This document shows, piece by piece, positions 1 to 64,000 of a stretch of 64,000 bases of DNA. The notes beneath the pieces were generated by a model. The model saw only the letters and a list, made by a program, of their open reading frames with translations, searched no databases and was not told where the DNA came from. The stretch comes from an uncultured Schlesneria sp. Its GTDB lineage: Bacteria > Planctomycetota > Planctomycetia > Planctomycetales > Planctomycetaceae. The stretch's first letter is position 1. Each line of letters begins with the position of its first letter. The translations under genes and the position numbers were made by a program. The stretch is from the NCBI GenBank assembly GCA_903899985.1, contig CAIULL010000164.1, forward strand, positions 62,001-126,000. The letters are read 5' to 3'.

Positions 1-716
1 TCCCGATGGCCATTTGTGCCTTGATCCCGCTGATGATTGCCGGATCACTGAATTTTCAGGTAATCGGCCGCATGCAGTCAGGTGGCTTCTGGAACTGGTT
101 CATCCTGCATGACCCATTCACGTTCCTCGCCTTCTTCTGCTATTTCACCGTCGCCACAGCGAGCGTGAAGCGAGCTCCTTTCGACCTGGCGGAAGCCGAG
201 AGCGAACTGGTGGCCGGTTTCCATACAGAATACAGCGGTTTTCGCTGGTCGATTTTCTTCCTGGCCGAATACTCCAGCATGTTTGCCGTCAGTGCTGTCG
301 CCGCGATTCTGTTCCTGGGTGGCTGGCACGATGGACTGGGAATCGACTCGGTGATTGACAGCCTGTTTCGCGGGACGGGAACCGGGATTATCGAAGGTTT
401 CTCGCTGGGATCATACGTGGCCAATGTATTTGGTGCCGTCGTCCTGATCACCAAAGCGTGTCTGCTGGTTTTTGTGCAAATCTGGGTACGCTGGACGCTG
501 CCTCGCCTGCGTATCGATCAGGTGATGACCACCTGTTTGAAATATCTGGTCCCCATCAGTTGTTTCCTGTTCCTGGCAGCTGTCCTGTGGCCTTTGACCT
601 TGGTAACCATGTTCTCACGTCCCGTCATCGCAGGCCCGGCTTTAGGCGAAAGAGCGTTGTCGCAACAAAAGGGGTCATCGATTGATGCGTCAGAACGATT
701 GGGGGCAGCACGATGA
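1..716 (+). CDS. nuoH: NADH-quinone oxidoreductase subunit H (NuoH), 5' truncated by window edge
   Basis: C-terminal ~237 residues of the complex I membrane subunit that anchors the peripheral arm and helps form the quinone channel. The conserved matrix-side loop RAPFDLAEAESELVAGF is intact, followed by EYSG and several membrane helices typical of NuoH. The reading frame is open to the left edge, so the real start lies outside. The stop (TGA at 714-716) overlaps the ATG of the next gene by 4 bases, a translational-coupling arrangement. That next gene is nuoJ, not nuoI as in the usual nuoH-I-J order. Identity is secure from the motif and the operon. Confidence 0.96.
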   Translation, partial: PMAICALIPLMIAGSLNFQVIGRMQSGGFWNWFILHDPFTFLAFFCYFTVATASVKRAPFDLAEAESELVAGFHTEYSGFRWSIFFLAEYSSMFAVSAVAAILFLGGWHDGLGIDSVIDSLFRGTGTGIIEGFSLGSYVANVFGAVVLITKACLLVFVQIWVRWTLPRLRIDQVMTTCLKYLVPISCFLFLAAVLWPLTLVTMFSRPVIAGPALGERALSQQKGSSIDASERLGAAR

Positions 717-1405
717 TTGAACAGCTGCTGTTCTATACGTTTGCGATTCTGACCTGTGGCGGAGCAGTCGCCGTCGTGGCCACGCAAAATGTGGTGCGAA
801 TGGCCTTCTGGCTCGTGGTTTCCCTCGGTTCTGTCGCAGCACTGTTTTTCCTGCTGCATGCCGACTTCCTGGGTGCGGCCCAATTACTGATTTATGTCGG
901 TGGTACGGTAGTTTTGCTGGTGTTCGGCGTGATGCTGACAGCCAGTGGCCCCTATACCACGATCAAGACGTCCCCTGCTGAAGGGATTATCGGCGCAGCC
1001 GTCGGGATCATGCTGCTGTTGGTGCTGCTCTCTTCAATCGGTGGCGTCGACTGGGTTTCCGTTTCAGGTCGGTTGCCCTCGACTCCGCAATCGCCGTTCA
1101 CCGCGGACTCGGTTCGCGAAGCACATGCAGAAGAATCACTGGTCAATTCTGGCTCGACGAAAGCCAAAACGGATCTCGCGGCAGTGCAGCAGCAAGGCCG
1201 GACGGTACGTCAACTTGGCTTAAGCTTCCTCGGATTACGGCCGGATCGAAACTTAAAAGAAGGTGGGGCAAACGGACTGGCACCAGCCTACTTCCTTCCG
1301 TTTGAAATTGTCTCGGTCCATCTATTGGTGGTCCTGATCGGGGCGGCCTATCTGGCACGAGCGAAACGGCGAGCCGTTTCCGAAGACCGGGTAAGCCTCG
1401 ATTGA
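713..1405 (+). CDS. nuoJ: NADH-quinone oxidoreductase subunit J (NuoJ), with long internal insertion
   Basis: Membrane subunit of complex I. The N-terminal half matches NuoJ: helices around residues 5-95, with the helix-3 sequence LIYVGGTVVLLVFGVML, whose distortion in the family links quinone reduction to proton pumping. At 230 residues it is longer than most NuoJ (about 160-200). The extra length is a polar stretch at roughly residues 118-190, before a final helix. The start ATG overlaps the nuoH stop. The insertion is probably a soluble loop; its role is unknown. Followed by nuoK after 54 bases. Confidence 0.93.
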   Translation: MIEQLLFYTFAILTCGGAVAVVATQNVVRMAFWLVVSLGSVAALFFLLHADFLGAAQLLIYVGGTVVLLVFGVMLTASGPYTTIKTSPAEGIIGAAVGIMLLLVLLSSIGGVDWVSVSGRLPSTPQSPFTADSVREAHAEESLVNSGSTKAKTDLAAVQQQGRTVRQLGLSFLGLRPDRNLKEGGANGLAPAYFLPFEIVSVHLLVVLIGAAYLARAKRRAVSEDRVSLD

Positions 1406-1459
1406 TGTGATTTTGGTCAGCAGTAAGAATCTCGGCGTACGAGAGAAAGAAATTCGATC

Positions 1460-1771
1460 ATGGGTGAAGTTGGCCTCAACGCCTATTTAACGGTTGGTGC
1501 TGTGCTGTTTGTCTGCGGCGTCGTCTGCATGGCAACCAAGCGCAACGGCATCGGCGTCTTGATGGGTGTCGAGTTGGTTTTGAATGGTGCGAATGTCAAT
1601 TTCGTTGCCTTCTCCCGATTCACTTCACTTGGCTTGGACGGACAGACAATCGCGCTGTTTGTCATTGTGCTCGCTGCGGCAGAAGCAGCGGTCGCATTGG
1701 CAATTGCACTCAACTTCTACAACAATCACCTGACGATTGATGTGGATCGCGGAAACGAATTGCAGGGATAG
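1460..1771 (+). CDS. nuoK: NADH-quinone oxidoreductase subunit K (NuoK)
   Basis: Small three-helix complex I subunit (103 residues, the normal length), related to MrpC antiporter subunits. The two glutamates known to matter for proton translocation are visible: one in MGVELVLNGANVNFVAFS and one in LAAAEAAVALAIALNFY. The ATG is preceded by a purine-rich GAGAGAAAGAAA stretch that can serve as a ribosome site. It lies between nuoJ and nuoL in the usual order. Confidence 0.96.
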   Translation: MGEVGLNAYLTVGAVLFVCGVVCMATKRNGIGVLMGVELVLNGANVNFVAFSRFTSLGLDGQTIALFVIVLAAAEAAVALAIALNFYNNHLTIDVDRGNELQG

Positions 1772-1857
1772 ATCAGAACTTTTCACGGACGAGACCGTAC
1801 GTGTTTCGGAAATAATTGGCGAACGGTTCTCTGACGCACACATTCAGTGACGGAATT

Positions 1858-4281
1858 ATGCCTGAGACTGGCGATATCTTGATGTTCCTGTTGACGGTGG
1901 CCTGGTTACTGCCACTCGCAGGGTTCGTCGTTGAAGTTTACTGGCTGTGCTATTCGCATCGGCTGAATAAAGGTGCGGCGTATGTCGCCGTTGCGTGCAT
2001 TGGAATAGGTTTCCTTTGCAGTCTGACAGCCTTGCTGTACTGGGGTAATGCCACAAAATGGGCAGCGTTATCCGAACCAGAACATCATGCTCATTCGGCA
2101 TCGCATGATGCCGGACACGGCGAAGCGGGGCATAGCGCGGAAGGGCACGGCGAAGCCAGGCACGAGCACGATGCCCATGCAGAGAACGCCGATGATCACA
2201 GCCATTCTCCAACACCCGCACCGGCGAAAAAGTATTATACGGGAACGTATTATGAACTCGCTCGATTCAGTGGGCTGAGGGTTTCCCTCGACTGGTATAT
2301 CGACAGCTTGACGCTGGTGATGTTCACCATGGTGACATTTATCGCCACCTGTATTCATATCTTCGCGATCGGTTACATGCATGACGAGTTAACCGAAGAA
2401 TACGAAGACCACGAAGTTCATCTGCATAACGGTGGACACTTCAGCCGCCCAGGTCGGTTCCATCGGTTCTTTGCTTATCTCTCGCTGTTCTCGTTCTCGA
2501 TGCTCGGCATCGTGTTGTCCGGCAATATTTTCCAGGTCTTCATCTTCTGGGAACTGGTCGGTCTGAGCAGTTACCTGCTGATCGGCTTCTACATCGAACG
2601 CAAATCCGCCAGTACCGCAGCGAACAAAGCGTTCATCATGAACCGAGTCGGGGACTTTGGCTTCTTGATCGGGATGATGATTCTCTGGACGTCGTTTGGT
2701 ACGTTCCAGTTCGGTGACCGCACGGAAGGTGATCACACTCACGCCGGCTTGTTCACAATGGTTCGCGGGCAAGAGGGCAAACTTGACGTTTCGGAAGACG
2801 GCAAAGAAGTCTACCTGCAGGACGCCTACGGCCACCGGGCCGAGAAAAACGGAAAACCACTCTCAATCAGCTACATGCTGCTGGTGGCCGCTGGTCTCGG
2901 CGTGTTTGCGGGAAGTATCGGCAAAAGTGCCCAGTTCCCATTGCAGACCTGGTTGCCAGACGCGATGGAAGGCCCGACACCTGTTTCCGCACTGGTCCAC
3001 TCGGCAACCATGGTCGCCGCAGGTGTTTATCTGGCGGCACGGTTTTATCCCGTGTTCACGCCGGAAGTCCTGCTGGGAATTGCCTACATTGGCTGTATCA
3101 CGCTGTTTATTGCCGCCACCATTGCCCTGGTCGTGACGGATATCAAACGAGTTCTCGCGTATTCCACGATCAGTCAGCTGGGCTACATGATGCTGGCAAT
3201 CGGCGTTGCGGGCTGGGGAGCGGCTTTGTTCCACCTGGTCACCCACGCGTTCTTCAAGTCGTTGATGTTCTTGTGTTCGGGAAGTGTGATCGCCGGCTGT
3301 CATCACGTGCAGGACATGAGTCGCATGGGTGGCTTGCGGCATAAGATGAACATCACCGCCTATACGATGCTGGTCGGTGTGATTGCGATTGCTGGCCTGG
3401 CGATCCCGGGGACTTCGATCGGACTGTCAGGCTTCTACTCCAAAGATGCGATTGTCGCTTCGGCGTTAGCCTACAGTGAATTGAATCCCGGTCATATCCT
3501 GCTGTTCATCGCTCCACTTGTCACCGCAGGAATCACCTCGTTCTACATGTTCCGCCTTTGGTTCCTGACCTTTGCAGGGACGCCCCGCGATAAACATGTG
3601 TACGAACACTGCCATGAAAACCCCAGCATCATGACGACCCCTTTGCTGGTGCTGGCAGTTCTGGCTGCGGGTTGTGCCTGGGGTGGTGAAGGTGGACCGC
3701 TTTACCGCTTGATCGTTGATAGCGAAACAGTACCTGCGGCCGCGCGGGTCGCCTCGGTCGGTGCTGCGAAAGTGATTCTGCCAAGCCATGACGGACATGA
3801 AAGCGACGTGCATCACGTCCATTCGACGGCAGGAACGCTGGCCTTAATTTCCGCCATCATCGGAATGAGTCTGGCCTATCTGCTTTATGTCAAGAAAACG
3901 ATTGACCCGAACCAGATTCGGCAACAGTTTTCGGGGGTCTACGATTTTCTGGTTGATAAATGGCGATTCGATTCGCTGTATGAAACGATGTTCGTCGCAC
4001 CGGTTCACATTGTGTCAGCATGGTGCGTGAGCTTCGATAAAGGGGTGCTCGACCCGATTCTTCACAGTGCAGCAAGTTTGACGGTGCTCACTTCGAAATG
4101 GGATCGCGCATTCGACGAGACCTTCGTTGACGGCCTGGTCAATCTGGTAGGGACCGTGACCTACAACGTCGGTAATTCGCTGAAGGTGATTCAAACAGGT
4201 CGACTGAGACAATATGTGATGTGGATTGCCGTTGGTGTGATCGTGTTATTCGGGGCACTGTTTACGACGATTCCGAAATAG
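1858..4281 (+). CDS. nuoL: NADH-quinone oxidoreductase subunit L (NuoL), with His-rich insertion
   Basis: Antiporter-like proton-pumping subunit of complex I. Family motifs seen: FIFWELVGLSSYLLIGFY (key Glu) and the lysine-bearing broken helix GKSAQFPLQTWLPDAMEGP. The protein is about 807 residues against roughly 610-670 for typical NuoL. Extra length comes partly from a strongly His-rich segment encoded at about 2077-2215 (12 His in 46 residues) between the first helices, a polar insert at about 2700-2870, and a second His cluster near 3785-3830. The ATG at 1858 is preferred; a TTG at 1816 would add 14 residues unlike a NuoL N-terminus. Same operon as nuoK and nuoM. Confidence 0.95.
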   Translation: MPETGDILMFLLTVAWLLPLAGFVVEVYWLCYSHRLNKGAAYVAVACIGIGFLCSLTALLYWGNATKWAALSEPEHHAHSASHDAGHGEAGHSAEGHGEARHEHDAHAENADDHSHSPTPAPAKKYYTGTYYELARFSGLRVSLDWYIDSLTLVMFTMVTFIATCIHIFAIGYMHDELTEEYEDHEVHLHNGGHFSRPGRFHRFFAYLSLFSFSMLGIVLSGNIFQVFIFWELVGLSSYLLIGFYIERKSASTAANKAFIMNRVGDFGFLIGMMILWTSFGTFQFGDRTEGDHTHAGLFTMVRGQEGKLDVSEDGKEVYLQDAYGHRAEKNGKPLSISYMLLVAAGLGVFAGSIGKSAQFPLQTWLPDAMEGPTPVSALVHSATMVAAGVYLAARFYPVFTPEVLLGIAYIGCITLFIAATIALVVTDIKRVLAYSTISQLGYMMLAIGVAGWGAALFHLVTHAFFKSLMFLCSGSVIAGCHHVQDMSRMGGLRHKMNITAYTMLVGVIAIAGLAIPGTSIGLSGFYSKDAIVASALAYSELNPGHILLFIAPLVTAGITSFYMFRLWFLTFAGTPRDKHVYEHCHENPSIMTTPLLVLAVLAAGCAWGGEGGPLYRLIVDSETVPAAARVASVGAAKVILPSHDGHESDVHHVHSTAGTLALISAIIGMSLAYLLYVKKTIDPNQIRQQFSGVYDFLVDKWRFDSLYETMFVAPVHIVSAWCVSFDKGVLDPILHSAASLTVLTSKWDRAFDETFVDGLVNLVGTVTYNVGNSLKVIQTGRLRQYVMWIAVGVIVLFGALFTTIPK

Positions 4282-4337
4282 TTTGATTTGACGACCACCC
4301 ACGTGGTTGAAGCTCGATTGAGGAAATAGAGTTCATC

Positions 4338-5918
4338 ATGAGTCCGGAAACACTCCTGACATGTATCGTGTTCCTGCCCGCTGTCTGGGCGATTCCGCTG
4401 GTGTTGTTCGACGCCAAAGCGAAAGACGCTATGCGCTATTGGGGCGTGCTGGGAACCGCACTGACATTCGCACTGACACTGCAATTGCTAATGCAATTCG
4501 ACTCAAACAAGTCGGGCATGCAATTCAAGTTCGACACCCCCTGGATCTCGAACTGGAACGTCTTCTTCAGCCTGGGTGTTGATGGAATCAGTCTGCCGCT
4601 GGTGGTCTTAACGGGATTCGTCTGCCTGTTGTCGATGCTCGCCTCATGGAGTATCGAAAAGAATTTCAAAGGCTATTTGATGCTGTTTCTGATTCTGGAA
4701 ACAGGCATGATGGGTGTGTTCCTGTCACTCGACTTCTTCCTGTTCTACGTCTTCTGGGAAGTCATGCTGCTGCCGATGTACTTCCTGATCGGAATCTGGG
4801 GTGGTCCACGACGTGAATACGCCGCCATCAAGTTTTTCCTCTACACATTGGCTGGTTCGGTCTTGATGCTGATCGCCATGTTGATGTTCTACTTCAACAG
4901 TGATCGCAGTTTCGACTTGCTGGAACTGGCAAAGATTGCCGGTGGAACGTCAGCGGGAAGGTCACATGTTTATGGGATGTCGATGCAGGTCGCGGCATTC
5001 ATCATGTTGTTCATCGGTTTTGCGATCAAGCTGCCATCGTTTCCGTTCCATACATGGTTGCCCGACGCGCACGTCGAAGCTCCGACGCCCATCTCGATGA
5101 TTCTGGCCGGTGTGCTGCTCAAGATGGGTGGCTACGGCATCATCCGCATCGCGTTTCCACTTTGCCCATATGGTGCTCAGTACGCCGCTTACTTTCTGGC
5201 GGCGCTGGGTGTCTTCAGCATCATCTACGGTGCATTCGCCGCTATGGCTCAGACCGACTTCAAGCGACTGGTCGCTTACAGCTCGGTCAGTCACATGGGT
5301 TATGTTCTGCTGGGGATTGCCGTCTGGAAGATTGTCGACGGAAAAACCGTTGGCCGCGAATACTGGGAAATGGGACTGAACGCCGCGATGTTCCAGATGA
5401 TTGCTCACGGCATCTCTTCAACGGGCATGTTCTTTATGGTCGGTGTGCTGTACGACCGAGTTCACCATCGTGATATCAACAAGTTTGGTGGGATCGCCCA
5501 GGTCATGCCTCACTACGCCGGATTGGCTGCGGTGATCTTCTTCGCCGGCTTGGGATTGCCCGGTCTGTGTGGTTTCGTGGGCGAAGTCTTTTCGGTCCTG
5601 GCCTGTTGGAACTTCAGTCCCCTGCTCGCGATTGTTGCCGCCAGTGGTGTGATTCTGACTGCCGGTTACATCCTGTGGACAATGCAGCGAGTTTACCTCG
5701 GTCCCGAATACAAAGGGCCACATCCTGAAGCCCTGGTGGAAATGAATTCTCGCGAACTCGCGATTGGTTATACGCTGGTGGTGACGGCGATTCTGTTCGG
5801 TGTGCTGCCGCACTTGCTTTTCGACCCGATGCACGGATCGATTCAGGCGCTGACACAAAGCCTGGCTTCGTCGTATGAGACCCTTTACGGTGCGATTCAG
5901 ACATCGCAGTTGCCGTAG
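4338..5918 (+). CDS. nuoM: NADH-quinone oxidoreductase subunit M (NuoM)
   Basis: Second antiporter-like proton-pumping subunit of complex I, 526 residues, a normal length. FYVFWEVMLLPMYFLIGIWG carries the conserved helix-5 glutamate. FAIKLPSFPFHTWLPDAHVE carries the helix-7 lysine and is followed by the APTPISMILAGVLLKMGGYG signature. GAG-rich RBS-like sequence (GAGGAAATAGAG) lies just upstream of the ATG. It follows nuoL by 56 bases and precedes nuoN by 57. Confidence 0.97.
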   Translation: MSPETLLTCIVFLPAVWAIPLVLFDAKAKDAMRYWGVLGTALTFALTLQLLMQFDSNKSGMQFKFDTPWISNWNVFFSLGVDGISLPLVVLTGFVCLLSMLASWSIEKNFKGYLMLFLILETGMMGVFLSLDFFLFYVFWEVMLLPMYFLIGIWGGPRREYAAIKFFLYTLAGSVLMLIAMLMFYFNSDRSFDLLELAKIAGGTSAGRSHVYGMSMQVAAFIMLFIGFAIKLPSFPFHTWLPDAHVEAPTPISMILAGVLLKMGGYGIIRIAFPLCPYGAQYAAYFLAALGVFSIIYGAFAAMAQTDFKRLVAYSSVSHMGYVLLGIAVWKIVDGKTVGREYWEMGLNAAMFQMIAHGISSTGMFFMVGVLYDRVHHRDINKFGGIAQVMPHYAGLAAVIFFAGLGLPGLCGFVGEVFSVLACWNFSPLLAIVAASGVILTAGYILWTMQRVYLGPEYKGPHPEALVEMNSRELAIGYTLVVTAILFGVLPHLLFDPMHGSIQALTQSLASSYETLYGAIQTSQLP

Positions 5919-5975
5919 TAGTTACTGGCGTTCGTTGTACTAATTCCGCAAGCCGTTTTCCTGATCGCCAAACCG

Positions 5976-7610
5976 ATGGACTTTGAAGCTCTTTTTAAGC
6001 AGTTCTTGAGCGGAGACGTGGCTCAGCAAGCCTCGATCCTTCGTTCATTGGTCATCTTTTTGCCGGAACTGGTGCTCTCGGGCTCCATCGTCCTGATGCT
6101 GGCGGCACGGCTGGTCAGCCTCGACCGCATCATCCCCACGCACTGGTTTGCGTTGCTGGGTGCCATGGCTTCATTCGTCATTGTCCTGTTTCAGTTCTGG
6201 CAGTTTGGCCAAGCACAAACGGCTCCGGTTGAGGTCTTCACCGGCTTGGCCATCCATGATGAATTCTCGATCTTCTTCCGGGGATTTCTCACGTTCTTCC
6301 TGGTTTTTGTGATCGCACTGACCGTATTGACCGGAATCCCGGACGATGAAGATGCCCCTGACTTCTACTCGCTGCTTTCAGGCGCGGTCGTCGGCATGAT
6401 GTTGATGTCGAGTGCCAACCATCTGTTGATGCTCTTCATCGGTATCGAAATGGCCAGCGTTCCCAGCTACGCCATGACCGGCTTCCTGAAAGGAAAACGG
6501 CGCAGCAGCGAGGCTGCTTTGAAGTTCGTTGTTTACGGTGCCGGTGCAGCAGGGGTGATGTTGTTCGGTATCAGCTTGCTGACAGGCATTCTTGGGACAG
6601 CCCAATTCTCGGAGTTGGCCCCTCGGTTTCAAGCGGTCTTCGCGAATCATGCCGGCATGCAAGATCCCGCCACGCGTTGTGTCGTGCTGGCCTTGCTGAT
6701 GATCACCGTTGGTTTCGCTTTCAAGTTGTCACTCGTTCCATTCCATTTCTGGTGTCCGGACGCATTCCAGGGGGCTCCTGCTGAAGTTGGTGGCTTCCTG
6801 TCGGTTGGTTCGAAGGCTGCGGCTTTTGCTCTACTGGTTCGGCTGACGACCAGTCTTGCCGGTGACGGGACGGGTGCGTTGAGCCAACTTTCGCTGTCCA
6901 GCGGATTGGCGCTGGGTCTGATCGCCATCGTGACCACCACGTTCGGTAATCTGGCCGCTTATTCACAAAAGAACATCAAACGCATGCTGGCCTATTCCAC
7001 AATCGCACATGCCGGCTACATGCTGATGGCGGTCTCGGCACTGCTGGTCCTGCAAAGCGTTCAATCAGATCTGGTGTTCCAGGGGAACCATCAGCAGAAT
7101 GGTCCGCGAGCGATGGAAGGCCTCTTGTATTACCTGTGTGTTTATCTCTTCATGAACCTGGGTGCCTTTGCGATCGTGGCCTTGATTCGCAATCAAACCT
7201 TTTCGGAAGAAATCGATGACTACAAGGGACTGGCTCAGCAGGTACCGGTGCTGGCGATCTGCATGGCCATCTGTATGTTCAGCCTGGTCGGGATTCCTCC
7301 GCTGGGTGGTTTCTACGGAAAAGCCTTCATCTTCGCTTCGGTGTATGAGGCAACCAACGTCCATTGGTTCATGTGGGTCGTTCTGGCAACAGGGGGTTTG
7401 AATACGGTCATCAGCCTGTTCTATTACCTGCGAGTCGCCAAGACGATGTGCATTGATGCTCGTCCGGCCGATGCCGCTCCGGTCACGCTGGCGGCCAGCT
7501 CATCACCGGCGCTGTATGTGATGCTGGTTTCCGGAATGGTCGTGTTTCTGGGGATCATTATTGATCCGTTGTCAAAGGTCGCGTTGCACGCCGCTCACGC
7601 GTTATTTTAA
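5976..7610 (+). CDS. nuoN: NADH-quinone oxidoreductase subunit N (NuoN)
   Basis: Third antiporter-like subunit of complex I, 544 residues. Recognised by LMLFIGIEMASVPSYAMTGF (conserved Glu) and the lysine-bearing segment AFKLSLVPFHFWCPDAFQGA, followed by PAEVGGFLSVGSKAAAF. Late helices also match (KRMLAYSTIAHAGYMLMA). It is the last gene of the visible nuo operon; the next gene 91 bases downstream is not a complex I subunit. Confidence 0.96.
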   Translation: MDFEALFKQFLSGDVAQQASILRSLVIFLPELVLSGSIVLMLAARLVSLDRIIPTHWFALLGAMASFVIVLFQFWQFGQAQTAPVEVFTGLAIHDEFSIFFRGFLTFFLVFVIALTVLTGIPDDEDAPDFYSLLSGAVVGMMLMSSANHLLMLFIGIEMASVPSYAMTGFLKGKRRSSEAALKFVVYGAGAAGVMLFGISLLTGILGTAQFSELAPRFQAVFANHAGMQDPATRCVVLALLMITVGFAFKLSLVPFHFWCPDAFQGAPAEVGGFLSVGSKAAAFALLVRLTTSLAGDGTGALSQLSLSSGLALGLIAIVTTTFGNLAAYSQKNIKRMLAYSTIAHAGYMLMAVSALLVLQSVQSDLVFQGNHQQNGPRAMEGLLYYLCVYLFMNLGAFAIVALIRNQTFSEEIDDYKGLAQQVPVLAICMAICMFSLVGIPPLGGFYGKAFIFASVYEATNVHWFMWVVLATGGLNTVISLFYYLRVAKTMCIDARPADAAPVTLAASSSPALYVMLVSGMVVFLGIIIDPLSKVALHAAHALF

Positions 7611-7701
7611 TCGTTTTGATTATCGTTTTCGCAATCAGGTGTGAGAGTTCAAACGCCTGAAACCGTTAAGTCGCCTCAATTCACAGACTGCTAGTTGAGC
7701 C

Positions 7702-8142
7702 ATGCCGAACGTTCACCACAACGCGAAACTGAATCAGTTGCTGATCGACGTCGGGCGCAGCCTGCTTCAATACGTCGGCCACTGTTCCTCATGGACCAGC
7801 AAAGCCCAGGCGAATCTGGAGCAGGAATTTCCCAAGCTGGTCGCCACCCAGCAGGAACACGTGGAAAAATTGTCGGCATTACTGACGGACCGCCGGTGGA
7901 CAATCGACTTTGGCGGCTTCCCAGCAACCTACACCGATCTTCATTTTCTGTCACTGAAGTATCTCTCGAAGCTGATCCTCACCAATCAAAAGGGTGTGAT
8001 CGCCGAGCTCGAAGAAGCGTCGCATACGTGTGCTGACGACCCCGAAGCAGCCACGCTGATCAACGAGATCCTGGCTTCTGAAAAGCAACTGACCGAACGC
8101 CTGCGTGAGCTGACGACGGCTGGAGCCGGCGCTGCGGCTTAA
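7702..8142 (+). CDS. small helical protein of unknown function
   Basis: 146 residues, not recognised with certainty. Predicted almost wholly alpha-helical and soluble, with no signal peptide or membrane helix. The charged pattern, with repeated His and Glu (QEFPKLVATQQEHVEKLSAL; FLSLKYLSKLILTNQK), recalls ferritin-like four-helix bundles, but the ExxH metal ligands of true ferritins are not clear. It starts 91 bases after nuoN on the same strand and could be co-transcribed, but nothing ties it functionally to complex I. The ATG is chosen for lack of a better start. A real gene is supported by codon-like composition and full-length coherence. Confidence 0.7.
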   Translation: MPNVHHNAKLNQLLIDVGRSLLQYVGHCSSWTSKAQANLEQEFPKLVATQQEHVEKLSALLTDRRWTIDFGGFPATYTDLHFLSLKYLSKLILTNQKGVIAELEEASHTCADDPEAATLINEILASEKQLTERLRELTTAGAGAAA

Positions 8143-8214
8143 TCTCGAAGTAAGTTCACGAGCGGGTCTTTAAGCGCCTCGAACAAGCAGCGTAATGCCA
8201 ACGAAGCCCAGCCT

Positions 8215-8323
8215 CCCCTGTGGCGGTGGTAAACGGGTCATTCCACCAGTACAAACGATCATTCAGCGAGGCATTAACACGAGAATTCCTAGGGCAAAGG
8301 CCCGTTAACCACCGCCGCAGGGG
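8215..8323. repeat. palindromic element, ~25 bp arms
   Basis: Left arm 8215-8239 (CCCCTGTGGCGGTGGTAAAC...) is complementary to right arm 8298-8323 (...GTTAACCACCGCCGCAGGGG) with few mismatches, spaced by about 58 bases. It fills most of the gap upstream of tatD. The right arm plus its GGGCGGTGGGG tail has a partial look-alike at 36788-36825, so this may be a member of a dispersed family. No protein is encoded. Confidence 0.75.
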
Positions 8324-8382
8324 CGGTGGGGTGAGTTCTAAATCACTCGCCTTGCTGCTGGTTGCTAAAAAAGGAATGTTTC

Positions 8383-9162
8383 GTGGAATGGATCGACACT
8401 CATTGCCATCTTGATGAAGATGCTTTTACTCAAGACTGCGCAGAGACCATTGCCCGGGCGGTTGATGCGGGTGTCGTGGCAATGGTCGCGATCGGGATCA
8501 CTCTGGATAGTTGTCGCCGAGTCATCGAGCTGAGCGAACGATACCCGCAAGTTTATGCCACCGTCGGTCTTCACCCCAATTATGTTTCAGCCGCTCAGCC
8601 GGATGACTGGAAGCAGATTGTCGAGCTGGCAAAGTCACCCAAGGTTGTCGGGCTGGGCGAAACGGGACTCGACAAATATTGGGACCATTCCCCATTGGAC
8701 CTGCAGGCGGAATACTTCGATCGACACCTGGAATTATCACAGCAACTGAATCTTCCGTTTGTCGTCCATTGCCGTGAAGCTGAACCGGAGACAGTAGCTC
8801 AGCTGCGCAAGCACTCCGCCAAGTCACCGCTGAATGGTGTGATGCACGCCTTTTGTGGATCAGCCGAAACCGCAGCCGCCTGCCTGGAAATGGGGATGTA
8901 TTTATCACTCGGTGGCATGGTGACGTTCAAGAAGAACGAAAGCCTGCGTCAACAGGCTGCTACGATCCCATTGGATCGACTGCTGATTGAGACCGATTCA
9001 CCTTACCTGGCCCCGACTCCATTTCGAGGCAAGCGGAACGAACCGGCTCACGTCCGGCTGACCGCCGCCTGCCTCGCCGAGATTCGCGGAGTCTCGAAAG
9101 AGGAAATCGCCGGTGCGACAACGGCAAATGCTCGGCGTTTATTTCGTTTGCCAGTTAGCTGA
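8383..9162 (+). CDS. TatD family metal-dependent deoxyribonuclease
   Basis: 259 residues, TIM-barrel amidohydrolase-type nuclease of the TatD/YcfH family (3'-5' DNA or RNA trimming in related proteins; cytoplasmic). Metal ligands in order: HxH in IDTHCHLDE at the N-terminus, Glu in GLGETGLD, His in FVVHCREAE, His in GVMHAFCGS, and Asp in IETDSPYLAPTP. The GTG at 8383 gives MEWIDTHCH, the classic N-terminus, with an AAAAAGGAA ribosome site 7-8 bases upstream. A TTG at 8362 would add seven residues lying on that ribosome site. Which paralogue it is (TatD, YcfH or YjjV) cannot be told. Confidence 0.95.
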   Translation: MEWIDTHCHLDEDAFTQDCAETIARAVDAGVVAMVAIGITLDSCRRVIELSERYPQVYATVGLHPNYVSAAQPDDWKQIVELAKSPKVVGLGETGLDKYWDHSPLDLQAEYFDRHLELSQQLNLPFVVHCREAEPETVAQLRKHSAKSPLNGVMHAFCGSAETAAACLEMGMYLSLGGMVTFKKNESLRQQAATIPLDRLLIETDSPYLAPTPFRGKRNEPAHVRLTAACLAEIRGVSKEEIAGATTANARRLFRLPVS

Positions 9163-9244
9163 ATCCGCACGCTGACCACGAGAGCAGCGGTAGCGATTGT
9201 AGAGCGCTTGATGCCACTCGCCAAAAACAGACCGCATTCTTTCA

Positions 9245-9501
9245 GGCCCAACGGGGCCGGTAATTCGAATAGCCAGGGTCGCAGGTCTTCCGGAGGCCCT
9301 GGTGAGTGGTCAACAAAATGAAAAGAGGCCTGAAGGGCCGGCCGTTCGGTTGCACTCTGTCACCGGCACGCTTCAATAATCGTGCCTGATGTCTCGAGGA
9401 AACTGTCGGCCCTACAGGCCTTTTATCTTGACCATTGTTCGGTACCAGGGCCTCCGGAAGACCTCCGACCCTGGCTATGGGAACTTCTGGCCCCTTGGGC
9501 C
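9245..9501. repeat. large imperfect inverted repeat (~100 bp arms)
   Basis: The gap downstream of tatD is mostly one palindrome. The left arm from 9245 (GGCCCAACGGGGCC..., then AGCCAGGGTCGCAGGTCTTCC, then AGAGGCCTGAAGGGCCGGCCG) is matched in the same order by the reverse complement of 9405-9501. The central loop is about 50-60 bases. Transcribed from either strand it would give a very long stem. No ORF or transposase lies inside. The rest of 9163-9577 holds nothing recognised. Confidence 0.85.
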
Positions 9502-9577
9502 GCAAGATCTAGAACATGTCGCTTCACCAAGGGTTGACGACAGTCGCTGATCAGAACGCCGTGATGTTGGACCAGAA

Positions 9578-9889
9578 TCAATGCCGCTGACCGCTCGCAA
9601 CCAACTCCGCATCGATCAAAGAATCCAATTCTTCCTGGTCAGACGGTAACAACGGCTGACACGTATCACGCGCCTCGCGCCAGAGATGCATCAACTCCTG
9701 CAACCGTTGCTGTTGCGCAGCGGAAAAGAATTGGTCCGGGCGAAAACGCTGGACGACGATCATTGGCTCATCCGCCAGTTCCGGGAACCGAAGCGAAAGC
9801 GCGTCCAACGCAGCTCCGGCTGTTGTTCCCTCAGCACAGCCGTTGCCCGGAAAATGCCTGGTAGGATCGAGTTCCCTGCGTTGTCTCAA
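9578..9889 (-). CDS. small protein of unknown function
   Basis: 103 residues, not assigned to a named family. The second half is a charged amphipathic helix pattern (RLQELMHLWREARD, then SDQEELDSLIDAELVASG), a form seen in many short uncharacterised proteins of planctomycetes and cyanobacteria. The first 30 residues look unstructured. The only start that keeps the full frame is TTG at 9889; a start further in is possible. No signal peptide or membrane helix. It lies alone between the large palindrome and the clpB 3' end on the same strand as clpB. Confidence 0.55.
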   Translation of the reverse strand: MRQRRELDPTRHFPGNGCAEGTTAGAALDALSLRFPELADEPMIVVQRFRPDQFFSAAQQQRLQELMHLWREARDTCQPLLPSDQEELDSLIDAELVASGQRH

Positions 9890-10161
9890 CTGGAAGGATA
9901 GCTACCGTGGTCATCCAAGATTACCTCTTGTGCGCAACGTTTACCCGACGATCGTCCCATTCTACTACCACTGGAAGGATTGTCTAATTCCTTATCGAAA
10001 ATTACGGTCACTCTCGGCGAAAGCGACCGTATTTTCAGAACGCCTTAGTCTGACCATCGCGCAATCCGCTGCTATTTTTCGTTTTCACCGCCAAACGTGG
10101 AGAACACCGTAAGATCCCTCGCTTGCGCGTCGGGCTAACGAAGAAAACGAAGAATCCATTT

Positions 10162-12783
10162 CTATTCCTCGCTCTTGCCACCGAACGTAAAATCTCCGTT
10201 CTGCACGTCGATGGTGATTCGATCTCCGTCGGCGAACTGGCCGCTGAGGATCGCGTTGGCCAGTTCGTTCTGCAGGCGTTGCTGGATCACTCTCTTCAGC
10301 GGACGAGCTCCGTAAACCGGATCGTAACCCTCTTCGGCAAGTTGCTTTCGAGCCGCATCGGTGACATTCAGTGTAAAGCCGTTGTCCTCGATACGTTTTT
10401 CCAACCGAACGAGTTGCAGGTCAACGATCTGTCGGATTTCGTTTCGCGTCAGCGGATGGAACACGATGACTTCGTCAACACGATTGAGGAACTCGGGCAG
10501 GAATTCTTTTCTCAATGCCTGAAGGACTCGACGCTCAATCTCTTTATCGTCTTCTTTACCCGCCAGATCCATGATCGTCTGGCTGCCGATATTCGACGTC
10601 ATCACAACGATCGTATTCGTGAAGTCGACGGTGCGGCCATGGCTGTCCGTCAGCCGTCCGTCGTCGAGCAGTTGCAGCAGGACGTTGAACACGTCTCGAT
10701 GCGCCTTCTCGATTTCATCCAGTAACAGCACCGAATAGGGACGACGGCGAACCGCTTCGGTCAGCTTGCCCCCCTCCTCGTAGCCGACGTATCCAGGAGG
10801 TGCACCGATCAGCCGGGCCACCGAATGCTTCTCCATAAATTCGCTCATGTCGATCCGGACCATGGCCCGTTCATCGTCGAACAGGAATTCGGCGAGTGCT
10901 TTACAGAGTTCCGTTTTGCCAACGCCAGTGGGTCCGAGGAAGATGAACGAACCGATCGGTCGATTGGGGTCCTGTAAACCCGAACGGGACCGACGGACCG
11001 CATTCGCCACCGCTGTGACCGCCTCTTGCTGGTTGATCATCCGATGATGGATGTGATCTTCCATTTCAAGCAGTTTGGTCTTTTCGGTCTGCAACAAGCG
11101 CGACACGGGGATACCGGTCCACGTGCCGACAACCTTGGCGATGTCTTCCTGCGTCACTTCTTCGCGCAACAGCCGTTGACCTGGATCACCAAGCTGAGCG
11201 GCACGTTGCTCGGCCTTGGCCAGCTTCTTTTTGGCTTCATCCAGCTGTTTCTGGACTTCCAGTGCCTTGATGTACTCTTCGTTGGAATTCGTCCGCTGTG
11301 CCTGGGTGAAGGCATGGTCGTACGCTGTGTTCAACCTTTCGATCTCTTCCTTCAGCGGACGGATTGAGACCAGCGCATCCTTTTCCGTCTGCCAGCGTGC
11401 CTTGAGTGAGTTCACACTCTCTTCGCGATCAGCGATTTGCCGACGCAGATCATGTAGTCGAGTCTTGCTGTCGGCACTGGACTCTTGCGCAAGGGCTGCG
11501 GCTTCGATTTGCAGACGCGTTAACTGGCGAGTCGCCTCGTCAATCTCGGTCGGCATCGAATCCATTTCCATCCGCAGCCGGCTTGCCGCCTCGTCGACCA
11601 GGTCAATCGCTTTGTCGGGCAGGAACCGATCGTTGATATAGCGATCGGATAACGTCGCCGCGCCGATCAAGGCGTCGTCGGTGATCCGGACACCGTGATG
11701 TGACTCATACCGCGACTTCAGACCACGCAGGATCGAGATCGTGTCTTCCACGCTGGGCTCGTTGACCAGCACCGGCTGGAATCGTCGTTCCAGCGCCGGG
11801 TCCTTTTCAATCGATTTACGATATTCATCCAGCGTCGTGGCACCGACGCAGTGTAGTTCGCCGCGAGCCAAAGCCGGCTTCAGCAGATTGGCCGCATCCA
11901 TGGCTCCTTCCGAGGCACCCGCACCGACGACGGTGTGTAATTCGTCGATGAAGAGAATGACCCGGCCCTGGGCTTCCTGGACTTCTTTCAGCACCGCCTT
12001 CAGTCGATCTTCGAACTCACCACGATATTTCGCCCCGGCGATCAGTGCCCCCATGTCGAGCGCAATCACGGTCTTGTCTTTCAGGTTTTGTGGAACATCA
12101 CCCATCACGATCCGATGAGCAAGACCTTCGACGATGGCTGTCTTTCCAACCCCTGCGTCGCCGATCAGGACAGGGTTGTTCTTACGCCTGCGAGACAGAA
12201 CCTGGATCACGCGACGGATTTCCTGATCGCGGCCGATCACAGGATCGATCTTGCCGAGACGGGCCAGTGCAACCAGATCCTTACCGTATTTTTCGAGAGC
12301 CTGATATTTGTCTTCGGGATTCTGATCCGTGACGGTCTGTGAGCCGCGTACCGCTTTCAACGCACTCATGACGTCCGCTTCAGTGACGCCGTTCAGCTTC
12401 AACACTCGTTGAGCCTGATCGTCAACTTGAGTCAACGCCATCAGCAGGTGCTCTGTGGAAACGAAGGCGTCCTTCATTCCGTCCGCCAGTTCGGTCGCTT
12501 TGTCAAGTACCTGACGAATCGCCGTACTGGCACCGACCTGGCCACCACCGCCCGAGCTTCGCGGAAGCTTGTTCAGATCGGCTTCGATGATCGTTCGCAA
12601 CTGGGGGACACGGATCCCGATCTTCTCCATCAATGGCCGGACAATCCCTTCCTTTTCGTCGAGCAGGGCCTTCAGCAGATGCAGCGGTACAAGTTGAGCG
12701 TTCCCCTGCGATTCCGCCAGTTGCTGTGCGGACTGAAGAGCCTCTTGCGCCTTCACTGTCAGTTTGTCGGGACGAAATGCCAT
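10162..12783 (-). CDS. clpB: ATP-dependent disaggregase ClpB
   Basis: 873 residues, normal for ClpB, the Hsp100 that works with DnaK to pull apart protein aggregates in the cytoplasm. In order: an N-terminal Clp_N double repeat ([19 protein letters not shown]), first AAA+ module with Walker [16 protein letters not shown] and [20 protein letters not shown], the coiled-coil middle domain (about residues 405-530) that marks ClpB, and a second AAA+ module with [19 protein letters not shown]. The ATG at 12783 has GGAGA 8 bases upstream; an in-frame TTG at 12798 lies on that ribosome site. Downstream of dnaK on the same strand, separated by two hairpins. Confidence 0.97.
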
Positions 12784-12803
12784 GATGCGTCTCTCCAAAA
12801 AAA

Positions 12804-12878
12804 GGCGAGCCGAACGGCGTCGGCCATCGGATTCTTGATGTGCGTTAGAATCCGAGGGCTGACGCCGCTCGGCTCGCC
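12804..12878. repeat. long hairpin between dnaK and clpB (first)
   Basis: Arms 12804-12835 (GGCGAGCCGAACGGCGTCGG...) and 12847-12878 are complementary at about 29 of 32 positions around an 11-base loop. It begins 20 bases upstream of the clpB start and so would sit in the clpB leader or the dnaK-clpB transcript. There is no U-run after it on the minus strand strong enough to call it a terminator. It looks like a dispersed palindromic element used as spacer. Confidence 0.85.
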
Positions 12879-12912
12879 AGGTACTTCGATCGTTTGCGTA
12901 CTAAGACTTTAC

Positions 12913-12993
12913 AATGGGAGAGCGAGGTTCCAGCCGAGCCAAGTCGATGCGTATTGCCGCTTCGCGGCTCGGCGGGAGCCTCGCCCTCCCATT
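12913..12993. repeat. long hairpin between dnaK and clpB (second)
   Basis: Arms 12913-12940 (AATGGGAGAGCGAGGTTCCA...) and 12966-12993 pair at about 24 of 28 positions around a 25-base loop. It is unrelated in sequence to the neighbouring hairpin. The two fill the 285-base dnaK-clpB gap. The copies on each arm differ by transitions compatible with G-U pairs in RNA, hinting at selection for the fold, or simply at decay. Confidence 0.8.
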
Positions 12994-13068
12994 AGTCGTC
13001 GAATTCAAAATTCAGAGGGAGGAACAGCATATGCCGTTCCCCTTCGTCTGAATCTCTCTTGAAACGGA

Positions 13069-14979
13069 TCAACTCTTCTTTTCGAATTCGGCGTCGATCA
13101 CTTCTTCATCGGCCTTGGCACCGTTTGCCGATGCCTGAGGACCAGCATCGCCGTCTGCAGCGGCCCCACCCGCAGCAGACTGCATGTGCTGGCTGAGTGC
13201 AAAGCTGGCCTGTTGCAATCCGTCGACTGCCGAATTGATCGCAGCAATATCTTCTCCCTTTTCGGCAGCTTTCACCTTTTCGATGCTCGCTTCGACAGCC
13301 CCCTTCGAGGCCGCGTCGAGTTTCGCACCGTGCTCTTTCAGGATTTTTTCCACTTCGTAAACAGAGGTCGAGGCCTTGTTCTTGGCCTCAGCCAGTTCAC
13401 GACGATGTTTGTCCTCAGCCGCATGGGCTTCGGCATCTTTTTTCATCTTCTCAATCTCGGCGGAATCGAGCCCGCTGGAGTTTTCGATTTTCACCGAATG
13501 CTCTTTGCCCGTGGCCTGATCCTTGGCTTTGACGTTGAGGATCCCGTTAACATCGATGTCAAAGGTCACTTCGATTTTCGGAGTCCCACGCGGAGCGGGC
13601 AAAATCCCTTCGAGGTTGAACTGATTCAACAGCCGATTGTCCCGAGCCATCGGACGTTCACCCTGGTAGACGCTGATCGTCACCGCTGTCTGGCCGTCTG
13701 CCGCCGTCGAGAATGTCTGAGTCGCCGTCTTGGGAATCGTGGTATTACGTTCGATCAAGACGGTCAGCACGCCCCCTTCGGTTTCCAGACCCAGCGACAG
13801 TGGTGTCACGTCGAGCAACACCATGTCTTTGACGTCGCCCGAGATGATGCCCCCTTGAATCGCAGCACCGACGGACACGACTTCATCAGGATTCACACCC
13901 CGGTGAGGCTCTTTCCCGCCGAACATCTTCTTGACGAATTCCTGAACTTTCGGCACGCGAGTCGAACCACCGACCAGCACCACTTCGTCGATCTGGCTGG
14001 GTGACAGCTTGGCGTCGCGAAGCGCGTTTTCAACCGGCTTACGGCAGCGTTCGATCAGATGATCGACCATCCGCTCGAATTCCGCTCGGGTCACGGTCAT
14101 CTGCAAGTGCTTCGCACCCGTCGCGTCCGCCGTAATGAACGGCAGGTTCACGTCGGTCGACTGTTGACCTGAGAGCTCCTTCTTGGCCTTTTCAGCGGCT
14201 TCACGCAATCGCTGCAGCGCCATCGCGTCCTTACGCAGGTCGATTCCATGCTCGGCCTGGAACTTGTCGGCAATGTGCTTGATCAACACTTCGTCAAAGT
14301 CGTCACCACCGAGGTGCGTATCACCGTTGGTGCTGAGAACTTCAACCAGTTCGTTATCGACTTCGAGCACAGATACGTCGAACGTTCCACCCCCGAGGTC
14401 GAAAACCGCAATCTTTTCGTTCTTTTTGTTCTGCAATCCGTAAGCCAGAGCCGCAGCGGTTGGCTCGTTGATAATTCGTTCCACCTTCAAACCGGCGATC
14501 TCACCAGCGTCCTTGGTGGCCTGGCGTTGAGCATCGTTGAAATAGGCAGGAACGGTGATCACGGCGCGGCTGACCGTATGACCGAGATAGGCTTCAGCAG
14601 CCTCTTTCAGCTTACGAAGAACCTGAGCCGACACTTCCGGAGGAGTGTAAGTCTTGCCGTGAACTTCAACCTTCACGTATTCAGCAGGCCCGCCGACGAT
14701 TTTGTAGGGGACCATCTTTTCTTCGGATTCGACTTCGCTGTGTCGTCGTCCCATGAACCGCTTGATCGAGTAGATCGTGTTCTTGGGATTGGTGACCGCT
14801 TGCCGCTTGGCGGGGTCACCGACCAGACGATCTCCCTTTTCGGTGTATGCCACGACCGACGGAGTGATTCGATTGCCATCCTGATTGGCGATGACCTTGA
14901 CTTCGCCCCCTTCCATGACGGAGACGACGGAGTTCGTCGTACCAAGGTCGATACCGATGATTTTTTCTTGAATAGCCAT
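13069..14979 (-). CDS. dnaK: molecular chaperone DnaK (Hsp70)
   Basis: 636 residues, the usual length. N-terminal ATPase motif [20 protein letters not shown], then the [20 protein letters not shown] and [14 protein letters not shown] segments and [15 protein letters not shown]; a substrate-binding domain with [14 protein letters not shown]; and a C-terminus ending near [12 protein letters not shown], the usual EEVxDAEF-type tail. The ATG at 14979 gives [13 protein letters not shown] with GGAGA upstream; an ATG at 14994 would add five residues and has no ribosome site. grpE and dnaJ are not adjacent. A palindrome 35-59 bases upstream may be its operator. Confidence 0.98.
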
Positions 14980-15013
14980 AGTTGCCGTCTCCATTGGTAA
15001 AAGGAGGATTGTT

Positions 15014-15038
15014 GACAGGAAAGTACGGTGTTCCTGTC
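15014..15038. promoter_or_regulatory. operator-like palindrome upstream of dnaK
   Basis: GACAGGAA, nine bases, TTCCTGTC: a perfect 8-bp inverted repeat with a 9-base spacer, centred about 47 bases before the dnaK start codon. The geometry copies the CIRCE element bound by HrcA (9-bp arms, 9-base spacer), but the sequence is not CIRCE (TTAGCACTC/GAGTGCTAA). A heat-shock operator for another repressor, or an mRNA leader hairpin, are both possible. Confidence 0.5.
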
Positions 15039-15264
15039 CTCAAATGCAAAGACCGCGCCAACCGCATTCCGGTAGTAGAATTGGCTTGAAAATAAAGGAT
15101 TTACGGCAAAAACAAAGGATTTCGAAGAAACCACAGCGCCGCGAACTGCCGTTTTTGCAGCCAACCTCAACTAACACCGAAAACCCAATGGTGCCATTTT
15201 GGCGGAAGAATTTCTACCGAAGTAAAAGCAAATCACCGGGGACAAAACGTTGAATGCGACGACT

Positions 15265-15430
15265 TCGTTTGACCGCGCCTCGCAGAGAAGCGGGAACGGA
15301 GCGGCAGATTTGATGTCAACCGAGGCGTCATTTCCTCGTTGGAGCGTTGCGAAAACTCAGCGGTGCGGCAACGTTCCAAGAGATCGGCTGGACGCCGATC
15401 CACCTGCGCCGATGGCTACGGGTTAAACGA
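15265..15430. repeat. 166-bp repeat family, copy 1
   Basis: Begins TCGTTTGACCGCGCC and ends GGCTACGGGTTAAACGA, so the ends form a ~10-bp terminal inverted repeat (TCGTTTAACC/GGTTAAACGA, one mismatch on the left here). It is nearly identical to copy 2 (15444-15609), only 13 bases away in the same orientation, and clearly related to copy 3 (35369-35533). No transposase or stable ORF inside; the short ORFs across it come from the repeat itself. The rest of the dnaK-DUF1080 gap (14980-15673) apart from the operator holds nothing recognised. Confidence 0.93.
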
Positions 15431-15443
15431 GGCAGAGTCATCT

Positions 15444-15609
15444 TCGTTTAACCGCGCCTCGCAGAGAAGCGGGAACGGAGCGGCAGATTTGACGTCAACC
15501 GAAGTGTCATTTCCTCGTTGGAGCGTTGCGAAAACTCAGCATTGCGGCAACGTTCCAAGCGATCGGCTGGACGCCGATCCACCTGCGCCAATGGCTACGG
15601 GTTAAACGA
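15444..15609. repeat. 166-bp repeat family, copy 2
   Basis: Same length and orientation as copy 1, with perfect terminal repeats TCGTTTAACC and GGTTAAACGA. It differs from copy 1 by roughly ten substitutions and no gaps. The internal blocks CGCAGAGAAGCGGGAACGGA and GATCGGCTGGACGCCGATCC are shared; the second contains a small palindrome (GATCGGC..GCCGATC) that would form an internal hairpin. The stretch 15610-15673 behind it holds nothing recognised. Confidence 0.93.
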
Positions 15610-15673
15610 GGAAATTCCCACGTTCCTTGAAGTCGTGGGACGGCCCCATTTAAGACGGTCTACGAAATCGTCT

Positions 15674-16414
15674 TTATTTCAGCTCGGTGATCCGGATGTT
15701 CTTAAATTCTGCCCACATTGGTTTTCCGGCGTGCAACTGCAACGCCATGATCCCGTCGGAGAAGGCGTTCTGGGGGTCTTCGTCCGTAAAATCGAGAATC
15801 AGCGTGTTATTCAGAAAATGCTGAATTCGGTTCCCTTTCCCGATGATCACCACATCGTTCCAGTCGTCGAGTTTGAATAGTGCCTGGAACTTCGCCTGGT
15901 CGATCAGATCGGATTTGATGACGTGCTTTCCATCTTTATCCCATTTGGCCTGCTCGCCAGCCAGGCAGATCCGTCCCCGCTTTCCCCCTTCGTCATAAAT
16001 GAAGCCAGAAATATTGGGCAGGGTGACCTCATTGCGAAGTTCATGCTGATAACCGCGAACAACCCAGTTGTTTTTCACGTTTGCATCAGTGATGTGCTTT
16101 GATCGGTATTGAATTCCGGAATTGTTGGTGGCATTACATCGGAACGAAAGACGCAGATCGAAATCCTTTGTCCGGGCGTCTTTGCTGATCAGAAACGTGT
16201 TTCCGTTGGCCATCGCTTCGGGTGTCGTCTCGCCGTGGATCACTCCGTCTTTGACGCTCCAAAGTCTCGGGTCACCGTCCCAGCCCGTCAGATCTTTTCC
16301 ATTGAACAGGGTTTTCATCCCGACAGGTTCTGGCGGAGGTGATTCGGCATTGACCACCTGGAAAGAAATCAGACAGGCAAGGATGGGAACAAGAATCAAG
16401 CGGTGGATCATCAT
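15674..16414 (-). CDS. secreted 3-keto-disaccharide hydrolase domain (DUF1080) protein
   Basis: 246 residues with a signal peptide (MMIHRLILVPILACLISF, cleaved near VNA-ES). The rest is one DUF1080/3-keto-disaccharide hydrolase concanavalin-like domain: TLFNGKDLTGWDGDPRLW, VIHGETTPEA, LRLSFRCNATNNSGIQYRS, and the closing MALQLHAGKPMWAEFKNIRI. In planctomycetes these occur in dozens of copies and are thought to act on oxidised glycans in the periplasm or outside; the substrate here is unknown. It lies downstream of the large PQQ-like gene on the same strand but is separated by a 194-base repeat-rich gap. An ATG at 16411 is an equally possible start. Confidence 0.92.
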   Translation of the reverse strand: MMIHRLILVPILACLISFQVVNAESPPPEPVGMKTLFNGKDLTGWDGDPRLWSVKDGVIHGETTPEAMANGNTFLISKDARTKDFDLRLSFRCNATNNSGIQYRSKHITDANVKNNWVVRGYQHELRNEVTLPNISGFIYDEGGKRGRICLAGEQAKWDKDGKHVIKSDLIDQAKFQALFKLDDWNDVVIIGKGNRIQHFLNNTLILDFTDEDPQNAFSDGIMALQLHAGKPMWAEFKNIRITELK

Positions 16415-16439
16415 ATTTTCCCGAAGAGGTTGTCAGTTC

Positions 16440-16575
16440 TCGTCGCAAAGGCGTCCAGCCTCGACGACATTTTCCGTATCGGAGGCTTCCAGCCTCCAAG
16501 TTTTATTAGTGGTAGAGGCTGAACGCTTCCACCACAGATCGAGGTCGGTGGCTGAAAGCCCCTTCGACGACATGT
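16440..16575. repeat. cluster of short palindromes
   Basis: Contains GGAGGCTTCCAGCCTCC (16481-16497, perfect 7-bp arms), a GTGGTAGAGGC...TTCCACCAC pair at 16510-16534, and outer GTCG-rich ends that partly pair. It fills the gap between the PQQ-like gene and the DUF1080 gene. It has the look of planctomycete intergenic palindromic elements; no second full copy was noticed in the window. Confidence 0.5.
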
Positions 16576-16608
16576 GAAATGGTCGTTTCCGTTGCGTACG
16601 CTTCATCA

Positions 16609-19600
16609 CTATTTCGTTGGTGGAAACGTCAGTTCTAACTGAAAGTGATAGAAATCGACAACCAACTTCCGGTCATCAATCGAAGGAACGAATTGCACAC
16701 CTCGGCCACCCGGATCGAGTGCTTCCTGCTTTTCGTAAATCCTGGCCCCCGTCCGTTTGTCGAGAATCAGTGACGAGAGTTTTGGCGACAGCGGAAAACC
16801 ATTTCGCGCATCGATGTCAACGAACCACGACGCTAACACCAGTACGGGAACACTCGCAGGCTGCGCCGTATCGAAGGCCAACTCGGCGACTGGCACCGAC
16901 CACAGCACCTTCCCCTCTTTTTTGTCGATCGAGCAAACAATTCCATCGATCGTAAACGCCACATTCGACGGCGCACCTAATTCCCGGGGTGATTGAAAGT
17001 CTTTTGGTGATCCGAAATTCAGCGGAATGACTCGACGCTGATCCGGTGGCTTTGACTGGACCCCCGCCACGATGATGTACCGATCATCCCAGCGCTGTGC
17101 CGCCATGACGACGACCCCTCGAAGTGGCCGTTTGACAGGGACGTCGGTTGTCAGTCGTACTTCTCCCGTAGCCAGTTTCAGTACCGTCAGTTTTCCACTC
17201 GGTTCCAGGATCGCGAGATCTTCGTCATCAATCACGCTTGGTACACTGGTCGACTGATGCTGCGATTGCCAGATCACACGATCGCCGTCGAAATCTCGCA
17301 TTTCGAAGATTCTCTGGTCGGCACCTTGATTGTGCAAACTTAATCGACGCGTCCCGCGAAACCAGATCGGTGTCTCGTTCGCGTTTCCCCGATGCTGTTG
17401 TTGAATCTTTCCGTCAATTGTTCGTAACAGGTAAGCACCATTGTCGGGCGCATTGACGACAAGCGATTTGTCAGCTGTTGCGTCCGCCTTGGCAAATTGT
17501 GAACCCGTTCGCGACCACAGAATCTGACCGGTTTCGGGATCGGCGGCGAAAAGGCGATTATCTAATTGATAAAAGACGGCGTCATCGGCCAGTCCGATCA
17601 GAAAGCCCGCCGAGCCTCGAGTGTCGTACATCAATTGAAATCGTCGTCCGTTCGGAAGCAGACGGCGTTCGACCGTCGTATTGTTCGGACGGGTCGCCAT
17701 AAATGCACTTGGCCGCAGCGACTTTTCAAAGAGAAGACGCGGTTCGCTTTGGGAGTCTGCAACTTCCATGACAGCCAGCCACATCCCTGACGAGAACGCC
17801 AGTCGTCGTCCCCGAATATGCAACTGACTGGGGTGGATCCGCTGTTCGTTTGCCGTATTCACCAGCGGGAACCGCCAGACGACTTTGAAATTCGGATCTC
17901 GCGCCGTCAACATCGTGACCAAGGCGTCCGTCTCGAACGTCCAGCCTTTAAAGTACTGGCCGACATGCGTGACTACATCAACAGGCCATGTTGCCTGTGT
18001 CAAATGATGTTCGGTCCGATTGACTTCGACTTCACCAAGAGGCCAACTTAACCGGTTCACCGTCGACTGACGAATATCGTTTCTCACCATCCATTCGTCA
18101 CTCAACTGCCGACCGGTTTTTCCGTCGCGTAAAGTCTCTGTGGGAAAACGCTGACCGAGTTCCTCGATCCAGAGCCTGGCTTCTTTCGGGGCGCTCGACG
18201 CCAGAAATCGAGAGGCCAGTCCGGCCACCGCCGCCGCAGCAACTGATTTATTTTCGGAACCCGCAATTCGCTCCAAAAGCTTTGTTCGCGACATCTCGAC
18301 GGGCAACGCCTCATTTGACTCAGCCAGCCGCAGTAACAATCCGTCGGCAGCGGGGTGCCCGATCGTGAATCGCACAAACTTGACCAGACGGTGATTTCGA
18401 TCTGGGGTCGCCAGAATCGCGTCGAGTTCCCGGCCAAACACTTTCGCAATTTCCGTTCGCTCACTGGAACTGGCCGCTTCGTAGATCGCGAACAATTGTG
18501 AGCGAAGACTTTGCTCGAGTGAAACAAAATGATCAGGCCCGCTGGCAACCATTTCGTCGGGGAGCTGCATCGTAAGTGCCAGCCGAAAAAGCTGCGCAAC
18601 GGCACCGACGCGATCACCAGTTTCATTCAGTGCCGACACCAGAAGTTGCGTGACTTCGATCTGTTGTCGAGGATCTTCTGAAAGTGACTGCAGCTCGGCA
18701 GAAGACTGCAGCAATTGACGTGGATCATTGCGAAAACGATCAACCAAGGTTTCCACCAGAATCCGCTTCACTCGCAGTTGAGGCTGTTGCTTCAAGGACC
18801 GACGGAGATCGTCGATCGCGTCACCCTCATTTCCACGATGCAGTCGCAATTCGCCTCGCAGCGCGAGCGCTTCCGCATTTGCGGGATCGACGTCTAACTG
18901 ACGCTCGATCTGCTGGTCAATCTCGGCAAGTGACCGAAAACCAACGACGTCATTAATTCCACACGAAACGAGAGCCCCCTCTCCAACAGCCAGGTTGCCC
19001 GGGATGCGATTTCCGGGAAGCTTCGACCGTCCGAGAATCTGGCCTGTCTTCAAATTGAGGGTCGCGATGTGCCCGCTTGATAGCGGCAGCAGATACTGCG
19101 AACCGATACGGACACCGCGTCCACTCGGTTCAGGAATTTCCGTCGGTTGATTCCAGACGTCAGTACCGTCTGCCAATGAGTACGCCACGACTTGCGAGCG
19201 TCCCACGACAATGACCTGGTCACCATTCACACAAGCGACGTATAGCCCCTGTTGTCGCTGCCGCTTCCAGATTAAGGTGCCATCGATCAGATTCAGACAG
19301 TGGATTTCACTGGAATCGCGAGGCGTTAAAACCATGCGACCACCTGCCAGAACGGGACCACTATCAAGCCAACGACCGGTTTCTTCGTCACCGACGACTT
19401 CGCCACCCCCCTGCAAGCTTTTTCGCGACGGCGAATCGTACGAATAACCCCATTTCAATTGTCGCTGGACGACATCAAAAGCTACGACCGAACCATTTGC
19501 GGTGGGACAGATCATCAGTCCCTCATTGACTGCGGGAATCAGTCCCGCCGACCGGAAAGGTGCTCCGAATAAGGCTCGGTCAGTGGTAATTAATGCCTGC

Positions 19601-21147
19601 GACCACTGCAGTCTTGCCGTCTTTTCTTCAGAAGTGAGACAGACCAGCCGCATTTCATTTTTCGATTCGGCAAGGCAGTACAAACGTCCTGCATATGGAA
19701 GGGGCGGACCCACAAAGAAGAACCCGGAAAATTCGATGGGTGGGGTTCCATTCTGTCCGCCAATCTCCCAGACAAGTCGTCCCCCTTTCAGGTCGTAGGC
19801 GACCAGCTTGTTCACGGGATCGGAAATCGTCTGTGCCCCGAACTGCAGGCTTCTGCGGGGAAGATACGCGCTGAATTGAGATTCTGTTTCCTCAATCGCA
19901 AAAAGGTTCTGACCATCGCTGGTCAGCGAACCGGAAAGCTGATCTCGAAACAGCTTGATGCGAAGGTATCCTCGAAACGTTACTGGCGATGCGGCGGAAA
20001 TCATGTCGGAACTGGCCAGTGGACTTTGGAAAAGCCATCCCAGCATTCCATCAGTCGTTGCCGAACGCCATAACAGTCGACCTGTTTTCAAGCTGACCGC
20101 CGTGACGTCGTTCAACGTGCGATAGACAACAACGTCGCCCACAATCACCGGGATCGCGGCGGGTTGAGTCAGCCGGTTATTGTCACGCATCATTCTTTCG
20201 AGCTGGTTGGTTAGCTGGTCGAATCCTTCAATCCGCTGCTGATTGACCACGTCGTCCGAGTGAAACCGCAAATATTGTCGCGGGGAGATTGCCCACAAAC
20301 CTCCGCCGACGGGGCTTGTCGGACTGGCCGATTCATTGCCGGTCAAACCGCCGCGAGGCAATTCCCATTCGTTCACGGTCCGGGCATTCGATCTCAGTAC
20401 CGGACCGAAATGAGTCGCCAGCCATTCAGGAGCCTCCTGCAAGTTTTTAAAAGGGGTGATTGGACGCCCGCCGACCTGCCAGGCAACATCGTCATTCACT
20501 TCATTTAATGCGGCGAGCGCCGCCAAACTTCGATCAGACTCGCCGGCCAGATACCACGCAAACGCGGACCGCAATAACAAGGAAGCTTTGAGAGGTCCTG
20601 TTGACTTCGGGTGCCGCAACATCGTTTCGCACAGCGACCCCGCTTCGATCAGGCGGTCATGGTCAAAAGCCAGACTGGTCAACTGCTGCAGCGCCTCAAG
20701 TCCGGCCAATGTCGTTTGATAGCTGGAGGCGACGTCAGACAGCTTTTCAATGTCATTGGTGAGCTGAGCCTCTTTGAAAAGATCGCGAGCGATACCACCC
20801 ACGTGCAGCTCATAAGCAGCCTGCCCCTGCGCCGGAAGGTCAGCTAACATCTGCAGGGCCTGGGCTCGAGCTCCAACGGGTTTCCTGAACCGGAAATCCT
20901 TCTCCAGAAAATAGTCTTCGGGATGATCCAGGACCATCTGCAAACGCATCACCGCAGGAGCAAATTGCTTTTGCTCGATGAAAACTTGAGCTTCATCGAG
21001 TGCCTGTTGCAGACCGCGATCGATTTCGGCGGTGACTCGGTTATCGATGGGAAATAACAGCCGGCCGCGAACGCCTTGTGCGCTCGACGAATCGCCGAGA
21101 CAAACAATTCCCCCGATGACAAGGCCGATCCAAACCACAAACCGCAT
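16609..21147 (-). CDS. giant secreted PQQ-like beta-propeller protein with TPR segment
   Basis: 1512 residues. Signal peptide MRFVVWIGLVIGGIVCLGDS then SSAQG. Residues ~30-300 are helical and TPR-like. Two PQQ-like beta-propeller regions follow (about 340-730 and 1090-1500), marked by repeats such as VAYDLKGGRLVWEIGG, CLNLIDGTLIWKRQRQ, AADPETGQILWSRTG and CSIDKKEGKVLWSVP; a TPR-like helical stretch (about 760-830, NAEALALRGELRLHRGN) lies between. The repeated W-binding blades suggest a scaffold or binding protein in the periplasm rather than a quinoprotein enzyme: the PQQ cofactor ligands of alcohol dehydrogenases were not seen. This architecture is frequent in planctomycetes and has no known function. 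Confidence 0.9.
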   Translation of the reverse strand: MRFVVWIGLVIGGIVCLGDSSSAQGVRGRLLFPIDNRVTAEIDRGLQQALDEAQVFIEQKQFAPAVMRLQMVLDHPEDYFLEKDFRFRKPVGARAQALQMLADLPAQGQAAYELHVGGIARDLFKEAQLTNDIEKLSDVASSYQTTLAGLEALQQLTSLAFDHDRLIEAGSLCETMLRHPKSTGPLKASLLLRSAFAWYLAGESDRSLAALAALNEVNDDVAWQVGGRPITPFKNLQEAPEWLATHFGPVLRSNARTVNEWELPRGGLTGNESASPTSPVGGGLWAISPRQYLRFHSDDVVNQQRIEGFDQLTNQLERMMRDNNRLTQPAAIPVIVGDVVVYRTLNDVTAVSLKTGRLLWRSATTDGMLGWLFQSPLASSDMISAASPVTFRGYLRIKLFRDQLSGSLTSDGQNLFAIEETESQFSAYLPRRSLQFGAQTISDPVNKLVAYDLKGGRLVWEIGGQNGTPPIEFSGFFFVGPPLPYAGRLYCLAESKNEMRLVCLTSEEKTARLQWSQALITTDRALFGAPFRSAGLIPAVNEGLMICPTANGSVVAFDVVQRQLKWGYSYDSPSRKSLQGGGEVVGDEETGRWLDSGPVLAGGRMVLTPRDSSEIHCLNLIDGTLIWKRQRQQGLYVACVNGDQVIVVGRSQVVAYSLADGTDVWNQPTEIPEPSGRGVRIGSQYLLPLSSGHIATLNLKTGQILGRSKLPGNRIPGNLAVGEGALVSCGINDVVGFRSLAEIDQQIERQLDVDPANAEALALRGELRLHRGNEGDAIDDLRRSLKQQPQLRVKRILVETLVDRFRNDPRQLLQSSAELQSLSEDPRQQIEVTQLLVSALNETGDRVGAVAQLFRLALTMQLPDEMVASGPDHFVSLEQSLRSQLFAIYEAASSSERTEIAKVFGRELDAILATPDRNHRLVKFVRFTIGHPAADGLLLRLAESNEALPVEMSRTKLLERIAGSENKSVAAAAVAGLASRFLASSAPKEARLWIEELGQRFPTETLRDGKTGRQLSDEWMVRNDIRQSTVNRLSWPLGEVEVNRTEHHLTQATWPVDVVTHVGQYFKGWTFETDALVTMLTARDPNFKVVWRFPLVNTANEQRIHPSQLHIRGRRLAFSSGMWLAVMEVADSQSEPRLLFEKSLRPSAFMATRPNNTTVERRLLPNGRRFQLMYDTRGSAGFLIGLADDAVFYQLDNRLFAADPETGQILWSRTGSQFAKADATADKSLVVNAPDNGAYLLRTIDGKIQQQHRGNANETPIWFRGTRRLSLHNQGADQRIFEMRDFDGDRVIWQSQHQSTSVPSVIDDEDLAILEPSGKLTVLKLATGEVRLTTDVPVKRPLRGVVVMAAQRWDDRYIIVAGVQSKPPDQRRVIPLNFGSPKDFQSPRELGAPSNVAFTIDGIVCSIDKKEGKVLWSVPVAELAFDTAQPASVPVLVLASWFVDIDARNGFPLSPKLSSLILDKRTGARIYEKQEALDPGGRGVQFVPSIDDRKLVVDFYHFQLELTFPPTK

Positions 21148-21357
21148 CTTCGTTCTCCTCGAACGATTGGCGCATTCAATGACTGCCGAATTCAGATTTC
21201 AGCGTGAACCCTCAATGATTAACACCGCTCTGCTTGCCTCAATCCGTCTGAGACATTGCTTCATCCGCCAGCCTTAATCCATCTTCGAGATCATAGTCGA
21301 TTAATCAATTGATTGCTGCATAGGACGGATCGCTGCCCCTCAAAACCCAGCGACAAT

Positions 21358-22842
21358 TCATTTGAACTCATACGGGTACATATTCAGCCGCAGCGGATCA
21401 CACAATCCAACTCGGTTAAACGGTTTGATTGCCTCACTGATTCTCGCCGTAAAATCGCCTGACGAGACTGTCGGATCGCCAATATCATTCACAGCCCGAT
21501 TCAAAGCGGCACGTAGTTCCGGTCGATCGGCACTGAGAAATGCCGCTCCTTTCGCCACCCGACCCGCTCGACGCTCTTCCTCAGAAAAGATTGACGTGGC
21601 AAAGTAAAACATCGACATCGCAATCATCCGCTCAAACTGCCGGAACCCGACAAAACTGCCACTGACGATCAGGTCAATGAATTCCACTTCCTTCTGAACC
21701 AGAGCATCGTATTTCCGAAGTTCGTCGGCCAGTTCGGGTCGACCCCAGCATCGTTCGAACATGTCCATCAATCGTTCGATCCCGATCAGCGTAAAGGTGT
21801 TTCCAGTACTGTGCAGCGGATCATGAAACGCAGCGGTGTTGGGAAGCATCACCCAGTTCGGCCCCGCAGACCGACTCAGTCGGCGCTGCATCCGCCCGGT
21901 CTGACGCCACGGGACGATCGGCCTGGCGCTTGCGAACTGTTCTGCCACGGCCGGCAAACGAGCCATCATCGCAGCCCATTCAGCCTCAGGGCTGCCGGTT
22001 GTTTCGCGAGGGAACCGGTCGGGATCGAGTGCGAACCCGGCACTGGTCACTCCATTATCGAACGGCAACACCCACATCCAACCCCCATCGAACACATGAT
22101 GCAAGGCCGCATCGTCGCAGGGGTAAGGATGCCCGCTGATGTCTCCTCCTCGATCAGCATAAAGATCGCCCCATCGAGCCACATCGGTGAAATGCGAAAA
22201 CAGCCCGCGTGATCGCGTCTTCATGTCATCGCGATGCGGCTCGACCCCAAGCATTTTCGCTAAAAAGCCCCCTTCTCCGGAGGCGTCAATCAAAAAATCC
22301 GCTCGAAGATGGATTGCTTCTTGTGTGGATTCAGATCGTCCCTTGAGTTCCCAGCCGGCACCTCGCGGGGTCAATTGATCGATGACAGTCTGATCAAAGT
22401 AAGGAATCCCCATCCGAACCGCTTCGGCAGCCAGAAAACTATCAAAGTCGGATCTCAGCCAGTGAGTATCGGCGTCTTCATTGGTGAGACTCGCCGCGAC
22501 GAGCAGTTCATTCGCTCGATCAGATCGAGGTTGGAAGTCTTGACCGAATACATGATGAAAATAGCTGAAGCCTCGTTTCAGTCCGCAAACGATCTCAGGA
22601 TAGGTCCGCTTCCAGCTCGCGTAATTGGCCAGCGGAGCGATCCGGGGCAAATCATAACGACGTGCCAGCCCTTCCAGGATCAGGTTCGCCACGGGCGTCG
22701 ACGATTCCCCAACGGCAAACCGGGGATGAGTCCCCCGGTCAATCAGCACGGGCCGCAAGCCCATGCGTTGCAGCAGCATGGCGATCAGGCTACCACTAAA
22801 GCCCGCTCCCACAACAGCGATGTCCGCATCGATTTCGATCAC
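21358..22842 (-). CDS. FAD-dependent oxidoreductase of the flavin halogenase-like family
   Basis: About 495 residues. N-terminal FAD fold DADIAVVGAGFSGSLIAMLL, then VGESSTPVANLILEGLA in the place of the halogenase GESTxP loop, and GGWMWVLPFDNG, which matches the halogenase WxWxIP signature. The catalytic lysine of tryptophan halogenases, which follows the GESTxP loop, is not evident, so halogenation is doubtful; related proteins include uncharacterised monooxygenase- or reductase-like enzymes. The frame is open to an ATG at 23034, but the first 64 residues look non-coding; GTG at 22842 (MIEIDADIAVVGAG) fits the family. No carrier protein, NRPS or flavin reductase gene lies nearby. Confidence 0.83.
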   Translation of the reverse strand: MIEIDADIAVVGAGFSGSLIAMLLQRMGLRPVLIDRGTHPRFAVGESSTPVANLILEGLARRYDLPRIAPLANYASWKRTYPEIVCGLKRGFSYFHHVFGQDFQPRSDRANELLVAASLTNEDADTHWLRSDFDSFLAAEAVRMGIPYFDQTVIDQLTPRGAGWELKGRSESTQEAIHLRADFLIDASGEGGFLAKMLGVEPHRDDMKTRSRGLFSHFTDVARWGDLYADRGGDISGHPYPCDDAALHHVFDGGWMWVLPFDNGVTSAGFALDPDRFPRETTGSPEAEWAAMMARLPAVAEQFASARPIVPWRQTGRMQRRLSRSAGPNWVMLPNTAAFHDPLHSTGNTFTLIGIERLMDMFERCWGRPELADELRKYDALVQKEVEFIDLIVSGSFVGFRQFERMIAMSMFYFATSIFSEEERRAGRVAKGAAFLSADRPELRAALNRAVNDIGDPTVSSGDFTARISEAIKPFNRVGLCDPLRLNMYPYEFK

Positions 22843-23233
22843 AGGTTGTCCATTTTCTACACCGTTCGTTTCAACGAAACACAAACGTATATGGCCGCAA
22901 ACCAATTCGCAAATGCAAAGCGCAACGGAACCCCAACGCCAATTAAAGAATTCAAAACTCCTTGACTGGAGGAACCCCTTCGCGAACTCTGCGTACTTGT
23001 GTCTCGAAATCCGCTCATAAGTCCCATACGTCATATCATCCCGATAAGACCAACGTCTTTGTCAGTATTCATCAGTTCGTCATTTCATTCATCGGTCAGA
23101 CTTGGACCGCATACAAACGGCTAACATCACACGAGACCATGCCGAAAAGGGAGCAACCGGTACTTGGATTTCCCAACTCATCACCGTTTCGCGTAAAATT
23201 GGAATTCGCAGGGGAAATCGAATAAGGATCATA

Positions 23234-24097
23234 ATGCAGTACTCCAACATTGTTCAGCGGGTTCTTGAGTTAGCGCAACAGGCCAGCGAGGCACGGGATC
23301 GCGCGGCGCGGCAATTGATCGAACAGGATCTGCGGGTATTTCTAAAACCTCTTAAAGCGGCTGAGATTTACATGCTGGCCACACTCATGTATCTCGGCCT
23401 TGAGGGGGGCAGTGTCGCTGGACTGATGGACCGCTACCAGCAAATGAGCGATACGTTCGGGACTCCTGAACGTGCAATCGATCAGATGCTCACAAAGGAC
23501 AGCCTGCATAAACACCTGAGAAAAAGTTTGGCGATTCTGGAGTCTGCCGGGGTTGAAGTTGACGCGCTACTGACAACACATATTGATTCGCCGCTGGCGC
23601 TTCTGAACAGCAGCGATGATGTGGAGCTGAGCCTCGGTCCGTGGCGTTGCGATCAATGCGGCCAGGCCATTGCAAAGCCTGAACACGGATTACTGCAATG
23701 GCTGATTCGCTCGAAAGATGGTCATGGCACAGGGCGGGATTTGCGAATTGTCCATGTCAACCATGCGAGTCCGCTCGGACTGCCGAACGGTTGCGGTCCG
23801 GACGAAAGGGAGGAGTTCTCCAGGGACGGAGCGGGCCTTTCAGATGTCCCTTTACATTGGATGCTCGAACCCGATGGATTGGTACGATTACTTTCATTCG
23901 TTGAAGAGGGGGAATTCTCGGCAAACGAAGTGAACCGGATCATTATGCGGTTGCTGGTCCCGGGCTACGAAACGGCAAGACCGTATTTTCAAAAAGCGAT
24001 TGACGCCGGAATTGTCGAACTTGAACTTCCGGACGATTACTTTTACCAGTCGCAACTAGGAGACATCGTGGCGAATATTCCAAAGCTTGAGAAATGA
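23234..24097 (+). CDS. uncharacterised protein with DUF3775-like part and CxxC site
   Basis: 287 residues, cytoplasmic by appearance. The N-terminal half (residues 1-120) is helical and contains IYMLATLMYLGLEGGSVAGL, weakly like the DUF3775 'LxWLGRGDG' region. The C-terminal half opens with WRCDQCGQAIAKPEHGLLQW (a zinc-ribbon-like CxxC) and carries RIVHVNHASPLGLPNGCG, then WMLEPDGLVRLLSFVEEGEF; this second half resembles a domain found in many hypothetical proteins. The ATG at 23234 has AAGGA 8 bases upstream; an earlier start would add 44 implausible residues. Function unknown. It heads a run of small plus-strand genes of unknown role. Confidence 0.8.
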   Translation: MQYSNIVQRVLELAQQASEARDRAARQLIEQDLRVFLKPLKAAEIYMLATLMYLGLEGGSVAGLMDRYQQMSDTFGTPERAIDQMLTKDSLHKHLRKSLAILESAGVEVDALLTTHIDSPLALLNSSDDVELSLGPWRCDQCGQAIAKPEHGLLQWLIRSKDGHGTGRDLRIVHVNHASPLGLPNGCGPDEREEFSRDGAGLSDVPLHWMLEPDGLVRLLSFVEEGEFSANEVNRIIMRLLVPGYETARPYFQKAIDAGIVELELPDDYFYQSQLGDIVANIPKLEK

Positions 24098-24286
24098 TTC
24101 TGATTCGCTGTTGGTCGGGATCGTTTTGACGTCCATGCCTCGTTCCGGCTCGCATTATTCAAGGATCGGCTCGATTTAATGCTCATCCTTCCTTTGCAGA
24201 AATTGATTAGATTTTTGCCTATTTGCGTTTACCCTGGCTCGCTGAACGTCGAAATATTCGCTGGTTTTATTGTTGGGTGAAAGAAA

Positions 24287-24568
24287 ATGTATTGTCCTTA
24301 CTGCGGCTCAGAACTGATGGATGACACCGGTGGAGAACTTCGCTGCCGCAGTTCTGATGCCCTTTTCAGCCGCCATCTTAGCGATCGGTTTCGAAAGTTT
24401 GTCGAGCAGGGTCCAAACGAGAACGCACAGCCGGCAACAATGTCAATCAGCGATTTCCATTGCGTGAGATGCGGTTCGTGGACCATCAATGGCGTGTGCG
24501 ATAATTGCGGCGTTGTGATCACCACTTCGATGGCCCACGAGCTTATTGAATTTAATCCGCATCCTTGA
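24287..24568 (+). CDS. small double zinc-ribbon protein
   Basis: 93 residues with two Cys-pair sites: MYCPYCGSELMDDTGGELRC at the start and FHCVRCGSWTINGVCDNCGV near the end, seven Cys suited to binding zinc. The middle is charged. Similar short proteins occur as uncharacterised singletons in many bacteria; there is no enzyme domain. ATG preceded by GAAAGAAA. Unknown function, possibly nucleic-acid or protein binding. Its neighbours on both sides are also unknown. Confidence 0.75.
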   Translation: MYCPYCGSELMDDTGGELRCRSSDALFSRHLSDRFRKFVEQGPNENAQPATMSISDFHCVRCGSWTINGVCDNCGVVITTSMAHELIEFNPHP

Positions 24569-24720
24569 GATGAAAAGTGGCCACGGCTTGTAAAAGGCAT
24601 TCGTGATCGAATTTGTCTCACTTTTGCGATTCGTGTACCGTGATTGAATAAACAATCGATGGGGTCGGCTGGAGTAAAATCGGCTGACCGATAACGTTCG
24701 CCGGCAAGAAAGACACACAC

Positions 24721-25152
24721 TTGGTGTCAGACGTGAGAAGCTTCGTGCTGTTTAAAACCGACTTGTTCGTGTTTCGTCAGCGGGACGAAGATATCGATAA
24801 TTGGAGCGTTGGCGGCGACTGCGCCGGATGGTTTTATATTCGGCTTCTGCTGATGGACCGAATTCAGCACCAACGCGACCCCTTGATGGAAGATTGGGGA
24901 TGGGCTTTTGACGTTTTGGTTGACGGCGTTACGGTCACGGTCAATGTTTGGGCGTTCCCAATCGAGAACTGTTGGTTGTTCGAAGTGAAACCGATAAGCC
25001 GCTTCTTTGGACGACAATCAGAGGAAAGACTGCTCGCAGCGAAAGGGATCGTTACGTATGCAATTGAGATGATCATGGAGGCCGACGCCAGAATTCTTAA
25101 TCGCACTTGGTATGCCAATGACCCGTTCAAGTTAGGACTAACAGACTTCTGA
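24721..25152 (+). CDS. small protein of unknown function (immunity-protein-like)
   Basis: 143 residues, no signal peptide or membrane segment. Aromatic-rich beta/alpha pattern (DNWSVGGDCAGWFYIRLLLM, then DWGWAFDVLVDGVTVTVNVW and FEVKPISRFFGRQSE). Proteins of this look are found as lone hypotheticals and among immunity proteins of contact-dependent toxins, but this is only resemblance. The frame opens at TTG 24721; GTG at 24724 or 24733 are alternatives. No toxin gene is next to it. Confidence 0.65.
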   Translation: MVSDVRSFVLFKTDLFVFRQRDEDIDNWSVGGDCAGWFYIRLLLMDRIQHQRDPLMEDWGWAFDVLVDGVTVTVNVWAFPIENCWLFEVKPISRFFGRQSEERLLAAKGIVTYAIEMIMEADARILNRTWYANDPFKLGLTDF

Positions 25153-25322
25153 CGGTTACATCGAACTCGTATGGGTCAGGGGAACGGAACCACCGGGACA
25201 GGTCCAGTTCGGCCGCTCTGATTGCTCCAATGCCAATATGTTCCTGTTTCCTGTCGGCCAATCCTATTTTCTCAATGCTGACTTAATTGCTGATCCCCTG
25301 ATTCAAACAGGACTTCAACTTC

Positions 25323-26069
25323 GTGGACAACGTTTCTCACAAACTATCGATTACGAGGTGGTTCCGTCGGTCATATTTTGCACGAATCATCATCGCGCTG
25401 GTGCTTATCGCCGTCATTCAGTTGACGGTATTCTGGTTGAACTTCGTGCTTCCGGTTCAACGGGAGCATTGGGTTGCCAGCAAGGTGGAAGACCTCGGCG
25501 GCAGAGTTGAATGGCAACGCCGTGGCCCGCGTTGGGTCTATCGAATTCCCTACGCTGACAACTTGCAGCGTATTACGGGAATCACACTGGGAGGAGACGA
25601 AGTTGCTGCGAAAGTATTTCAGCCCGTTCCTGCGGAATTAGTCTCAGAAATCGCAGCGTTAAACTGGCTCGAATTCGTCTTCCTGACTGGCCCAATGATC
25701 ACCGATAAGCAGATCGTGCGACTCAAGGGATTAAAACGAACTCTCGACGACATTCCACAAACTCTTGATCTACAAGGAACTCAACTGACTGACGCAGGGT
25801 TAGAACATTTGAAAGGCCTGACGAACGTGGGTAGCCTCAACCTGAGCGGTACCCAAGTCAGTGACGCCGGACTTTGTCATTTAAAAGGACTTTCGTCCCT
25901 TATGGATCTTGATCTCGCCAACACACAAATCACCGATGAAGGGCTTAAGCATCTTATCGGAATGTCGAACCTCATCGGGATTAATCTCGATGGTACTCAA
26001 ACCACTCCAGAAGGACGAGCACTGCTTCGTCAGGCTTTACCCCATTGTCAGGTCACCAGGGAACCGTGA
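25323..26069 (+). CDS. membrane-anchored leucine-rich-repeat protein
   Basis: 248 residues. A single membrane helix near the N-terminus (ARIIIALVLIAVIQLTVFWL) anchors a domain of planctomycete-type leucine-rich repeats: LDLQGTQLTDAGLEHLKGLT, LNLSGTQVSDAGLCHLKGLS and LDLANTQITDEGLKHLIGMS (residues ~145-235), period 24. Such repeats normally form a protein-binding surface outside the cytoplasm. Start GTG at 25323 with AGGA about 10 bases upstream. Partner unknown. Confidence 0.82.
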   Translation: MDNVSHKLSITRWFRRSYFARIIIALVLIAVIQLTVFWLNFVLPVQREHWVASKVEDLGGRVEWQRRGPRWVYRIPYADNLQRITGITLGGDEVAAKVFQPVPAELVSEIAALNWLEFVFLTGPMITDKQIVRLKGLKRTLDDIPQTLDLQGTQLTDAGLEHLKGLTNVGSLNLSGTQVSDAGLCHLKGLSSLMDLDLANTQITDEGLKHLIGMSNLIGINLDGTQTTPEGRALLRQALPHCQVTREP

Positions 26070-26150
26070 TTTTTCATTTCCTGACGCCCCACGGACGTGG
26101 TCAACTTCGGGGACGCTGCTTTTTCGCAGATGGCAAGACGATTCGGATCG

Positions 26151-27338
26151 TTATGGGCGTGTGCCAAGAGCTTTCTGCATCCATTTGGCAACCACGTCAC
26201 GAACTGAGAACGGAAGACTGAAATGGTCGTCCTGCGGAAACTCTTGAGTTTCGATCGTGGCTCCTAATTCTTTGACCGACTTCGCGTATGCGTGCTGCCA
26301 TGGGACCGGAATCACCGTACCACCCTGGAATGCGTCGACACACATTAACAGCGGACAGCGGGGTTTGACCCGGCCCGCTGAACCTTGCTTGATCGCCTCT
26401 TTCCAGGCATCGAAGTTTTCAGGGGGCGATTTTAAGATCGCCCCTTTCAACCGAAACATTCGAGCGATCATGTCGTTCAGGTGATGGACAGGTTGCACTT
26501 TCCACGAGTCCTGCATCAGTTGCATCCCGAACGGCGTGAAAACATCTGCCGCATTCAGTTTGGGAAACGCTGCGGCATAACCCCAAAGTGTCATCAACAG
26601 GTGCGAGTCGGGTGGGGTCTTGGCATCCGCGAGAGCTGCTCCAATCCCTGTGGGATTTTCGATCCCGACGTACGCCACTCCGGGCGACAACAGTACGCTT
26701 CCCTTCAGCTCAAGAATACCGAAGTCGCTATCACCGAGCTCTGCCACCGAGGCCGCGGTTCCCCCTCCTTGCGACCAGCCATAGGCAAGCAGTTGGGTTC
26801 CCGCTCCCGTCTCAAACTCCCTCGCCGCATGAGCGATAAAGACCGCGTCGCGCGCGTTCGTCGGGCTCACCATGTACTGATGAATTTCCGAGTTACCCAG
26901 GCCCTGATAATCCGTTGCACAGACAACGTAGCCGGCATCAATGAAACCCTGGACACCCGGAATGCCATAATCGATCTGTTGAGTGGCCCCCGGGCTGAAG
27001 TAGACCGTCAACTCCCGCGCCGGATCGGGCTGCGCTGATGGACAGGCGACATCCCCCAGTCCGGTTGTTCCGTGGCACCACGTAACGATCGGACGATCTT
27101 TACCCTTTTTCGCGGGGGCAATCACCATCCCTGTTACTTCATGGGCGACGTCGTGGATATCCTTTGACATGTAGCGAACCCGCCAGGCGACAGCTCCGTT
27201 TAATCGGGTTTCAATCGGTTTGGCGGACAGCAACTTGCCCGCAGAGTTTGTTTGACCGGGAACCTGGCCAGCCAATGATTTGCCGAGCAAACTGATGCCT
27301 GAACCTAAAACGACTGCATGAAAAGTTCGTCTTTGCAT
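26151..27338 (-). CDS. secreted lipase/esterase-like alpha/beta hydrolase
   Basis: 395 residues. The N-terminus MQRRTFHAVVLGSGISLLG has a twin-arginine look and ends near SLAGQ, so export (perhaps Tat) is likely. The body matches secretory lipases (LIP, PF03583): GMVIAPAKKGKDRPIVTWCH, GHG-like HGTTGLGD, and the nucleophile elbow AYGWSQGGGTAA (GxSxG, Ser). FPQDDHFSLPFSV near the end supplies the likely catalytic His, with the acid probably in LMCVDAFQGG. Natural substrate unknown (lipid or polysaccharide ester). Stands alone, convergent with the LRR gene. Confidence 0.86.
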   Translation of the reverse strand: MQRRTFHAVVLGSGISLLGKSLAGQVPGQTNSAGKLLSAKPIETRLNGAVAWRVRYMSKDIHDVAHEVTGMVIAPAKKGKDRPIVTWCHGTTGLGDVACPSAQPDPARELTVYFSPGATQQIDYGIPGVQGFIDAGYVVCATDYQGLGNSEIHQYMVSPTNARDAVFIAHAAREFETGAGTQLLAYGWSQGGGTAASVAELGDSDFGILELKGSVLLSPGVAYVGIENPTGIGAALADAKTPPDSHLLMTLWGYAAAFPKLNAADVFTPFGMQLMQDSWKVQPVHHLNDMIARMFRLKGAILKSPPENFDAWKEAIKQGSAGRVKPRCPLLMCVDAFQGGTVIPVPWQHAYAKSVKELGATIETQEFPQDDHFSLPFSVRDVVAKWMQKALGTRP

Positions 27339-28111
27339 AGCGAGCGGCTCTCATTGATGGAATTGTGGAGCAATGCGCGATCAAGTGAAGGAGAACAGTC
27401 ATCAAGTCAACCCGGCGAATGCCTGTACGTCTCATTCACAACATCAGCCTACCGATCGAACGATACTTTTTCGCTGATGAAGCTGATGAATTTGTACCGG
27501 GACTAAAAGTCGTGATTCCACGATCTTAATCGACAGCGATGCCAACGTTCTGGTACTTCGATATGTGACCTGCAGCCAGATTACCTCACTTGCGGGCCAC
27601 GTCGTCCACCCCAAGTTTGCTGTTCTCGACGACGGCTGCCAGTCTTCATTGATTGATCCTGCGCGGAATACCTTCGGACTGTCCGTCCCAATACGTTGGG
27701 AAAGTTATCTCCATGAAATCGCACACTCGTTTTCCGAGGCTGGCAGTGTCGGGCACTTCGCTGATGCTGTTCGCCGTGTGAGCCGCTGGATTTCCCGCTT
27801 GTGGAAACGATCCCAACGCGACCGAATCAGAAAACTCTTGATTCTCTGAACGCGTCAATTCGTTACGAAACTGAACACTTGCAAAGACAACTGTCTTTAA
27901 TTAGATTTCGCCGCCATTTCAAAACGTTGATGAAACAAAAGCACAATTTCTAATGGGCTATTAGATAGAATTCCAGCCCTTACGTTTGCGGCTTTCGATA
28001 CTTTGCCTCTCAATCGATTTCGATCAGACCGTTTCAATTAGCGACAAAAACCGATCGCAGCGTTGCATTCGGCGTCGCTTGTTTTGTTTCCTTCAAAGGA
28101 AGAAATAGTTG
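27339..28111. other. intergenic region without supported gene
   Basis: A 773-base gap between the divergent lipase-like and PEP-CTERM genes. Short ORFs exist on both strands around 27565-27858, but they have no recognisable domain, start context or bias. It must contain two promoters pointing outward; none is clear enough to mark. The last 130 bases become AT-rich toward the PEP-CTERM start. Confidence 0.5.
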
Positions 28112-29185
28112 ATGAAGTTCAACGCGTTGAAGTCTTTCGTTTCGATCGCTCTGATTGGTGGCGCATTTGCCCCCGCAACCGCTCGTGCAGGTAACGTACC
28201 TGCACCAGCCTGGCCGCTTTACGTCGGTGACCGCAGCACGTACAGCGTCACGAATGCCAGCATTCAGGGCGATGTGCCGGTGTTCGACAGCAGTGGCACC
28301 CAAATTCGGAATCTTAATGACACGTCGTCCTCTACCGGACTCGGATCGGCGGAGGGGATGGCCGTAGATGCCAATTACCTGTATGCCGCAGGCGCCTTCG
28401 GTACGATCAACGTTGTTGACAAGGTGACCGGCGCTTCGCATCTGGAAATCCAGACTCAGATTTCCGGTGAATCACAAGCTCAGTGTATCGGCCTGACCTT
28501 GGCGAATGGCAACATTTATGTCGTAACCTACGGGGCAACAACCGGTTACTCGATCGAACGTTATGATGCAGCGACAGGCGCATTCCTTAACTCCGTCGTT
28601 GGCGGCACAACCACGACGTTCTTCGGCCTGGCCGCAACCGCCGACGGCCACATTATCGCCGACTTCGGCAAAACCACGGGTACTGACGGGGTTTATCAGT
28701 ACAACTCTGATCTTTCAGCGAAAACCACGCTTGTCGCACCCGGGGCTGGTACAAGTGGCGGCCGTTTCGCCGGCGTTTCAACCGACGTGAATACCGGTAA
28801 TTTCTTCGTCAGCGAAACCTTAGGGGCCGGCACCGGTCCGTCCGTCATCCATGAGTACGATGCCTCCGGAAACAACATCGGCAACTTCAATTTCACAAAA
28901 AATCAGTGGTTTACGGCAGTCGGACCTGACGGCAACCTTTACGCTGCCTTCATCGACGTCAATAAAATTGACAAGATTACGCTGAACAATGGCGTTCTTG
29001 ACAATACCAGCACCGACACCACCTTCATCAGCCCCGCCGGAACGTATCCGAAGTCGCTGGTCTTCGACATCAGCAGCAACGTAACTCCGCCGCCAAGCCC
29101 CGTGCCTGAACCGTCCACAATGATCACGCTCTTCACAGGCATCGTTGGACTGGTCGGCTATCGCCGATTCCTTGGCAAAAAGTAA
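28112..29185 (+). CDS. PEP-CTERM sorting domain protein with propeller-like body
   Basis: 357 residues. Signal peptide MKFNALKSFVSIALIGGAF, cleavage near ARA-GN. The body has repeated blades of the NHL/SMP-30 kind (GMAVDANYLYAAGAFGTINV; LTLANGNIYVVTYG; VGPDGNLYAAFIDVNKI). The C-terminus VPEPSTMITLFTGIVGLVGY then RRFLGKK is a clear PEP-CTERM sorting signal: PEP motif, hydrophobic helix, basic tail. It is expected to be exported and processed by an exosortase that is not in this window. The ATG at 28112 is 11 bases after AAAGGAAG. A rho-independent terminator follows. Confidence 0.92.
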   Translation: MKFNALKSFVSIALIGGAFAPATARAGNVPAPAWPLYVGDRSTYSVTNASIQGDVPVFDSSGTQIRNLNDTSSSTGLGSAEGMAVDANYLYAAGAFGTINVVDKVTGASHLEIQTQISGESQAQCIGLTLANGNIYVVTYGATTGYSIERYDAATGAFLNSVVGGTTTTFFGLAATADGHIIADFGKTTGTDGVYQYNSDLSAKTTLVAPGAGTSGGRFAGVSTDVNTGNFFVSETLGAGTGPSVIHEYDASGNNIGNFNFTKNQWFTAVGPDGNLYAAFIDVNKIDKITLNNGVLDNTSTDTTFISPAGTYPKSLVFDISSNVTPPPSPVPEPSTMITLFTGIVGLVGYRRFLGKK

Positions 29186-29226
29186 ACGCAAGTCGATGTT
29201 GTGAAACAGACGACGATAAAACTCAG

Positions 29227-29270
29227 AGAGGCCGTTTCTTACGATTAAGAAGCGGCCTCTTCTGTTTTTT
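29227..29270 (+). terminator. rho-independent terminator after the PEP-CTERM gene
   Basis: Stem AGAGGCCGTTTCTT / AAGAAGCGGCCTCT (one bulge or mismatch) with a 6-base loop, followed by TCTGTTTTTT. Lies 41 bases after the stop codon. A textbook terminator. Confidence 0.9.
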
Positions 29271-29684
29271 GGTGGGTCGACTTGTTGGCCGATTTTGCGT
29301 GTGCCCTTTCCCAGCCTGACGCTTGCGGTGTTGGCCACGCCACCGGTCGAGGCAGCGTCGGAATCAATTGGCACGCCATGGAACTGGTTCTAATTTTCTT
29401 GTTGAGAAACAAAAGACTGCTGCACGTTTCAAACAACGAATGCTAAACCTGTCCATTATAGCCCATTTACGGGTTGGAGGATCATGGTTGTTTCAACAGA
29501 CGATTCGAAATACCGATTGTCACTCAAGCAAAGCAACGCTCGCCTTGAAGTACGGCACAAAACGCCTACGATTTATTTCAATAAACATTCACATCGCCGC
29601 CGTTCTGAGCTTCGGTTTTTCATCGAAACCGCCGGTCCAGGTTTCTGCGTTGATCGTACTTATCGGGAAAGCAGGACGACCAGC
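29271..29684. other. leader region of the hybrid kinase gene
   Basis: 414 bases between the terminator and the preferred kinase start. The frame of the kinase is open back to an ATG at 29484 (preceded by GGAGG only 3 bases away), but the 67 residues this would add look non-coding. A promoter for the kinase operon should lie here; no confident -35/-10 pair was picked out. Confidence 0.4.
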
Positions 29685-32447
29685 ATGGTCATGACTTCGG
29701 CGCAATTTCTGCAAAATACACTCGACGCTCTGACGGCTCACATCGCGATTCTGGACGAATCAGGTGGGATTGTCGAAGTCAACGATGCGTGGAAACGATT
29801 TGCCCGCTGCAACTCACAGAACACGGCTGGCCTTGATGTCGGGGCGAATTACTTAAGTGTTTGTGAACGGAGTCGGGGCAGGAATTCCGAGGAAGCAGCG
29901 GCTGTTGCTGGCGGGATCCGAGCCGTGATGGCAGGAGAGACCAATGAGTTTCGCCTCGAATATCCCTGCCACAGTCCGAAGGAAGAGAGATGGTTCATTG
30001 TTCGAGTCACCGGTTTCGGAGTTAACGGCGATCGACGGGTTGTTGTCGTCCACGAAAACATTACCGAACGGAGAAAGGCTGAGGAAAGCCTGAAAGTGAG
30101 TGACCTGGCTTTAAAATCTATTTCTCAGGGGGTGATTATCACGGATGCAAACCGGCTGATTCTGTCTTCCAATGAAGCGTTCTCGTCCATTACTGGTTAC
30201 AGCATCCCTGAAATCCTCGGCAGGAATTGCAAATTTCTGCAAGGGCCGCTCACCGAGCAGCAAACGGTGAATCAGATCCGACTGGCACTCAAAAACGCGA
30301 ATCATTTTTCTGGTGAGATTCTCAACTACCGCAAAGATGGAAACACGTTCTGGAACGAGCTGACAATCTCTCCGCTGTGGAACGAACAGGGGAAACTGAG
30401 TCACTTCGTGGGAGTGACTCGCGACATCACCGATCGCAAATGGGCCGAGCAAGTCGTCAGACAGGCTCAGGCGAGTGCGGAAGCGTCAAGTCGTGCAAAA
30501 AGTGAGTTTCTTGCGAATATGAGCCACGAAATCCGGACGCCCATGAACGGGATCATCGGCATGACTGAGTTGGCTCTCGATACGGAGCTGACGGCAAATC
30601 AGCGGGAATACCTGGAATCAGTGAAGGTTTCAGCAGACACATTATTAACCGTGATTAACGACATCCTCGATTTTTCCAAGATCGAAGCGGGGAAGCTCGA
30701 TCTCGACCCCGTCGAATTCGACTTGCGTGAAACGCTCGACAATACACTCAAGCCCCTGGCCTTGCGAGCTCATCAAAAAGGTCTGGAACTCACCTGCGAG
30801 ATTGCCAGCGAGATCCCTGATATCCTGGTTGCCGACTCCGTCAGGCTTCGTCAAATCTGGGTCAATCTCGTCGGTAACGCCTTAAAGTTTACGACAACGG
30901 GCGAAATTGGAATTCAAGTCTCGATCGAATCAATCAAGGGCAACAACGCCGCGCTGCACTTCAAAGTCATTGATACCGGGATTGGAATTCCCGAAGAGAA
31001 ACTTGAGACAATTTTTGATCAGTTCTCTCAAGCGGATGGTTCAACCAATCGCCAGTATGGCGGGACGGGACTGGGACTGACGATTTCAGCACAACTCGTC
31101 AAGCTGATGGGGGGGAGGATCTGGGTTGAGAGTGAAGTCGGACATGGAAGCACGTTCCACTTTACCGTCAGTCTTGGCATTTCCGCTACACAACCAAAAC
31201 ACCACGACCGATTGCACTTGGACCATCTGAAAGACTTGTCCGTGCTGGTGGTCGACGACAACGCCACGAATCGACGCATTCTTGATGAAATGCTGAAACG
31301 GTGGGGCATGAAACCGACACTGGCAGCCAGCGGAAAGGGGGCGCTTGCTGCCCTGCGCCAAACCACCGAGACAAAGTCGTATTTCCAACTGATTATTGTC
31401 GATTGCGTCATGCCGGAAATGGACGGCTTTTCCCTGATTGAACAGATCCATCGAGACGATTCCTTTTCAAAGCCTGTCGTGATGATGCTGACCTCAGACA
31501 AATTGACCGGCGAAACGGCTCGCTGTCGCGAACTGGGAATTGCATGCCATCTGGTCAAACCGGTAATGCAAGCCAGACTTTTGAATTCGATCCTTAATGC
31601 TCTTGGAGTCGCTCGTTTGTCGGAAAATCTGTCCAGTCCAATTTCACCGATCGTTTCAGCCCCCGTTCCAGGTGATCGGAAAAACCTGAGAATCCTGCTG
31701 GCCGAAGATAATGTGGTCAACCAGAAAGTTGCCGTTCGAATCCTCGAGCGACAAGGCCACAACGTTGAAGTGGCGGAGAATGGAAAAAAGGCACTGACAC
31801 TTCTCGAATCAAGAAAATTCGATGTCGTCCTGATGGATGTCCAGATGCCTGAGATGAACGGCTTCGAAACGACGGCCTGCATTCGATCCCTTGAAAAAAC
31901 CACGGGCGCGCATTTGCCGATCATTGCCATGACTGCCAATGCAATGAAGGGAGATCGGGAACGGTGTCTGGCCGAAGGAATGGACGGCTATATCTCCAAG
32001 CCGATCAAAATCCCGGAACTGCTGGAAGCATTACAGACAGTGACCGCTCCGCCGCCGAGCCTGGAAAGCCATGATTTCATCGTCGATCCCAGGACCTTTT
32101 CATTTGATTCGGACGAAGTGTTGGCAAGCGTCGATTATGATCTTGAGGAATTGAAGGAACTGGTAAGACTATTCGGATCGGTGATTCCCAGTTCTCTCAA
32201 AGCGGTCCAGGATGCGATCGCGAAAAACGATGCTCGAGCGTTAAACCGGTCGAGTCACGATATCAAAGGGACCCTGGTCAACTTTTACGCTCCCGCCGCC
32301 GTCAATGCAGCATTCAAACTCGAAAAGATGGGCCACGATGGACAACTGGTTGATGCAGAAGCAACGTTTTTGGCCCTCGAGGCGGCCGTGAAAAAGCTGG
32401 AAGCCGAGTTGGTTTCATTCGTGAATCAACCGCGAACTCAAGCCTGA
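29685..32447 (+). CDS. hybrid histidine kinase with PAS and LOV-type PAS, two receivers and HPt
   Basis: 920 residues, no membrane helix, so probably cytoplasmic. Order: PAS (~10-125); LOV-type PAS (~135-255) with GRNCKFLQG (Cys182, the residue that forms the flavin adduct in LOV photoreceptors), [14 protein letters not shown] (both flavin-contact Asn present) and [13 protein letters not shown], where the usual signalling Gln is Thr245; HisKA with [13 protein letters not shown] (His281); HATPase; receiver 1 (Asp573 in [12 protein letters not shown]); receiver 2 (Asp718 in [12 protein letters not shown]); HPt (His858 in [11 protein letters not shown]). A full phosphorelay in one chain. Start ATG 29685 has GGA upstream. 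SDR and DUF488 genes follow closely. Confidence 0.9.
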
Positions 32448-32462
32448 GGGGGGGGCCGATCA

Positions 32463-33221
32463 GTGTTCACGCGAATTTCCGAGCGTTACCAGAATCAAAC
32501 TGCCGTTGTGATCGGGGCGGGTGGGATCGGTGGGGCCATCGTCCGACTGCTGAAAGGCGAGGTGTTAAATCTGGTTGTCGCGGATCAGAATCAGACACTG
32601 CTTGACGCGATCCCGGAAACATCGAGAACAACGACATTGTGGAAACGAAAGCTTGATGTTCGCGACACATCCGCCGTGTCTGATCTGTTCACGGAAATTG
32701 AAACGAAAATCGGCGGACTGGATTATCTATTTTATGCCGCAGGCATTCTCAACATCGAGCCTCTCGCGGAGACAACGCCAGACCTGTGGAACCGAGCATT
32801 GGATATCAATCTGAACGGGGCGTTCTACTGCGTTCAGGCGGCGGCAGAACGAATGCGATCGAAGCGGCGCGGCAGTATCGTTGTACTGGGGTCGATTGCC
32901 GGAACAAAGGCTCGATCAGGCTCAAGAGTGAATCCTGTCTATAACGCAACTAAGGCAGGACTGGCGGCATTTGTCAATGCGGCGGCGATGCAACTTCGCA
33001 GCCATCAGGTGCGAATCAACTGTATCTCTCCGGGTCCGACCGAAACGGTCATGATGGATCTCCAGCCGAAACAGGTTCACGCCGCTGTCAATGAAATTGC
33101 GTTGGATGGCCGAATGAACGATCCTGTGGAGGTCGCTGAGTTAGCGTTATTTATTGCTGCGCATGGACGGTTTACGGGTGAAGAGATTTGCATGGGTGGC
33201 GGAGCCGGGTTGGGTGGTTGA
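32463..33221 (+). CDS. short-chain dehydrogenase/reductase (SDR)
   Basis: 252 residues, classical SDR fold. NAD(P) site AVVIGAGGIGGAIVRLL, NAG-like YAAGILN, catalytic Ser in VVLGSIAGTKA and YNATKAGLAAFVNAAAMQL (YxxxK), then RINCISPGPTETVMM. Substrate unknown; similar to 3-oxoacyl-ACP-reductase-like enzymes. Starts at GTG 15 bases after the kinase stop, so it is probably co-transcribed with the kinase. The next gene starts 17 bases on. Confidence 0.9.
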   Translation: MFTRISERYQNQTAVVIGAGGIGGAIVRLLKGEVLNLVVADQNQTLLDAIPETSRTTTLWKRKLDVRDTSAVSDLFTEIETKIGGLDYLFYAAGILNIEPLAETTPDLWNRALDINLNGAFYCVQAAAERMRSKRRGSIVVLGSIAGTKARSGSRVNPVYNATKAGLAAFVNAAAMQLRSHQVRINCISPGPTETVMMDLQPKQVHAAVNEIALDGRMNDPVEVAELALFIAAHGRFTGEEICMGGGAGLGG

Positions 33222-33238
33222 TAACGTGGAGCATACGC

Positions 33239-33619
33239 TTGCCGATTGAACTTCGATTGAAACGTGTCTACGACGAGCCCGCTGACGACGACGGTGACCG
33301 ATTGCTCGTTGATCGCTTGTGGCCGCGAGGGGTGTCCAAAGAGGTTGCCCGGATTGATCTCTGGCCCAAAGATTTCACTCCGTCGAACGAATTGCGGAAA
33401 TGGTTCCATGCCGATCCGAGTCGAATCGAAGAATTCGCAATTCGTTATCTTCAAGAACTCGAGCAGCAAAAAACCGTGATTGAACAGATTTTGTTTTCGT
33501 TTCAGCAATCGACGATCACGCTTGTGACAGCAACGACAGATCTTGAGACTGGTCACGCCGCGATTTTGAAACGGTTTTTACAACAGCTGCTCCTGAAAAA
33601 GGGGCTAGAAAGCGCTTAA
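33239..33619 (+). CDS. DUF488 family protein
   Basis: 126 residues, single DUF488 domain (YeaO-like): LRLKRVYDEPADDDGDRLLV, DRLWPRGVSKEVARIDLWPK, SNELRKWFHADPSRIEEFAI, and TLVTATTDLETGHAAIL. No activity is established for the family. The TTG at 33239 (MPIELRLKRVYDE) is chosen because GGAG lies 9 bases upstream and the family begins there; the frame is open 17 codons further. Third gene of the kinase-SDR-DUF488 run. Confidence 0.88.
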   Translation: MPIELRLKRVYDEPADDDGDRLLVDRLWPRGVSKEVARIDLWPKDFTPSNELRKWFHADPSRIEEFAIRYLQELEQQKTVIEQILFSFQQSTITLVTATTDLETGHAAILKRFLQQLLLKKGLESA

Positions 33620-33804
33620 GCTGTTGCTAATATTTCTTCAGCGGTGCCGGAACGCCTGAAAGAGACGTCAGACGTCATCTGGATTTCGCCGATGAATCCT
33701 GGTTGCCTATTCCGATTGACCAGCAGTGAAGATTCTGTTAACCCGTAGGAAGCTGGAACGCTGGGAAACTGAATTGTGATCCTTCAATTTTGCGGTGAAA
33801 GCCC

Positions 33805-34215
33805 ATGATTGTCGAACAGTACCAACTGTTAATCGCCGACGACGACGACGCCTTTCGAAGTACACTTTGTGAAATCTTCGAACCGTTTTTTCGTTTGATC
33901 GAAGCCGAGTCGGGCGAAGAAGCCCTTGAACGAGCGGCACATGAAGACGTGCATCTGGCGTTATTCGATATGCATATGCAGCGACTGACAGGACTAGAAG
34001 CACTACGGCAGCTGAAAGAAATTCATATTATCGCGCCCTGCATTTTGATCACGGCCGATTACACGACCGAACTTTGTGACGATGCCGCTGAAGCACAAGC
34101 CTTCACGGTCTTGAAGAAACCGGTCACCAAGCGGGAGCTTGTGACGGCGGTTGCGACGGCCGTGGCAACCGCTTACCACGACAACGAATTGACACATCGA
34201 ATGCTCAGCACCTGA
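33805..34215 (+). CDS. single-domain response regulator
   Basis: 136 residues, only a receiver domain. Acidic pocket QLLIADDDDAFRSTL, phosphorylation Asp in LALFDMHMQRLTG, then CILITADYT (Thr/Ser position) and VLKKPVTKRELV (conserved Lys). No output domain, so it probably works as a phosphate shuttle or by protein binding. It lies 185 bases downstream of the kinase operon on the same strand, making it a candidate partner of the hybrid kinase; that link is inference. Confidence 0.92.
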   Translation: MIVEQYQLLIADDDDAFRSTLCEIFEPFFRLIEAESGEEALERAAHEDVHLALFDMHMQRLTGLEALRQLKEIHIIAPCILITADYTTELCDDAAEAQAFTVLKKPVTKRELVTAVATAVATAYHDNELTHRMLST

Positions 34216-34548
34216 TGGTCGAATCGCTGTGGCAGGAATAAGGATGCATGATCGAGGCTTCCGATCAGAATTCAAAAATGAATTCTCGGTGTGATTTCCC
34301 CGAACTGAGGTCGTCACTTTCGCTGAACAAAAACCTGCACGGACCGAAGCCCATGCTACGAAAGCGAACAGCTTGACCGCTTGTCATAATCGGAATCAAA
34401 GCGAACCCAGATTTCACTTGATTAATGTATTCGCGCTGTCCATTCTGTTATGTGTCATCCAGATTCGAGTAAACTATTCGGGTGGCCAACCCTGATTGAT
34501 CTTCTGCGTGGATTTTGTTTTTTCGCTCGCCTTTAACGCGGTGCCGCT
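34216..34548. other. intergenic region, nothing recognised
   Basis: 333 bases between the receiver gene and the TIGR04255-like gene. No hairpin, ORF or repeat copy was noticed. AT-rich in the second half, where the promoter of the downstream gene should be. Confidence 0.4.
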
Positions 34549-35349
34549 ATGCCAACATTGACTCCACTACGAACCGGGTATCGATTCGGATCTTCTGAAC
34601 AGCCTCAGGAATATGCCCACCCGCCACTCATCGAAGTCTGGCTGGGAGTGGAGTTCGCACCTCCCACAAGTTTTAATGAAATCCCGGCGTCCGATTGGCG
34701 CGAGCGACTCGGGCCCGAATGGCCAGCTGAATGGCGATCAATAGGCTCCGCCGAACGTCATTCGTCAGAACCCGTTCAAGCCGAGCGGCAGCTGCGCAAT
34801 GGCATCGGAGATCGCGCGATCCGGTTCAGTCGCAACGGATTTCGGTTTGGCTGGCTTGGGTATGATGGAAGCATGTACCCGCGTTACGAGGCGATCCGGG
34901 ATGGTTTTGTCGCCACGCTGGATGCGGTCCGCGATGTCATGCCGAAACTTGGTTTGCCGACGAAGTGGTCCATCAGTTACGTCAATCGGATTCCACAAGG
35001 GACCGTCTGGTCCTCACCCGCCGACTGGACATTTTTTCGACTGTGGCAACCCAACCCATTGAACAAATTGAAAATCGAATCGGATGGTTTTGTCGGTCGC
35101 TGGCAGTTTCCACTGGAAGTGGAACGGGGAACGATCACGATCGAACTGAGCCATGAAGTCCCCTTGCTGGACGAGACCGATCCTGAATTCCTCTGGCTTG
35201 GAATTACCACGTCTGGTCCGACAGATACACACGAATCGTCTCTGTTTGACGGCCTCGATTACGGACGTGAAACAATCGTCCGTGCATTCGGCGAACTGGT
35301 CACACCCGACTCCAAGCAGTTCTGGGGCGCCCTTCAGGCAAGAAAGTAG
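34549..35349 (+). CDS. TIGR04255-like protein of unknown function
   Basis: 266 residues. The N-terminus YAHPPLIEVWLGVEFAPP resembles the opening of the TIGR04255 family (NPPLxEVxFxVxF), and the length and alternating beta pattern also fit. It continues with FRFGWLGYDGSMYPRYEAIR and SYVNRIPQGTV. The family is sporadically spread and often found near mobile or defence genes; no function is known. No signal peptide. Directly downstream lies a 166-bp repeat copy. Family assignment is moderate. Confidence 0.75.
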   Translation: MPTLTPLRTGYRFGSSEQPQEYAHPPLIEVWLGVEFAPPTSFNEIPASDWRERLGPEWPAEWRSIGSAERHSSEPVQAERQLRNGIGDRAIRFSRNGFRFGWLGYDGSMYPRYEAIRDGFVATLDAVRDVMPKLGLPTKWSISYVNRIPQGTVWSSPADWTFFRLWQPNPLNKLKIESDGFVGRWQFPLEVERGTITIELSHEVPLLDETDPEFLWLGITTSGPTDTHESSLFDGLDYGRETIVRAFGELVTPDSKQFWGALQARK

Positions 35350-35368
35350 ACTGTCGACCCCAGAAACA

Positions 35369-35533
35369 TCGTTTAACCGCGCCTCGCAGAGAAGCGGGGA
35401 CAAACCGGCAAATCTGACGTCAACCGAGGCGTCATTTCTTGCTCGGGCTTTGCGAAAAGTCGACGCCACGGCAACTTCCGAAGAGATCGGCTGAACGCCG
35501 ATTCTCCTGCGCCGCTGGCTACGGGTTAAACGA
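35369..35533. repeat. 166-bp repeat family, copy 3
   Basis: 165 bases, TCGTTTAACCGCGCC to GGCTACGGGTTAAACGA with perfect 10-bp terminal inverted repeats, more diverged inside than copies 1 and 2 but with the same blocks (CGCAGAGAAGCGGG, GACGTCAACCGAGGCGTCATT, GAGATCGGCTGAACGCCGAT). It sits 19 bases after the TIGR04255-like gene and its right end overlaps the last four codons and stop of trpS. Confidence 0.92.
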
Positions 35534-36514
35534 AGCGTCTGTTGCGTGGGCTAGCAACCCGCACGCTTGTCTGACTCGCTTAAGGACTTCCTGGCCCTTT
35601 TTTCTGGCCTTCCTGGCACCTTCCTGTAAGACCCCTTCGACATATGCGGGGTCTGCGACCAGTTCCGTTCGTCTGGTTCTGGCAGCGTTGAAATAGGACA
35701 TGGACGCGTCGAAGACTGCCTGTTTGGCCTCGCCGTAACCCATTCCCCCCGCTCGATACCGTTCGGCCAGTGTTCCCTGCTGCTCTGGTGAGGCAAAGAG
35801 CTGGTAAAGGGCGAAGACCGAGCACGTTTCTGGATCTTTCGGTGCTTCCATCGGCAACGAATCGGTCTTGATCGACATGATCCGTTTTCTCAGTGACTTT
35901 TCCGGCTCAAAGATCTCGATCGTGTTGCCGTAACTTTTCGACATCTTTTCACCATCGGTCCCCGGCACCTTGGCTCCTTCTTTAAGAACGCGAGCTGTGG
36001 GCAAATGCAGAAATTCGCCGCCGTACGTACTGTTAAATCGCTGAGCGATATCGCGAGTCACTTCCAGGTGCTGGATCTGGTCGGCTCCGACAGGCACTAC
36101 GTCACTGTCGTACAGCAGGATGTCTGCGGCCATCAGCACGGGATACGTGAACAACCCCGCATCCGGGGCGATTCCCTTAGCAACCTTGTCCTTATACGAA
36201 GTGCATTTCTCCAGCAGACTGAACTGAGTGACCGTCAGCAATAGCCACATCAGTTCTGTCACTTCAGGAACATCCGATTGCCGAAACAGTGTCGCGCGAG
36301 CGGGGTCCAGGCCGAGTGCAAGCAAATCCAGCGCGGCATCCGTCACGTTCTGTTTCAAAGCCTTGGCATCACGGACGGTCGTCAGTGCATGAAGGTCTGC
36401 GATGAAATAAAACGATTGCTCGTTCCCTTGCAAGGCGATGTATTGCTGAATCGCGCCGAAGTAATTGCCCCAATGAAATCGCCCCGTGGGCTGAATACCG
36501 GAAAGAACTCGCAT
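35519..36514 (-). CDS. trpS: tryptophan--tRNA ligase
   Basis: 331 residues, normal for bacterial TrpRS, the cytoplasmic enzyme charging tRNA-Trp. Class I motifs: [20 protein letters not shown] (HIGH equivalent) and [12 protein letters not shown] (KMSKS). [20 protein letters not shown] marks the tryptophan site region. The C-terminus [14 protein letters not shown] ends inside the 166-bp repeat: codons for S-F-N-P and the TAG stop are its terminal repeat. Start ATG at 36514. No T-box or trp-type leader was seen upstream. Confidence 0.97.
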
Positions 36515-36878
36515 GCATCACCAGAAGTTAGAACTACACACCGATCATCAGGATACGTTCACTCGATCGACCAACCAAGAAGATATCAAAAGTCGAATAA
36601 AAAGTGGCTACTGTCAGTGTTCGTCGTGGTCCATTGTCGCGAACTCCAGAATGACCGATGATATTTCTTAACACGATTGAGGCTTCGCAAAAATAGAAAT
36701 CCCACTGCATCTGCGGCGTTTATTAACTGGCCTTTGCCTTGGCATTTTCATTTGATTGTATCGATCAATGATTGCTCGTGCTGGTGCAAACGCCTGTTAA
36801 TCACTGCCGCGGGGGCAGTGGGGTTTCGTTGGGTTGTCTCGCGCTGGGGTCAGATTACTTTTTTTGTGAACACCAGAC
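36515..36878. other. intergenic region between divergent trpS and glycosyltransferase genes
   Basis: 364 bases. Holds the partial palindromic element at 36788-36825 and otherwise no ORF or recognised site. Both flanking genes read outward, so two promoters are expected; none is distinct. Confidence 0.4.
36788..36825. repeat. partial copy of the 8.2-kb palindromic element
   Basis: ACGCCTGTTAATCACTGCCG followed by CGGGGGCAGTGGGG parallels the right arm of 8215-8323 (GGCCCGTTAACCACCGCCGC, AGGGGCGGTGGGG). The part ACTGCCGCGGGGGCAGT folds on itself as a short hairpin. The left arm is missing, so it is at most a solo end. Confidence 0.45.
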
Positions 36879-38777
36879 ATGGACAAAGCGCCTGTGATCA
36901 ATAAAGACATGACACTCTTGTTACGCCACCAGGCGATTCTGGGCGTTGTGGCGATACTGATCTTCTTCACCAACCTCGGCAATTACGCCTTGTTTAATGA
37001 CGACGAGGCCAAGAACGCAACCTGCGGTGCCGAAATGTTTCGTCGAGGTGACTGGATCAAACCGACGTTTAACGAAGAACTGCGAACCGATAAACCGATT
37101 CTGACGTATTGGTTCATGTTGACCGCATTCAAAATGTACGGAGTGTCTGAATTTTCCGCTCGACTGGCCTCATCTCTGCTTGCGCTCGGAACGATCCTTT
37201 TGACGTATCATCTCGGCCGCAAACTTTATTCGGCAGAAATCGGTTTTTTAGCGGGATTGATTCTGGCAAGTTGCCTCTTGTTTTCGGTTGTCGGACGGGC
37301 AGCGACTCCGGATTCGTCACTGGTGTTTTTCGTCACACTTTGCTTTGCCAGTTACGTCTGGGTCGTGGCAAGACGACGAGGGGGCAATTTCAGCGAAGGT
37401 GATTTTTTGCCGGTCGAGTCCACGCCGACAGAACCTGCGCCTGCTGACGCACTGCCGGAAAAAACCACCGAGGATGCTGCCGCGACTCCCAGTGTTGAAT
37501 CAAATCTCCCGCTGTCGGGGATGCTTGTTCCAGCGAACTGGAAATTTGCCGCTCCAACATTTGTAGCGATGGGACTGGCGGTCCTCGCAAAAGGTCCGGT
37601 GGGATTTGTCCTTCCCTGTGTCATCATCCTGCTGTTCCTCTTAATCACGCGGCGTGAGCGTGACCTTGAAAGCGAAACGATCAAGCCTGCAGAAGGTCGA
37701 TGGTGGCGACGCTGGTTCTTGACGATCGCTCAAATTTTCCGCCCGCGTTCAATCGTTGATGCGATTCGAGGAATGCATTTATTCATCGGACTGGGCATTG
37801 TGGCAGCGATCGCCCTCCCCTGGTATCTCGCCGTAGGAATCAAGACGAACGGAGAATGGTTACGGGGCTTCTTTCTTGAACACAATGTGCAACGCGCGTT
37901 ATTTGCCAGGGAAAACCATACCGGTTTTCCGTTCTATCAACTCTACCAACTCGTGGCGATTCATCTTGGCTGCTTTCCCTGGTCGGTCTTTCTGCCTCTG
38001 GCCGTGTACCAAATGAAGGACCGGTTTGAAGGTGGCGCCCGATGGCGTGACAGCGACCGTCTGGTGGCCTGTTGGTCGATTGTCTGGTTCATCGTCTTTT
38101 CGCTGGTCAGCACCAGGCTGCCAAACTATTTGCTCCCAATTTACCCTGCCGTCGCACTGATTCTGGCTCGTTATTTCTACGACTGGGAACGAGAAGATGT
38201 GGATGTCGGCGTCTACGAGTTCAATCTCTGTTGCCGAGCGTTATGGATCGGTGGCACGGTCATGGTCGTGGGTGCCTACATCACGGCATTTCTGTACGCT
38301 GCTGACGATCAATGGTTTGGATTGATCGGTTTGATTCCGGTCGTGGGTGCATTCGTCGCCGCCAAGTTCCTTGATCAGGAAAAACGAGCTCGCGTCATGC
38401 AGACACTACTGGTCACGTCCGTTTTGCTCGCATTCGTGATTGTTGCAATCGCCCCCGCACGGATCATTCGTTACCAGGATTCGCCACAATTCATCGCTGA
38501 CGCGAAACGGTTTTCTAAAGGGGAAGATTTTATTATCGGAACCTATGGTTACTTCCGACCTTCCGTGGCCTTTTACGCTGGAAAGAAGGTGACTGTTTTA
38601 CAGACTTCCCCTCAGGTGGCTGACTTCCTCGCCAGCCACCCTCATGCCTTCGTGATCACGCCACTTAACAAACATAACGAACTGCGCGAAAATCTCCGAG
38701 GCGACGTTTCCGAACTGTCGCGGCACCGCGATTTTCTGCACCGCGACGAACTGATTCTGTTGGGACGAAACTGGTAA
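36879..38777 (+). CDS. ArnT-like membrane glycosyltransferase (GT39/GT83 type)
   Basis: 632 residues with about 11-12 membrane helices, GT-C fold. The first extracytoplasmic loop has NDDEAKNATCGAEMFRRGDW, where the acidic pair is the expected catalytic centre, followed by LRTDKPILTYWFMLTAFK, as in ArnT and protein O-mannosyltransferases. A cytoplasmic-looking Pro/Glu-rich insert lies near residues 170-215. Donor should be a polyprenyl-phosphate sugar; acceptor unknown (lipid A or protein). Start ATG 36879; ATG 36909 is also possible. Alone on this strand. Confidence 0.88.
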   Translation: MDKAPVINKDMTLLLRHQAILGVVAILIFFTNLGNYALFNDDEAKNATCGAEMFRRGDWIKPTFNEELRTDKPILTYWFMLTAFKMYGVSEFSARLASSLLALGTILLTYHLGRKLYSAEIGFLAGLILASCLLFSVVGRAATPDSSLVFFVTLCFASYVWVVARRRGGNFSEGDFLPVESTPTEPAPADALPEKTTEDAAATPSVESNLPLSGMLVPANWKFAAPTFVAMGLAVLAKGPVGFVLPCVIILLFLLITRRERDLESETIKPAEGRWWRRWFLTIAQIFRPRSIVDAIRGMHLFIGLGIVAAIALPWYLAVGIKTNGEWLRGFFLEHNVQRALFARENHTGFPFYQLYQLVAIHLGCFPWSVFLPLAVYQMKDRFEGGARWRDSDRLVACWSIVWFIVFSLVSTRLPNYLLPIYPAVALILARYFYDWEREDVDVGVYEFNLCCRALWIGGTVMVVGAYITAFLYAADDQWFGLIGLIPVVGAFVAAKFLDQEKRARVMQTLLVTSVLLAFVIVAIAPARIIRYQDSPQFIADAKRFSKGEDFIIGTYGYFRPSVAFYAGKKVTVLQTSPQVADFLASHPHAFVITPLNKHNELRENLRGDVSELSRHRDFLHRDELILLGRNW

Positions 38778-38854
38778 CCCGCCGCCGGACGTTCGGCAGG
38801 AACTCGTGCTTCATGAACGCCGGGGATTTGCTGCATCGATTCTACGGAAATCGA

Positions 38855-39754
38855 TCATCTCAATGGACGACCTTCGATTGGTTTTCCATTCGTATCCAGA
38901 ATCTGAAAGTGATGAATTCCGGCGCCGCGCTGGTCGGTATAGGTCCAGACGATTTTTTTATCGCGCGTCACTTCAAACAACTTGATCTGCCCTGGCTTGG
39001 CATGGTACGCCGTAATCACAGTGTTCCCATTGGGCAACCGCTGAGCGCCACACGCATCGTCAAAAGGCTTTGAGGGAAAGTCGTCATTTGAGACTTGCCA
39101 GACCGTTTTTGCATCCTTATCCACTTCGATCGTCAGGTTGCCAATCGTGCAGTTGATTAACGTATTGCCGTTGTCGAGCCGAATCGCTGTAAAGGGCCAG
39201 TTCGGCGTCGCCACTTCCCAGACGATCTTTCCATCCGGCTGGTATTCCCGCACCACTTTATCGAGCAACTGTGGTACCAGATAATTTCCATTCGCCAGCT
39301 TACGAGCCATGCGGGATTGCAGGTGATGATCTTTGGTCTGGGCCTGAAGCGGGACCTCGACGGCGATCTTTCCTTCCCGAGTCACTTCCAGTAACCGAGG
39401 CTTATCTCCCGCTTCGGTCAGTAGAATGTTTCCGTTTTCCAACGCCTGCACGGTATTGACCTCAGACTGAGTCCCCTTGAACTCGAAAACCGTTTTCCCT
39501 TCGCGAGTCACCTCAACAACCGATCCTCCATCGTTCGACCTGGAAACGGCAAGCAGCAGATTTCCATTGGGCAACACCCAGCCATCGCGTGTTGATTTCG
39601 GAAACGACCAGATGACTTTGCCATCCCCATCCTGAAGATAGGTTTCACCACCGGTGGTCAGGAACGAATGAGTCATCTTCGCATTTTCCTCGGCATTCAC
39701 AGTGGAAAACGCAAAACAGATTGCCATCAAGAGTAATGGGAGACGAATCTTCAT
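38855..39754 (-). CDS. secreted beta-propeller protein (PQQ-like / arylsulfotransferase-like)
   Basis: 299 residues. Signal peptide MKIRLPLLLMAICFAFSTVN with cleavage near NA-EE. Regular blades of the form LPNGNLLLAVSRSNDGGSVV, ALENGNILLTEAGDKPRLLE, KLANGNYLVPQLLDKVVREY and RLDNGNTLINCTIGNLTIEV give a 6- to 7-bladed propeller; each blade ends with a 'GK.VWE' strand. No catalytic His of arylsulfotransferases is obvious, so a binding role is likelier. The ATG at 39754 has AAGG about 8-10 bases upstream; 20 codons upstream in the open frame are not signal-like. Confidence 0.86.
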   Translation of the reverse strand: MKIRLPLLLMAICFAFSTVNAEENAKMTHSFLTTGGETYLQDGDGKVIWSFPKSTRDGWVLPNGNLLLAVSRSNDGGSVVEVTREGKTVFEFKGTQSEVNTVQALENGNILLTEAGDKPRLLEVTREGKIAVEVPLQAQTKDHHLQSRMARKLANGNYLVPQLLDKVVREYQPDGKIVWEVATPNWPFTAIRLDNGNTLINCTIGNLTIEVDKDAKTVWQVSNDDFPSKPFDDACGAQRLPNGNTVITAYHAKPGQIKLFEVTRDKKIVWTYTDQRGAGIHHFQILDTNGKPIEGRPLR

Positions 39755-39864
39755 CGAAGGGACCTTTGAGCGAGAGGGTAAATGAGAATTCCCTCGAAGC
39801 CTGACGATTTTCACTTAGATTCGTCAAGCGAGAAGGGTTTGCCGTAGCAAAAATTCCGGGTCTC

Positions 39865-39956
39865 GTGCCACTGCTTTGGAGCCCTCGGAAAAGCCGTGGC
39901 TTCGCTCTCTTCCAAGCTGAGAGCACTGCTTGATCGAAACGACCAAGCAGTGGCAC
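39865..39956. repeat. 90-97 bp repeat family, copy A
   Basis: Starts GTGCCACTGCTTTGGAG and ends AAGCAGTGGCAC, so the ends are an inverted repeat (GTGCCACTGCTT). Internal GCACTGCTTGA matches copies B (51770-51859) and C (60679-60775), all in the same orientation. In the gap upstream of the small membrane protein genes; the remainder of 39755-40062 holds nothing else recognised. Confidence 0.85.
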
Positions 39957-40062
39957 AAGAACGTTGACTTCAATGTCGTGATCGCTTGCCGACGGGATCA
40001 TGGCGTCTTATTCTCGACCTCGACTTGCGAAGGCTGTTCCATCGTCGCTCTGGAGACTCGCC

Positions 40063-40389
40063 ATGCACTTGATGCCGCTACTTGCCCAAATGCCGATGTT
40101 CCGCATGGAACCGGAACATGTGATCGCCTATATCTCCTTCACTCTGTTTTTTTTGTTTATGGTCTGGCTGGTCGATACAGGTCGACAGGACGGACGAACC
40201 TATGTGCTGTGGGGAATCTTGCTATTAATGCTTTCCTGCGGTTATGGATTGATTGGGATACCCACAACAGCGATCGCGACAGCTGCAATACAGAAGGTCA
40301 GCTTTCTGCTGGTGCTGGGCGGCATGGCGATCAGCTTGTTGCCAGCACCAGCAACGATCTCAACGAAGAAAGAGGACGATCATGTCTGA
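40063..40389 (+). CDS. small membrane protein of unknown function
   Basis: 108 residues with about three membrane helices: HVIAYISFTLFFLFMVWLVD, YVLWGILLLMLSCGYGLIGI and VSFLLVLGGMAISLLPAPA. Short polar tail TISTKKEDDHV. The ATG at 40063 has GGAG 9 bases upstream. Unrecognised. Its stop overlaps the start of the next gene by 8 bases, so the two are probably translated together; a third membrane gene follows. Confidence 0.72.
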   Translation: MHLMPLLAQMPMFRMEPEHVIAYISFTLFFLFMVWLVDTGRQDGRTYVLWGILLLMLSCGYGLIGIPTTAIATAAIQKVSFLLVLGGMAISLLPAPATISTKKEDDHV

Positions 40390-40594
40390 CAACACTCGAA
40401 AGATCGTGATCCTCACCGGGACCGCTGTCACCTATTTCGTCGCTTTTCCGTCCGATGCCGAAGCCATCCTGGGAATTTCCAATGCCATTTCCCCGTGGTT
40501 TTGCGGTTTTGCGGCCATTGGACTGATTGCCTGGAGTATCGTAAAAGTGTGGGGAAACCAACCAGTCAACGCACGTTCTCAATCGACCACTTGA
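40382..40594 (+). CDS. very small membrane protein of unknown function
   Basis: 70 residues, two hydrophobic stretches (KIVILTGTAVTYFVAFPSDA and PWFCGFAAIGLIAWSIVKVW), polar C-terminal tail. Start ATG overlaps the previous gene by 8 bases; next gene begins 6 bases after its stop. Not recognised; the first stretch could also be a signal peptide (PSDA-EA). Supported by tight packing in the three-gene run. Confidence 0.62.
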   Translation: MSDNTRKIVILTGTAVTYFVAFPSDAEAILGISNAISPWFCGFAAIGLIAWSIVKVWGNQPVNARSQSTT

Positions 40595-40600
40595 TACAGA

Positions 40601-41209
40601 ATGCCCCGTACCTCAATGGAATACTTACTTGCCGACATCATCTGGCGACCCTTTATCGGCGCCCGCTGGATCTGGGTGATCTCCGCAGCTCATTTACTGG
40701 CCTCGTGGCTTTGCCTTCAGGCGGGACGTCAACCACGGTTCACGAAAAACGGCAAGCGTGATTTCATCGCACCAAAGATCTGGTTCGCGCTTTCGGCATT
40801 CATGTTCGCCTTGTTTTTGAATAAGTTCCTCGACCTGCAATCCCTGGCGACGCTTTACATGCGGAGCAACGCAAAAACGAGCGGGTGGTACGCGAACCGC
40901 CAGGCACTTCAGTATGCCTTTGTTGTCGCGTCAGCCATAGTGGGGGCGATCTGTCTGGCGGCCAGCTTTTTTTTGCTGCGTGGTCGCTGGCGGCAATGTG
41001 GACTGGCCTCGGTCGCGGCGGTCTACCTGCTGACACTTATTGCCATTCGCGCGGCATCTTATCATCCGATCGATAATATCATCTATCACAACCCGGTCGT
41101 TGGTAATCGAGTGAACGCCGGGCTGGAACTGGCTGGTGCGCTGCTGGTTTGTCTCGGTGCACGACTCGCTTCAGGTCAAAGTCTATTCCCACGATTAAAG
41201 AATCGTTAA
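40601..41209 (+). CDS. five-helix membrane protein of unknown function
   Basis: 202 residues, about five membrane helices. KIWFALSAFMFALFLNKFLD followed by LQSLATLYMRSNAKTSGWYA resembles a motif (F.L..LMF.LGLNKQLDLQ) in uncharacterised membrane proteins of many bacteria. Ends NRVNAGLELAGALLVCLGAR. No enzyme signature. Third of a tightly packed trio. ATG start 6 bases after the previous stop. Confidence 0.75.
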   Translation: MPRTSMEYLLADIIWRPFIGARWIWVISAAHLLASWLCLQAGRQPRFTKNGKRDFIAPKIWFALSAFMFALFLNKFLDLQSLATLYMRSNAKTSGWYANRQALQYAFVVASAIVGAICLAASFFLLRGRWRQCGLASVAAVYLLTLIAIRAASYHPIDNIIYHNPVVGNRVNAGLELAGALLVCLGARLASGQSLFPRLKNR

Positions 41210-41317
41210 GACCACTTCGCCAGCCCCGAATTTAGCGGTGATCAAAGAGATCGGGCGTTTCAGAGGTCTTTAAATCGAATGAATGGAGACCACAAACGAC
41301 CTGCCACCCATTCAAGC

Positions 41318-41352
41318 AAAAAGCCTTGCCCACATGGATTGTGAACAAGGCT
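41318..41352 (-). terminator. terminator of tRNA-Asp
   Basis: On the minus strand, AGCCTTG...CAAGGCT (7-bp perfect stem, 17-base loop) followed by TTTTT, beginning 8 bases after the tRNA 3' end. Confidence 0.8.
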
Positions 41353-41360
41353 AATTTCAG

Positions 41361-41434
<74 letters not shown>

Positions 41435-41601
41435 TCGCACTGTGATGCACACCGTCTGCCGGAGCAGAAGGGAGGGCGATTCTATCACGCCGCGTGCTGT
41501 CGTCAAGTTTCCGACCCTTCCAAAATCGACCGTAAACGGTTCTGCTATCACAATATTTTGACTTCAACCGTTACATTCAGACTCTACTGGAAGGTTTTTG
41601 C

Positions 41602-42831
41602 ATGGACACTCTACTCGACCGCTTCCTTCGTTATGTTCGGATCGACACTCAAGCGGACGAAACCAGCACCACTTCGCCCAGTACTGCGAAACAACTTACG
41701 CTCAGTCGCCTGCTCGCCGATGAGTGCCGTTCCATCGGGCTTTCTGACGTCACCTGTGACGAATTCGGGATTGTCATGGCATCAGTCCCGGCCACAGTCC
41801 CTCAGCCGGTCCCCGTGATTGCCTACGTGGCACACGTTGACACCTCGCCAGAATACTCATCAACGAACATCAATCCGATTGTTCATCAGAACTACCAGGG
41901 GGGCGATCTCGTATTACCCGGCGATCCGTCCAAAGTGATCCGCGTTTCGGAAAATCCGGATCTCAACAAATGTCTCGGGAATACATTGGTCACGTCCGAT
42001 GGGACGACGTTGCTCGGTGCGGACGACAAGTCCGGAGTAGCGGCAATCATGTCGGCGGCGGCAGAATTGATACGACGTGGCAAAGAACTGAAACACGGTG
42101 TCGTCAGGCTCTGTTTCACTTGCGATGAAGAGATTGGTCGCGGAACAGATAAGCTTGATCTGGCGAAACTGGGTGCCCACGTCGCCTACACTCTGGATGG
42201 GGCCGGACGCGACGAAGTCGATTCGGAAACGTTTTCGGCCGACGGAGCCAAGGTAACCGTTAAAGGGATCAATACACATCCCTCGGTGGGGAAAGGGGCG
42301 ATGGTGAATTCCATTCGCATTCTCAGCACGTTTCTGTCGCGATTGCCAACCGCTCGACTGAGTCCAGAAACAACAGACGGTCGGGATGGATTCATTCACC
42401 CATATCACATCGAAGGGGGCGTTGCTGAAGCATCGGCCCGGCTGATTCTTCGTGATTTCGAGACGACGGAACTTGCCGCTCAAGCAGCATTGCTCGAGTC
42501 AATCGCGGCGACTCTTCGAGCCGAACATCCGCGAGCCCAGATCATCGTCGAAGTCCGACCACAATATCGCAACATGCGGGAAGGTCTCGTTAAGGAACCA
42601 CGGGCAATCACCAAAGCGGTCGATGCCTATAAGTCGCTCGGTCGTGAACCGAAAATGACCATCATTCGGGGCGGAACGGACGGTTCGTTGCTGACAGCAA
42701 AAGGACTGCCAACCCCGAACCTTTCAACAGGCGAACACAATCCGCATTCACCACTGGAATGGACCAGCGTTGAAGAGATGCAGGCGGCATGTGATGTTCT
42801 GATACAACTGGCGGTGGAATGGGCGAAGTAA
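41602..42831 (+). CDS. pepT: peptidase T (tripeptide aminopeptidase)
   Basis: 409 residues, normal for PepT, a cytoplasmic di-zinc M20 peptidase removing N-terminal residues from tripeptides. Family marks: N-terminal LLDRFLRYVRIDTQADETST, metal ligands in IAYVAHVDTSPEYS, TTLLGADDKSGVAAI, RLCFTCDEEIGRGTDKLDL and YTLDGAGRDEVDSETF, and C-terminal IIRGGTDGSLLTAKGLPTPN and GEHNPHSPLEW. Stands alone, divergent from the tRNA gene. Confidence 0.95.
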   Translation: MDTLLDRFLRYVRIDTQADETSTTSPSTAKQLTLSRLLADECRSIGLSDVTCDEFGIVMASVPATVPQPVPVIAYVAHVDTSPEYSSTNINPIVHQNYQGGDLVLPGDPSKVIRVSENPDLNKCLGNTLVTSDGTTLLGADDKSGVAAIMSAAAELIRRGKELKHGVVRLCFTCDEEIGRGTDKLDLAKLGAHVAYTLDGAGRDEVDSETFSADGAKVTVKGINTHPSVGKGAMVNSIRILSTFLSRLPTARLSPETTDGRDGFIHPYHIEGGVAEASARLILRDFETTELAAQAALLESIAATLRAEHPRAQIIVEVRPQYRNMREGLVKEPRAITKAVDAYKSLGREPKMTIIRGGTDGSLLTAKGLPTPNLSTGEHNPHSPLEWTSVEEMQAACDVLIQLAVEWAK

Positions 42832-42849
42832 GGCTGGCCGTCGATTTCA

Positions 42850-42943
42850 ATGGGACTTATGGGACGAATGGGACTTATGCGACAAATTCGCCGCAGGAAA
42901 CAAATTCATCTCCCATAGGTCCCATTCGTCCCATAAGTCCCAT
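42850..42943. repeat. inverted array of a 9-bp period repeat
   Basis: Left arm is four 9-base units: TGGGACTTA, TGGGACGAA, TGGGACTTA, TGCGACAAA. Right arm (42911-42943) is the same array inverted (TCCCATAGG, TCCCATTCG, TCCCATAAG, TCCCAT). The two arms pair almost perfectly around a ~30-base loop. Lies between convergent pepT and the sigma-factor gene, so it could stop transcription from both sides. A lone TGGGACTTATG also occurs inside 23016-23036. Confidence 0.88.
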
Positions 42944-43004
42944 GACGAACCGGCCTCTCAGAAAAAACAAACCCAGCCCAAAGGTGGCCACTTCGTGGCC
43001 ACCA

Positions 43005-43589
43005 CTAAGAAAAGCTGGCGGACAGGCTTTGGCGCAGCTTTTCCCGAGCGCGGGACAGCATAGGGCCGATTGAATTTGCGGGGATTCCCGTGCTTTCGCT
43101 GATCTCGCCGTAGGTCCGGCCTTCAAGGTGAAACTGGCGGATCACAGTGGCATCAACCTCTGAAAGACCTTCCAGCATTCGTTCAACAAGTTCCTGATTT
43201 TCGATGCGAGTAATCTCGCTGATATCGGCATGTGCCATTTCCAGATTCGCGTTGTGCGATTTGACGTGTCCGAGTGCTTCCGCCATTCGGCGTGAGATGA
43301 TTTCCTTGACGACGATACGACGGGAAATCACAGCCAGATAGGTGGCCAGAGAACTTTCCCCTTTGAACCGTCTGAGCACACCGAAATCATCCGCAAGAAT
43401 CGCCAGGAATATCTCGGCACAAAGGTCATCGACGTCGCTTGGTCCTAACTCGACACTACGTGCATGAGCCGTATGGTTAATCACATGGATGAATAGACCA
43501 GCGAATCGATCGACGAACTCGCGCCATGCACTGCCATCACGGCTGAGGCAGCGTTCGAGAAGACTGCGGTCACGGTCAGTCAGGGCCAC
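43005..43589 (-). CDS. ECF-like sigma-70 family RNA polymerase sigma factor
   Basis: 194 residues. Region 2: WREFVDRFAGLFIHVINHTA and VDDLCAEIFLAILADDFGVL, RFKGESSLATYLAVISRRIV; region 4: VERMLEGLSEVDATVIRQFH, then the helix-turn-helix TYGEISESTGIPANSIGPML and SRAREKLRQSL. No region 1 or 3 and no extra C-terminal domain. No anti-sigma gene lies next to it. Start GTG 43589. Planctomycetes carry many such factors; regulon unknown. The product would bind core polymerase. Confidence 0.92.
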   Translation of the reverse strand: MALTDRDRSLLERCLSRDGSAWREFVDRFAGLFIHVINHTAHARSVELGPSDVDDLCAEIFLAILADDFGVLRRFKGESSLATYLAVISRRIVVKEIISRRMAEALGHVKSHNANLEMAHADISEITRIENQELVERMLEGLSEVDATVIRQFHLEGRTYGEISESTGIPANSIGPMLSRAREKLRQSLSASFS

Positions 43590-43892
43590 GTTGCACCTGT
43601 CGTGGAAACCGATTCAAATGAAATCGATGACAATCTGTCTGTACTCTACAGCGGCGCGAACATGGGCCGCAAGACAATTATCAAGGCACGGGGGACTGTC
43701 CTGCAAGACCGAGCTTGGAATTCAGCCAATCTTAAGAGATTTAAAGCCGTGATCGATGACAAACTCAAAGTAACTGAAAAACTTGAACACCGCCGTTTTT
43801 TCATCTTCTTTGCCACAAATTCTTCGTTTTGAGAAGACTCGACGGGGCGGAAAGGATTTTCACCAAAGCGAATTAACGAAAATTGAAACTCA
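43590..43892. other. intergenic region between divergent sigma-factor and carbamoyltransferase genes
   Basis: No clear gene. A 76-codon plus-strand ORF (43602-43832) has unusual composition and no known domain, and begins too near the divergent sigma-factor start to be convincing. The downstream edge becomes a plausible promoter at 43893. Confidence 0.4.
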
Positions 43893-43920
43893 TTGCGGAC
43901 TTTTCCGGTTGGTATAGAAT
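43893..43920 (+). promoter_or_regulatory. possible sigma-70 type promoter of the carbamoyltransferase gene
   Basis: TTGCGG, 16 bases, TAGAAT, ending 47 bases before the ATG at 43968. A short GGGGA/TCCCC hairpin follows in the leader (about 43924-43940). Plausible but weak: planctomycete promoters are poorly known. Confidence 0.3.
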
Positions 43921-43967
43921 ACGGGGAAGTCACCTCCCCTCTGTTCCGACCATAATTGAGAGCCCGA

Positions 43968-45188
43968 ATGGCCGACGAACTCAGTTTTGCCGATTATGAA
44001 AGTCGCCTTGATCGATCAATCAAGGTTAAAGCTCCCGATTTTTCTTCGGGTGATCGTCTGAAGCACCTGATTTTCTCGGGACAGTTCACTCGACCTTTGC
44101 TTGATAAACTTTGTCGCCTGGCGGACAAGATCCGCTTGCTGGCCAAATCGAAAGAGGGACACCGGTATCTCAATACGCTGCTTTCGCACAAACGTGCGAT
44201 GCTTTATTTCACTCAGCCATCAACCCGGACCTTCATGTCGTTCGCCGCAGCCTGCCAGATCCTGGGGATGACCTGCAACGAAGTGCGTGATCTGTCCGTC
44301 TCATCGGAAGCCAAGGGAGAATCGCCATTCGATTCCATTCGCATGTTCAGCAGTTATTTTGATCTGGTGATCATGCGCAGTCACATTCCGAAATTTGCGG
44401 AATGTTGTGGTTATATGATGAATACGTTGGCAAACAGCCAGCGCCGAAGCGTCCCAATTATGAATGCCGGTGCGGGGTCCGACGAACATCCGACGCAGGC
44501 GCTGCTTGACATATACACGATCCAGCGGGCGTTCAGCTTCACGCACCCGAAAGATTCTCGCCAATGGACTCGCTATGACGAATTACGCGAGCAATTCCCG
44601 GGACTGCGCAAGGGAATCGCAGGAAAGACCATCGGTTTTTGCGGTGATATTCGGCGTGGTCGAACTGTTCGTTCGCTGGCTCAATTGCTGGCACTTCACG
44701 AACAAGTTCGACTGGTCTTTATCTCTCCGCCCCATCAGACGCTCGCCCTTCCTCGCGATTTGAAGGACAAGTTAATCGACGCCAAAGTGGACGTTCGAGA
44801 GTTCCACTCGCTGGAAGAACCGCTGGACGGAAAACCGGTTATCGAACAACTCGACGCCCTGTATATGACCCGCATCCAGCGCGAGCATAATTCCGGTGCC
44901 GAGGAAGCCGAACTGAATGAAATCGATTTCTCGCACTTCAAGCTGAACAAGCCCCGTGTGGCCCGGATGAAACCGTATGCAGCGATTCTGCATCCGTTTC
45001 CGCGTGACAAAGAGTTCGGTGAAATTCCGCCAGCAATTGACGATGACGAACGTGCGTTTTACTTCCGCCAGGCCCGTAACGGAATGTGGGCTCGAGCCGC
45101 CCTGGTGGCACACATCTTCGACGTCGACGGCGAAATCAACGATTTCTACGAACAATACAACAGCGAAATGCAGATTTCGCCACAGTAG
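43968..45188 (+). CDS. pyrB: aspartate carbamoyltransferase-like protein (long form)
   Basis: 406 residues; classic PyrB catalytic chains are about 310. Carbamoyl-phosphate site FTQPSTRTFMSFAAACQILG (STRT), RSHIPKFAE-like second loop, and the aspartate-type motif GAGSDEHPTQALLDIYTIQR (HPTQALLD). IGFCGDIRRGRTVRSLAQLL (GDIxxGRTVxSL) and the end segment ILHPFPRDKEFGEIPPAIDD also fit PyrB. Extra length is at the N-terminus and at several loops. Predicted to make N-carbamoyl-aspartate in pyrimidine synthesis; other transcarbamylases cannot be excluded. ATG 43968 preferred over TTG 43956. No pyrI or pyrC next to it. Confidence 0.85.
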   Translation: MADELSFADYESRLDRSIKVKAPDFSSGDRLKHLIFSGQFTRPLLDKLCRLADKIRLLAKSKEGHRYLNTLLSHKRAMLYFTQPSTRTFMSFAAACQILGMTCNEVRDLSVSSEAKGESPFDSIRMFSSYFDLVIMRSHIPKFAECCGYMMNTLANSQRRSVPIMNAGAGSDEHPTQALLDIYTIQRAFSFTHPKDSRQWTRYDELREQFPGLRKGIAGKTIGFCGDIRRGRTVRSLAQLLALHEQVRLVFISPPHQTLALPRDLKDKLIDAKVDVREFHSLEEPLDGKPVIEQLDALYMTRIQREHNSGAEEAELNEIDFSHFKLNKPRVARMKPYAAILHPFPRDKEFGEIPPAIDDDERAFYFRQARNGMWARAALVAHIFDVDGEINDFYEQYNSEMQISPQ

Positions 45189-45324
45189 GTCGATACGGCG
45201 ATCACGGTGTGCCACTCACGGCAGCTTCGGGCCTCCAGTGTCTTCATCGCCTTCGATCTCAAAATTGAAGAGCAATGGCGAGCGAAGTCGCGCTCCCGTT
45301 CCACAGTTCCGCTAACTGCTCCAG

Positions 45325-46047
45325 CTATTTCGCTGTCACAATCAATTGCCGCATTTCTCGGACAGCCTCGGTAAAGCCAACCATGATGGCTCGTCCAACG
45401 ATGCTGTGTCCGATGTTCAGTTCTTCGGCCCCGAGAATCGCGGCGACGGGCTGGACGTTTCGATAAGTCAGTCCGTGGCCGAAATGGAGATGCAGGCCGC
45501 ATTCCCGGGCAAACCGACCCGCGCGTCGCAAGTGATCCAATTCCTCACCCTGCTTGAGCGGATTCGGCGCATCGGCATACCGGCCGGTATGCAATTCAAC
45601 TGCCGCACAACCAAGCGACTTCGTCGCTTCAATCTGCTTGTCGTCCGGATCAATGAACAGGCTGACAATGATTCCAGCCCCGTGTAATTGATCGACACAG
45701 CGACGCACGCGATCGAGATTACCGACAACGTCCAGTCCCCCTTCCGTCGTCACCTCTTGCCGCTTTTCAGGAACTAACGTTACCTGTTGAGGCAGGACGT
45801 CCAGCGCAAAATCAGTGATGCTTTGTTCGGCGGCCATTTCGAGATTCAGCTTGACCTGCACGGTCTGCTTCAGAACCCGGACGTCACGATCCTGAATGTG
45901 CCGCCGATCTTCCCGCAAATGAACGGTAATCACATCGGCACCGCCGAGTTCTGCCAGGGCCGCAGCCCAGACCGGATCAGGTTCGATCGTTTTTCGAGCT
46001 TGTCTCACGGTTGCAACGTGGTCGATGTTGACGCCAAGTGTGGCCAT
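45325..46047 (-). CDS. pdxJ: pyridoxine 5'-phosphate synthase
   Basis: 240 residues, the normal PdxJ length. TIM barrel joining 3-amino-2-oxopropyl phosphate and deoxyxylulose 5-phosphate in vitamin B6 synthesis (cytoplasm). Signature N-terminus [20 protein letters not shown], then [57 protein letters not shown], and [10 protein letters not shown] and [14 protein letters not shown] near the end. No pdxA nearby. ATG start at 46047. Confidence 0.97.
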
Positions 46048-46276
46048 ATTGATTTCTTAATTAATCAGGAACTTATTCAATCCATCCGGTGACATTGAAG
46101 CACAACCATTCAAAGGCAATGCAGCGGGACAGACCCATTTTTCATGAGCAAATCATGAATCGGTCTTTTGCGACCCAATCGAGCCTGGTGTTTTTCACCC
46201 TGAAAATGTGTCAGTACCCGGCTGGTGGCAGGTTACCTTTCAAGCTGATCGTCCTCAATCATACACGATTATCGGT

Positions 46277-47677
46277 TCAATCAATGGAGGGGCGAGGCTC
46301 GTCGATTTCGCCCGCATCATTGTCGATAATTCCCAGCACTTCCATCCGTCGGTAAAGCCTGGGCCGGGTAATTCCTAGTAACTCAGCGGCCTTCGCCTTA
46401 TTGTGACGTGCTTCCATCAGCGCCAATTCAATTTGCTCCCGTTCGACTCGCAGCAAGAGCGGATCAAGAGGCTCTGATCGCTTACGGGTGGACGGGCCGA
46501 TTGTCTGTCCGCTGACCCCTGAGCGGAACCTAAACGGAAGATGGATCGGCTCGATTTCTGACCCCGTGCACGCACTTCGAGCTTCGGTCACAACCGCCTT
46601 CAATTCACCAACATTTCCGGGCCAGTTGTACCGACGAAACTGCTGCCAGACTTCGTCGTGAAATCCTGTGATCTGATACGGCTGGCCCCGGTTCAATTCT
46701 TCCAGAAAACATTGAGCTAACGGCTCAATGTCTTCAGGACGACTTCTCAGCGAGGGAATTGAAATAACGATTGTGGTCAATGCAAAGTGTAATTCGGCAA
46801 GAAATTCGTCTGATTCAATTAATCGATCGACCGGATTTAGTGCAGCAGCCATGATTCGTGGAGTTGTCGGACTTTTCAATTCGATTGCGCCCAGAACAAG
46901 GCGCTGCAGATCGCGCGGCAGAGCGTCAATGTGATTGAGAAAAACAGTTCCAGGCTGGAAGTCATTGGACTGGCTGGATTCCAGAATTCTTTTGAGAGTC
47001 GATTCCAGATGCTGTGCTGTTAAACGGCGGCAATCGAGCGGCACAAATGCGGTTCGCCCTCGATCACCGGCAGCGTGAATCAGCCGCCCCATGTGTTCGC
47101 GCCCGGTCCCGACTTCACCGAGAAAAAGGACCGGAACCGAAGATTGTTGAGCCAGTCGCAATTGTCCAATCACCCGCTGCATCCCGGGGCTGCGACCGAT
47201 CAATAAACCTTCGCCAATCTGCTGCCGCACTGCGGCTCGCAGAGCCGCAAGTTCGACATGCAGTCGCTGAGAAACCGGGACTCCAGCGGACTGTTGTACT
47301 GCCGACGAAGGTTGAATCACGCCGAGCGTCGCCTGAACCTTACGCTCCCCATCAGTCAACGGAAAGAAGTGAATATGACTGTTCACAGGCGCGTGCTCGC
47401 GATGCGAAACACTCGCGGGAACGTCGACGGTCTCGCCCTGCCAGACATTCGAGGGAGGGGTTAAAGACGCCAGAATCGCTGCCGATGAATGGGAATCCGA
47501 TTCCGTAACAAATTCGCAAACCTGACCCAGAAGGTCGGATGCGTTCCACCCGGTCAATTGCTGACAACCCTCGTTGAAGAACACCAGCCGTCGATTGGCG
47601 TTAAGCACAAACAACGCCACGGAAGTGTCTTTCAGCCAGACTTCCAGTCGGCGGGTCGTCCGAACACGTTTGGCCAT
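46277..47677 (-). CDS. degenerate sigma-54 activator-like regulator (PAS, AAA+, Fis HTH)
   Basis: 466 residues. PAS domain ~15-60 (VALFVLNANRRLVFFNEGCQ). AAA+ domain ~155-385 of the NtrC type, but with key residues lost: Walker A reads GEVGTGREH (Lys to Arg193), Walker B reads GTVFLNHIDALP (the acidic DE pair is N248-H249), and the GAFTGA loop that contacts sigma-54 is absent. R-finger region RSRPEDIEPLA is kept. The C-terminal Fis helix-turn-helix is intact (LMEARHNKAKAAELLGITRP, then RLYRRM). So it probably binds DNA but does not open sigma-54 promoters. Follows the STAS and RsbW-like genes on the same strand, 28 bases after the latter. Confidence 0.88.
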   Translation of the reverse strand: MAKRVRTTRRLEVWLKDTSVALFVLNANRRLVFFNEGCQQLTGWNASDLLGQVCEFVTESDSHSSAAILASLTPPSNVWQGETVDVPASVSHREHAPVNSHIHFFPLTDGERKVQATLGVIQPSSAVQQSAGVPVSQRLHVELAALRAAVRQQIGEGLLIGRSPGMQRVIGQLRLAQQSSVPVLFLGEVGTGREHMGRLIHAAGDRGRTAFVPLDCRRLTAQHLESTLKRILESSQSNDFQPGTVFLNHIDALPRDLQRLVLGAIELKSPTTPRIMAAALNPVDRLIESDEFLAELHFALTTIVISIPSLRSRPEDIEPLAQCFLEELNRGQPYQITGFHDEVWQQFRRYNWPGNVGELKAVVTEARSACTGSEIEPIHLPFRFRSGVSGQTIGPSTRKRSEPLDPLLLRVEREQIELALMEARHNKAKAAELLGITRPRLYRRMEVLGIIDNDAGEIDEPRPSID

Positions 47678-47705
47678 TTTTTTTCACGAAGCGATGACGT
47701 TCGAG

Positions 47706-48122
47706 TCAGCGTTGATGCAACTTTTCCAGCACGACCCGATTTCCCTTGGGACTGAACTCGATCCGCGTCATGAATTCACGCATCAGCATCAGTCCGCGGC
47801 CGTTAGGAGATTCAAGATTCTCATCTTTTGTGCAATCGGGGACATCTTCCGGGCGAAAACCCGCTCCTTGATCCTCGATCTCAATCCGAACTCCGGCGTC
47901 AGTTCGCAGAAAATCGATCCGAACTGTTTTATCGGGACTCAGTTTATTTCCATGCTTGATGGCGTTTGTCACCGCCTCATCGACGGAAAGACGAATCCCG
48001 AACTCGTCTCGCGAGGAAAATCCGGCCTGTCCGACCTCGGCCATGATCCGCTCAACGACCGCCTGCCCGGATTCGTAATCGCTTGGAATCACAACCTCGA
48101 ACTGATCGTTGAGTGGCTTCAC
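47706..48122 (-). CDS. RsbW/SpoIIAB-like anti-sigma factor or serine kinase (GHKL ATPase)
   Basis: 138 residues, one HATPase_c_2 domain. Motifs: N-box RLSVDEAVTNAIKHGNKLSP, G1 IEDQGAGFRPEDVPD, and GRGLMLMREFMTRIEFSPKG (G2). In partner-switch systems such a kinase binds a sigma factor or other target and phosphorylates a STAS partner. The STAS gene ends 3 bases before this ATG, so the pair is a textbook switch unit. No sigma gene is adjacent, so its target may be the regulator downstream or a distant sigma factor. Confidence 0.92.
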   Translation of the reverse strand: MKPLNDQFEVVIPSDYESGQAVVERIMAEVGQAGFSSRDEFGIRLSVDEAVTNAIKHGNKLSPDKTVRIDFLRTDAGVRIEIEDQGAGFRPEDVPDCTKDENLESPNGRGLMLMREFMTRIEFSPKGNRVVLEKLHQR

Positions 48123-48125
48123 GTC

Positions 48126-48479
48126 TTAAAAACCTTCGAGAGCGTCGTCTTGTGTCGCCTTAATATCGAAGATTTTGTTCAATCGAGTGATCTCAAAAAC
48201 TTCGTAGATTTCAGGGCGAATACAGCACAGACGCAGTTTTGATTTGGCCGCTTTTGCCTTCTTATCCAGCGTAATCAGTTTGCCAAGAGCGGCACTGGAC
48301 AGGTATTCGACAAGACTGAAATCAAGAACAATTTTTTTACGTCCGTCCTCGTCGATCAGCGCGAAAAGATTAGCGCCGATTGCCTGGATGTTCGCCTCGT
48401 CCAAAATTTTCTTGTCGACAAATTTGGCAACTGTCACATCGCCGACTTCATCAATATCCAAACGTTGACTCGGTGCCAT
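48126..48479 (-). CDS. STAS-domain anti-anti-sigma factor
   Basis: 117 residues, SpoIIAA/RsbV-like. RKKIVLDFSLVEYLSSAALG contains the serine pair where the phosphate is placed in the family; RLDIDEVGDVTVAKFVDKKI begins the fold. Start ATG at 48479 has AGGA 8 bases upstream; 20 extra codons upstream are not family-like. First gene of the STAS-kinase-regulator operon. Confidence 0.93.
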   Translation of the reverse strand: MAPSQRLDIDEVGDVTVAKFVDKKILDEANIQAIGANLFALIDEDGRKKIVLDFSLVEYLSSAALGKLITLDKKAKAAKSKLRLCCIRPEIYEVFEITRLNKIFDIKATQDDALEGF

Positions 48480-48922
48480 AGTCAGTTTCCTGTCCGATAT
48501 CCATCTATCGCTATAAAAACTCTCGCGGGGCGTAACCACGCAATCACAGTGAATTCAAAGTTAATTGATCATGTGAGTTGCACGATGCGAAGTCAAGTGT
48601 CGAAAATTCATCAAAAATTTTTATACCCTTCTTCCTTTCCCGGCAAAAAGACGAGAGCAACCCCGTTTCCAGCGACGATTTCATCGTTTTTTCCTGAGGA
48701 TAACTTTGTAAAGCAGCACACTTGTGATTCCCACAGGCTTATCGCAACTTCCGTAAGACAGGAAAGGCCCGGTCAATAAACCCGCGAGATCGAAAACAGC
48801 CACATCGCAATGACATGGTCGGTATTTCTCGGGATGGCACTGAATCAGCAGATCCACACGATTTGTGAATGCGGATTGAGGCTGATAGAAATCTGATCAT
48901 TGCGGTGGGAATAAGGATCACG
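48480..48922. other. intergenic region between divergent STAS operon and metal permease
   Basis: 443 bases with no gene recognised. Must hold promoters for both directions. AT-rich patch around 48598-48630. The permease frame is open from an ATG at 48869 inside this stretch, but the start at 48923 is better. Confidence 0.4.
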
Positions 48923-50338
48923 ATGCTGACAACAATATTGGCGCAAAACGGAATGCTCGAGTTCGCATGGTTCGCCGGATTAATTGATCCGACCGAATCC
49001 GCGCGTGCGCCGTATCTGGCTTATAATACCCGGATCGTTCTACTGGGAACGCTGCTGCTGGGAATGTGCAGTGGGATCGTCGGAGCGTTTATGCTTTTGC
49101 GAAAAAAAGCGCTCGTCGGCGACGTCGCCAGCCACGCGGCGCTGCCAGGGATTGGCCTTGCCTACCTGGCCGTGGAAGCCGTTTCACCTGGTGCCGGAAA
49201 ATCGCTCCCCTGGTTACTGGCAGGAGCATCGCTTTCGGCGGCATGCGGCGTCATCGTGACGAATTTAATTCAACGGACGCGCTTGATCAAAGAGGATGCG
49301 GCACTTGGAATTGTCCTGAGCCTTTTCTTCGGAGCCGGGATCGTGTTGCTGACGATCATCCAGGGAATGAAAACGGGAAGCGCTGCAGGGCTGAGCGATT
49401 TTATTTTCGGAAAAGCTGCGGCGATGACTGCAGTCGATGTGACCTTGATCGCGGCCGCCAGCGCGGTCGTTCTGGTCGTCTGTTTTGTGTTATTCAAAGA
49501 ATTTGCCGTACTTTGTTTCGACGAAGAATACGCTGCTGCGCTCGGTTGGCCAGTTAAGCGACTGGACCTGCTGCTCACCGGACTGGTGGTGGGGGTGACC
49601 GTGATCGGCATGCAAAGCGTTGGCCTTTTGCTTGTGGTGGCATTGCTGATCATCCCGCCGACGGCAGCGAGATTCTGGAGTAATCGACTTGGACCCATGG
49701 TGCTGATTGCCGGAATGATCGGTGGTGCCAGCTCGTCGATCGGCGTGCTGCTGAGTGCAACGATCTCTCAACTAGCGGCCGGTCCGATTATTGTCCTGAT
49801 CGGATCGATTGCTTTCGGGTTCAGTCTGTTGTTTGGAACCGTTCGCGGGACGTTCTGGCAACTGTGGCGTCAACGAACAGCCATTCGACGAAAAGGCCAA
49901 CTTGACCTTTTGCGGGCCTGTTACGAACAGTTGGAAGGGAGCTTGACTCCGGACGAATTTGATCGCGATGTTTCCAAGCATGAAATCCCTGACCTGACTG
50001 TGTACCCGATCAAACAAGAGGCCATCATCGCAGCCCGGACGTGGTCACCGGGGCGAGTTGCCGAACTGTTGCGTTCGGCAATACTCGAAGGATGGCTCAG
50101 GCAAGACTCCAACGGACAATTGCGGTTGACGCATGCCGGAACGCGACTTGCCGCTCGAGCGGTGCGGAATCATCGCTTATGGGAATTGTATCTGATTCAC
50201 TATGCAGAAGTGGCCCCCAGTCGCGTTGATCGCGAAGCGGACCTGATCGAACACGTGCTCGAACCAGGACTCGTCGATCAATTAGAAAAACTTCTTGCAC
50301 AAGATCGGCGTGGTTCCGTACCCGCCAGCCCGCATTAG
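48923..50338 (+). CDS. ABC-3 family metal permease fused to DtxR/MntR-like domain
   Basis: 471 residues. Residues 1-~315 are an ABC-3 (ZnuB/MntC-type) permease with about eight helices: LRKKALVGDVASHAALPGIG, FGAGIVLLTIIQGMKTGSAA, and VGLLLVVALLIIPPTAARFW are family marks. After a charged linker, residues ~340-465 resemble an iron-dependent repressor: winged-helix-like segment (RVAELLRSAILEGWLRQDSN) and metal/dimer domain VRNHRLWELYLIHYAEVAPS, EADLIEHVLEP. So manganese, zinc or iron uptake with a built-in sensor is likely. ATG 48923 has AAGGA 7 bases before. ATP-binding and substrate-binding partners are not in this window. Confidence 0.92.
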   Translation: MLTTILAQNGMLEFAWFAGLIDPTESARAPYLAYNTRIVLLGTLLLGMCSGIVGAFMLLRKKALVGDVASHAALPGIGLAYLAVEAVSPGAGKSLPWLLAGASLSAACGVIVTNLIQRTRLIKEDAALGIVLSLFFGAGIVLLTIIQGMKTGSAAGLSDFIFGKAAAMTAVDVTLIAAASAVVLVVCFVLFKEFAVLCFDEEYAAALGWPVKRLDLLLTGLVVGVTVIGMQSVGLLLVVALLIIPPTAARFWSNRLGPMVLIAGMIGGASSSIGVLLSATISQLAAGPIIVLIGSIAFGFSLLFGTVRGTFWQLWRQRTAIRRKGQLDLLRACYEQLEGSLTPDEFDRDVSKHEIPDLTVYPIKQEAIIAARTWSPGRVAELLRSAILEGWLRQDSNGQLRLTHAGTRLAARAVRNHRLWELYLIHYAEVAPSRVDREADLIEHVLEPGLVDQLEKLLAQDRRGSVPASPH

Positions 50339-50432
50339 CCCGAATTATTCACGCATTCCCTGGGATTCGGCCCACGATCCTTATCAAGCGAAACTCGAAT
50401 CATCCTCACAAAAAACAACCTGAAATGTCGGA

Positions 50433-51602
50433 TTACTCCGGGGACAGAGTCAACCGCTTGATCAGAATCGTTGCATAGGAACCGCGCGGCAGGACGAATT
50501 CCAGGGCCATCCGATGACGACCGGGGTTTAAATCATCGTCACCGGTTCGGGTCATCTTCAGACTGCGAGGTTTAATAATCGCCTGCCGTTCTCCTTTCGA
50601 GAAAAAGCTGTCGCGAGGGTATTTGACTCGTAGCTCTCGCAAAGACAGTCCCTGTTCGCCGAGAACTTTTTCGTAGAGCTCCAGAATCGGCCCGTCGTCC
50701 AGGTGCAGTCGAGCGGAAGGAAGTGGCAAATTCAGTTCGCTCAGATCCGCAGCCTCGGCGTCGTTCAGTTCTGTGATAAAGGGAACCCGTGCCGTGGCCA
50801 GCTGAACGGCAAAAAGACGGCTTGCGTCGACGGATTCATTTAATTTCGCCGCCAGACAACGATTCCAAAGATCGCTTTGATAAGCCGCCAGCCACAGGCT
50901 TCGCATGTCTTGACGCTGCAAGGCGAATGCCTCGCGAAATCGTTCGGGATGATCGACGAGATACGTGATAATACTGCGGCTGGAGGATTTTCTTAGAGAA
51001 TTCTTGCAGGTCAACCAATCACCCCACAGCCGCCGAATGATCTCTTTTTCATCCCGGTCATTCGGCCGATCATGCGAATTCGGTTCCGCGATGGCCAGCC
51101 ACAAGGCCCGTTCGTAATTGCCAAGGCACCAGGGACGACCGATGAATTCACCCGATTCGCCCAGCGAGCCGAACCGCTGATCATCGTAGTAATTCGGAAT
51201 TCCAAATGTGGCCAGGGATTCCCGGACACTCAGGATTTGCCGGACAGCTTCTTCCGTCAGATTTCGTAAGACGATGTGAAACCGGTTGGCGACGATGTCT
51301 TGGGGGCCAAACGGCCGATTCGCTTGCCCCTGATACGTGAGCGACAGACTTTCTTCACGGAAATCACGTCTCGGTCCCCGCTGAATCGTCACCCATTGGC
51401 GAGTGATCGCGTGCTTATCCTTCAGACCGCCATAACCGATGACGCGACGTGGAAAATTCCATCGACTGGAAATTGCGGTGATCGCCTCGGGAGTCCCCAG
51501 CGAACGCTTGGTCAACAGGTAGACGGCGAACGGACCGCCGTCCATCGGGAAATCACTCAGTTCCTCAACTTCAAAATCTTCCGGCAAACTCTTGAGCTTC
51601 AT
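50433..51602 (-). CDS. truD: tRNA pseudouridine(13) synthase TruD
   Basis: 389 residues. TruD isomerises U13 of some tRNAs. The family's catalytic segment GYGGLKDKHAITRQWVTIQR holds the nucleophilic Asp. Other marks: PEDFEVEELSDFPMDGGPFA, ANRFHIVLRNL, GIPNYYDDQRFGSLGESGEF, and C-terminal RSLKMTRTGDDDLNPGRHRM. The middle part carries the TruD insertion domain. Start ATG 51602. Not obviously in an operon. Confidence 0.94.
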   Translation of the reverse strand: MKLKSLPEDFEVEELSDFPMDGGPFAVYLLTKRSLGTPEAITAISSRWNFPRRVIGYGGLKDKHAITRQWVTIQRGPRRDFREESLSLTYQGQANRPFGPQDIVANRFHIVLRNLTEEAVRQILSVRESLATFGIPNYYDDQRFGSLGESGEFIGRPWCLGNYERALWLAIAEPNSHDRPNDRDEKEIIRRLWGDWLTCKNSLRKSSSRSIITYLVDHPERFREAFALQRQDMRSLWLAAYQSDLWNRCLAAKLNESVDASRLFAVQLATARVPFITELNDAEAADLSELNLPLPSARLHLDDGPILELYEKVLGEQGLSLRELRVKYPRDSFFSKGERQAIIKPRSLKMTRTGDDDLNPGRHRMALEFVLPRGSYATILIKRLTLSPE

Positions 51603-51769
51603 GAACGATCCAACACACAGTGCAAGGGCGCGGGCAATTCTTCAGGAGACCCGCGCCGCCATTGATATACGAATCTCGAAATTGAACATCAGGCGTTCTC
51701 GCGAACGCCGCAGAAGCATACCCGACCAGCCAACGCTGTGAAGCAACTCGCTCTCGCGTTCATCTCATT

Positions 51770-51859
51770 GTGCCACTGGTTTGGAGAAGCAGTATCTTGA
51801 AATCATCGTTCGTTGTGTCGCTCGGCACTGCTTGACGGAAGACCGTCATCCAGTGGCAC
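51770..51859. repeat. 90-97 bp repeat family, copy B
   Basis: Starts GTGCCACTGGTTTGGAG and ends CCAGTGGCAC; internal GCACTGCTTGACGGAAGACC is close to copy C (GCACTGGGTGACTGAAGACG). Same orientation as copies A and C. Located in the gap between truD and the CAP-domain gene, which otherwise holds nothing recognised. Confidence 0.85.
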
Positions 51860-51884
51860 CCGCATATTGAGATTGAACTATGAA

Positions 51885-54431
51885 CTACGGGGTGACTGTC
51901 ACATTGCGTGTGACGGCAAGACTCGACATCGAAGTTGGAACAAAATCGTCGGTCGCGATCACGGTGAATGTCCGCGTCGCCGTACTGACCGCTGATCCTG
52001 ACGTGCTGAATGTCACCAGTCGCAGCACTTCGCGGTAGTAACCGACGTAGCTTGCCCCCGTGAACGTCAGCGTCCCCGTGGTTGCGTTGAACGAACCAAC
52101 GATCCCGTAGGCATTGGTGAACGAAAGCAGATCGTGGCCGCCGGAATTGTTCTGATAGCCAGACGTGATCTGCACGGTCAGACTTGTCAGGTTATTACTA
52201 TCCGGGTCACTGACAAGAGCATTCCCAAAAATCGCGATCGCGGGATTATTCGTCTTGTAGGTCAATGCAGTTGAATCATTCACCTGCACCAGCGGCGGCG
52301 CATCAATACCACTGACAGAGACATTCTGGGTTCCCGTTCCACTGTTTGCGTAAATGTCGTTAACAGTGATCGTTGCCACGCGAGTGACTGGATTCACGGT
52401 GCCGGCGACAGCGTAAAACACGATTGATCGCAGGACCGTCTGGTAGTGGGCCGCCGTATCAAAGCCTGTCAGAGTCAAAAGCGCAGTGTGACCGACCGGA
52501 TCTTCCACAAACGTATGCTGAAACGCGTAGCTGTTGTAGAAATCAAGCCGATCGCCGTCCTGCCAGTTTGTAAACGCGACCGTGGCACTGTAGATGTTCA
52601 ACCCTGTGGGCTGTGTCACCACCACGTTCGGGGCGACCGTCAGCGGTGCAGCATTTTGAAAGTACGTCACCGTGCTGCCAACCCCAGTGACCACGGGTGG
52701 CGCACTGTTCGCGACAGGATTAATACGAATACTTTGAGTTCCCGATGCGCTGTGTGACAGAATATCGGTCACCGTAAACGTCGCGACTTGTGGCAACCAG
52801 GTCACGGGATTTCCCGCCAGACACCAGAAGATGACCGAACGAAGTTCCGTCTGATAGTGTGCTGCGGTGTCTGCACCCGTCAAAGTTAAAACAGCGGTAC
52901 CCGCCACAAGATCCTCAGTGAAGGTATGCTGCAAGGCAAAAGTATTCGAGAAATCCAGGCGATCACCCCCCTGCCAGTTCACAAACGTGACCGTCGCACT
53001 GGCAATATTCAGGCTATCAGGATGAGTCACAACCAGACTCGGAGCGATCGTGACCGCAGCGGCTTTTTCCACGTACGTCAGGGGTGAAGTGAACCCCGAA
53101 ACGGTCGGCGACACACCGGTCCGGTCCGTCAGGCTGCGAGTCACGATATTGGAAAGCTGCTGGCCATTGTTGGCCTGAAAACTGATTATCCGCGTCACGG
53201 TCATATTCGCTGAGGCACTTGTGTTGTGGTACATGACATTGCGTAACGCGACCCGATAATTTGAAACCGTATCGGTTCCAGTCAGCGTCAATGTTCCCGT
53301 CGTCGAATTCCATGAACCTGAGATAGTTGGCGTGTTCGCGAAGGTCAGAACATCCTGGTTGCTTTGATAGTTGCCCGTGATTGAAATTGTGGCTGACGTC
53401 CAGTTGTTCAAGTTCTTGTCGTAGACGGCAAGTGTCGATGTCACGGGTGTCGATAAGGCACCGATCGCGCTGAGCGTTGTCGATTCGATCGAATATAAAA
53501 CGGGAGGGACGTTGGTTCGAGTATTGGCGTCGACCTCGACGTTCTGTGATCCGATCGTGAAATTCTTGGTGATCGGCGAACTGATTCCCGTCCCTGAAAA
53601 CGTGACGGTATAAGTTCCAGCAGGTAGAGCAATCTGGTAACCGCCAGCGGAATTGGCGGTCGTGTGGTAGGTTCCGGCACCGGTAATGTCGATCGAAACT
53701 CCACCAATCCCTTCACCGACATCATAGAAATCGTTGGCACTCACGGAATCAGTGAAAATAAGTCCGGTCAGAAATGAATTACCAGGTCGCACGCCAAAAT
53801 CGTTGCCCGTGTCGACAGCATTGCTACCGCTGTAGAGACCCGATTGAACTGCCGACCCTACCTCGGCAAAGTTGCCATCGACCATATTCACGCGATGGCC
53901 TCGGCCCGCTTCGCTCGTATCCGTAAAAAGATTCTGGTACTCGTCGGTGACGAACTGAAGCAGGTTGATGGATCCCGTCGTGTATTCAAGAGCGAGATTC
54001 TCGCCCACTTCTGTCCAACCGGTATACCCCGACGCGTTGATTCGCTGGACCGGCGTGGAACCGTCTGAGCCTGTGTGTGAGAAATAGTTATGGGCCAGTT
54101 CGTCAGCGATGTGACCTTCTATCGATGCTTGCAGATTGTCATTCAGGGCTAATGGCTGACGTGCACCTGGAGCCAGTGTTCCTGCTGGCAGACCTTCGTT
54201 CAGCGTCGTCCCCAGCCGAGTCGCTTCGGCCACGGGGTCTTGACGTGCTCGATTAATCAAAGCCAGAAAATACTCTTCGTAGGCAGTCACATTCGTCAGA
54301 GCGATCCGCTTTTCCAATCGCTCAATGGAAACAGCACACGGTTCGTTCGCGATGAATGAACGAACCCTTCGCCCGCGCGTCCCAATTCTGGAACGGAATA
54401 ACCAGCGACTCAGTTTTGCCAGGAAGTTCAC
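51885..54431 (-). CDS. secreted CAP-domain (SCP-like) protein with tandem beta repeats
   Basis: 848 residues. Residues ~1-50 are a basic N-terminus with IERLEKRIALTNV, an LExR-type motif usual at the start of planctomycete surface proteins. CAP domain ~50-210: YFLALINRARQDPVAEATRL, GHIADELAHNYFSHTGSDGS, and EVGENLALEYTTGSINLLQF. A beta domain ~230-310 with the SdrD-B-like GVSIDITGAGTYHTTANSAG follows, then three or more ~130-residue beta repeats; two are close copies sharing TVAFTNWQDGDRLDF and LTLTGFDTAAHYQT. CAP proteins are found in extracellular, often adhesive or hydrolytic, roles. GTG start with AAAGG upstream. Function unknown. Confidence 0.9.
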   Translation of the reverse strand: MNFLAKLSRWLFRSRIGTRGRRVRSFIANEPCAVSIERLEKRIALTNVTAYEEYFLALINRARQDPVAEATRLGTTLNEGLPAGTLAPGARQPLALNDNLQASIEGHIADELAHNYFSHTGSDGSTPVQRINASGYTGWTEVGENLALEYTTGSINLLQFVTDEYQNLFTDTSEAGRGHRVNMVDGNFAEVGSAVQSGLYSGSNAVDTGNDFGVRPGNSFLTGLIFTDSVSANDFYDVGEGIGGVSIDITGAGTYHTTANSAGGYQIALPAGTYTVTFSGTGISSPITKNFTIGSQNVEVDANTRTNVPPVLYSIESTTLSAIGALSTPVTSTLAVYDKNLNNWTSATISITGNYQSNQDVLTFANTPTISGSWNSTTGTLTLTGTDTVSNYRVALRNVMYHNTSASANMTVTRIISFQANNGQQLSNIVTRSLTDRTGVSPTVSGFTSPLTYVEKAAAVTIAPSLVVTHPDSLNIASATVTFVNWQGGDRLDFSNTFALQHTFTEDLVAGTAVLTLTGADTAAHYQTELRSVIFWCLAGNPVTWLPQVATFTVTDILSHSASGTQSIRINPVANSAPPVVTGVGSTVTYFQNAAPLTVAPNVVVTQPTGLNIYSATVAFTNWQDGDRLDFYNSYAFQHTFVEDPVGHTALLTLTGFDTAAHYQTVLRSIVFYAVAGTVNPVTRVATITVNDIYANSGTGTQNVSVSGIDAPPLVQVNDSTALTYKTNNPAIAIFGNALVSDPDSNNLTSLTVQITSGYQNNSGGHDLLSFTNAYGIVGSFNATTGTLTFTGASYVGYYREVLRLVTFSTSGSAVSTATRTFTVIATDDFVPTSMSSLAVTRNVTVTP

Positions 54432-54685
54432 TTTTCGAGCCTTTCACCAAATTCGGCCCGCTGTTTTGGTCGGCTGAACAGCCATCGTTTCGATTGTCTG
54501 CCAAGTATATCAGAAAATGTCGAGAAACAACGAAACCCCGAATTTCAACGTCGCTCCGGCCAATCCTGTCGCGACGGAAACTCGCCAGAAACCGTTCAAC
54601 AACAGTCACTTGCAACTGGTCTTGGCTCATTTTCGGTCGGATTCTATACTCCTCGCCCCGTCGATCATTTCTTAAGGAGTCTCCT

Positions 54686-55141
54686 TTGCGTCAGCTCATC
54701 ACGAGTTACGTTCAATCACGGCGAATCAGTCGGGTCTCGCTTCAACATGGCCTTCTGGCTGTGCTGGCAGTCCTGTCGTTTTCGTCTGTCGGTTGCGTGA
54801 GTCGTCGGATGACGATCGTTTCCAATCCGCCTGGCGCGATGACATTACTGGACGGACGCGAAATCGGTTACACCCCCGCTTCGGCGGACTTCATCTGGTA
54901 CGGCACGCGCCAGGTCACCCTGATTAAGGATGGTTTCGAAACCAAAACGGATCTCGTCACGATTCCCGCGCCGTGGTATCAGTGGCCGGTCATTGAATTC
55001 TTCGCCGATAACTTTTCGCCGAAGCGAATCACGGATCGCCGAGTCTTCAACTTCGACCTGCAGCCCAAGCAAATCATCCCCGACGAAGAACTTCGTGCCC
55101 GCGCACGACAACTTCGCAGCGAAGCCCAAATCAGCCAATAG
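54686..55141 (+). CDS. PEGA-domain lipoprotein
   Basis: 151 residues. Start TTG with AAGGAG 6 bases upstream; the frame is open further but without a ribosome site. Signal peptide with lipobox VLSFSSVGC (Cys lipidated) then SRRMTIVSNPPGAMTLLDGR, a PEGA domain (residues ~40-95: PPGAxxxxDGxxxGxTP pattern), followed by TRQVTLIKDGFETKTDLVTI. PEGA proteins are thought to bind cell-wall or surface partners in the periplasm. Divergent from the CAP-domain gene. Confidence 0.85.
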   Translation: MRQLITSYVQSRRISRVSLQHGLLAVLAVLSFSSVGCVSRRMTIVSNPPGAMTLLDGREIGYTPASADFIWYGTRQVTLIKDGFETKTDLVTIPAPWYQWPVIEFFADNFSPKRITDRRVFNFDLQPKQIIPDEELRARARQLRSEAQISQ

Positions 55142-55222
55142 CGGCCGGCACGGCCGGTTTGTGCGCGTCGGATGATGGGTTTAGAATAGGATAATCGCTT
55201 GCGCGTTGATTGGGATTTCAGA

Positions 55223-55328
55223 GGGGGTCGGGTGTTCAAATTTCAAAATTTCAAAATTGGCCGGGTAGGCGGTCATCATTGAGAGTTTGACGTGCACGGC
55301 CAATTTTGAAATTTGAACGCCCGACCCC
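55223..55328. repeat. long perfect hairpin with AT-rich stem
   Basis: Left arm GGGGTCGGGTGTTCAAATTT... and right arm ...AAATTTGAACGCCCGACCCC pair over about 30 bases; the left arm carries an extra copy of TTTCAAAA. Loop about 35 bases. It fills the gap between the convergent lipoprotein gene and the CWC-protein gene, so it may work as a bidirectional terminator; the rest of 55142-55449 is not recognised. Confidence 0.85.
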
Positions 55329-55449
55329 AGAACACGACGCCTCCGACACGCACATAACTCAATTCCGTTTTCCCGCACGGAACCGGCAGCATTCGAAAAT
55401 GGTGGCCCAAAGCCGCATCGGCCTTCCGATCAACGCTCGAACGATGATG

Positions 55450-55689
55450 CTATTCTGGTCCCGTCGTCCGAGGCGCATTAACCGGCTGTGCCGGGCAATG
55501 TGACGCAATCACTTTTTCCAGACACTCACGGCAGAGACATTTCGCGTCTGCGCTGACCGACAACACTGCTGGCAAACTCATACACCAGCAACTGGAACAG
55601 CCATTGGAAATGTCGCAAATGAAGGAACGCATGCAGCTTGGACACGTACTTGACGCTTCTTTCTTAGTTTCACATTCAGGATTCTGCAT
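55450..55689 (-). CDS. cysteine-rich CWC protein
   Basis: 79 residues, 10 Cys. The pattern CPSCMRSFICDISNGCSSCW then CMSLPAVLSV and AKCLCRECL matches the Cysteine-rich CWC family (CWC and CLCxxC motifs), likely metal binding, of unknown role. The ATG at 55689 overlaps the 3' end of the ABC/CPBP gene by 14 bases, so the two are probably translated together. Confidence 0.88.
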   Translation of the reverse strand: MQNPECETKKEASSTCPSCMRSFICDISNGCSSCWCMSLPAVLSVSADAKCLCRECLEKVIASHCPAQPVNAPRTTGPE

Positions 55690-58087
55690 CGTCACCCACC
55701 TTTGATAGTCCGCTTGAACCGAATGCCACGTCAAGCGGTTGTTCATCGTGGGAATTCGTCACGGGTCGCAGCAAACCATAAAGCAGTCCCACAGCAGTCA
55801 ACAGCATGAGGCCAAGTATGACTGGCTGGTACCGTAGCGTGCTGTCTTCGTAGCGAAAGAAATAGCTCCAGGCCTGATCGGTTGGAATATCTTTACCAAA
55901 TCGATCGTGAAGCACTCCAAGCGAATTATGGATGAAGTGGTAAACAACGCCTGGAAGCAGACTGCCGGTACGAACACACATCGCACCAAGAACGATCCCC
56001 AGCAGCATCGCATTGAAGACTTGCTGTGGTATCACGTGGATGATCCCAAATGTAAAACTCGATAACAGTACTGCTAATGTCACTCGCCCTGACTGACGAA
56101 ACCCCGATAACAAAAAACCTCGAAATGCGATCTCTTCACAGATGGCCGGTGTCACAGCGAAGGCCAGGATGACCAGCCAAAGGTTACTCGTTTTCAATTG
56201 CTGCATCAGTCCAGCCACACCCTGAGGTGCAGGCGGAAAAAACCATTGCAGGCGCACTAACAATTCGAACGCGAGAGGCTGCAGTACAAACGGCAATAAG
56301 ATCGCCAACAGAAGTCGCGGCAGACCGGGCCAGCGCAACGAGAATGTTCGTCGCAGGCTGGTCGTCAGAAATATTCCCATCAACAACGCCGGCGCTGCCA
56401 TCAGCAGGAATTGTTGAATCATCAATAGCTTGATCTGGAGCACCCCCTGCTCCGCGGCAGGAGTCTGCTGAATCGCTGTCTGGAATGGCTTCCAGGATGC
56501 GAACTGCAACAGAATCATCAGCAGAAAACAGAGCAGCCCTTCGGCAAATGTGGGTAATGGCCCCTTATCTCGAAACAGGTGCTTGACCCAAAGCCGCAGA
56601 TCCGCTTGTTCGGCCTCGCAGAATAAAACCTCTTCACTGCCGAATTGCTCGATCGCCCACCAGAGCGCCAGCAGGCTGTAACCGACCGATGTCATCAAAA
56701 CCGGAATCACGTAAGCATACATGGCGGCATCGGGACCATTTGCCTTCAACAACCCCTTCAGCAGCAGGCCGGGCCCGATGACAGGTAACACCGCATAGAA
56801 GGGCTGCATTTCCGTGCCGGGTGACAGGCAAAACATCATCAGGCCAAGCGATGCAATCAGAAGAGGTGACAAGTAATACTGACCTTCTTTACTGCTGCGA
56901 GCAAAAGTTGCCAGAGCCAGGCACAACGCGCTGAATAACGTCGAAAGTGGCACGAGAATGACGATCACCCAGACCAGGGAGATTAACGGCGGCATCGTCA
57001 AGTCCCCCAGCCGCGACGAGGCCCGCCCCAGCGCCAACGATGCCATGTATTTACCTGTCATCCCGACACTCAGCAGATTCAACAGCGCCGTCGTCATGCT
57101 GAACACCAGGACCGTGAAGAATTTGCCGAGCACAATTTCGGTTCGAGTCGCCGGGCAGATGAGCAAGGTTTCCATCGTTCCCCGCTCTTTCTCTCCGGCG
57201 CACAAATCCACGGCGGGATAAAAGGCACCGGTCAGCGTCATGATCACCAGCAATGCGGGAAAGACTTTGGACCAGAGATTTGCCGAAACGTTTTCGCTTT
57301 CGGCCAGGTCCAGTTCTTCGGCATTGATCGGCGACATCAGAGTTTTGGGAAGCTGACTTTCTTGAAGTTGTTCCTTCAAAATTGATTGTTCCCATGCCTG
57401 GATGATCTCGTTGACGCGGTGATAGGCAATGGAAGACTTTTCATCGGCACTGTTTTGTACGATCAGCGGACGAGGAATGTTTTCGCTGACTTCACTGTCC
57501 GGTCTCCGCTTAGCCAGATCCGCTTGTCGCCTGGCAACATCCCGGCTGAAGTCCGGCGGAATAATCACCAGCACTTGAATCCCGCTCTGCTCGAACTGCG
57601 TCAGTAACTTTGCGTTCGAACTCGCAAGCCGAGTGGCCGCCTCACTTGTCGAGCCACTGACGTTCTCTGAAACAATCTCGGCTTTCAGTTTTTTACGTTC
57701 CAGCACAAGATCGCGAAGCTGCCTTGCGATCTCGAGACGTTGCTTTTCAATTGCGGCATGACGATTCGAAAGATCAGGCAATGCTGGATCTTTCGCTTCC
57801 GTCAGATCCGCGAGAACAATCAGCTTTTCGACGTCTGCTGGTGAACGGAACCATTTCGCCGCAAATCGGTCTCCGTCCAGCAGTGACGGCGGGGGTAAAT
57901 CCGCCGCACCCAGGATGACGACTGTTCGTGGCTGTTCGGTAAACATCGCGGTCATTTGTGCCGTGCCGATACCCATCAGTGGATACAACAGCATCGGTAA
58001 CACGGCGACCATGAACAATGTCCGCCGGTCTCGCAATTGATCAAGAACTTCACGTCGAAAAATCAGAATAACGTTTCGCCAGTTCAT
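55676..58087 (-). CDS. ABC-2 permease fused to CPBP intramembrane metalloprotease
   Basis: 803 residues. Part one (~1-480) is a NatB-like ABC-2 permease: MNWRNVILIFRREVLDQLRD, a long extracytoplasmic domain (~50-250) and KERGTMETLLICPATRTEIV. Part two (~590-760) is a CPBP (Abi-like) protease: ICEEIAFRGFLLSGFR (EExxxR), LSSFTFGIIHVIPQQ (FxxxH) and VVYHFIHNSLGV (HxxxN), all catalytic motifs kept. The ATP-binding subunit is not next to it in this window. Export of a peptide with linked processing is an inference. Downstream and overlapping: the CWC protein. Confidence 0.92.
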   Translation of the reverse strand: MNWRNVILIFRREVLDQLRDRRTLFMVAVLPMLLYPLMGIGTAQMTAMFTEQPRTVVILGAADLPPPSLLDGDRFAAKWFRSPADVEKLIVLADLTEAKDPALPDLSNRHAAIEKQRLEIARQLRDLVLERKKLKAEIVSENVSGSTSEAATRLASSNAKLLTQFEQSGIQVLVIIPPDFSRDVARRQADLAKRRPDSEVSENIPRPLIVQNSADEKSSIAYHRVNEIIQAWEQSILKEQLQESQLPKTLMSPINAEELDLAESENVSANLWSKVFPALLVIMTLTGAFYPAVDLCAGEKERGTMETLLICPATRTEIVLGKFFTVLVFSMTTALLNLLSVGMTGKYMASLALGRASSRLGDLTMPPLISLVWVIVILVPLSTLFSALCLALATFARSSKEGQYYLSPLLIASLGLMMFCLSPGTEMQPFYAVLPVIGPGLLLKGLLKANGPDAAMYAYVIPVLMTSVGYSLLALWWAIEQFGSEEVLFCEAEQADLRLWVKHLFRDKGPLPTFAEGLLCFLLMILLQFASWKPFQTAIQQTPAAEQGVLQIKLLMIQQFLLMAAPALLMGIFLTTSLRRTFSLRWPGLPRLLLAILLPFVLQPLAFELLVRLQWFFPPAPQGVAGLMQQLKTSNLWLVILAFAVTPAICEEIAFRGFLLSGFRQSGRVTLAVLLSSFTFGIIHVIPQQVFNAMLLGIVLGAMCVRTGSLLPGVVYHFIHNSLGVLHDRFGKDIPTDQAWSYFFRYEDSTLRYQPVILGLMLLTAVGLLYGLLRPVTNSHDEQPLDVAFGSSGLSKVGDDAES

Positions 58088-58599
58088 ATGCCACTTTTTT
58101 TATCACAGTGAAATCGAGGACAAAACGACCTGTTCGCACACTGTCCAATTCCAATAACCGAAGTCTGCTGATTGAAAGAGTAGCTACTTTGCGAACATTG
58201 GTCTTGCCGGAACGGGTCCGGCTGTGATAATTCCTTATGTTCGTCAAGCGGGAATCCGACATCAAATCCGAAACGAGGAATTGGTTGGACACGAAAGACG
58301 GGTCGAACTTCGAACGGATGGTGACGGCGTGAGGAACTGATTGACCTGAGAAGTCAAAGGTTCTTGAAGAGATCGCCAAGGCGCTTCGGGTGCCTGCGGC
58401 GACATGAATTGGCTGTTCTTTACCACTTTCTGAATCGTAAGGACTGGGCGGTCATCTGACGGCTCGCACGGGGAGGACGCCAAGAGAGCGTTTTGCGAAA
58501 CGTGCCAAAGATTGCCATCCAGTCGCGAGCGTGAATCTCAACCATGTGTCAATGGCATGGGGCATTTCACGATCGACATTTGACACAAGGATCGGTCAC
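58088..58599. other. intergenic region between divergent ABC/CPBP and prkA genes
   Basis: 512 bases; no supported gene. ORFs in it are short and without family. The frame of prkA is open to an ATG at 58531 but the start at 58600 is better. Two outward promoters are expected; none was identified with confidence. Confidence 0.4.
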
Positions 58600-60648
58600 A
58601 TGGCTACTGGGCAAAGTTTACTGCAACAGTTTTCTTCGCGTCAGAACGCGGATGCCTATCGGCAGGAACACTGGCAAGGGACGTTCGACGAGTATCTCGA
58701 TCTGGTGAAAAAGACACCCGAGGTGACCCGATCGGCTCATCAGCGGATGTACGATATGATCATGACCTACGGCACCTATCCGGTGGACGAAGGTCGACGT
58801 GACGGCTTACTGAGATACAAGTTCTTCGACGATCCGGACACCGGCGGTGAAGACGCCATCTTCGGCCTGACCGAACCGCTGACGCAGCTTGTCCACGTCT
58901 TCCGGTCGGCAGCCCTCAAGTACGGCAGCGAACGCCGCGTCTTGCTGCTGCACGGACCCGTGGGAAGTTCCAAAAGTACCATTGCCAGACTGCTGAAAAA
59001 AGGACTGCAGCGTTACAGCCGAAAACCCGAAGGGGCACTCTACACGTTTGGCTGGAAAGAAGATGACGGATCGATCACCTGGGACCCGATGAACAGCGAA
59101 CCGTTGCAACTGATCCCGCACGCCTATCGAGACGAAGTCTGTGCGTCTCTTAACGAAGGACGCGATCGAAACAAGCAATTTACGGTCGAGATCACTGGCG
59201 ACGTCTGTCCGCTCAGCCGCTTTGTTTTCAAGGAACGACTCGAGAAATGCGACGGAGACTGGACCAAGGTCCTGCAAAGCGTCGTCGTCAAGCGGTTCTT
59301 CCTCTCGGAACAGGACCGCATCGGGATCGGGACGTTCCAACCCAAAGATGAAAAGAACCAGGACAGTACCGAACTGACTGGGGACATCAACTACCGCAAG
59401 ATCGCCGAGTACGGTTCGGAATCCGATCCTCGTGCCTTCAACTTCGATGGTGAGTTCAACGTGTCAAACCGAGGCATGATCGAATTCATCGAAGTATTAA
59501 AGCTGGACGTTGCGTTCCTTTACGACCTGCTGGGTGCCTCGCAAGAGCACAAGATCAAGCCAAAGAAATTTGCTCAAACGGATATCGACACGGTCATCAT
59601 CGGCCACACGAACGAACCAGAATTCCGCAAACTGCAATCAAACGAATTCATGGAGGCGTTACGTGACCGAACGGTGAAGATTGATATTCCGTATGTGACC
59701 AAGCTCGGACACGAACTGCGAATTTATGAAAAGGACTACAACGACCGTCGCGTGCGCGGAAAGCACATTGCCCCGCACACGCTGGAAGTTGCCGCGACAT
59801 GGGCTGTGTTAACCCGACTCGAAGAACCAAAGCACCACGGGCTGACCGTGTTGCAGAAATTGAAACTGTATAACGGCAAAACACTGCCAGGTTTCACCAC
59901 GGAAAATATCGAACAGCTCAGAAAAGAAGCCAAGCACGAAGGCCTGCAGGGGATTTCTCCCCGGTACGTTCAAGACAAGATCTCGAACGCACTGGTGAAC
60001 AATACCGATGCCACGTGTATTAACCCGTTCATGGTCCTGAATGAACTGGAATACGGCCTGCAGCATCACTCGCTGATTCCGAATGAAGAAACGCGCGAAG
60101 GTTATCGTCGTCTGATCTCGGTCGTGAAGGACGAATACACCGACGTCGTCAAAAACGAAGTCCAGCGAGCGATCGCGGCAGACGAAGAAGCGTTGATGAG
60201 ACTTTGCTCGAACTACATCGACAACGTCAAAGCTTATACTCAGCGTGAAAAGGTGAGAAACAAGTTTACCGGTCAGGATGAACAACCGGACGAACGCCTG
60301 ATGCGGTCGATCGAAGAACGAATCGATATCCCGGAAACTCGCAAAGATGATTTCCGCCGCGAGATCATGAATTACATCGGGGCCTTGTCGCTGGACGGCA
60401 AGAAGTTCGATTACAAAACGAACGAGCGCCTGCATAAGGCACTGGAAATGAAACTGTTCGAAGATCAGAAAGATACGATCAAGCTGACCAGCCTGGTCTC
60501 GAACGTCGTCGATAAGGATACGCAGGAAAAGATCGACGTCGTCAAAGGCCGCCTGATCAAGAACTTTGGTTATAATGACGAATCAGCGACCGACGTCTTA
60601 CAGTACGTCGCCAGCATTTTCGCCCGAGGAGACGCAAAGCGAGACTAG
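58600..60648 (+). CDS. prkA: serine protein kinase PrkA (AAA+ kinase)
   Basis: 682 residues, normal for PrkA/YeaG. N-terminal PrkA AAA domain with Walker [41 protein letters not shown] before it, and [20 protein letters not shown] further on; C-terminal kinase-like half follows. Family members phosphorylate proteins in stress or starvation responses. ATG 58600 with AAGGA 9 bases upstream. Its usual partners YeaH (DUF444) and SpoVR/YcgB: the first follows at 60829, the second is not in the window's next ORFs. Confidence 0.94.
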
Positions 60649-60678
60649 TCGTTTATCCACAACGAAAGTTCAGGTCCT

Positions 60679-60775
60679 GTGCCACTGCATCGGAGTCTTC
60701 TCCGACGCAGTGTCTTCGCGTGTAACACAGCAACCGAAGAGCACTGGGTGACTGAAGACGGTCATCCATCGGCAC
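60679..60775. repeat. 90-97 bp repeat family, copy C
   Basis: Starts GTGCCACTGCATCGGAG and ends CCATCGGCAC; internal GCACTGGGTGACTGAAGACG is close to copy B. It lies in the 180-base gap between prkA and the DUF444 gene, that is, probably inside the operon message. Diverged but the same length and orientation as copies A and B. Confidence 0.8.
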
Positions 60776-60828
60776 ACGACTTTTAGAGTATGACGATGCG
60801 GTAGCGACGTATTGGAAAGAACACAGCC

Positions 60829-61935
60829 ATGACACGCTCCATTGACCGGGACAACCAGCGATTCAAAGAAATCGTCCGGGGAAAGGTCCGACAGGGCCTG
60901 AAAAAGTACATCACGCACGGAGAAATTCTCGGCCGTAAAGGACGCGAGACGGTCAGCATCCCCGTTCCAAATATCGAGATTCCTCACTTTCGACATGGTC
61001 AAAAAGGGTCTGGTGGCGTCGGTCAAGGTGAAGGTGACCCAGGTCAGCCAATCGGTAAGGGAGAAGACGACGGCGACGGACAGGGCCAGCCGGGCGATCA
61101 AAAGGGCCAGCATATCCGCGAAGCGGAATTGACGATTGAAGAGCTGGCTCAAATGCTGGGTGATGAATTGCAGCTTCCTGCCATCAAACCCAAGGGGCAG
61201 GATACGATCAAAGCCGTTAAGACCAAGTACAACAGTATCCGTCAAACCGGACCTGATTCGTTAAGGCACTTCAAACGGACCTACAAACGTGCGTTGCGTC
61301 GGCTGATCTCGTCCAGCGAATACGACCCCAGCCGACCGATCGTCGTCCCAACTCGTGAAGACGAACGGTTCCGATCATGGACCGAAGTTCCGTTGCCTCA
61401 CGCCAACGCAGCGGTGATCTATATCATGGACGTGTCAGGTTCGATGACTGACGACCAGAAAGAGATTGTCCGAACTGAATCGTTCTGGATCGACACCTGG
61501 TTAAAAAGCCAATACGACGGCCTTCAGCGTCGATATATCGTTCACGATGCCGTCGCTCATGAGGTCGATGAAGACACGTTCTATCGCGTTCGTGAGAGTG
61601 GTGGTACGCGGATTTCGTCTGCGTATGTCGAATGCAAAAAGATCATCGAACGAGATTTTCCGCCAGCCGACTGGAATATCTACATCTTCCAGTTCTCGGA
61701 CGGTGACAACTGGGGTGAAGATAATAACAGTTGCCTGAAGATCCTTCAGGACGATTTCCTGACGATCTGCAACCTCTTCTGCTACGGACAGGTGGAAAGC
61801 CCCTATGGCTCAGGCGACTACATCCGTGAACTGAGAAAATTCGTCGACAACTACGAAAACCTGATCCTCTCACACATCAAGGACAAAGACGGGATCTACG
61901 AATCGATCAGGACATTCCTTGGTAAAGGAAAGTAG
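60829..61935 (+). CDS. DUF444 family protein (YeaH/YhbH)
   Basis: 368 residues. N-terminal basic segment (IDRDNQRFKEIVRGKVRQGL), a Gly/Gln/Asp-rich disordered part (~60-95, GQGEGDPGQPIGKGEDDGDG), and a C-terminal von Willebrand-like domain with the metal-site motif IYIMDVSGSMTDDQKEIV (DxSxS). Family members work with PrkA in stress or sporulation pathways. Encoded on the same strand after prkA with repeat copy C between. Start ATG 60829. Confidence 0.93.
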   Translation: MTRSIDRDNQRFKEIVRGKVRQGLKKYITHGEILGRKGRETVSIPVPNIEIPHFRHGQKGSGGVGQGEGDPGQPIGKGEDDGDGQGQPGDQKGQHIREAELTIEELAQMLGDELQLPAIKPKGQDTIKAVKTKYNSIRQTGPDSLRHFKRTYKRALRRLISSSEYDPSRPIVVPTREDERFRSWTEVPLPHANAAVIYIMDVSGSMTDDQKEIVRTESFWIDTWLKSQYDGLQRRYIVHDAVAHEVDEDTFYRVRESGGTRISSAYVECKKIIERDFPPADWNIYIFQFSDGDNWGEDNNSCLKILQDDFLTICNLFCYGQVESPYGSGDYIRELRKFVDNYENLILSHIKDKDGIYESIRTFLGKGK

Positions 61936-62093
61936 GTAATATCGATAGAATCGCCCTTGGACAGGCCCGGTTTCCTGTTGGTGCATAAACTAACACCAGA
62001 ATCGCAAGCCATGCCTTACTCTTTTATTTCCTCTGAATTGAGTTCAACTAAGAACGCCTCGCTGGAAATCGTGTGGCCCCTGCGGAATTCCCA

Positions 62094-62594
62094 TCAATTG
62101 TTTGACTCGGTTTCATACTGTTCAGGCAGTCCGATGCGCGAATAGGTTATTGCGAAGTGTTGTGCGAGATGCTCGCGATATGGAGTCGCGATTTGGCAGA
62201 TTCGGTTCCCTTGAGTGATCAATCGTTCGAGTAGTGATCGAGGTACCGTATGTAAATCGCGAAGATCAACGATGGATTCAGGAACTGGTCCGGTGGGCAA
62301 AAAGTACTATCCATAAACGCGATGAGAACGAATTTGATCGGTAATCGCCTTACCCTTCAAAACACCTTGATCCACAAGAGTCTGTGCCGAATGAACAACG
62401 GCGACGACGACTCGAGTGACCCGGGATTGGGCGAGGTCACATGCTTGCGTCACGACGATCACTCGTAGCTTCAGTTCAACCGGATCAAGTGCTGTACTTT
62501 CGGTTGAGAGATCCTCCCAAACCAAAATGGGGCAGCAGTCAATAATATCGCCTTGTGAAAGAGGCGAATCCGGCGTCACGTGCAGGTAGATCAT
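62094..62594 (-). pseudogene. gene interrupted by a single in-frame stop (Trp to TAG)
   Basis: Two ORFs in one frame: 62307-62594 (starting MIYLHVTPDSPLSQGDIIDC) and 62094-62300 (ending LPEQYETESNN). Reading through, the join is RSHRVYG-stop-YFLPTGPVPES: the stop TAG at 62307-62309 sits where family members have tryptophan (TGG), as far as I recall the family. The second part, VDLRDLHTVPRSLLERLI and YREHLAQHFAITYSRIGLPE, is well conserved, so the event looks recent, or is a sequencing error, or the stop is read through. About 166 residues if intact. Start overlaps the upstream small gene by 4 bases (ATGA). Function of the family unknown. Confidence 0.82.
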
Positions 62595-62884
62595 TCTTCG
62601 AAACTTTTTTCGCCGATGACGAAATCGGGAAGTCGACGCGTACCAGCACGTGTGCGGACAGGCCGCGATTCTCCCAGTCGCGTTAAGTCAAATGGCGTCG
62701 GAATGTTCTCGTCCGACCACGGGCCGTCAGGCAGGCGAATTTCTTCTGTGGATAATCTTATTGGAATTCTTCGCAGCGTGATTTTTACGGGACCAGGTGG
62801 CAAGTTTGATGGATGATTCAACTCGATCGAACCATCCGGTTTGATGGTGCCATCGATCGTAATTTCCAGAGTTGCCAACGTCAT
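62591..62884 (-). CDS. small antitoxin-like protein
   Basis: 97 residues. The N-terminus LATLEITIDGTIKPDGSIEL, then HPSNLPPGPVKITL, looks like the short beta-type 'VxIDGxxxPDGxLxL...LPPGPVxVTL' proteins common in planctomycetes and cyanobacteria, some annotated as antitoxins or DUF104-like. ATG 62884 has GGAGG 5 bases upstream. Its stop overlaps the start of the interrupted gene, so the two form a coupled pair; toxin-antitoxin is one idea, but no toxin fold is visible in the partner. Confidence 0.75.
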   Translation of the reverse strand: MTLATLEITIDGTIKPDGSIELNHPSNLPPGPVKITLRRIPIRLSTEEIRLPDGPWSDENIPTPFDLTRLGESRPVRTRAGTRRLPDFVIGEKSFEE

Positions 62885-63058
62885 CATTGCCTCCAATCGA
62901 GTTTCAGCGACTCCTCATTATACCTTACTCAAATAGTTTTGTGGATACTCATTCATGAACGGGAATTCGACGACCGAATTACTGACTGTCGTGATAATAA
63001 AACTGGTGAGTCCTTGAAGAATAACTTGCTCCAATATTTTATATGAAACCTTCTTGTT

Positions 63059-64000
63059 TCACGGCGTTCCCTCGCGCGGGGCGACCTGGACTGATCCGGT
63101 CAGGTATGCGAAGAGATCTCTGACTTCATCCGGTTTCAGACGTTGCAACAAGCCTTCCGGCATCATGGAAACACCCGAGGCAACTCGGTGTTCAATTTCT
63201 TTCAGAGGCACAGCAACCTTTTCGTTCGCGGTCTGAATTGTGATCGCGTTTTCACTTTCTGCGATGACCAGTCCGGTAATGATTCGTCCGTCCGTTTTTT
63301 CGATCACCTGCATCTGAAAATCTTTGGAAATCGAAGCACTCGGATCGATCAGATTGAGCAGCAAATAATCGATGTTCGTTCGTTGCGCTCCGGTCAGATC
63401 GGGACCAATCGGCGTTCCCGCATCGAATAGCCGATGACAATTGGAACATGTTTTCGCAAAAATCGTTCGACCGTTGTGTCGGTCTCCGGTCTTTATTGTG
63501 TCAGCGGTCAACCGCTGCTTCAGACCGGCAATCAATCTCGCTTTGTCCTTGGAAGTTTCACGAATCTGGCCCCACAGCTTTTCGACCCGGGCCGAAAGCT
63601 GTTTATCCCCCAGACTGTTGATTTGCCGGGCCGTGAATGCCGTCAATTCGGTTCGGGGAATTCGCTCCGCTTCGACCGCATCGAGCAGCGATTTGGCCCA
63701 GGAAGGACGAGCCGCCAGGGTCTGAATCGCATCCTGGCGTGAGGACGCATCGGCTTTGGGAAACAGATCCAGAATCGCAGCGACCGTTTGAGGATGATTG
63801 TATTCCGCCAGCCCCTTCAGAGCCGTACTTTGTGTCGCGGGATCGCGAATCAGACTGATCAACTGCGAGTCGAATCCGTCAACATGTTTCGCCACCAGCG
63901 CGGAAATCGCTCGTTGCCGATCCGTCGCTTTGGCTTTGTTGTCTGTCGACAGTTCAACCAGCGATTTAATGGCCACTGGATCATTGAAAATCAAAGACAG
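63059..64000 (-). CDS. C-terminal part of a PVC-type cytochrome c domain protein (cut by window edge)
   Basis: At least 311 residues; frame open at the right edge, so the N-terminus is missing. HEAT-like helical repeats at residues ~1-140 (SLVELSTDNKAKATDRQRAI, LDLFPKADASSRQDAIQTLA), then the PVC heme-binding region: GRTIFAKTCSNCHRLFDAGT (CxxCH covalent heme site) with GPDLTGAQRTNIDYLLLNLI, DPSASISKDFQ, and end EVRDLFAYLTGSVQV. Large membrane-bound dehydrogenase-like proteins of this type are numerous in planctomycetes; substrate unknown. Confidence 0.9.
   Translation of the reverse strand: MSLIFNDPVAIKSLVELSTDNKAKATDRQRAISALVAKHVDGFDSQLISLIRDPATQSTALKGLAEYNHPQTVAAILDLFPKADASSRQDAIQTLAARPSWAKSLLDAVEAERIPRTELTAFTARQINSLGDKQLSARVEKLWGQIRETSKDKARLIAGLKQRLTADTIKTGDRHNGRTIFAKTCSNCHRLFDAGTPIGPDLTGAQRTNIDYLLLNLIDPSASISKDFQMQVIEKTDGRIITGLVIAESENAITIQTANEKVAVPLKEIEHRVASGVSMMPEGLLQRLKPDEVRDLFAYLTGSVQVAPREGTP

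What the first reader, a model, noticed from the sequence alone, without database searches (positions are those of the whole stretch)
15265..15609. 166-bp repeat family with terminal inverted repeats: two tandem copies plus a third 20 kb away
Two copies of the same length (15265-15430 and 15444-15609) and a third at 35369-35533 all run TCGTTTAACC...GGTTAAACGA, with shared internal blocks and an internal GATCGGC/GCCGATC palindrome. No transposase is nearby. The size, ends and repeat number suggest a miniature inverted-repeat element or a structured RNA; the close tandem pair suggests recent duplication.
Basis: seen in the sequence. Interest (0 to 1): 0.65.

Follow-up and report, generated by a model that had tools for sequence, protein, structure and literature searches.

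The report
Giant RAYT-linked tandem repeats in Schlesneria
The three copies belong to a family of about 165-base repeats scattered between genes of a freshwater bacterium; in sister species the same repeats flank a small single-strand DNA-cutting transposase gene that probably spread them, making them an oversized version of a known kind of bacterial mini-repeat.

Summary
The repeats are real. Copies at 15265-15430, 15444-15609 and 35369-35533 belong to a family with 71 blastn matches on 38 contigs of the genome, an uncultured Schlesneria (Planctomycetota). The body is about 163 bp with GTTTAACC...GGTTAAAC ends, conserved flanks, a variable middle and one hairpin. Adjacent copies are head-to-tail (76 of 76), usually with a 15/16-nt spacer. 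Clusters are mostly intergenic (75 of 81) and favour convergent genes (44 of 67).

No Y1 transposase matched on the window's contig, but in three sister genomes a Y1/HUH transposase of RAYT type has these repeats on both sides at 4 of 4 loci. Close orthologues occur in 3 of 5 genomes with the repeat and 0 of 10 congeners without it. No target-site duplication and little covariation argue against a classical MITE or a conserved RNA.

Best reading: RAYT-mobilised, REPIN-like non-autonomous elements, unusually long, without a conserved GTAG tag. The cognate RAYT was not found in the window's draft genome, and movement is inferred, not shown. New variant of a known kind.

The parts
15265..15430 (+). 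repeat copy 1 (166 bp), ends TCGTTTGACC / GGTTAAACGA
15431..15443 (+). spacer between tandem copies; with the two flanking ends (15421-15453) it makes the inter-unit palindrome GGTTAAACGA-N13-TCGTTTAACC
15444..15609 (+). repeat copy 2 (166 bp), 95% identical to copy 1
35369..35533 (+). repeat copy 3 (165 bp), single, between convergent ORFs; site occupied also in G001 and G005, not in G004
15382..15400 (+). right-end hairpin GATCGGC-N5-GCCGATC of copy 1; its basal pair is G-C or A-T across the family
15561..15579 (+). right-end hairpin of copy 2
35485..35503 (+). right-end hairpin of copy 3 (GATCGGC-N5-GCCGATT)
15265..15294 (+). conserved left end of copy 1 (blocks of ten at 0.93-0.96 over 130 copies)
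15381..15430 (+). conserved right end of copy 1 (blocks at 0.86-0.94)
15295..15380 (+). variable middle of copy 1 (blocks at 0.51-0.88)

Best explanation
The repeat is a REPIN-like, non-autonomous element of a RAYT system of Schlesneria. SHOWN: about 163-bp units with inverted 8-bp cores (GTTTAACC/GGTTAAAC), conserved left and right ends, a variable middle and a right-end hairpin; dispersed, mostly intergenic, often in head-to-tail arrays; in three sister genomes a Y1/HUH transposase of RAYT type, under purifying selection, sits directly between such repeats. INFERRED: the RAYT recognises single-stranded repeat ends (hairpin plus GTTTAACC tag), cuts through its tyrosine and joins copies elsewhere without duplicating the target; arrays then grow and shrink by whole units (body plus spacer) through recombination or replication slippage. 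In the window's genome the cognate RAYT is lost or unassembled, so its copies are probably relics or passengers (dispersed copies differ by about 8% or more).
For: RAYT with the repeat on both sides, repeats antisense to it, at 4 of 4 close-orthologue loci (L182, L183, L184, L200). L182 and L183 share outer flank, so at least three contexts as far as the fetched flanks show. A profile search of 15 genus genomes is bimodal: four hits above 310 bits (G001 twice, G005, G014), all others at most 57.5. Close RAYT in 3 of 5 genomes with the repeat, 0 of 10 without; Fisher p = 0.022. Protein: Pfam Y1_Tnp 26-28 bits; NCBIfam REP_Tyr_transpos 47-54 bits, below its cut-off of 80; best solved-structure profile hit TnpAREP 4er8, E 9.2e-6; model pLDDT 83 with Foldseek top hits ISDra2 TnpA and 4er8; H-x-H, I-x-Y and the N of IRYVxxNP invariant in 13 relatives; dN/dS 0.07-0.13, with dS up to about 2. 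Nine of nine more distant RAYT loci examined have their own palindromes or repeats on both sides; the closest one outside the genus (L185, about 50% identity) has a roughly 88-bp palindrome ending CGTTTAGYC/GGCTAAACG, as have L186 and L201 in shorter form. No TSD. Copy number differs at 14 of 21 orthologous sites.
Against: No RAYT of this clade in the window's own genome or in G004, both carriers. A 32-residue piece at 59% identity was listed in G003, which lacks the repeat. Dispersed G000 copies are old (best identity between loci 0.916, leaving aside one contig-end pair at 0.988) and many sites are shared between species (23 of 40 clusters, three of them on short single-flank matches only), so recent transposition is not seen in G000. 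No clean empty site was obtained: where the element is absent other sequence, often another palindromic repeat, fills the place. GTAG, the tag of studied REPs, is present in only 23 of 131 copies. Four of 81 clusters lie over 90% inside ORFs. Folding is only modestly better than shuffles. Four of the nine distant RAYT loci (L187, L189, L202, L207) show no GTTTARCC end.
Confidence: 0.82

Rival explanations
1. Classical MITE: a deletion derivative of an IS with a DDE transposase acting on the terminal inverted repeats.
For: Inverted ends, size and copy number.
Against: No target-site duplication stands out in 48 distinct flank pairs; the transposase found beside the repeat is of Y1 type. No dedicated search for a DDE IS with these ends was made. 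Head-to-tail arrays with a near-fixed spacer are unusual for MITEs (general knowledge).
Confidence: 0.05
2. Conserved structured RNA (tandem small RNA genes or terminator-like 3' elements) selected for its fold.
For: RNA fold of copy 1, + strand, z -3.2; mean z -1.8 (plus) and -2.5 (minus) over 40 copies; preference for convergent gene ends; a right-end hairpin with a covarying basal pair.
Against: Covariation term -0.59 kcal/mol over 52 copies, 3 of 23 pairs with changes on both sides; the middle varies in sequence and length (149-198 bp in all); no Rfam gathering hit for the repeats.
Confidence: 0.05
3. Satellite-like repeats spread only by recombination, with the RAYT beside them a bystander.
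For: Adjacent copies most alike, copy-number differences at shared sites, RAYT not found in 2 of 5 carriers.
Against: Dispersal over 38 contigs; repeats directly on both sides of the RAYT at 4 of 4 loci; nine of nine more distant RAYT loci show the same architecture with other palindromes.
Confidence: 0.07
4. Integron-type attC sites: the ends GTTTAAC...GTTAAAC fit the attC core consensus RYYYAAC...GTTRRRY (recalled), and arrays look like cassettes without genes.
For: Match of the end motifs; some arrays break within the GTTAAAC motif.
Against: Dispersed over 38 contigs rather than one array; an enzyme of another class is found beside the repeat. No integrase search was made.
Confidence: 0.01

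Closest known systems
REPINs of Pseudomonas fluorescens SBW25 (Bertels and Rainey 2011, PMC3116915; passages seen, section 11 read)
   Same: Conserved inverted left and right ends with a less conserved spacer, extragenic, dispersed; tandem clusters that repeat flanking sequence too; a cluster beside each of three RAYT genes.
   Different: Here the unit is about 163 bp (in GI REPINs the two 16-mers start 71 bp apart), the two ends share only an 8-bp inverted core, GTAG is not conserved, and the cognate RAYT was not found in two carrier genomes.
REPtrons and TIRtrons (Di Nocera et al. 2013, PMC3733652; passages seen, section 16 read)
   Same: Y1 transposase gene decorated by repeats that form a dispersed family; long terminal repeats can replace REPs; REP families reported in Planctomycetes.
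   Different: The flanking repeats here are direct, multi-copy and each internally inverted; GTAG in 23 of 131 copies. The GGGGWSAS motif of some TIRs was not searched for.
TnpAREP subclasses with atypical secondary structures (Quentin et al. 2018, PMC6006769; passages seen)
   Same: RAYT-like proteins whose flanking structures lack GT[AG]G are described (subclass 2.6 and class 3, the latter present in Planctomycetes).
   Different: The Y motif here is YVxxNP, not the class 3 YV..EQ; the N-terminal YGxWLPNDPRG block is not mentioned in the passages seen.
IS elements that target REPs (Tobes and Pareja 2006, PMC1525189; abstract and outline seen)
   Same: 7 of 7 located ends of one IS in this genome abut the GGTTAAAC or CGTTTAAC end of the repeat.
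   Different: The IS here has 13-bp inverted ends and its family is unidentified.

Membership tests
REPIN / REP of a RAYT system | RAYT (Y1, HUH) gene flanked by copies of the repeat | tested here: met
   4 of 4 close-orthologue loci in G001, G005, G014; Y1 identity
REPIN / REP of a RAYT system | cognate RAYT in the same genome as the repeat | tested here: not met
   none found in G000 or G004; both are draft assemblies, and in G000 many arrays end contigs
REPIN / REP of a RAYT system | high copy number, extragenic | tested here: met
   71 matches; 75 of 81 clusters under 10% ORF-covered against 18% of random placements, 4 of 81 over 90%
REPIN / REP of a RAYT system | two conserved inverted ends with a variable spacer | tested here: met
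   end blocks 0.86-0.96, middle down to 0.51; the inverted core is only 8 bp and the ends otherwise differ
REPIN / REP of a RAYT system | GTAG tag next to the hairpin | tested here: not met
   23 of 131 copies; 22 of 131 by an exact rule, 25 of 130 by alignment column
REPIN / REP of a RAYT system | unit folds into a hairpin as single-stranded DNA | tested here: inconclusive
   DNA z -1.05 and -0.92 for copy 1; the right-end hairpin is kept in 118-127 of 127-129 copies per pair
REPIN / REP of a RAYT system | RAYT binds, cuts and moves the repeat | not testable with these tools
   needs biochemistry
TIRtron (TIRYT) | terminal repeats inverted about the transposase gene | tested here: not met
   repeats on the two sides have the same orientation at 4 of 4 loci
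DDE MITE | target-site duplication | tested here: not met
   48 distinct flank pairs, lengths 2-10, offsets 0-24; nothing stands out
structured RNA family | compensatory base changes over several helices | tested here: not met
   3 of 23 predicted pairs change on both sides, in 18, 6 and 3 of 52 copies; the Rfam gathering scan of the window gave only a tRNA
integron attC | array next to an integron integrase | not tested
   no integrase search; dispersal over 38 contigs speaks against it

The most novel reading that the evidence does not exclude
A distinct planctomycete RAYT branch (YGxWLPNDPRG block) reads a GTTTARCC tag instead of GTAG and mobilises composite units of up to more than 160 bp, and the head-to-tail arrays with a near-fixed 15/16-nt spacer are direct products of its strand-transfer chemistry (for example joined single-strand circles) rather than later slippage.
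Probability: 0.3. Interest if true: 0.6.

Novelty: new variant of a known kind. Interest (0 to 1): 0.42.

Why it matters
Movement of REP-type repeats by RAYTs is inferred mainly from a few systems with short GTAG-tagged repeats. A long, GTAG-poor, array-forming system in Planctomycetota, with orthologous sites, carrier genomes with and without a detectable enzyme, and whole-unit copy-number changes, would let one test what a RAYT recognises and whether repeat populations outlive their enzyme. Such arrays may also explain contig breaks in these metagenome assemblies.

Tried and rejected
Structured RNA: consensus fold and pair counts on 52 of the 131 full copies, hairpin counts on 130 and z-scores on 40; one clear hairpin, little covariation elsewhere. 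No covariance model was built.

MITE: flank k-mer scan for duplications; nothing stood out. Comparison of four sites with relatives (window pair, window copy 3, L014, L035) gave presence/absence but no clean junction.

Y1 genes of the window's own genome as mobiliser: 11 PF01797 matches, none with the 165-bp repeat in the fetched flanks. Four of these loci (L085, L086, L087, L093) have other repeats, roughly 50-210 bp, on both sides.

Phage or plasmid origin: 0 in viral contigs by exact pattern of the 5' end, no match in plasmids or phages.

Coding: length varies without regard to 3; not pursued further.

Literature: eight full-text searches. The listings seen (not always the full result) showed no report of a Schlesneria repeat of this kind; the library lacks most subscription journals. 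One paper listed for 'RAYT' in planctomycetes (PMC11588811) matched only an author name in its references.

The cluster, flank and orientation tests use a crude ORF caller. In the copy-number count one pair (L158-L031) repeats a locus and one pair (L157-L040, equal numbers) was dropped by my duplicate rule; partial copies count as copies there. Of the 23 shared sites, L012, L018 and L019 rest on single-flank matches of 104-176 bp that may be another repeat.

Full report
OBSERVATION. The pair is 95% identical over 170 bases with a start-to-start spacing of 179. Copy 1 begins TCGTTTGACC; the other two begin TCGTTTAACC. The conserved 26-base 5' end occurs 3 times in the window against 0.00 expected in 100 shuffles. 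blastn of copy 1 against the window's own genome (G000: 8.0 Mb, 296 contigs) gives 71 matches on 38 contigs, many at contig ends. By contig number and length these correspond to G001, G004, G005 and G014. A blastn search of 59 relatives matched 8: G000, G001, G004 and G005 over the full length, G014 over parts, and three other genera (G022, G024, G028) with end pieces of about 30 bases only.

ANATOMY. I collected 131 full copies (130 distinct; 52 from G000, 48 G001, 17 G005, 9 G004, 4 G014). Length is 149-198, mostly 163-166. Conservation is highest in the first 30 and last 50 positions and falls to 0.51 in the middle. The outer inverted core is GTTTAACC/GGTTAAAC (each pair kept in 115-129 of 129-130 copies); beyond it the two ends differ. 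A right-end hairpin (GATCGGC-N5-GCCGATC) is kept in 118-127 of 127-129 copies per pair, and its basal pair is G-C in 64 and A-T in 52 of 128. A consensus fold of 52 copies has a covariation term of only -0.59 kcal/mol; 3 of 23 pairs change on both sides. Mean RNA-folding z over 40 copies is -1.8 (plus) and -2.5 (minus). Copy 1 has RNA z -3.2 and -1.55 and DNA z -1.05 and -0.92. Rfam at gathering thresholds found only a tRNA in the window.

ARRAYS. Neighbouring hits less than 120 bp apart, partial ones included, are in the same orientation in 76 of 76 cases, with a spacer of 16 nt in 33 and 15 nt in 10. Adjacent full copies average 0.875 identity (29 pairs), other loci of the same genome 0.777 and different genomes 0.756. 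At 21 orthologous sites matched on both flanks, array copy number (partial copies included) differs at 14. So arrays change by whole units in place. Of 40 clusters in G000, 23 have an occupied counterpart among the loci fetched, three of them on short single-flank matches only, so many sites predate the split of these species. The window's own sites show both patterns: copy 3 has occupied counterparts in G001 and G005 but not G004; the pair has an array in G001, while G004 and G005 carry another palindromic repeat (GTGCCACTGCT...AGCAGTGGCAC) there.

PLACE IN THE GENOME. With a crude ORF caller, 75 of 81 clusters are less than 10% covered by ORFs (18% of random placements) and 4 of 81 more than 90%. 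Of 67 with neighbours on both sides, 44 lie between convergent genes, 18 between genes in tandem and 5 between divergent ones, against 25 convergent among 147 element-free gaps of 100 bp or more. No flank duplication stands out among 48 distinct flank pairs.

THE ENZYME. Comparing flanks of corresponding clusters pointed to loci where two clusters sit about 0.8 kb apart. The gene between them is a Y1 transposase with ORFs of 209-237 aa: Pfam Y1_Tnp 26-28 bits, cut-off 23; NCBIfam REP-associated tyrosine transposase 47-54 bits, below its cut-off of 80. A profile of 13 relatives hits TnpAREP 4er8 first among solved chains (E 9.2e-6). An AlphaFold model (pLDDT 83) has ISDra2 TnpA and 4er8 among its best Foldseek hits (E 2.4e-5 and 3.1e-5, TM 0.44-0.46 by query length). 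H-x-H, I-x-Y and the N of IRYVxxNP, and an N-terminal YGxWLPNDPRG block, are invariant in the alignment. dN/dS among the four close copies is 0.07-0.13, with dS up to about 2 and so near saturation for some pairs. All four close copies (L182 in G005, L183 and L200 in G001, L184 in G014) have the repeat on both sides, antisense to the gene. L182 and L183 share outer flank; the others do not as far as fetched, so these are at least three contexts. A profile search of 15 genus genomes is bimodal: these four above 310 bits, everything else at most 57.5. A close copy is in 3 of 5 genomes with the repeat and 0 of 10 without (Fisher p 0.022); one 32-residue piece at 59% identity was listed in G003, which lacks the repeat. 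None was found in G000 or G004; both are drafts, so loss and non-assembly cannot be told apart.

RELATED SYSTEMS. Nine more distant relatives (in G021, G026, G029, G031, G051; 33-50% identity) have their own palindromes or repeats on both sides of the gene, 9 of 9. The closest, L185 in G026, has a palindrome of roughly 88 bp ending CGTTTAGYC/GGCTAAACG on both sides; L186 and L201 have shorter ones with CGTTTAGCC/GGCTAAACG, L188 and L206 partial matches, and L187, L189, L202 and L207 none. In G000 itself four other Y1 genes (L085, L086, L087, L093) lie between other repeats. The arrangement is thus common in these bacteria.

MECHANISM. Work on E. coli and Stenotrophomonas TnpAREP shows that such enzymes cut single-stranded REP DNA and join strands, with the GTAG motif involved in recognition and perhaps in choosing the cleavage site (PMC8266576, passages seen). 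By analogy I infer that this RAYT acts on the ends of the 163-bp unit, with the right-end hairpin and the GTTTAACC tag as candidate recognition parts. This is not shown. GTAG itself is present in only 23 of 131 copies. Growth of arrays by slippage or unequal exchange fits the whole-unit differences; formation by the enzyme is possible.

COMPARISON. REPINs (PMC3116915, passages seen and section 11 read) share the symmetric conserved ends, the variable spacer, extragenic dispersal, tandem clusters that include flanking sequence, and clusters beside RAYT genes. Differences are size, the missing tag and the weakly related ends. TIRtrons (PMC3733652, section 16 read) have inverted repeats around the gene; here the flanking repeats are direct. 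So the element works like a REPIN but fails some tested features of tagged REPs, and I file it as a variant.

VERDICT. An ordinary kind of mobile repeat in an unusual form: new variant of a known kind. The interest lies in size, tag and arrays, not in a new principle.

Noticed in passing
L032:1-168 and loci L095-L101 (G000): An IS-like element with 13-bp inverted ends (TTGAACGGTATTG): all 7 located copies of one end abut the GGTTAAAC or CGTTTAAC end of the repeat; L034 carries what looks like the other end at the same kind of junction. Target-specific insertion into the repeat; transposase not found, no match in 8 congeners.
   Followed up: partly
window 39865-39956 (GTGCCACTGC..GCAGTGGCAC pair), single motifs at 28290 and 60679; pair site (15265-15609) in G004 and G005: A second palindromic repeat family GTGCCACTGCT...AGCAGTGGCAC. 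It fills sites where the 165-bp element is missing in relatives (pair site, L014 site, apparently L035 site) and lies upstream of a Y1 gene in L088.
   Followed up: partly
window 35519-35533: The tRNA synthetase-like ORF 35519-36514 (-) ends inside copy 3, so the repeat supplies its stop codon.
   Followed up: no
L050 (G024), L051 (G028), L052 (G022): Other palindromic bodies in other genera with TCGTTTAACC- or GGTTAAACGA-type ends; both ends seen in L050.
   Followed up: no
L018 and L019 contig ends (G000): Another shared sequence (starts CCATTTTCCGCACCC) directly next to the repeat end at both places found, with weaker matches beside clusters in G001 and G004; possibly a second mobile element that targets the repeat.
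   Followed up: no
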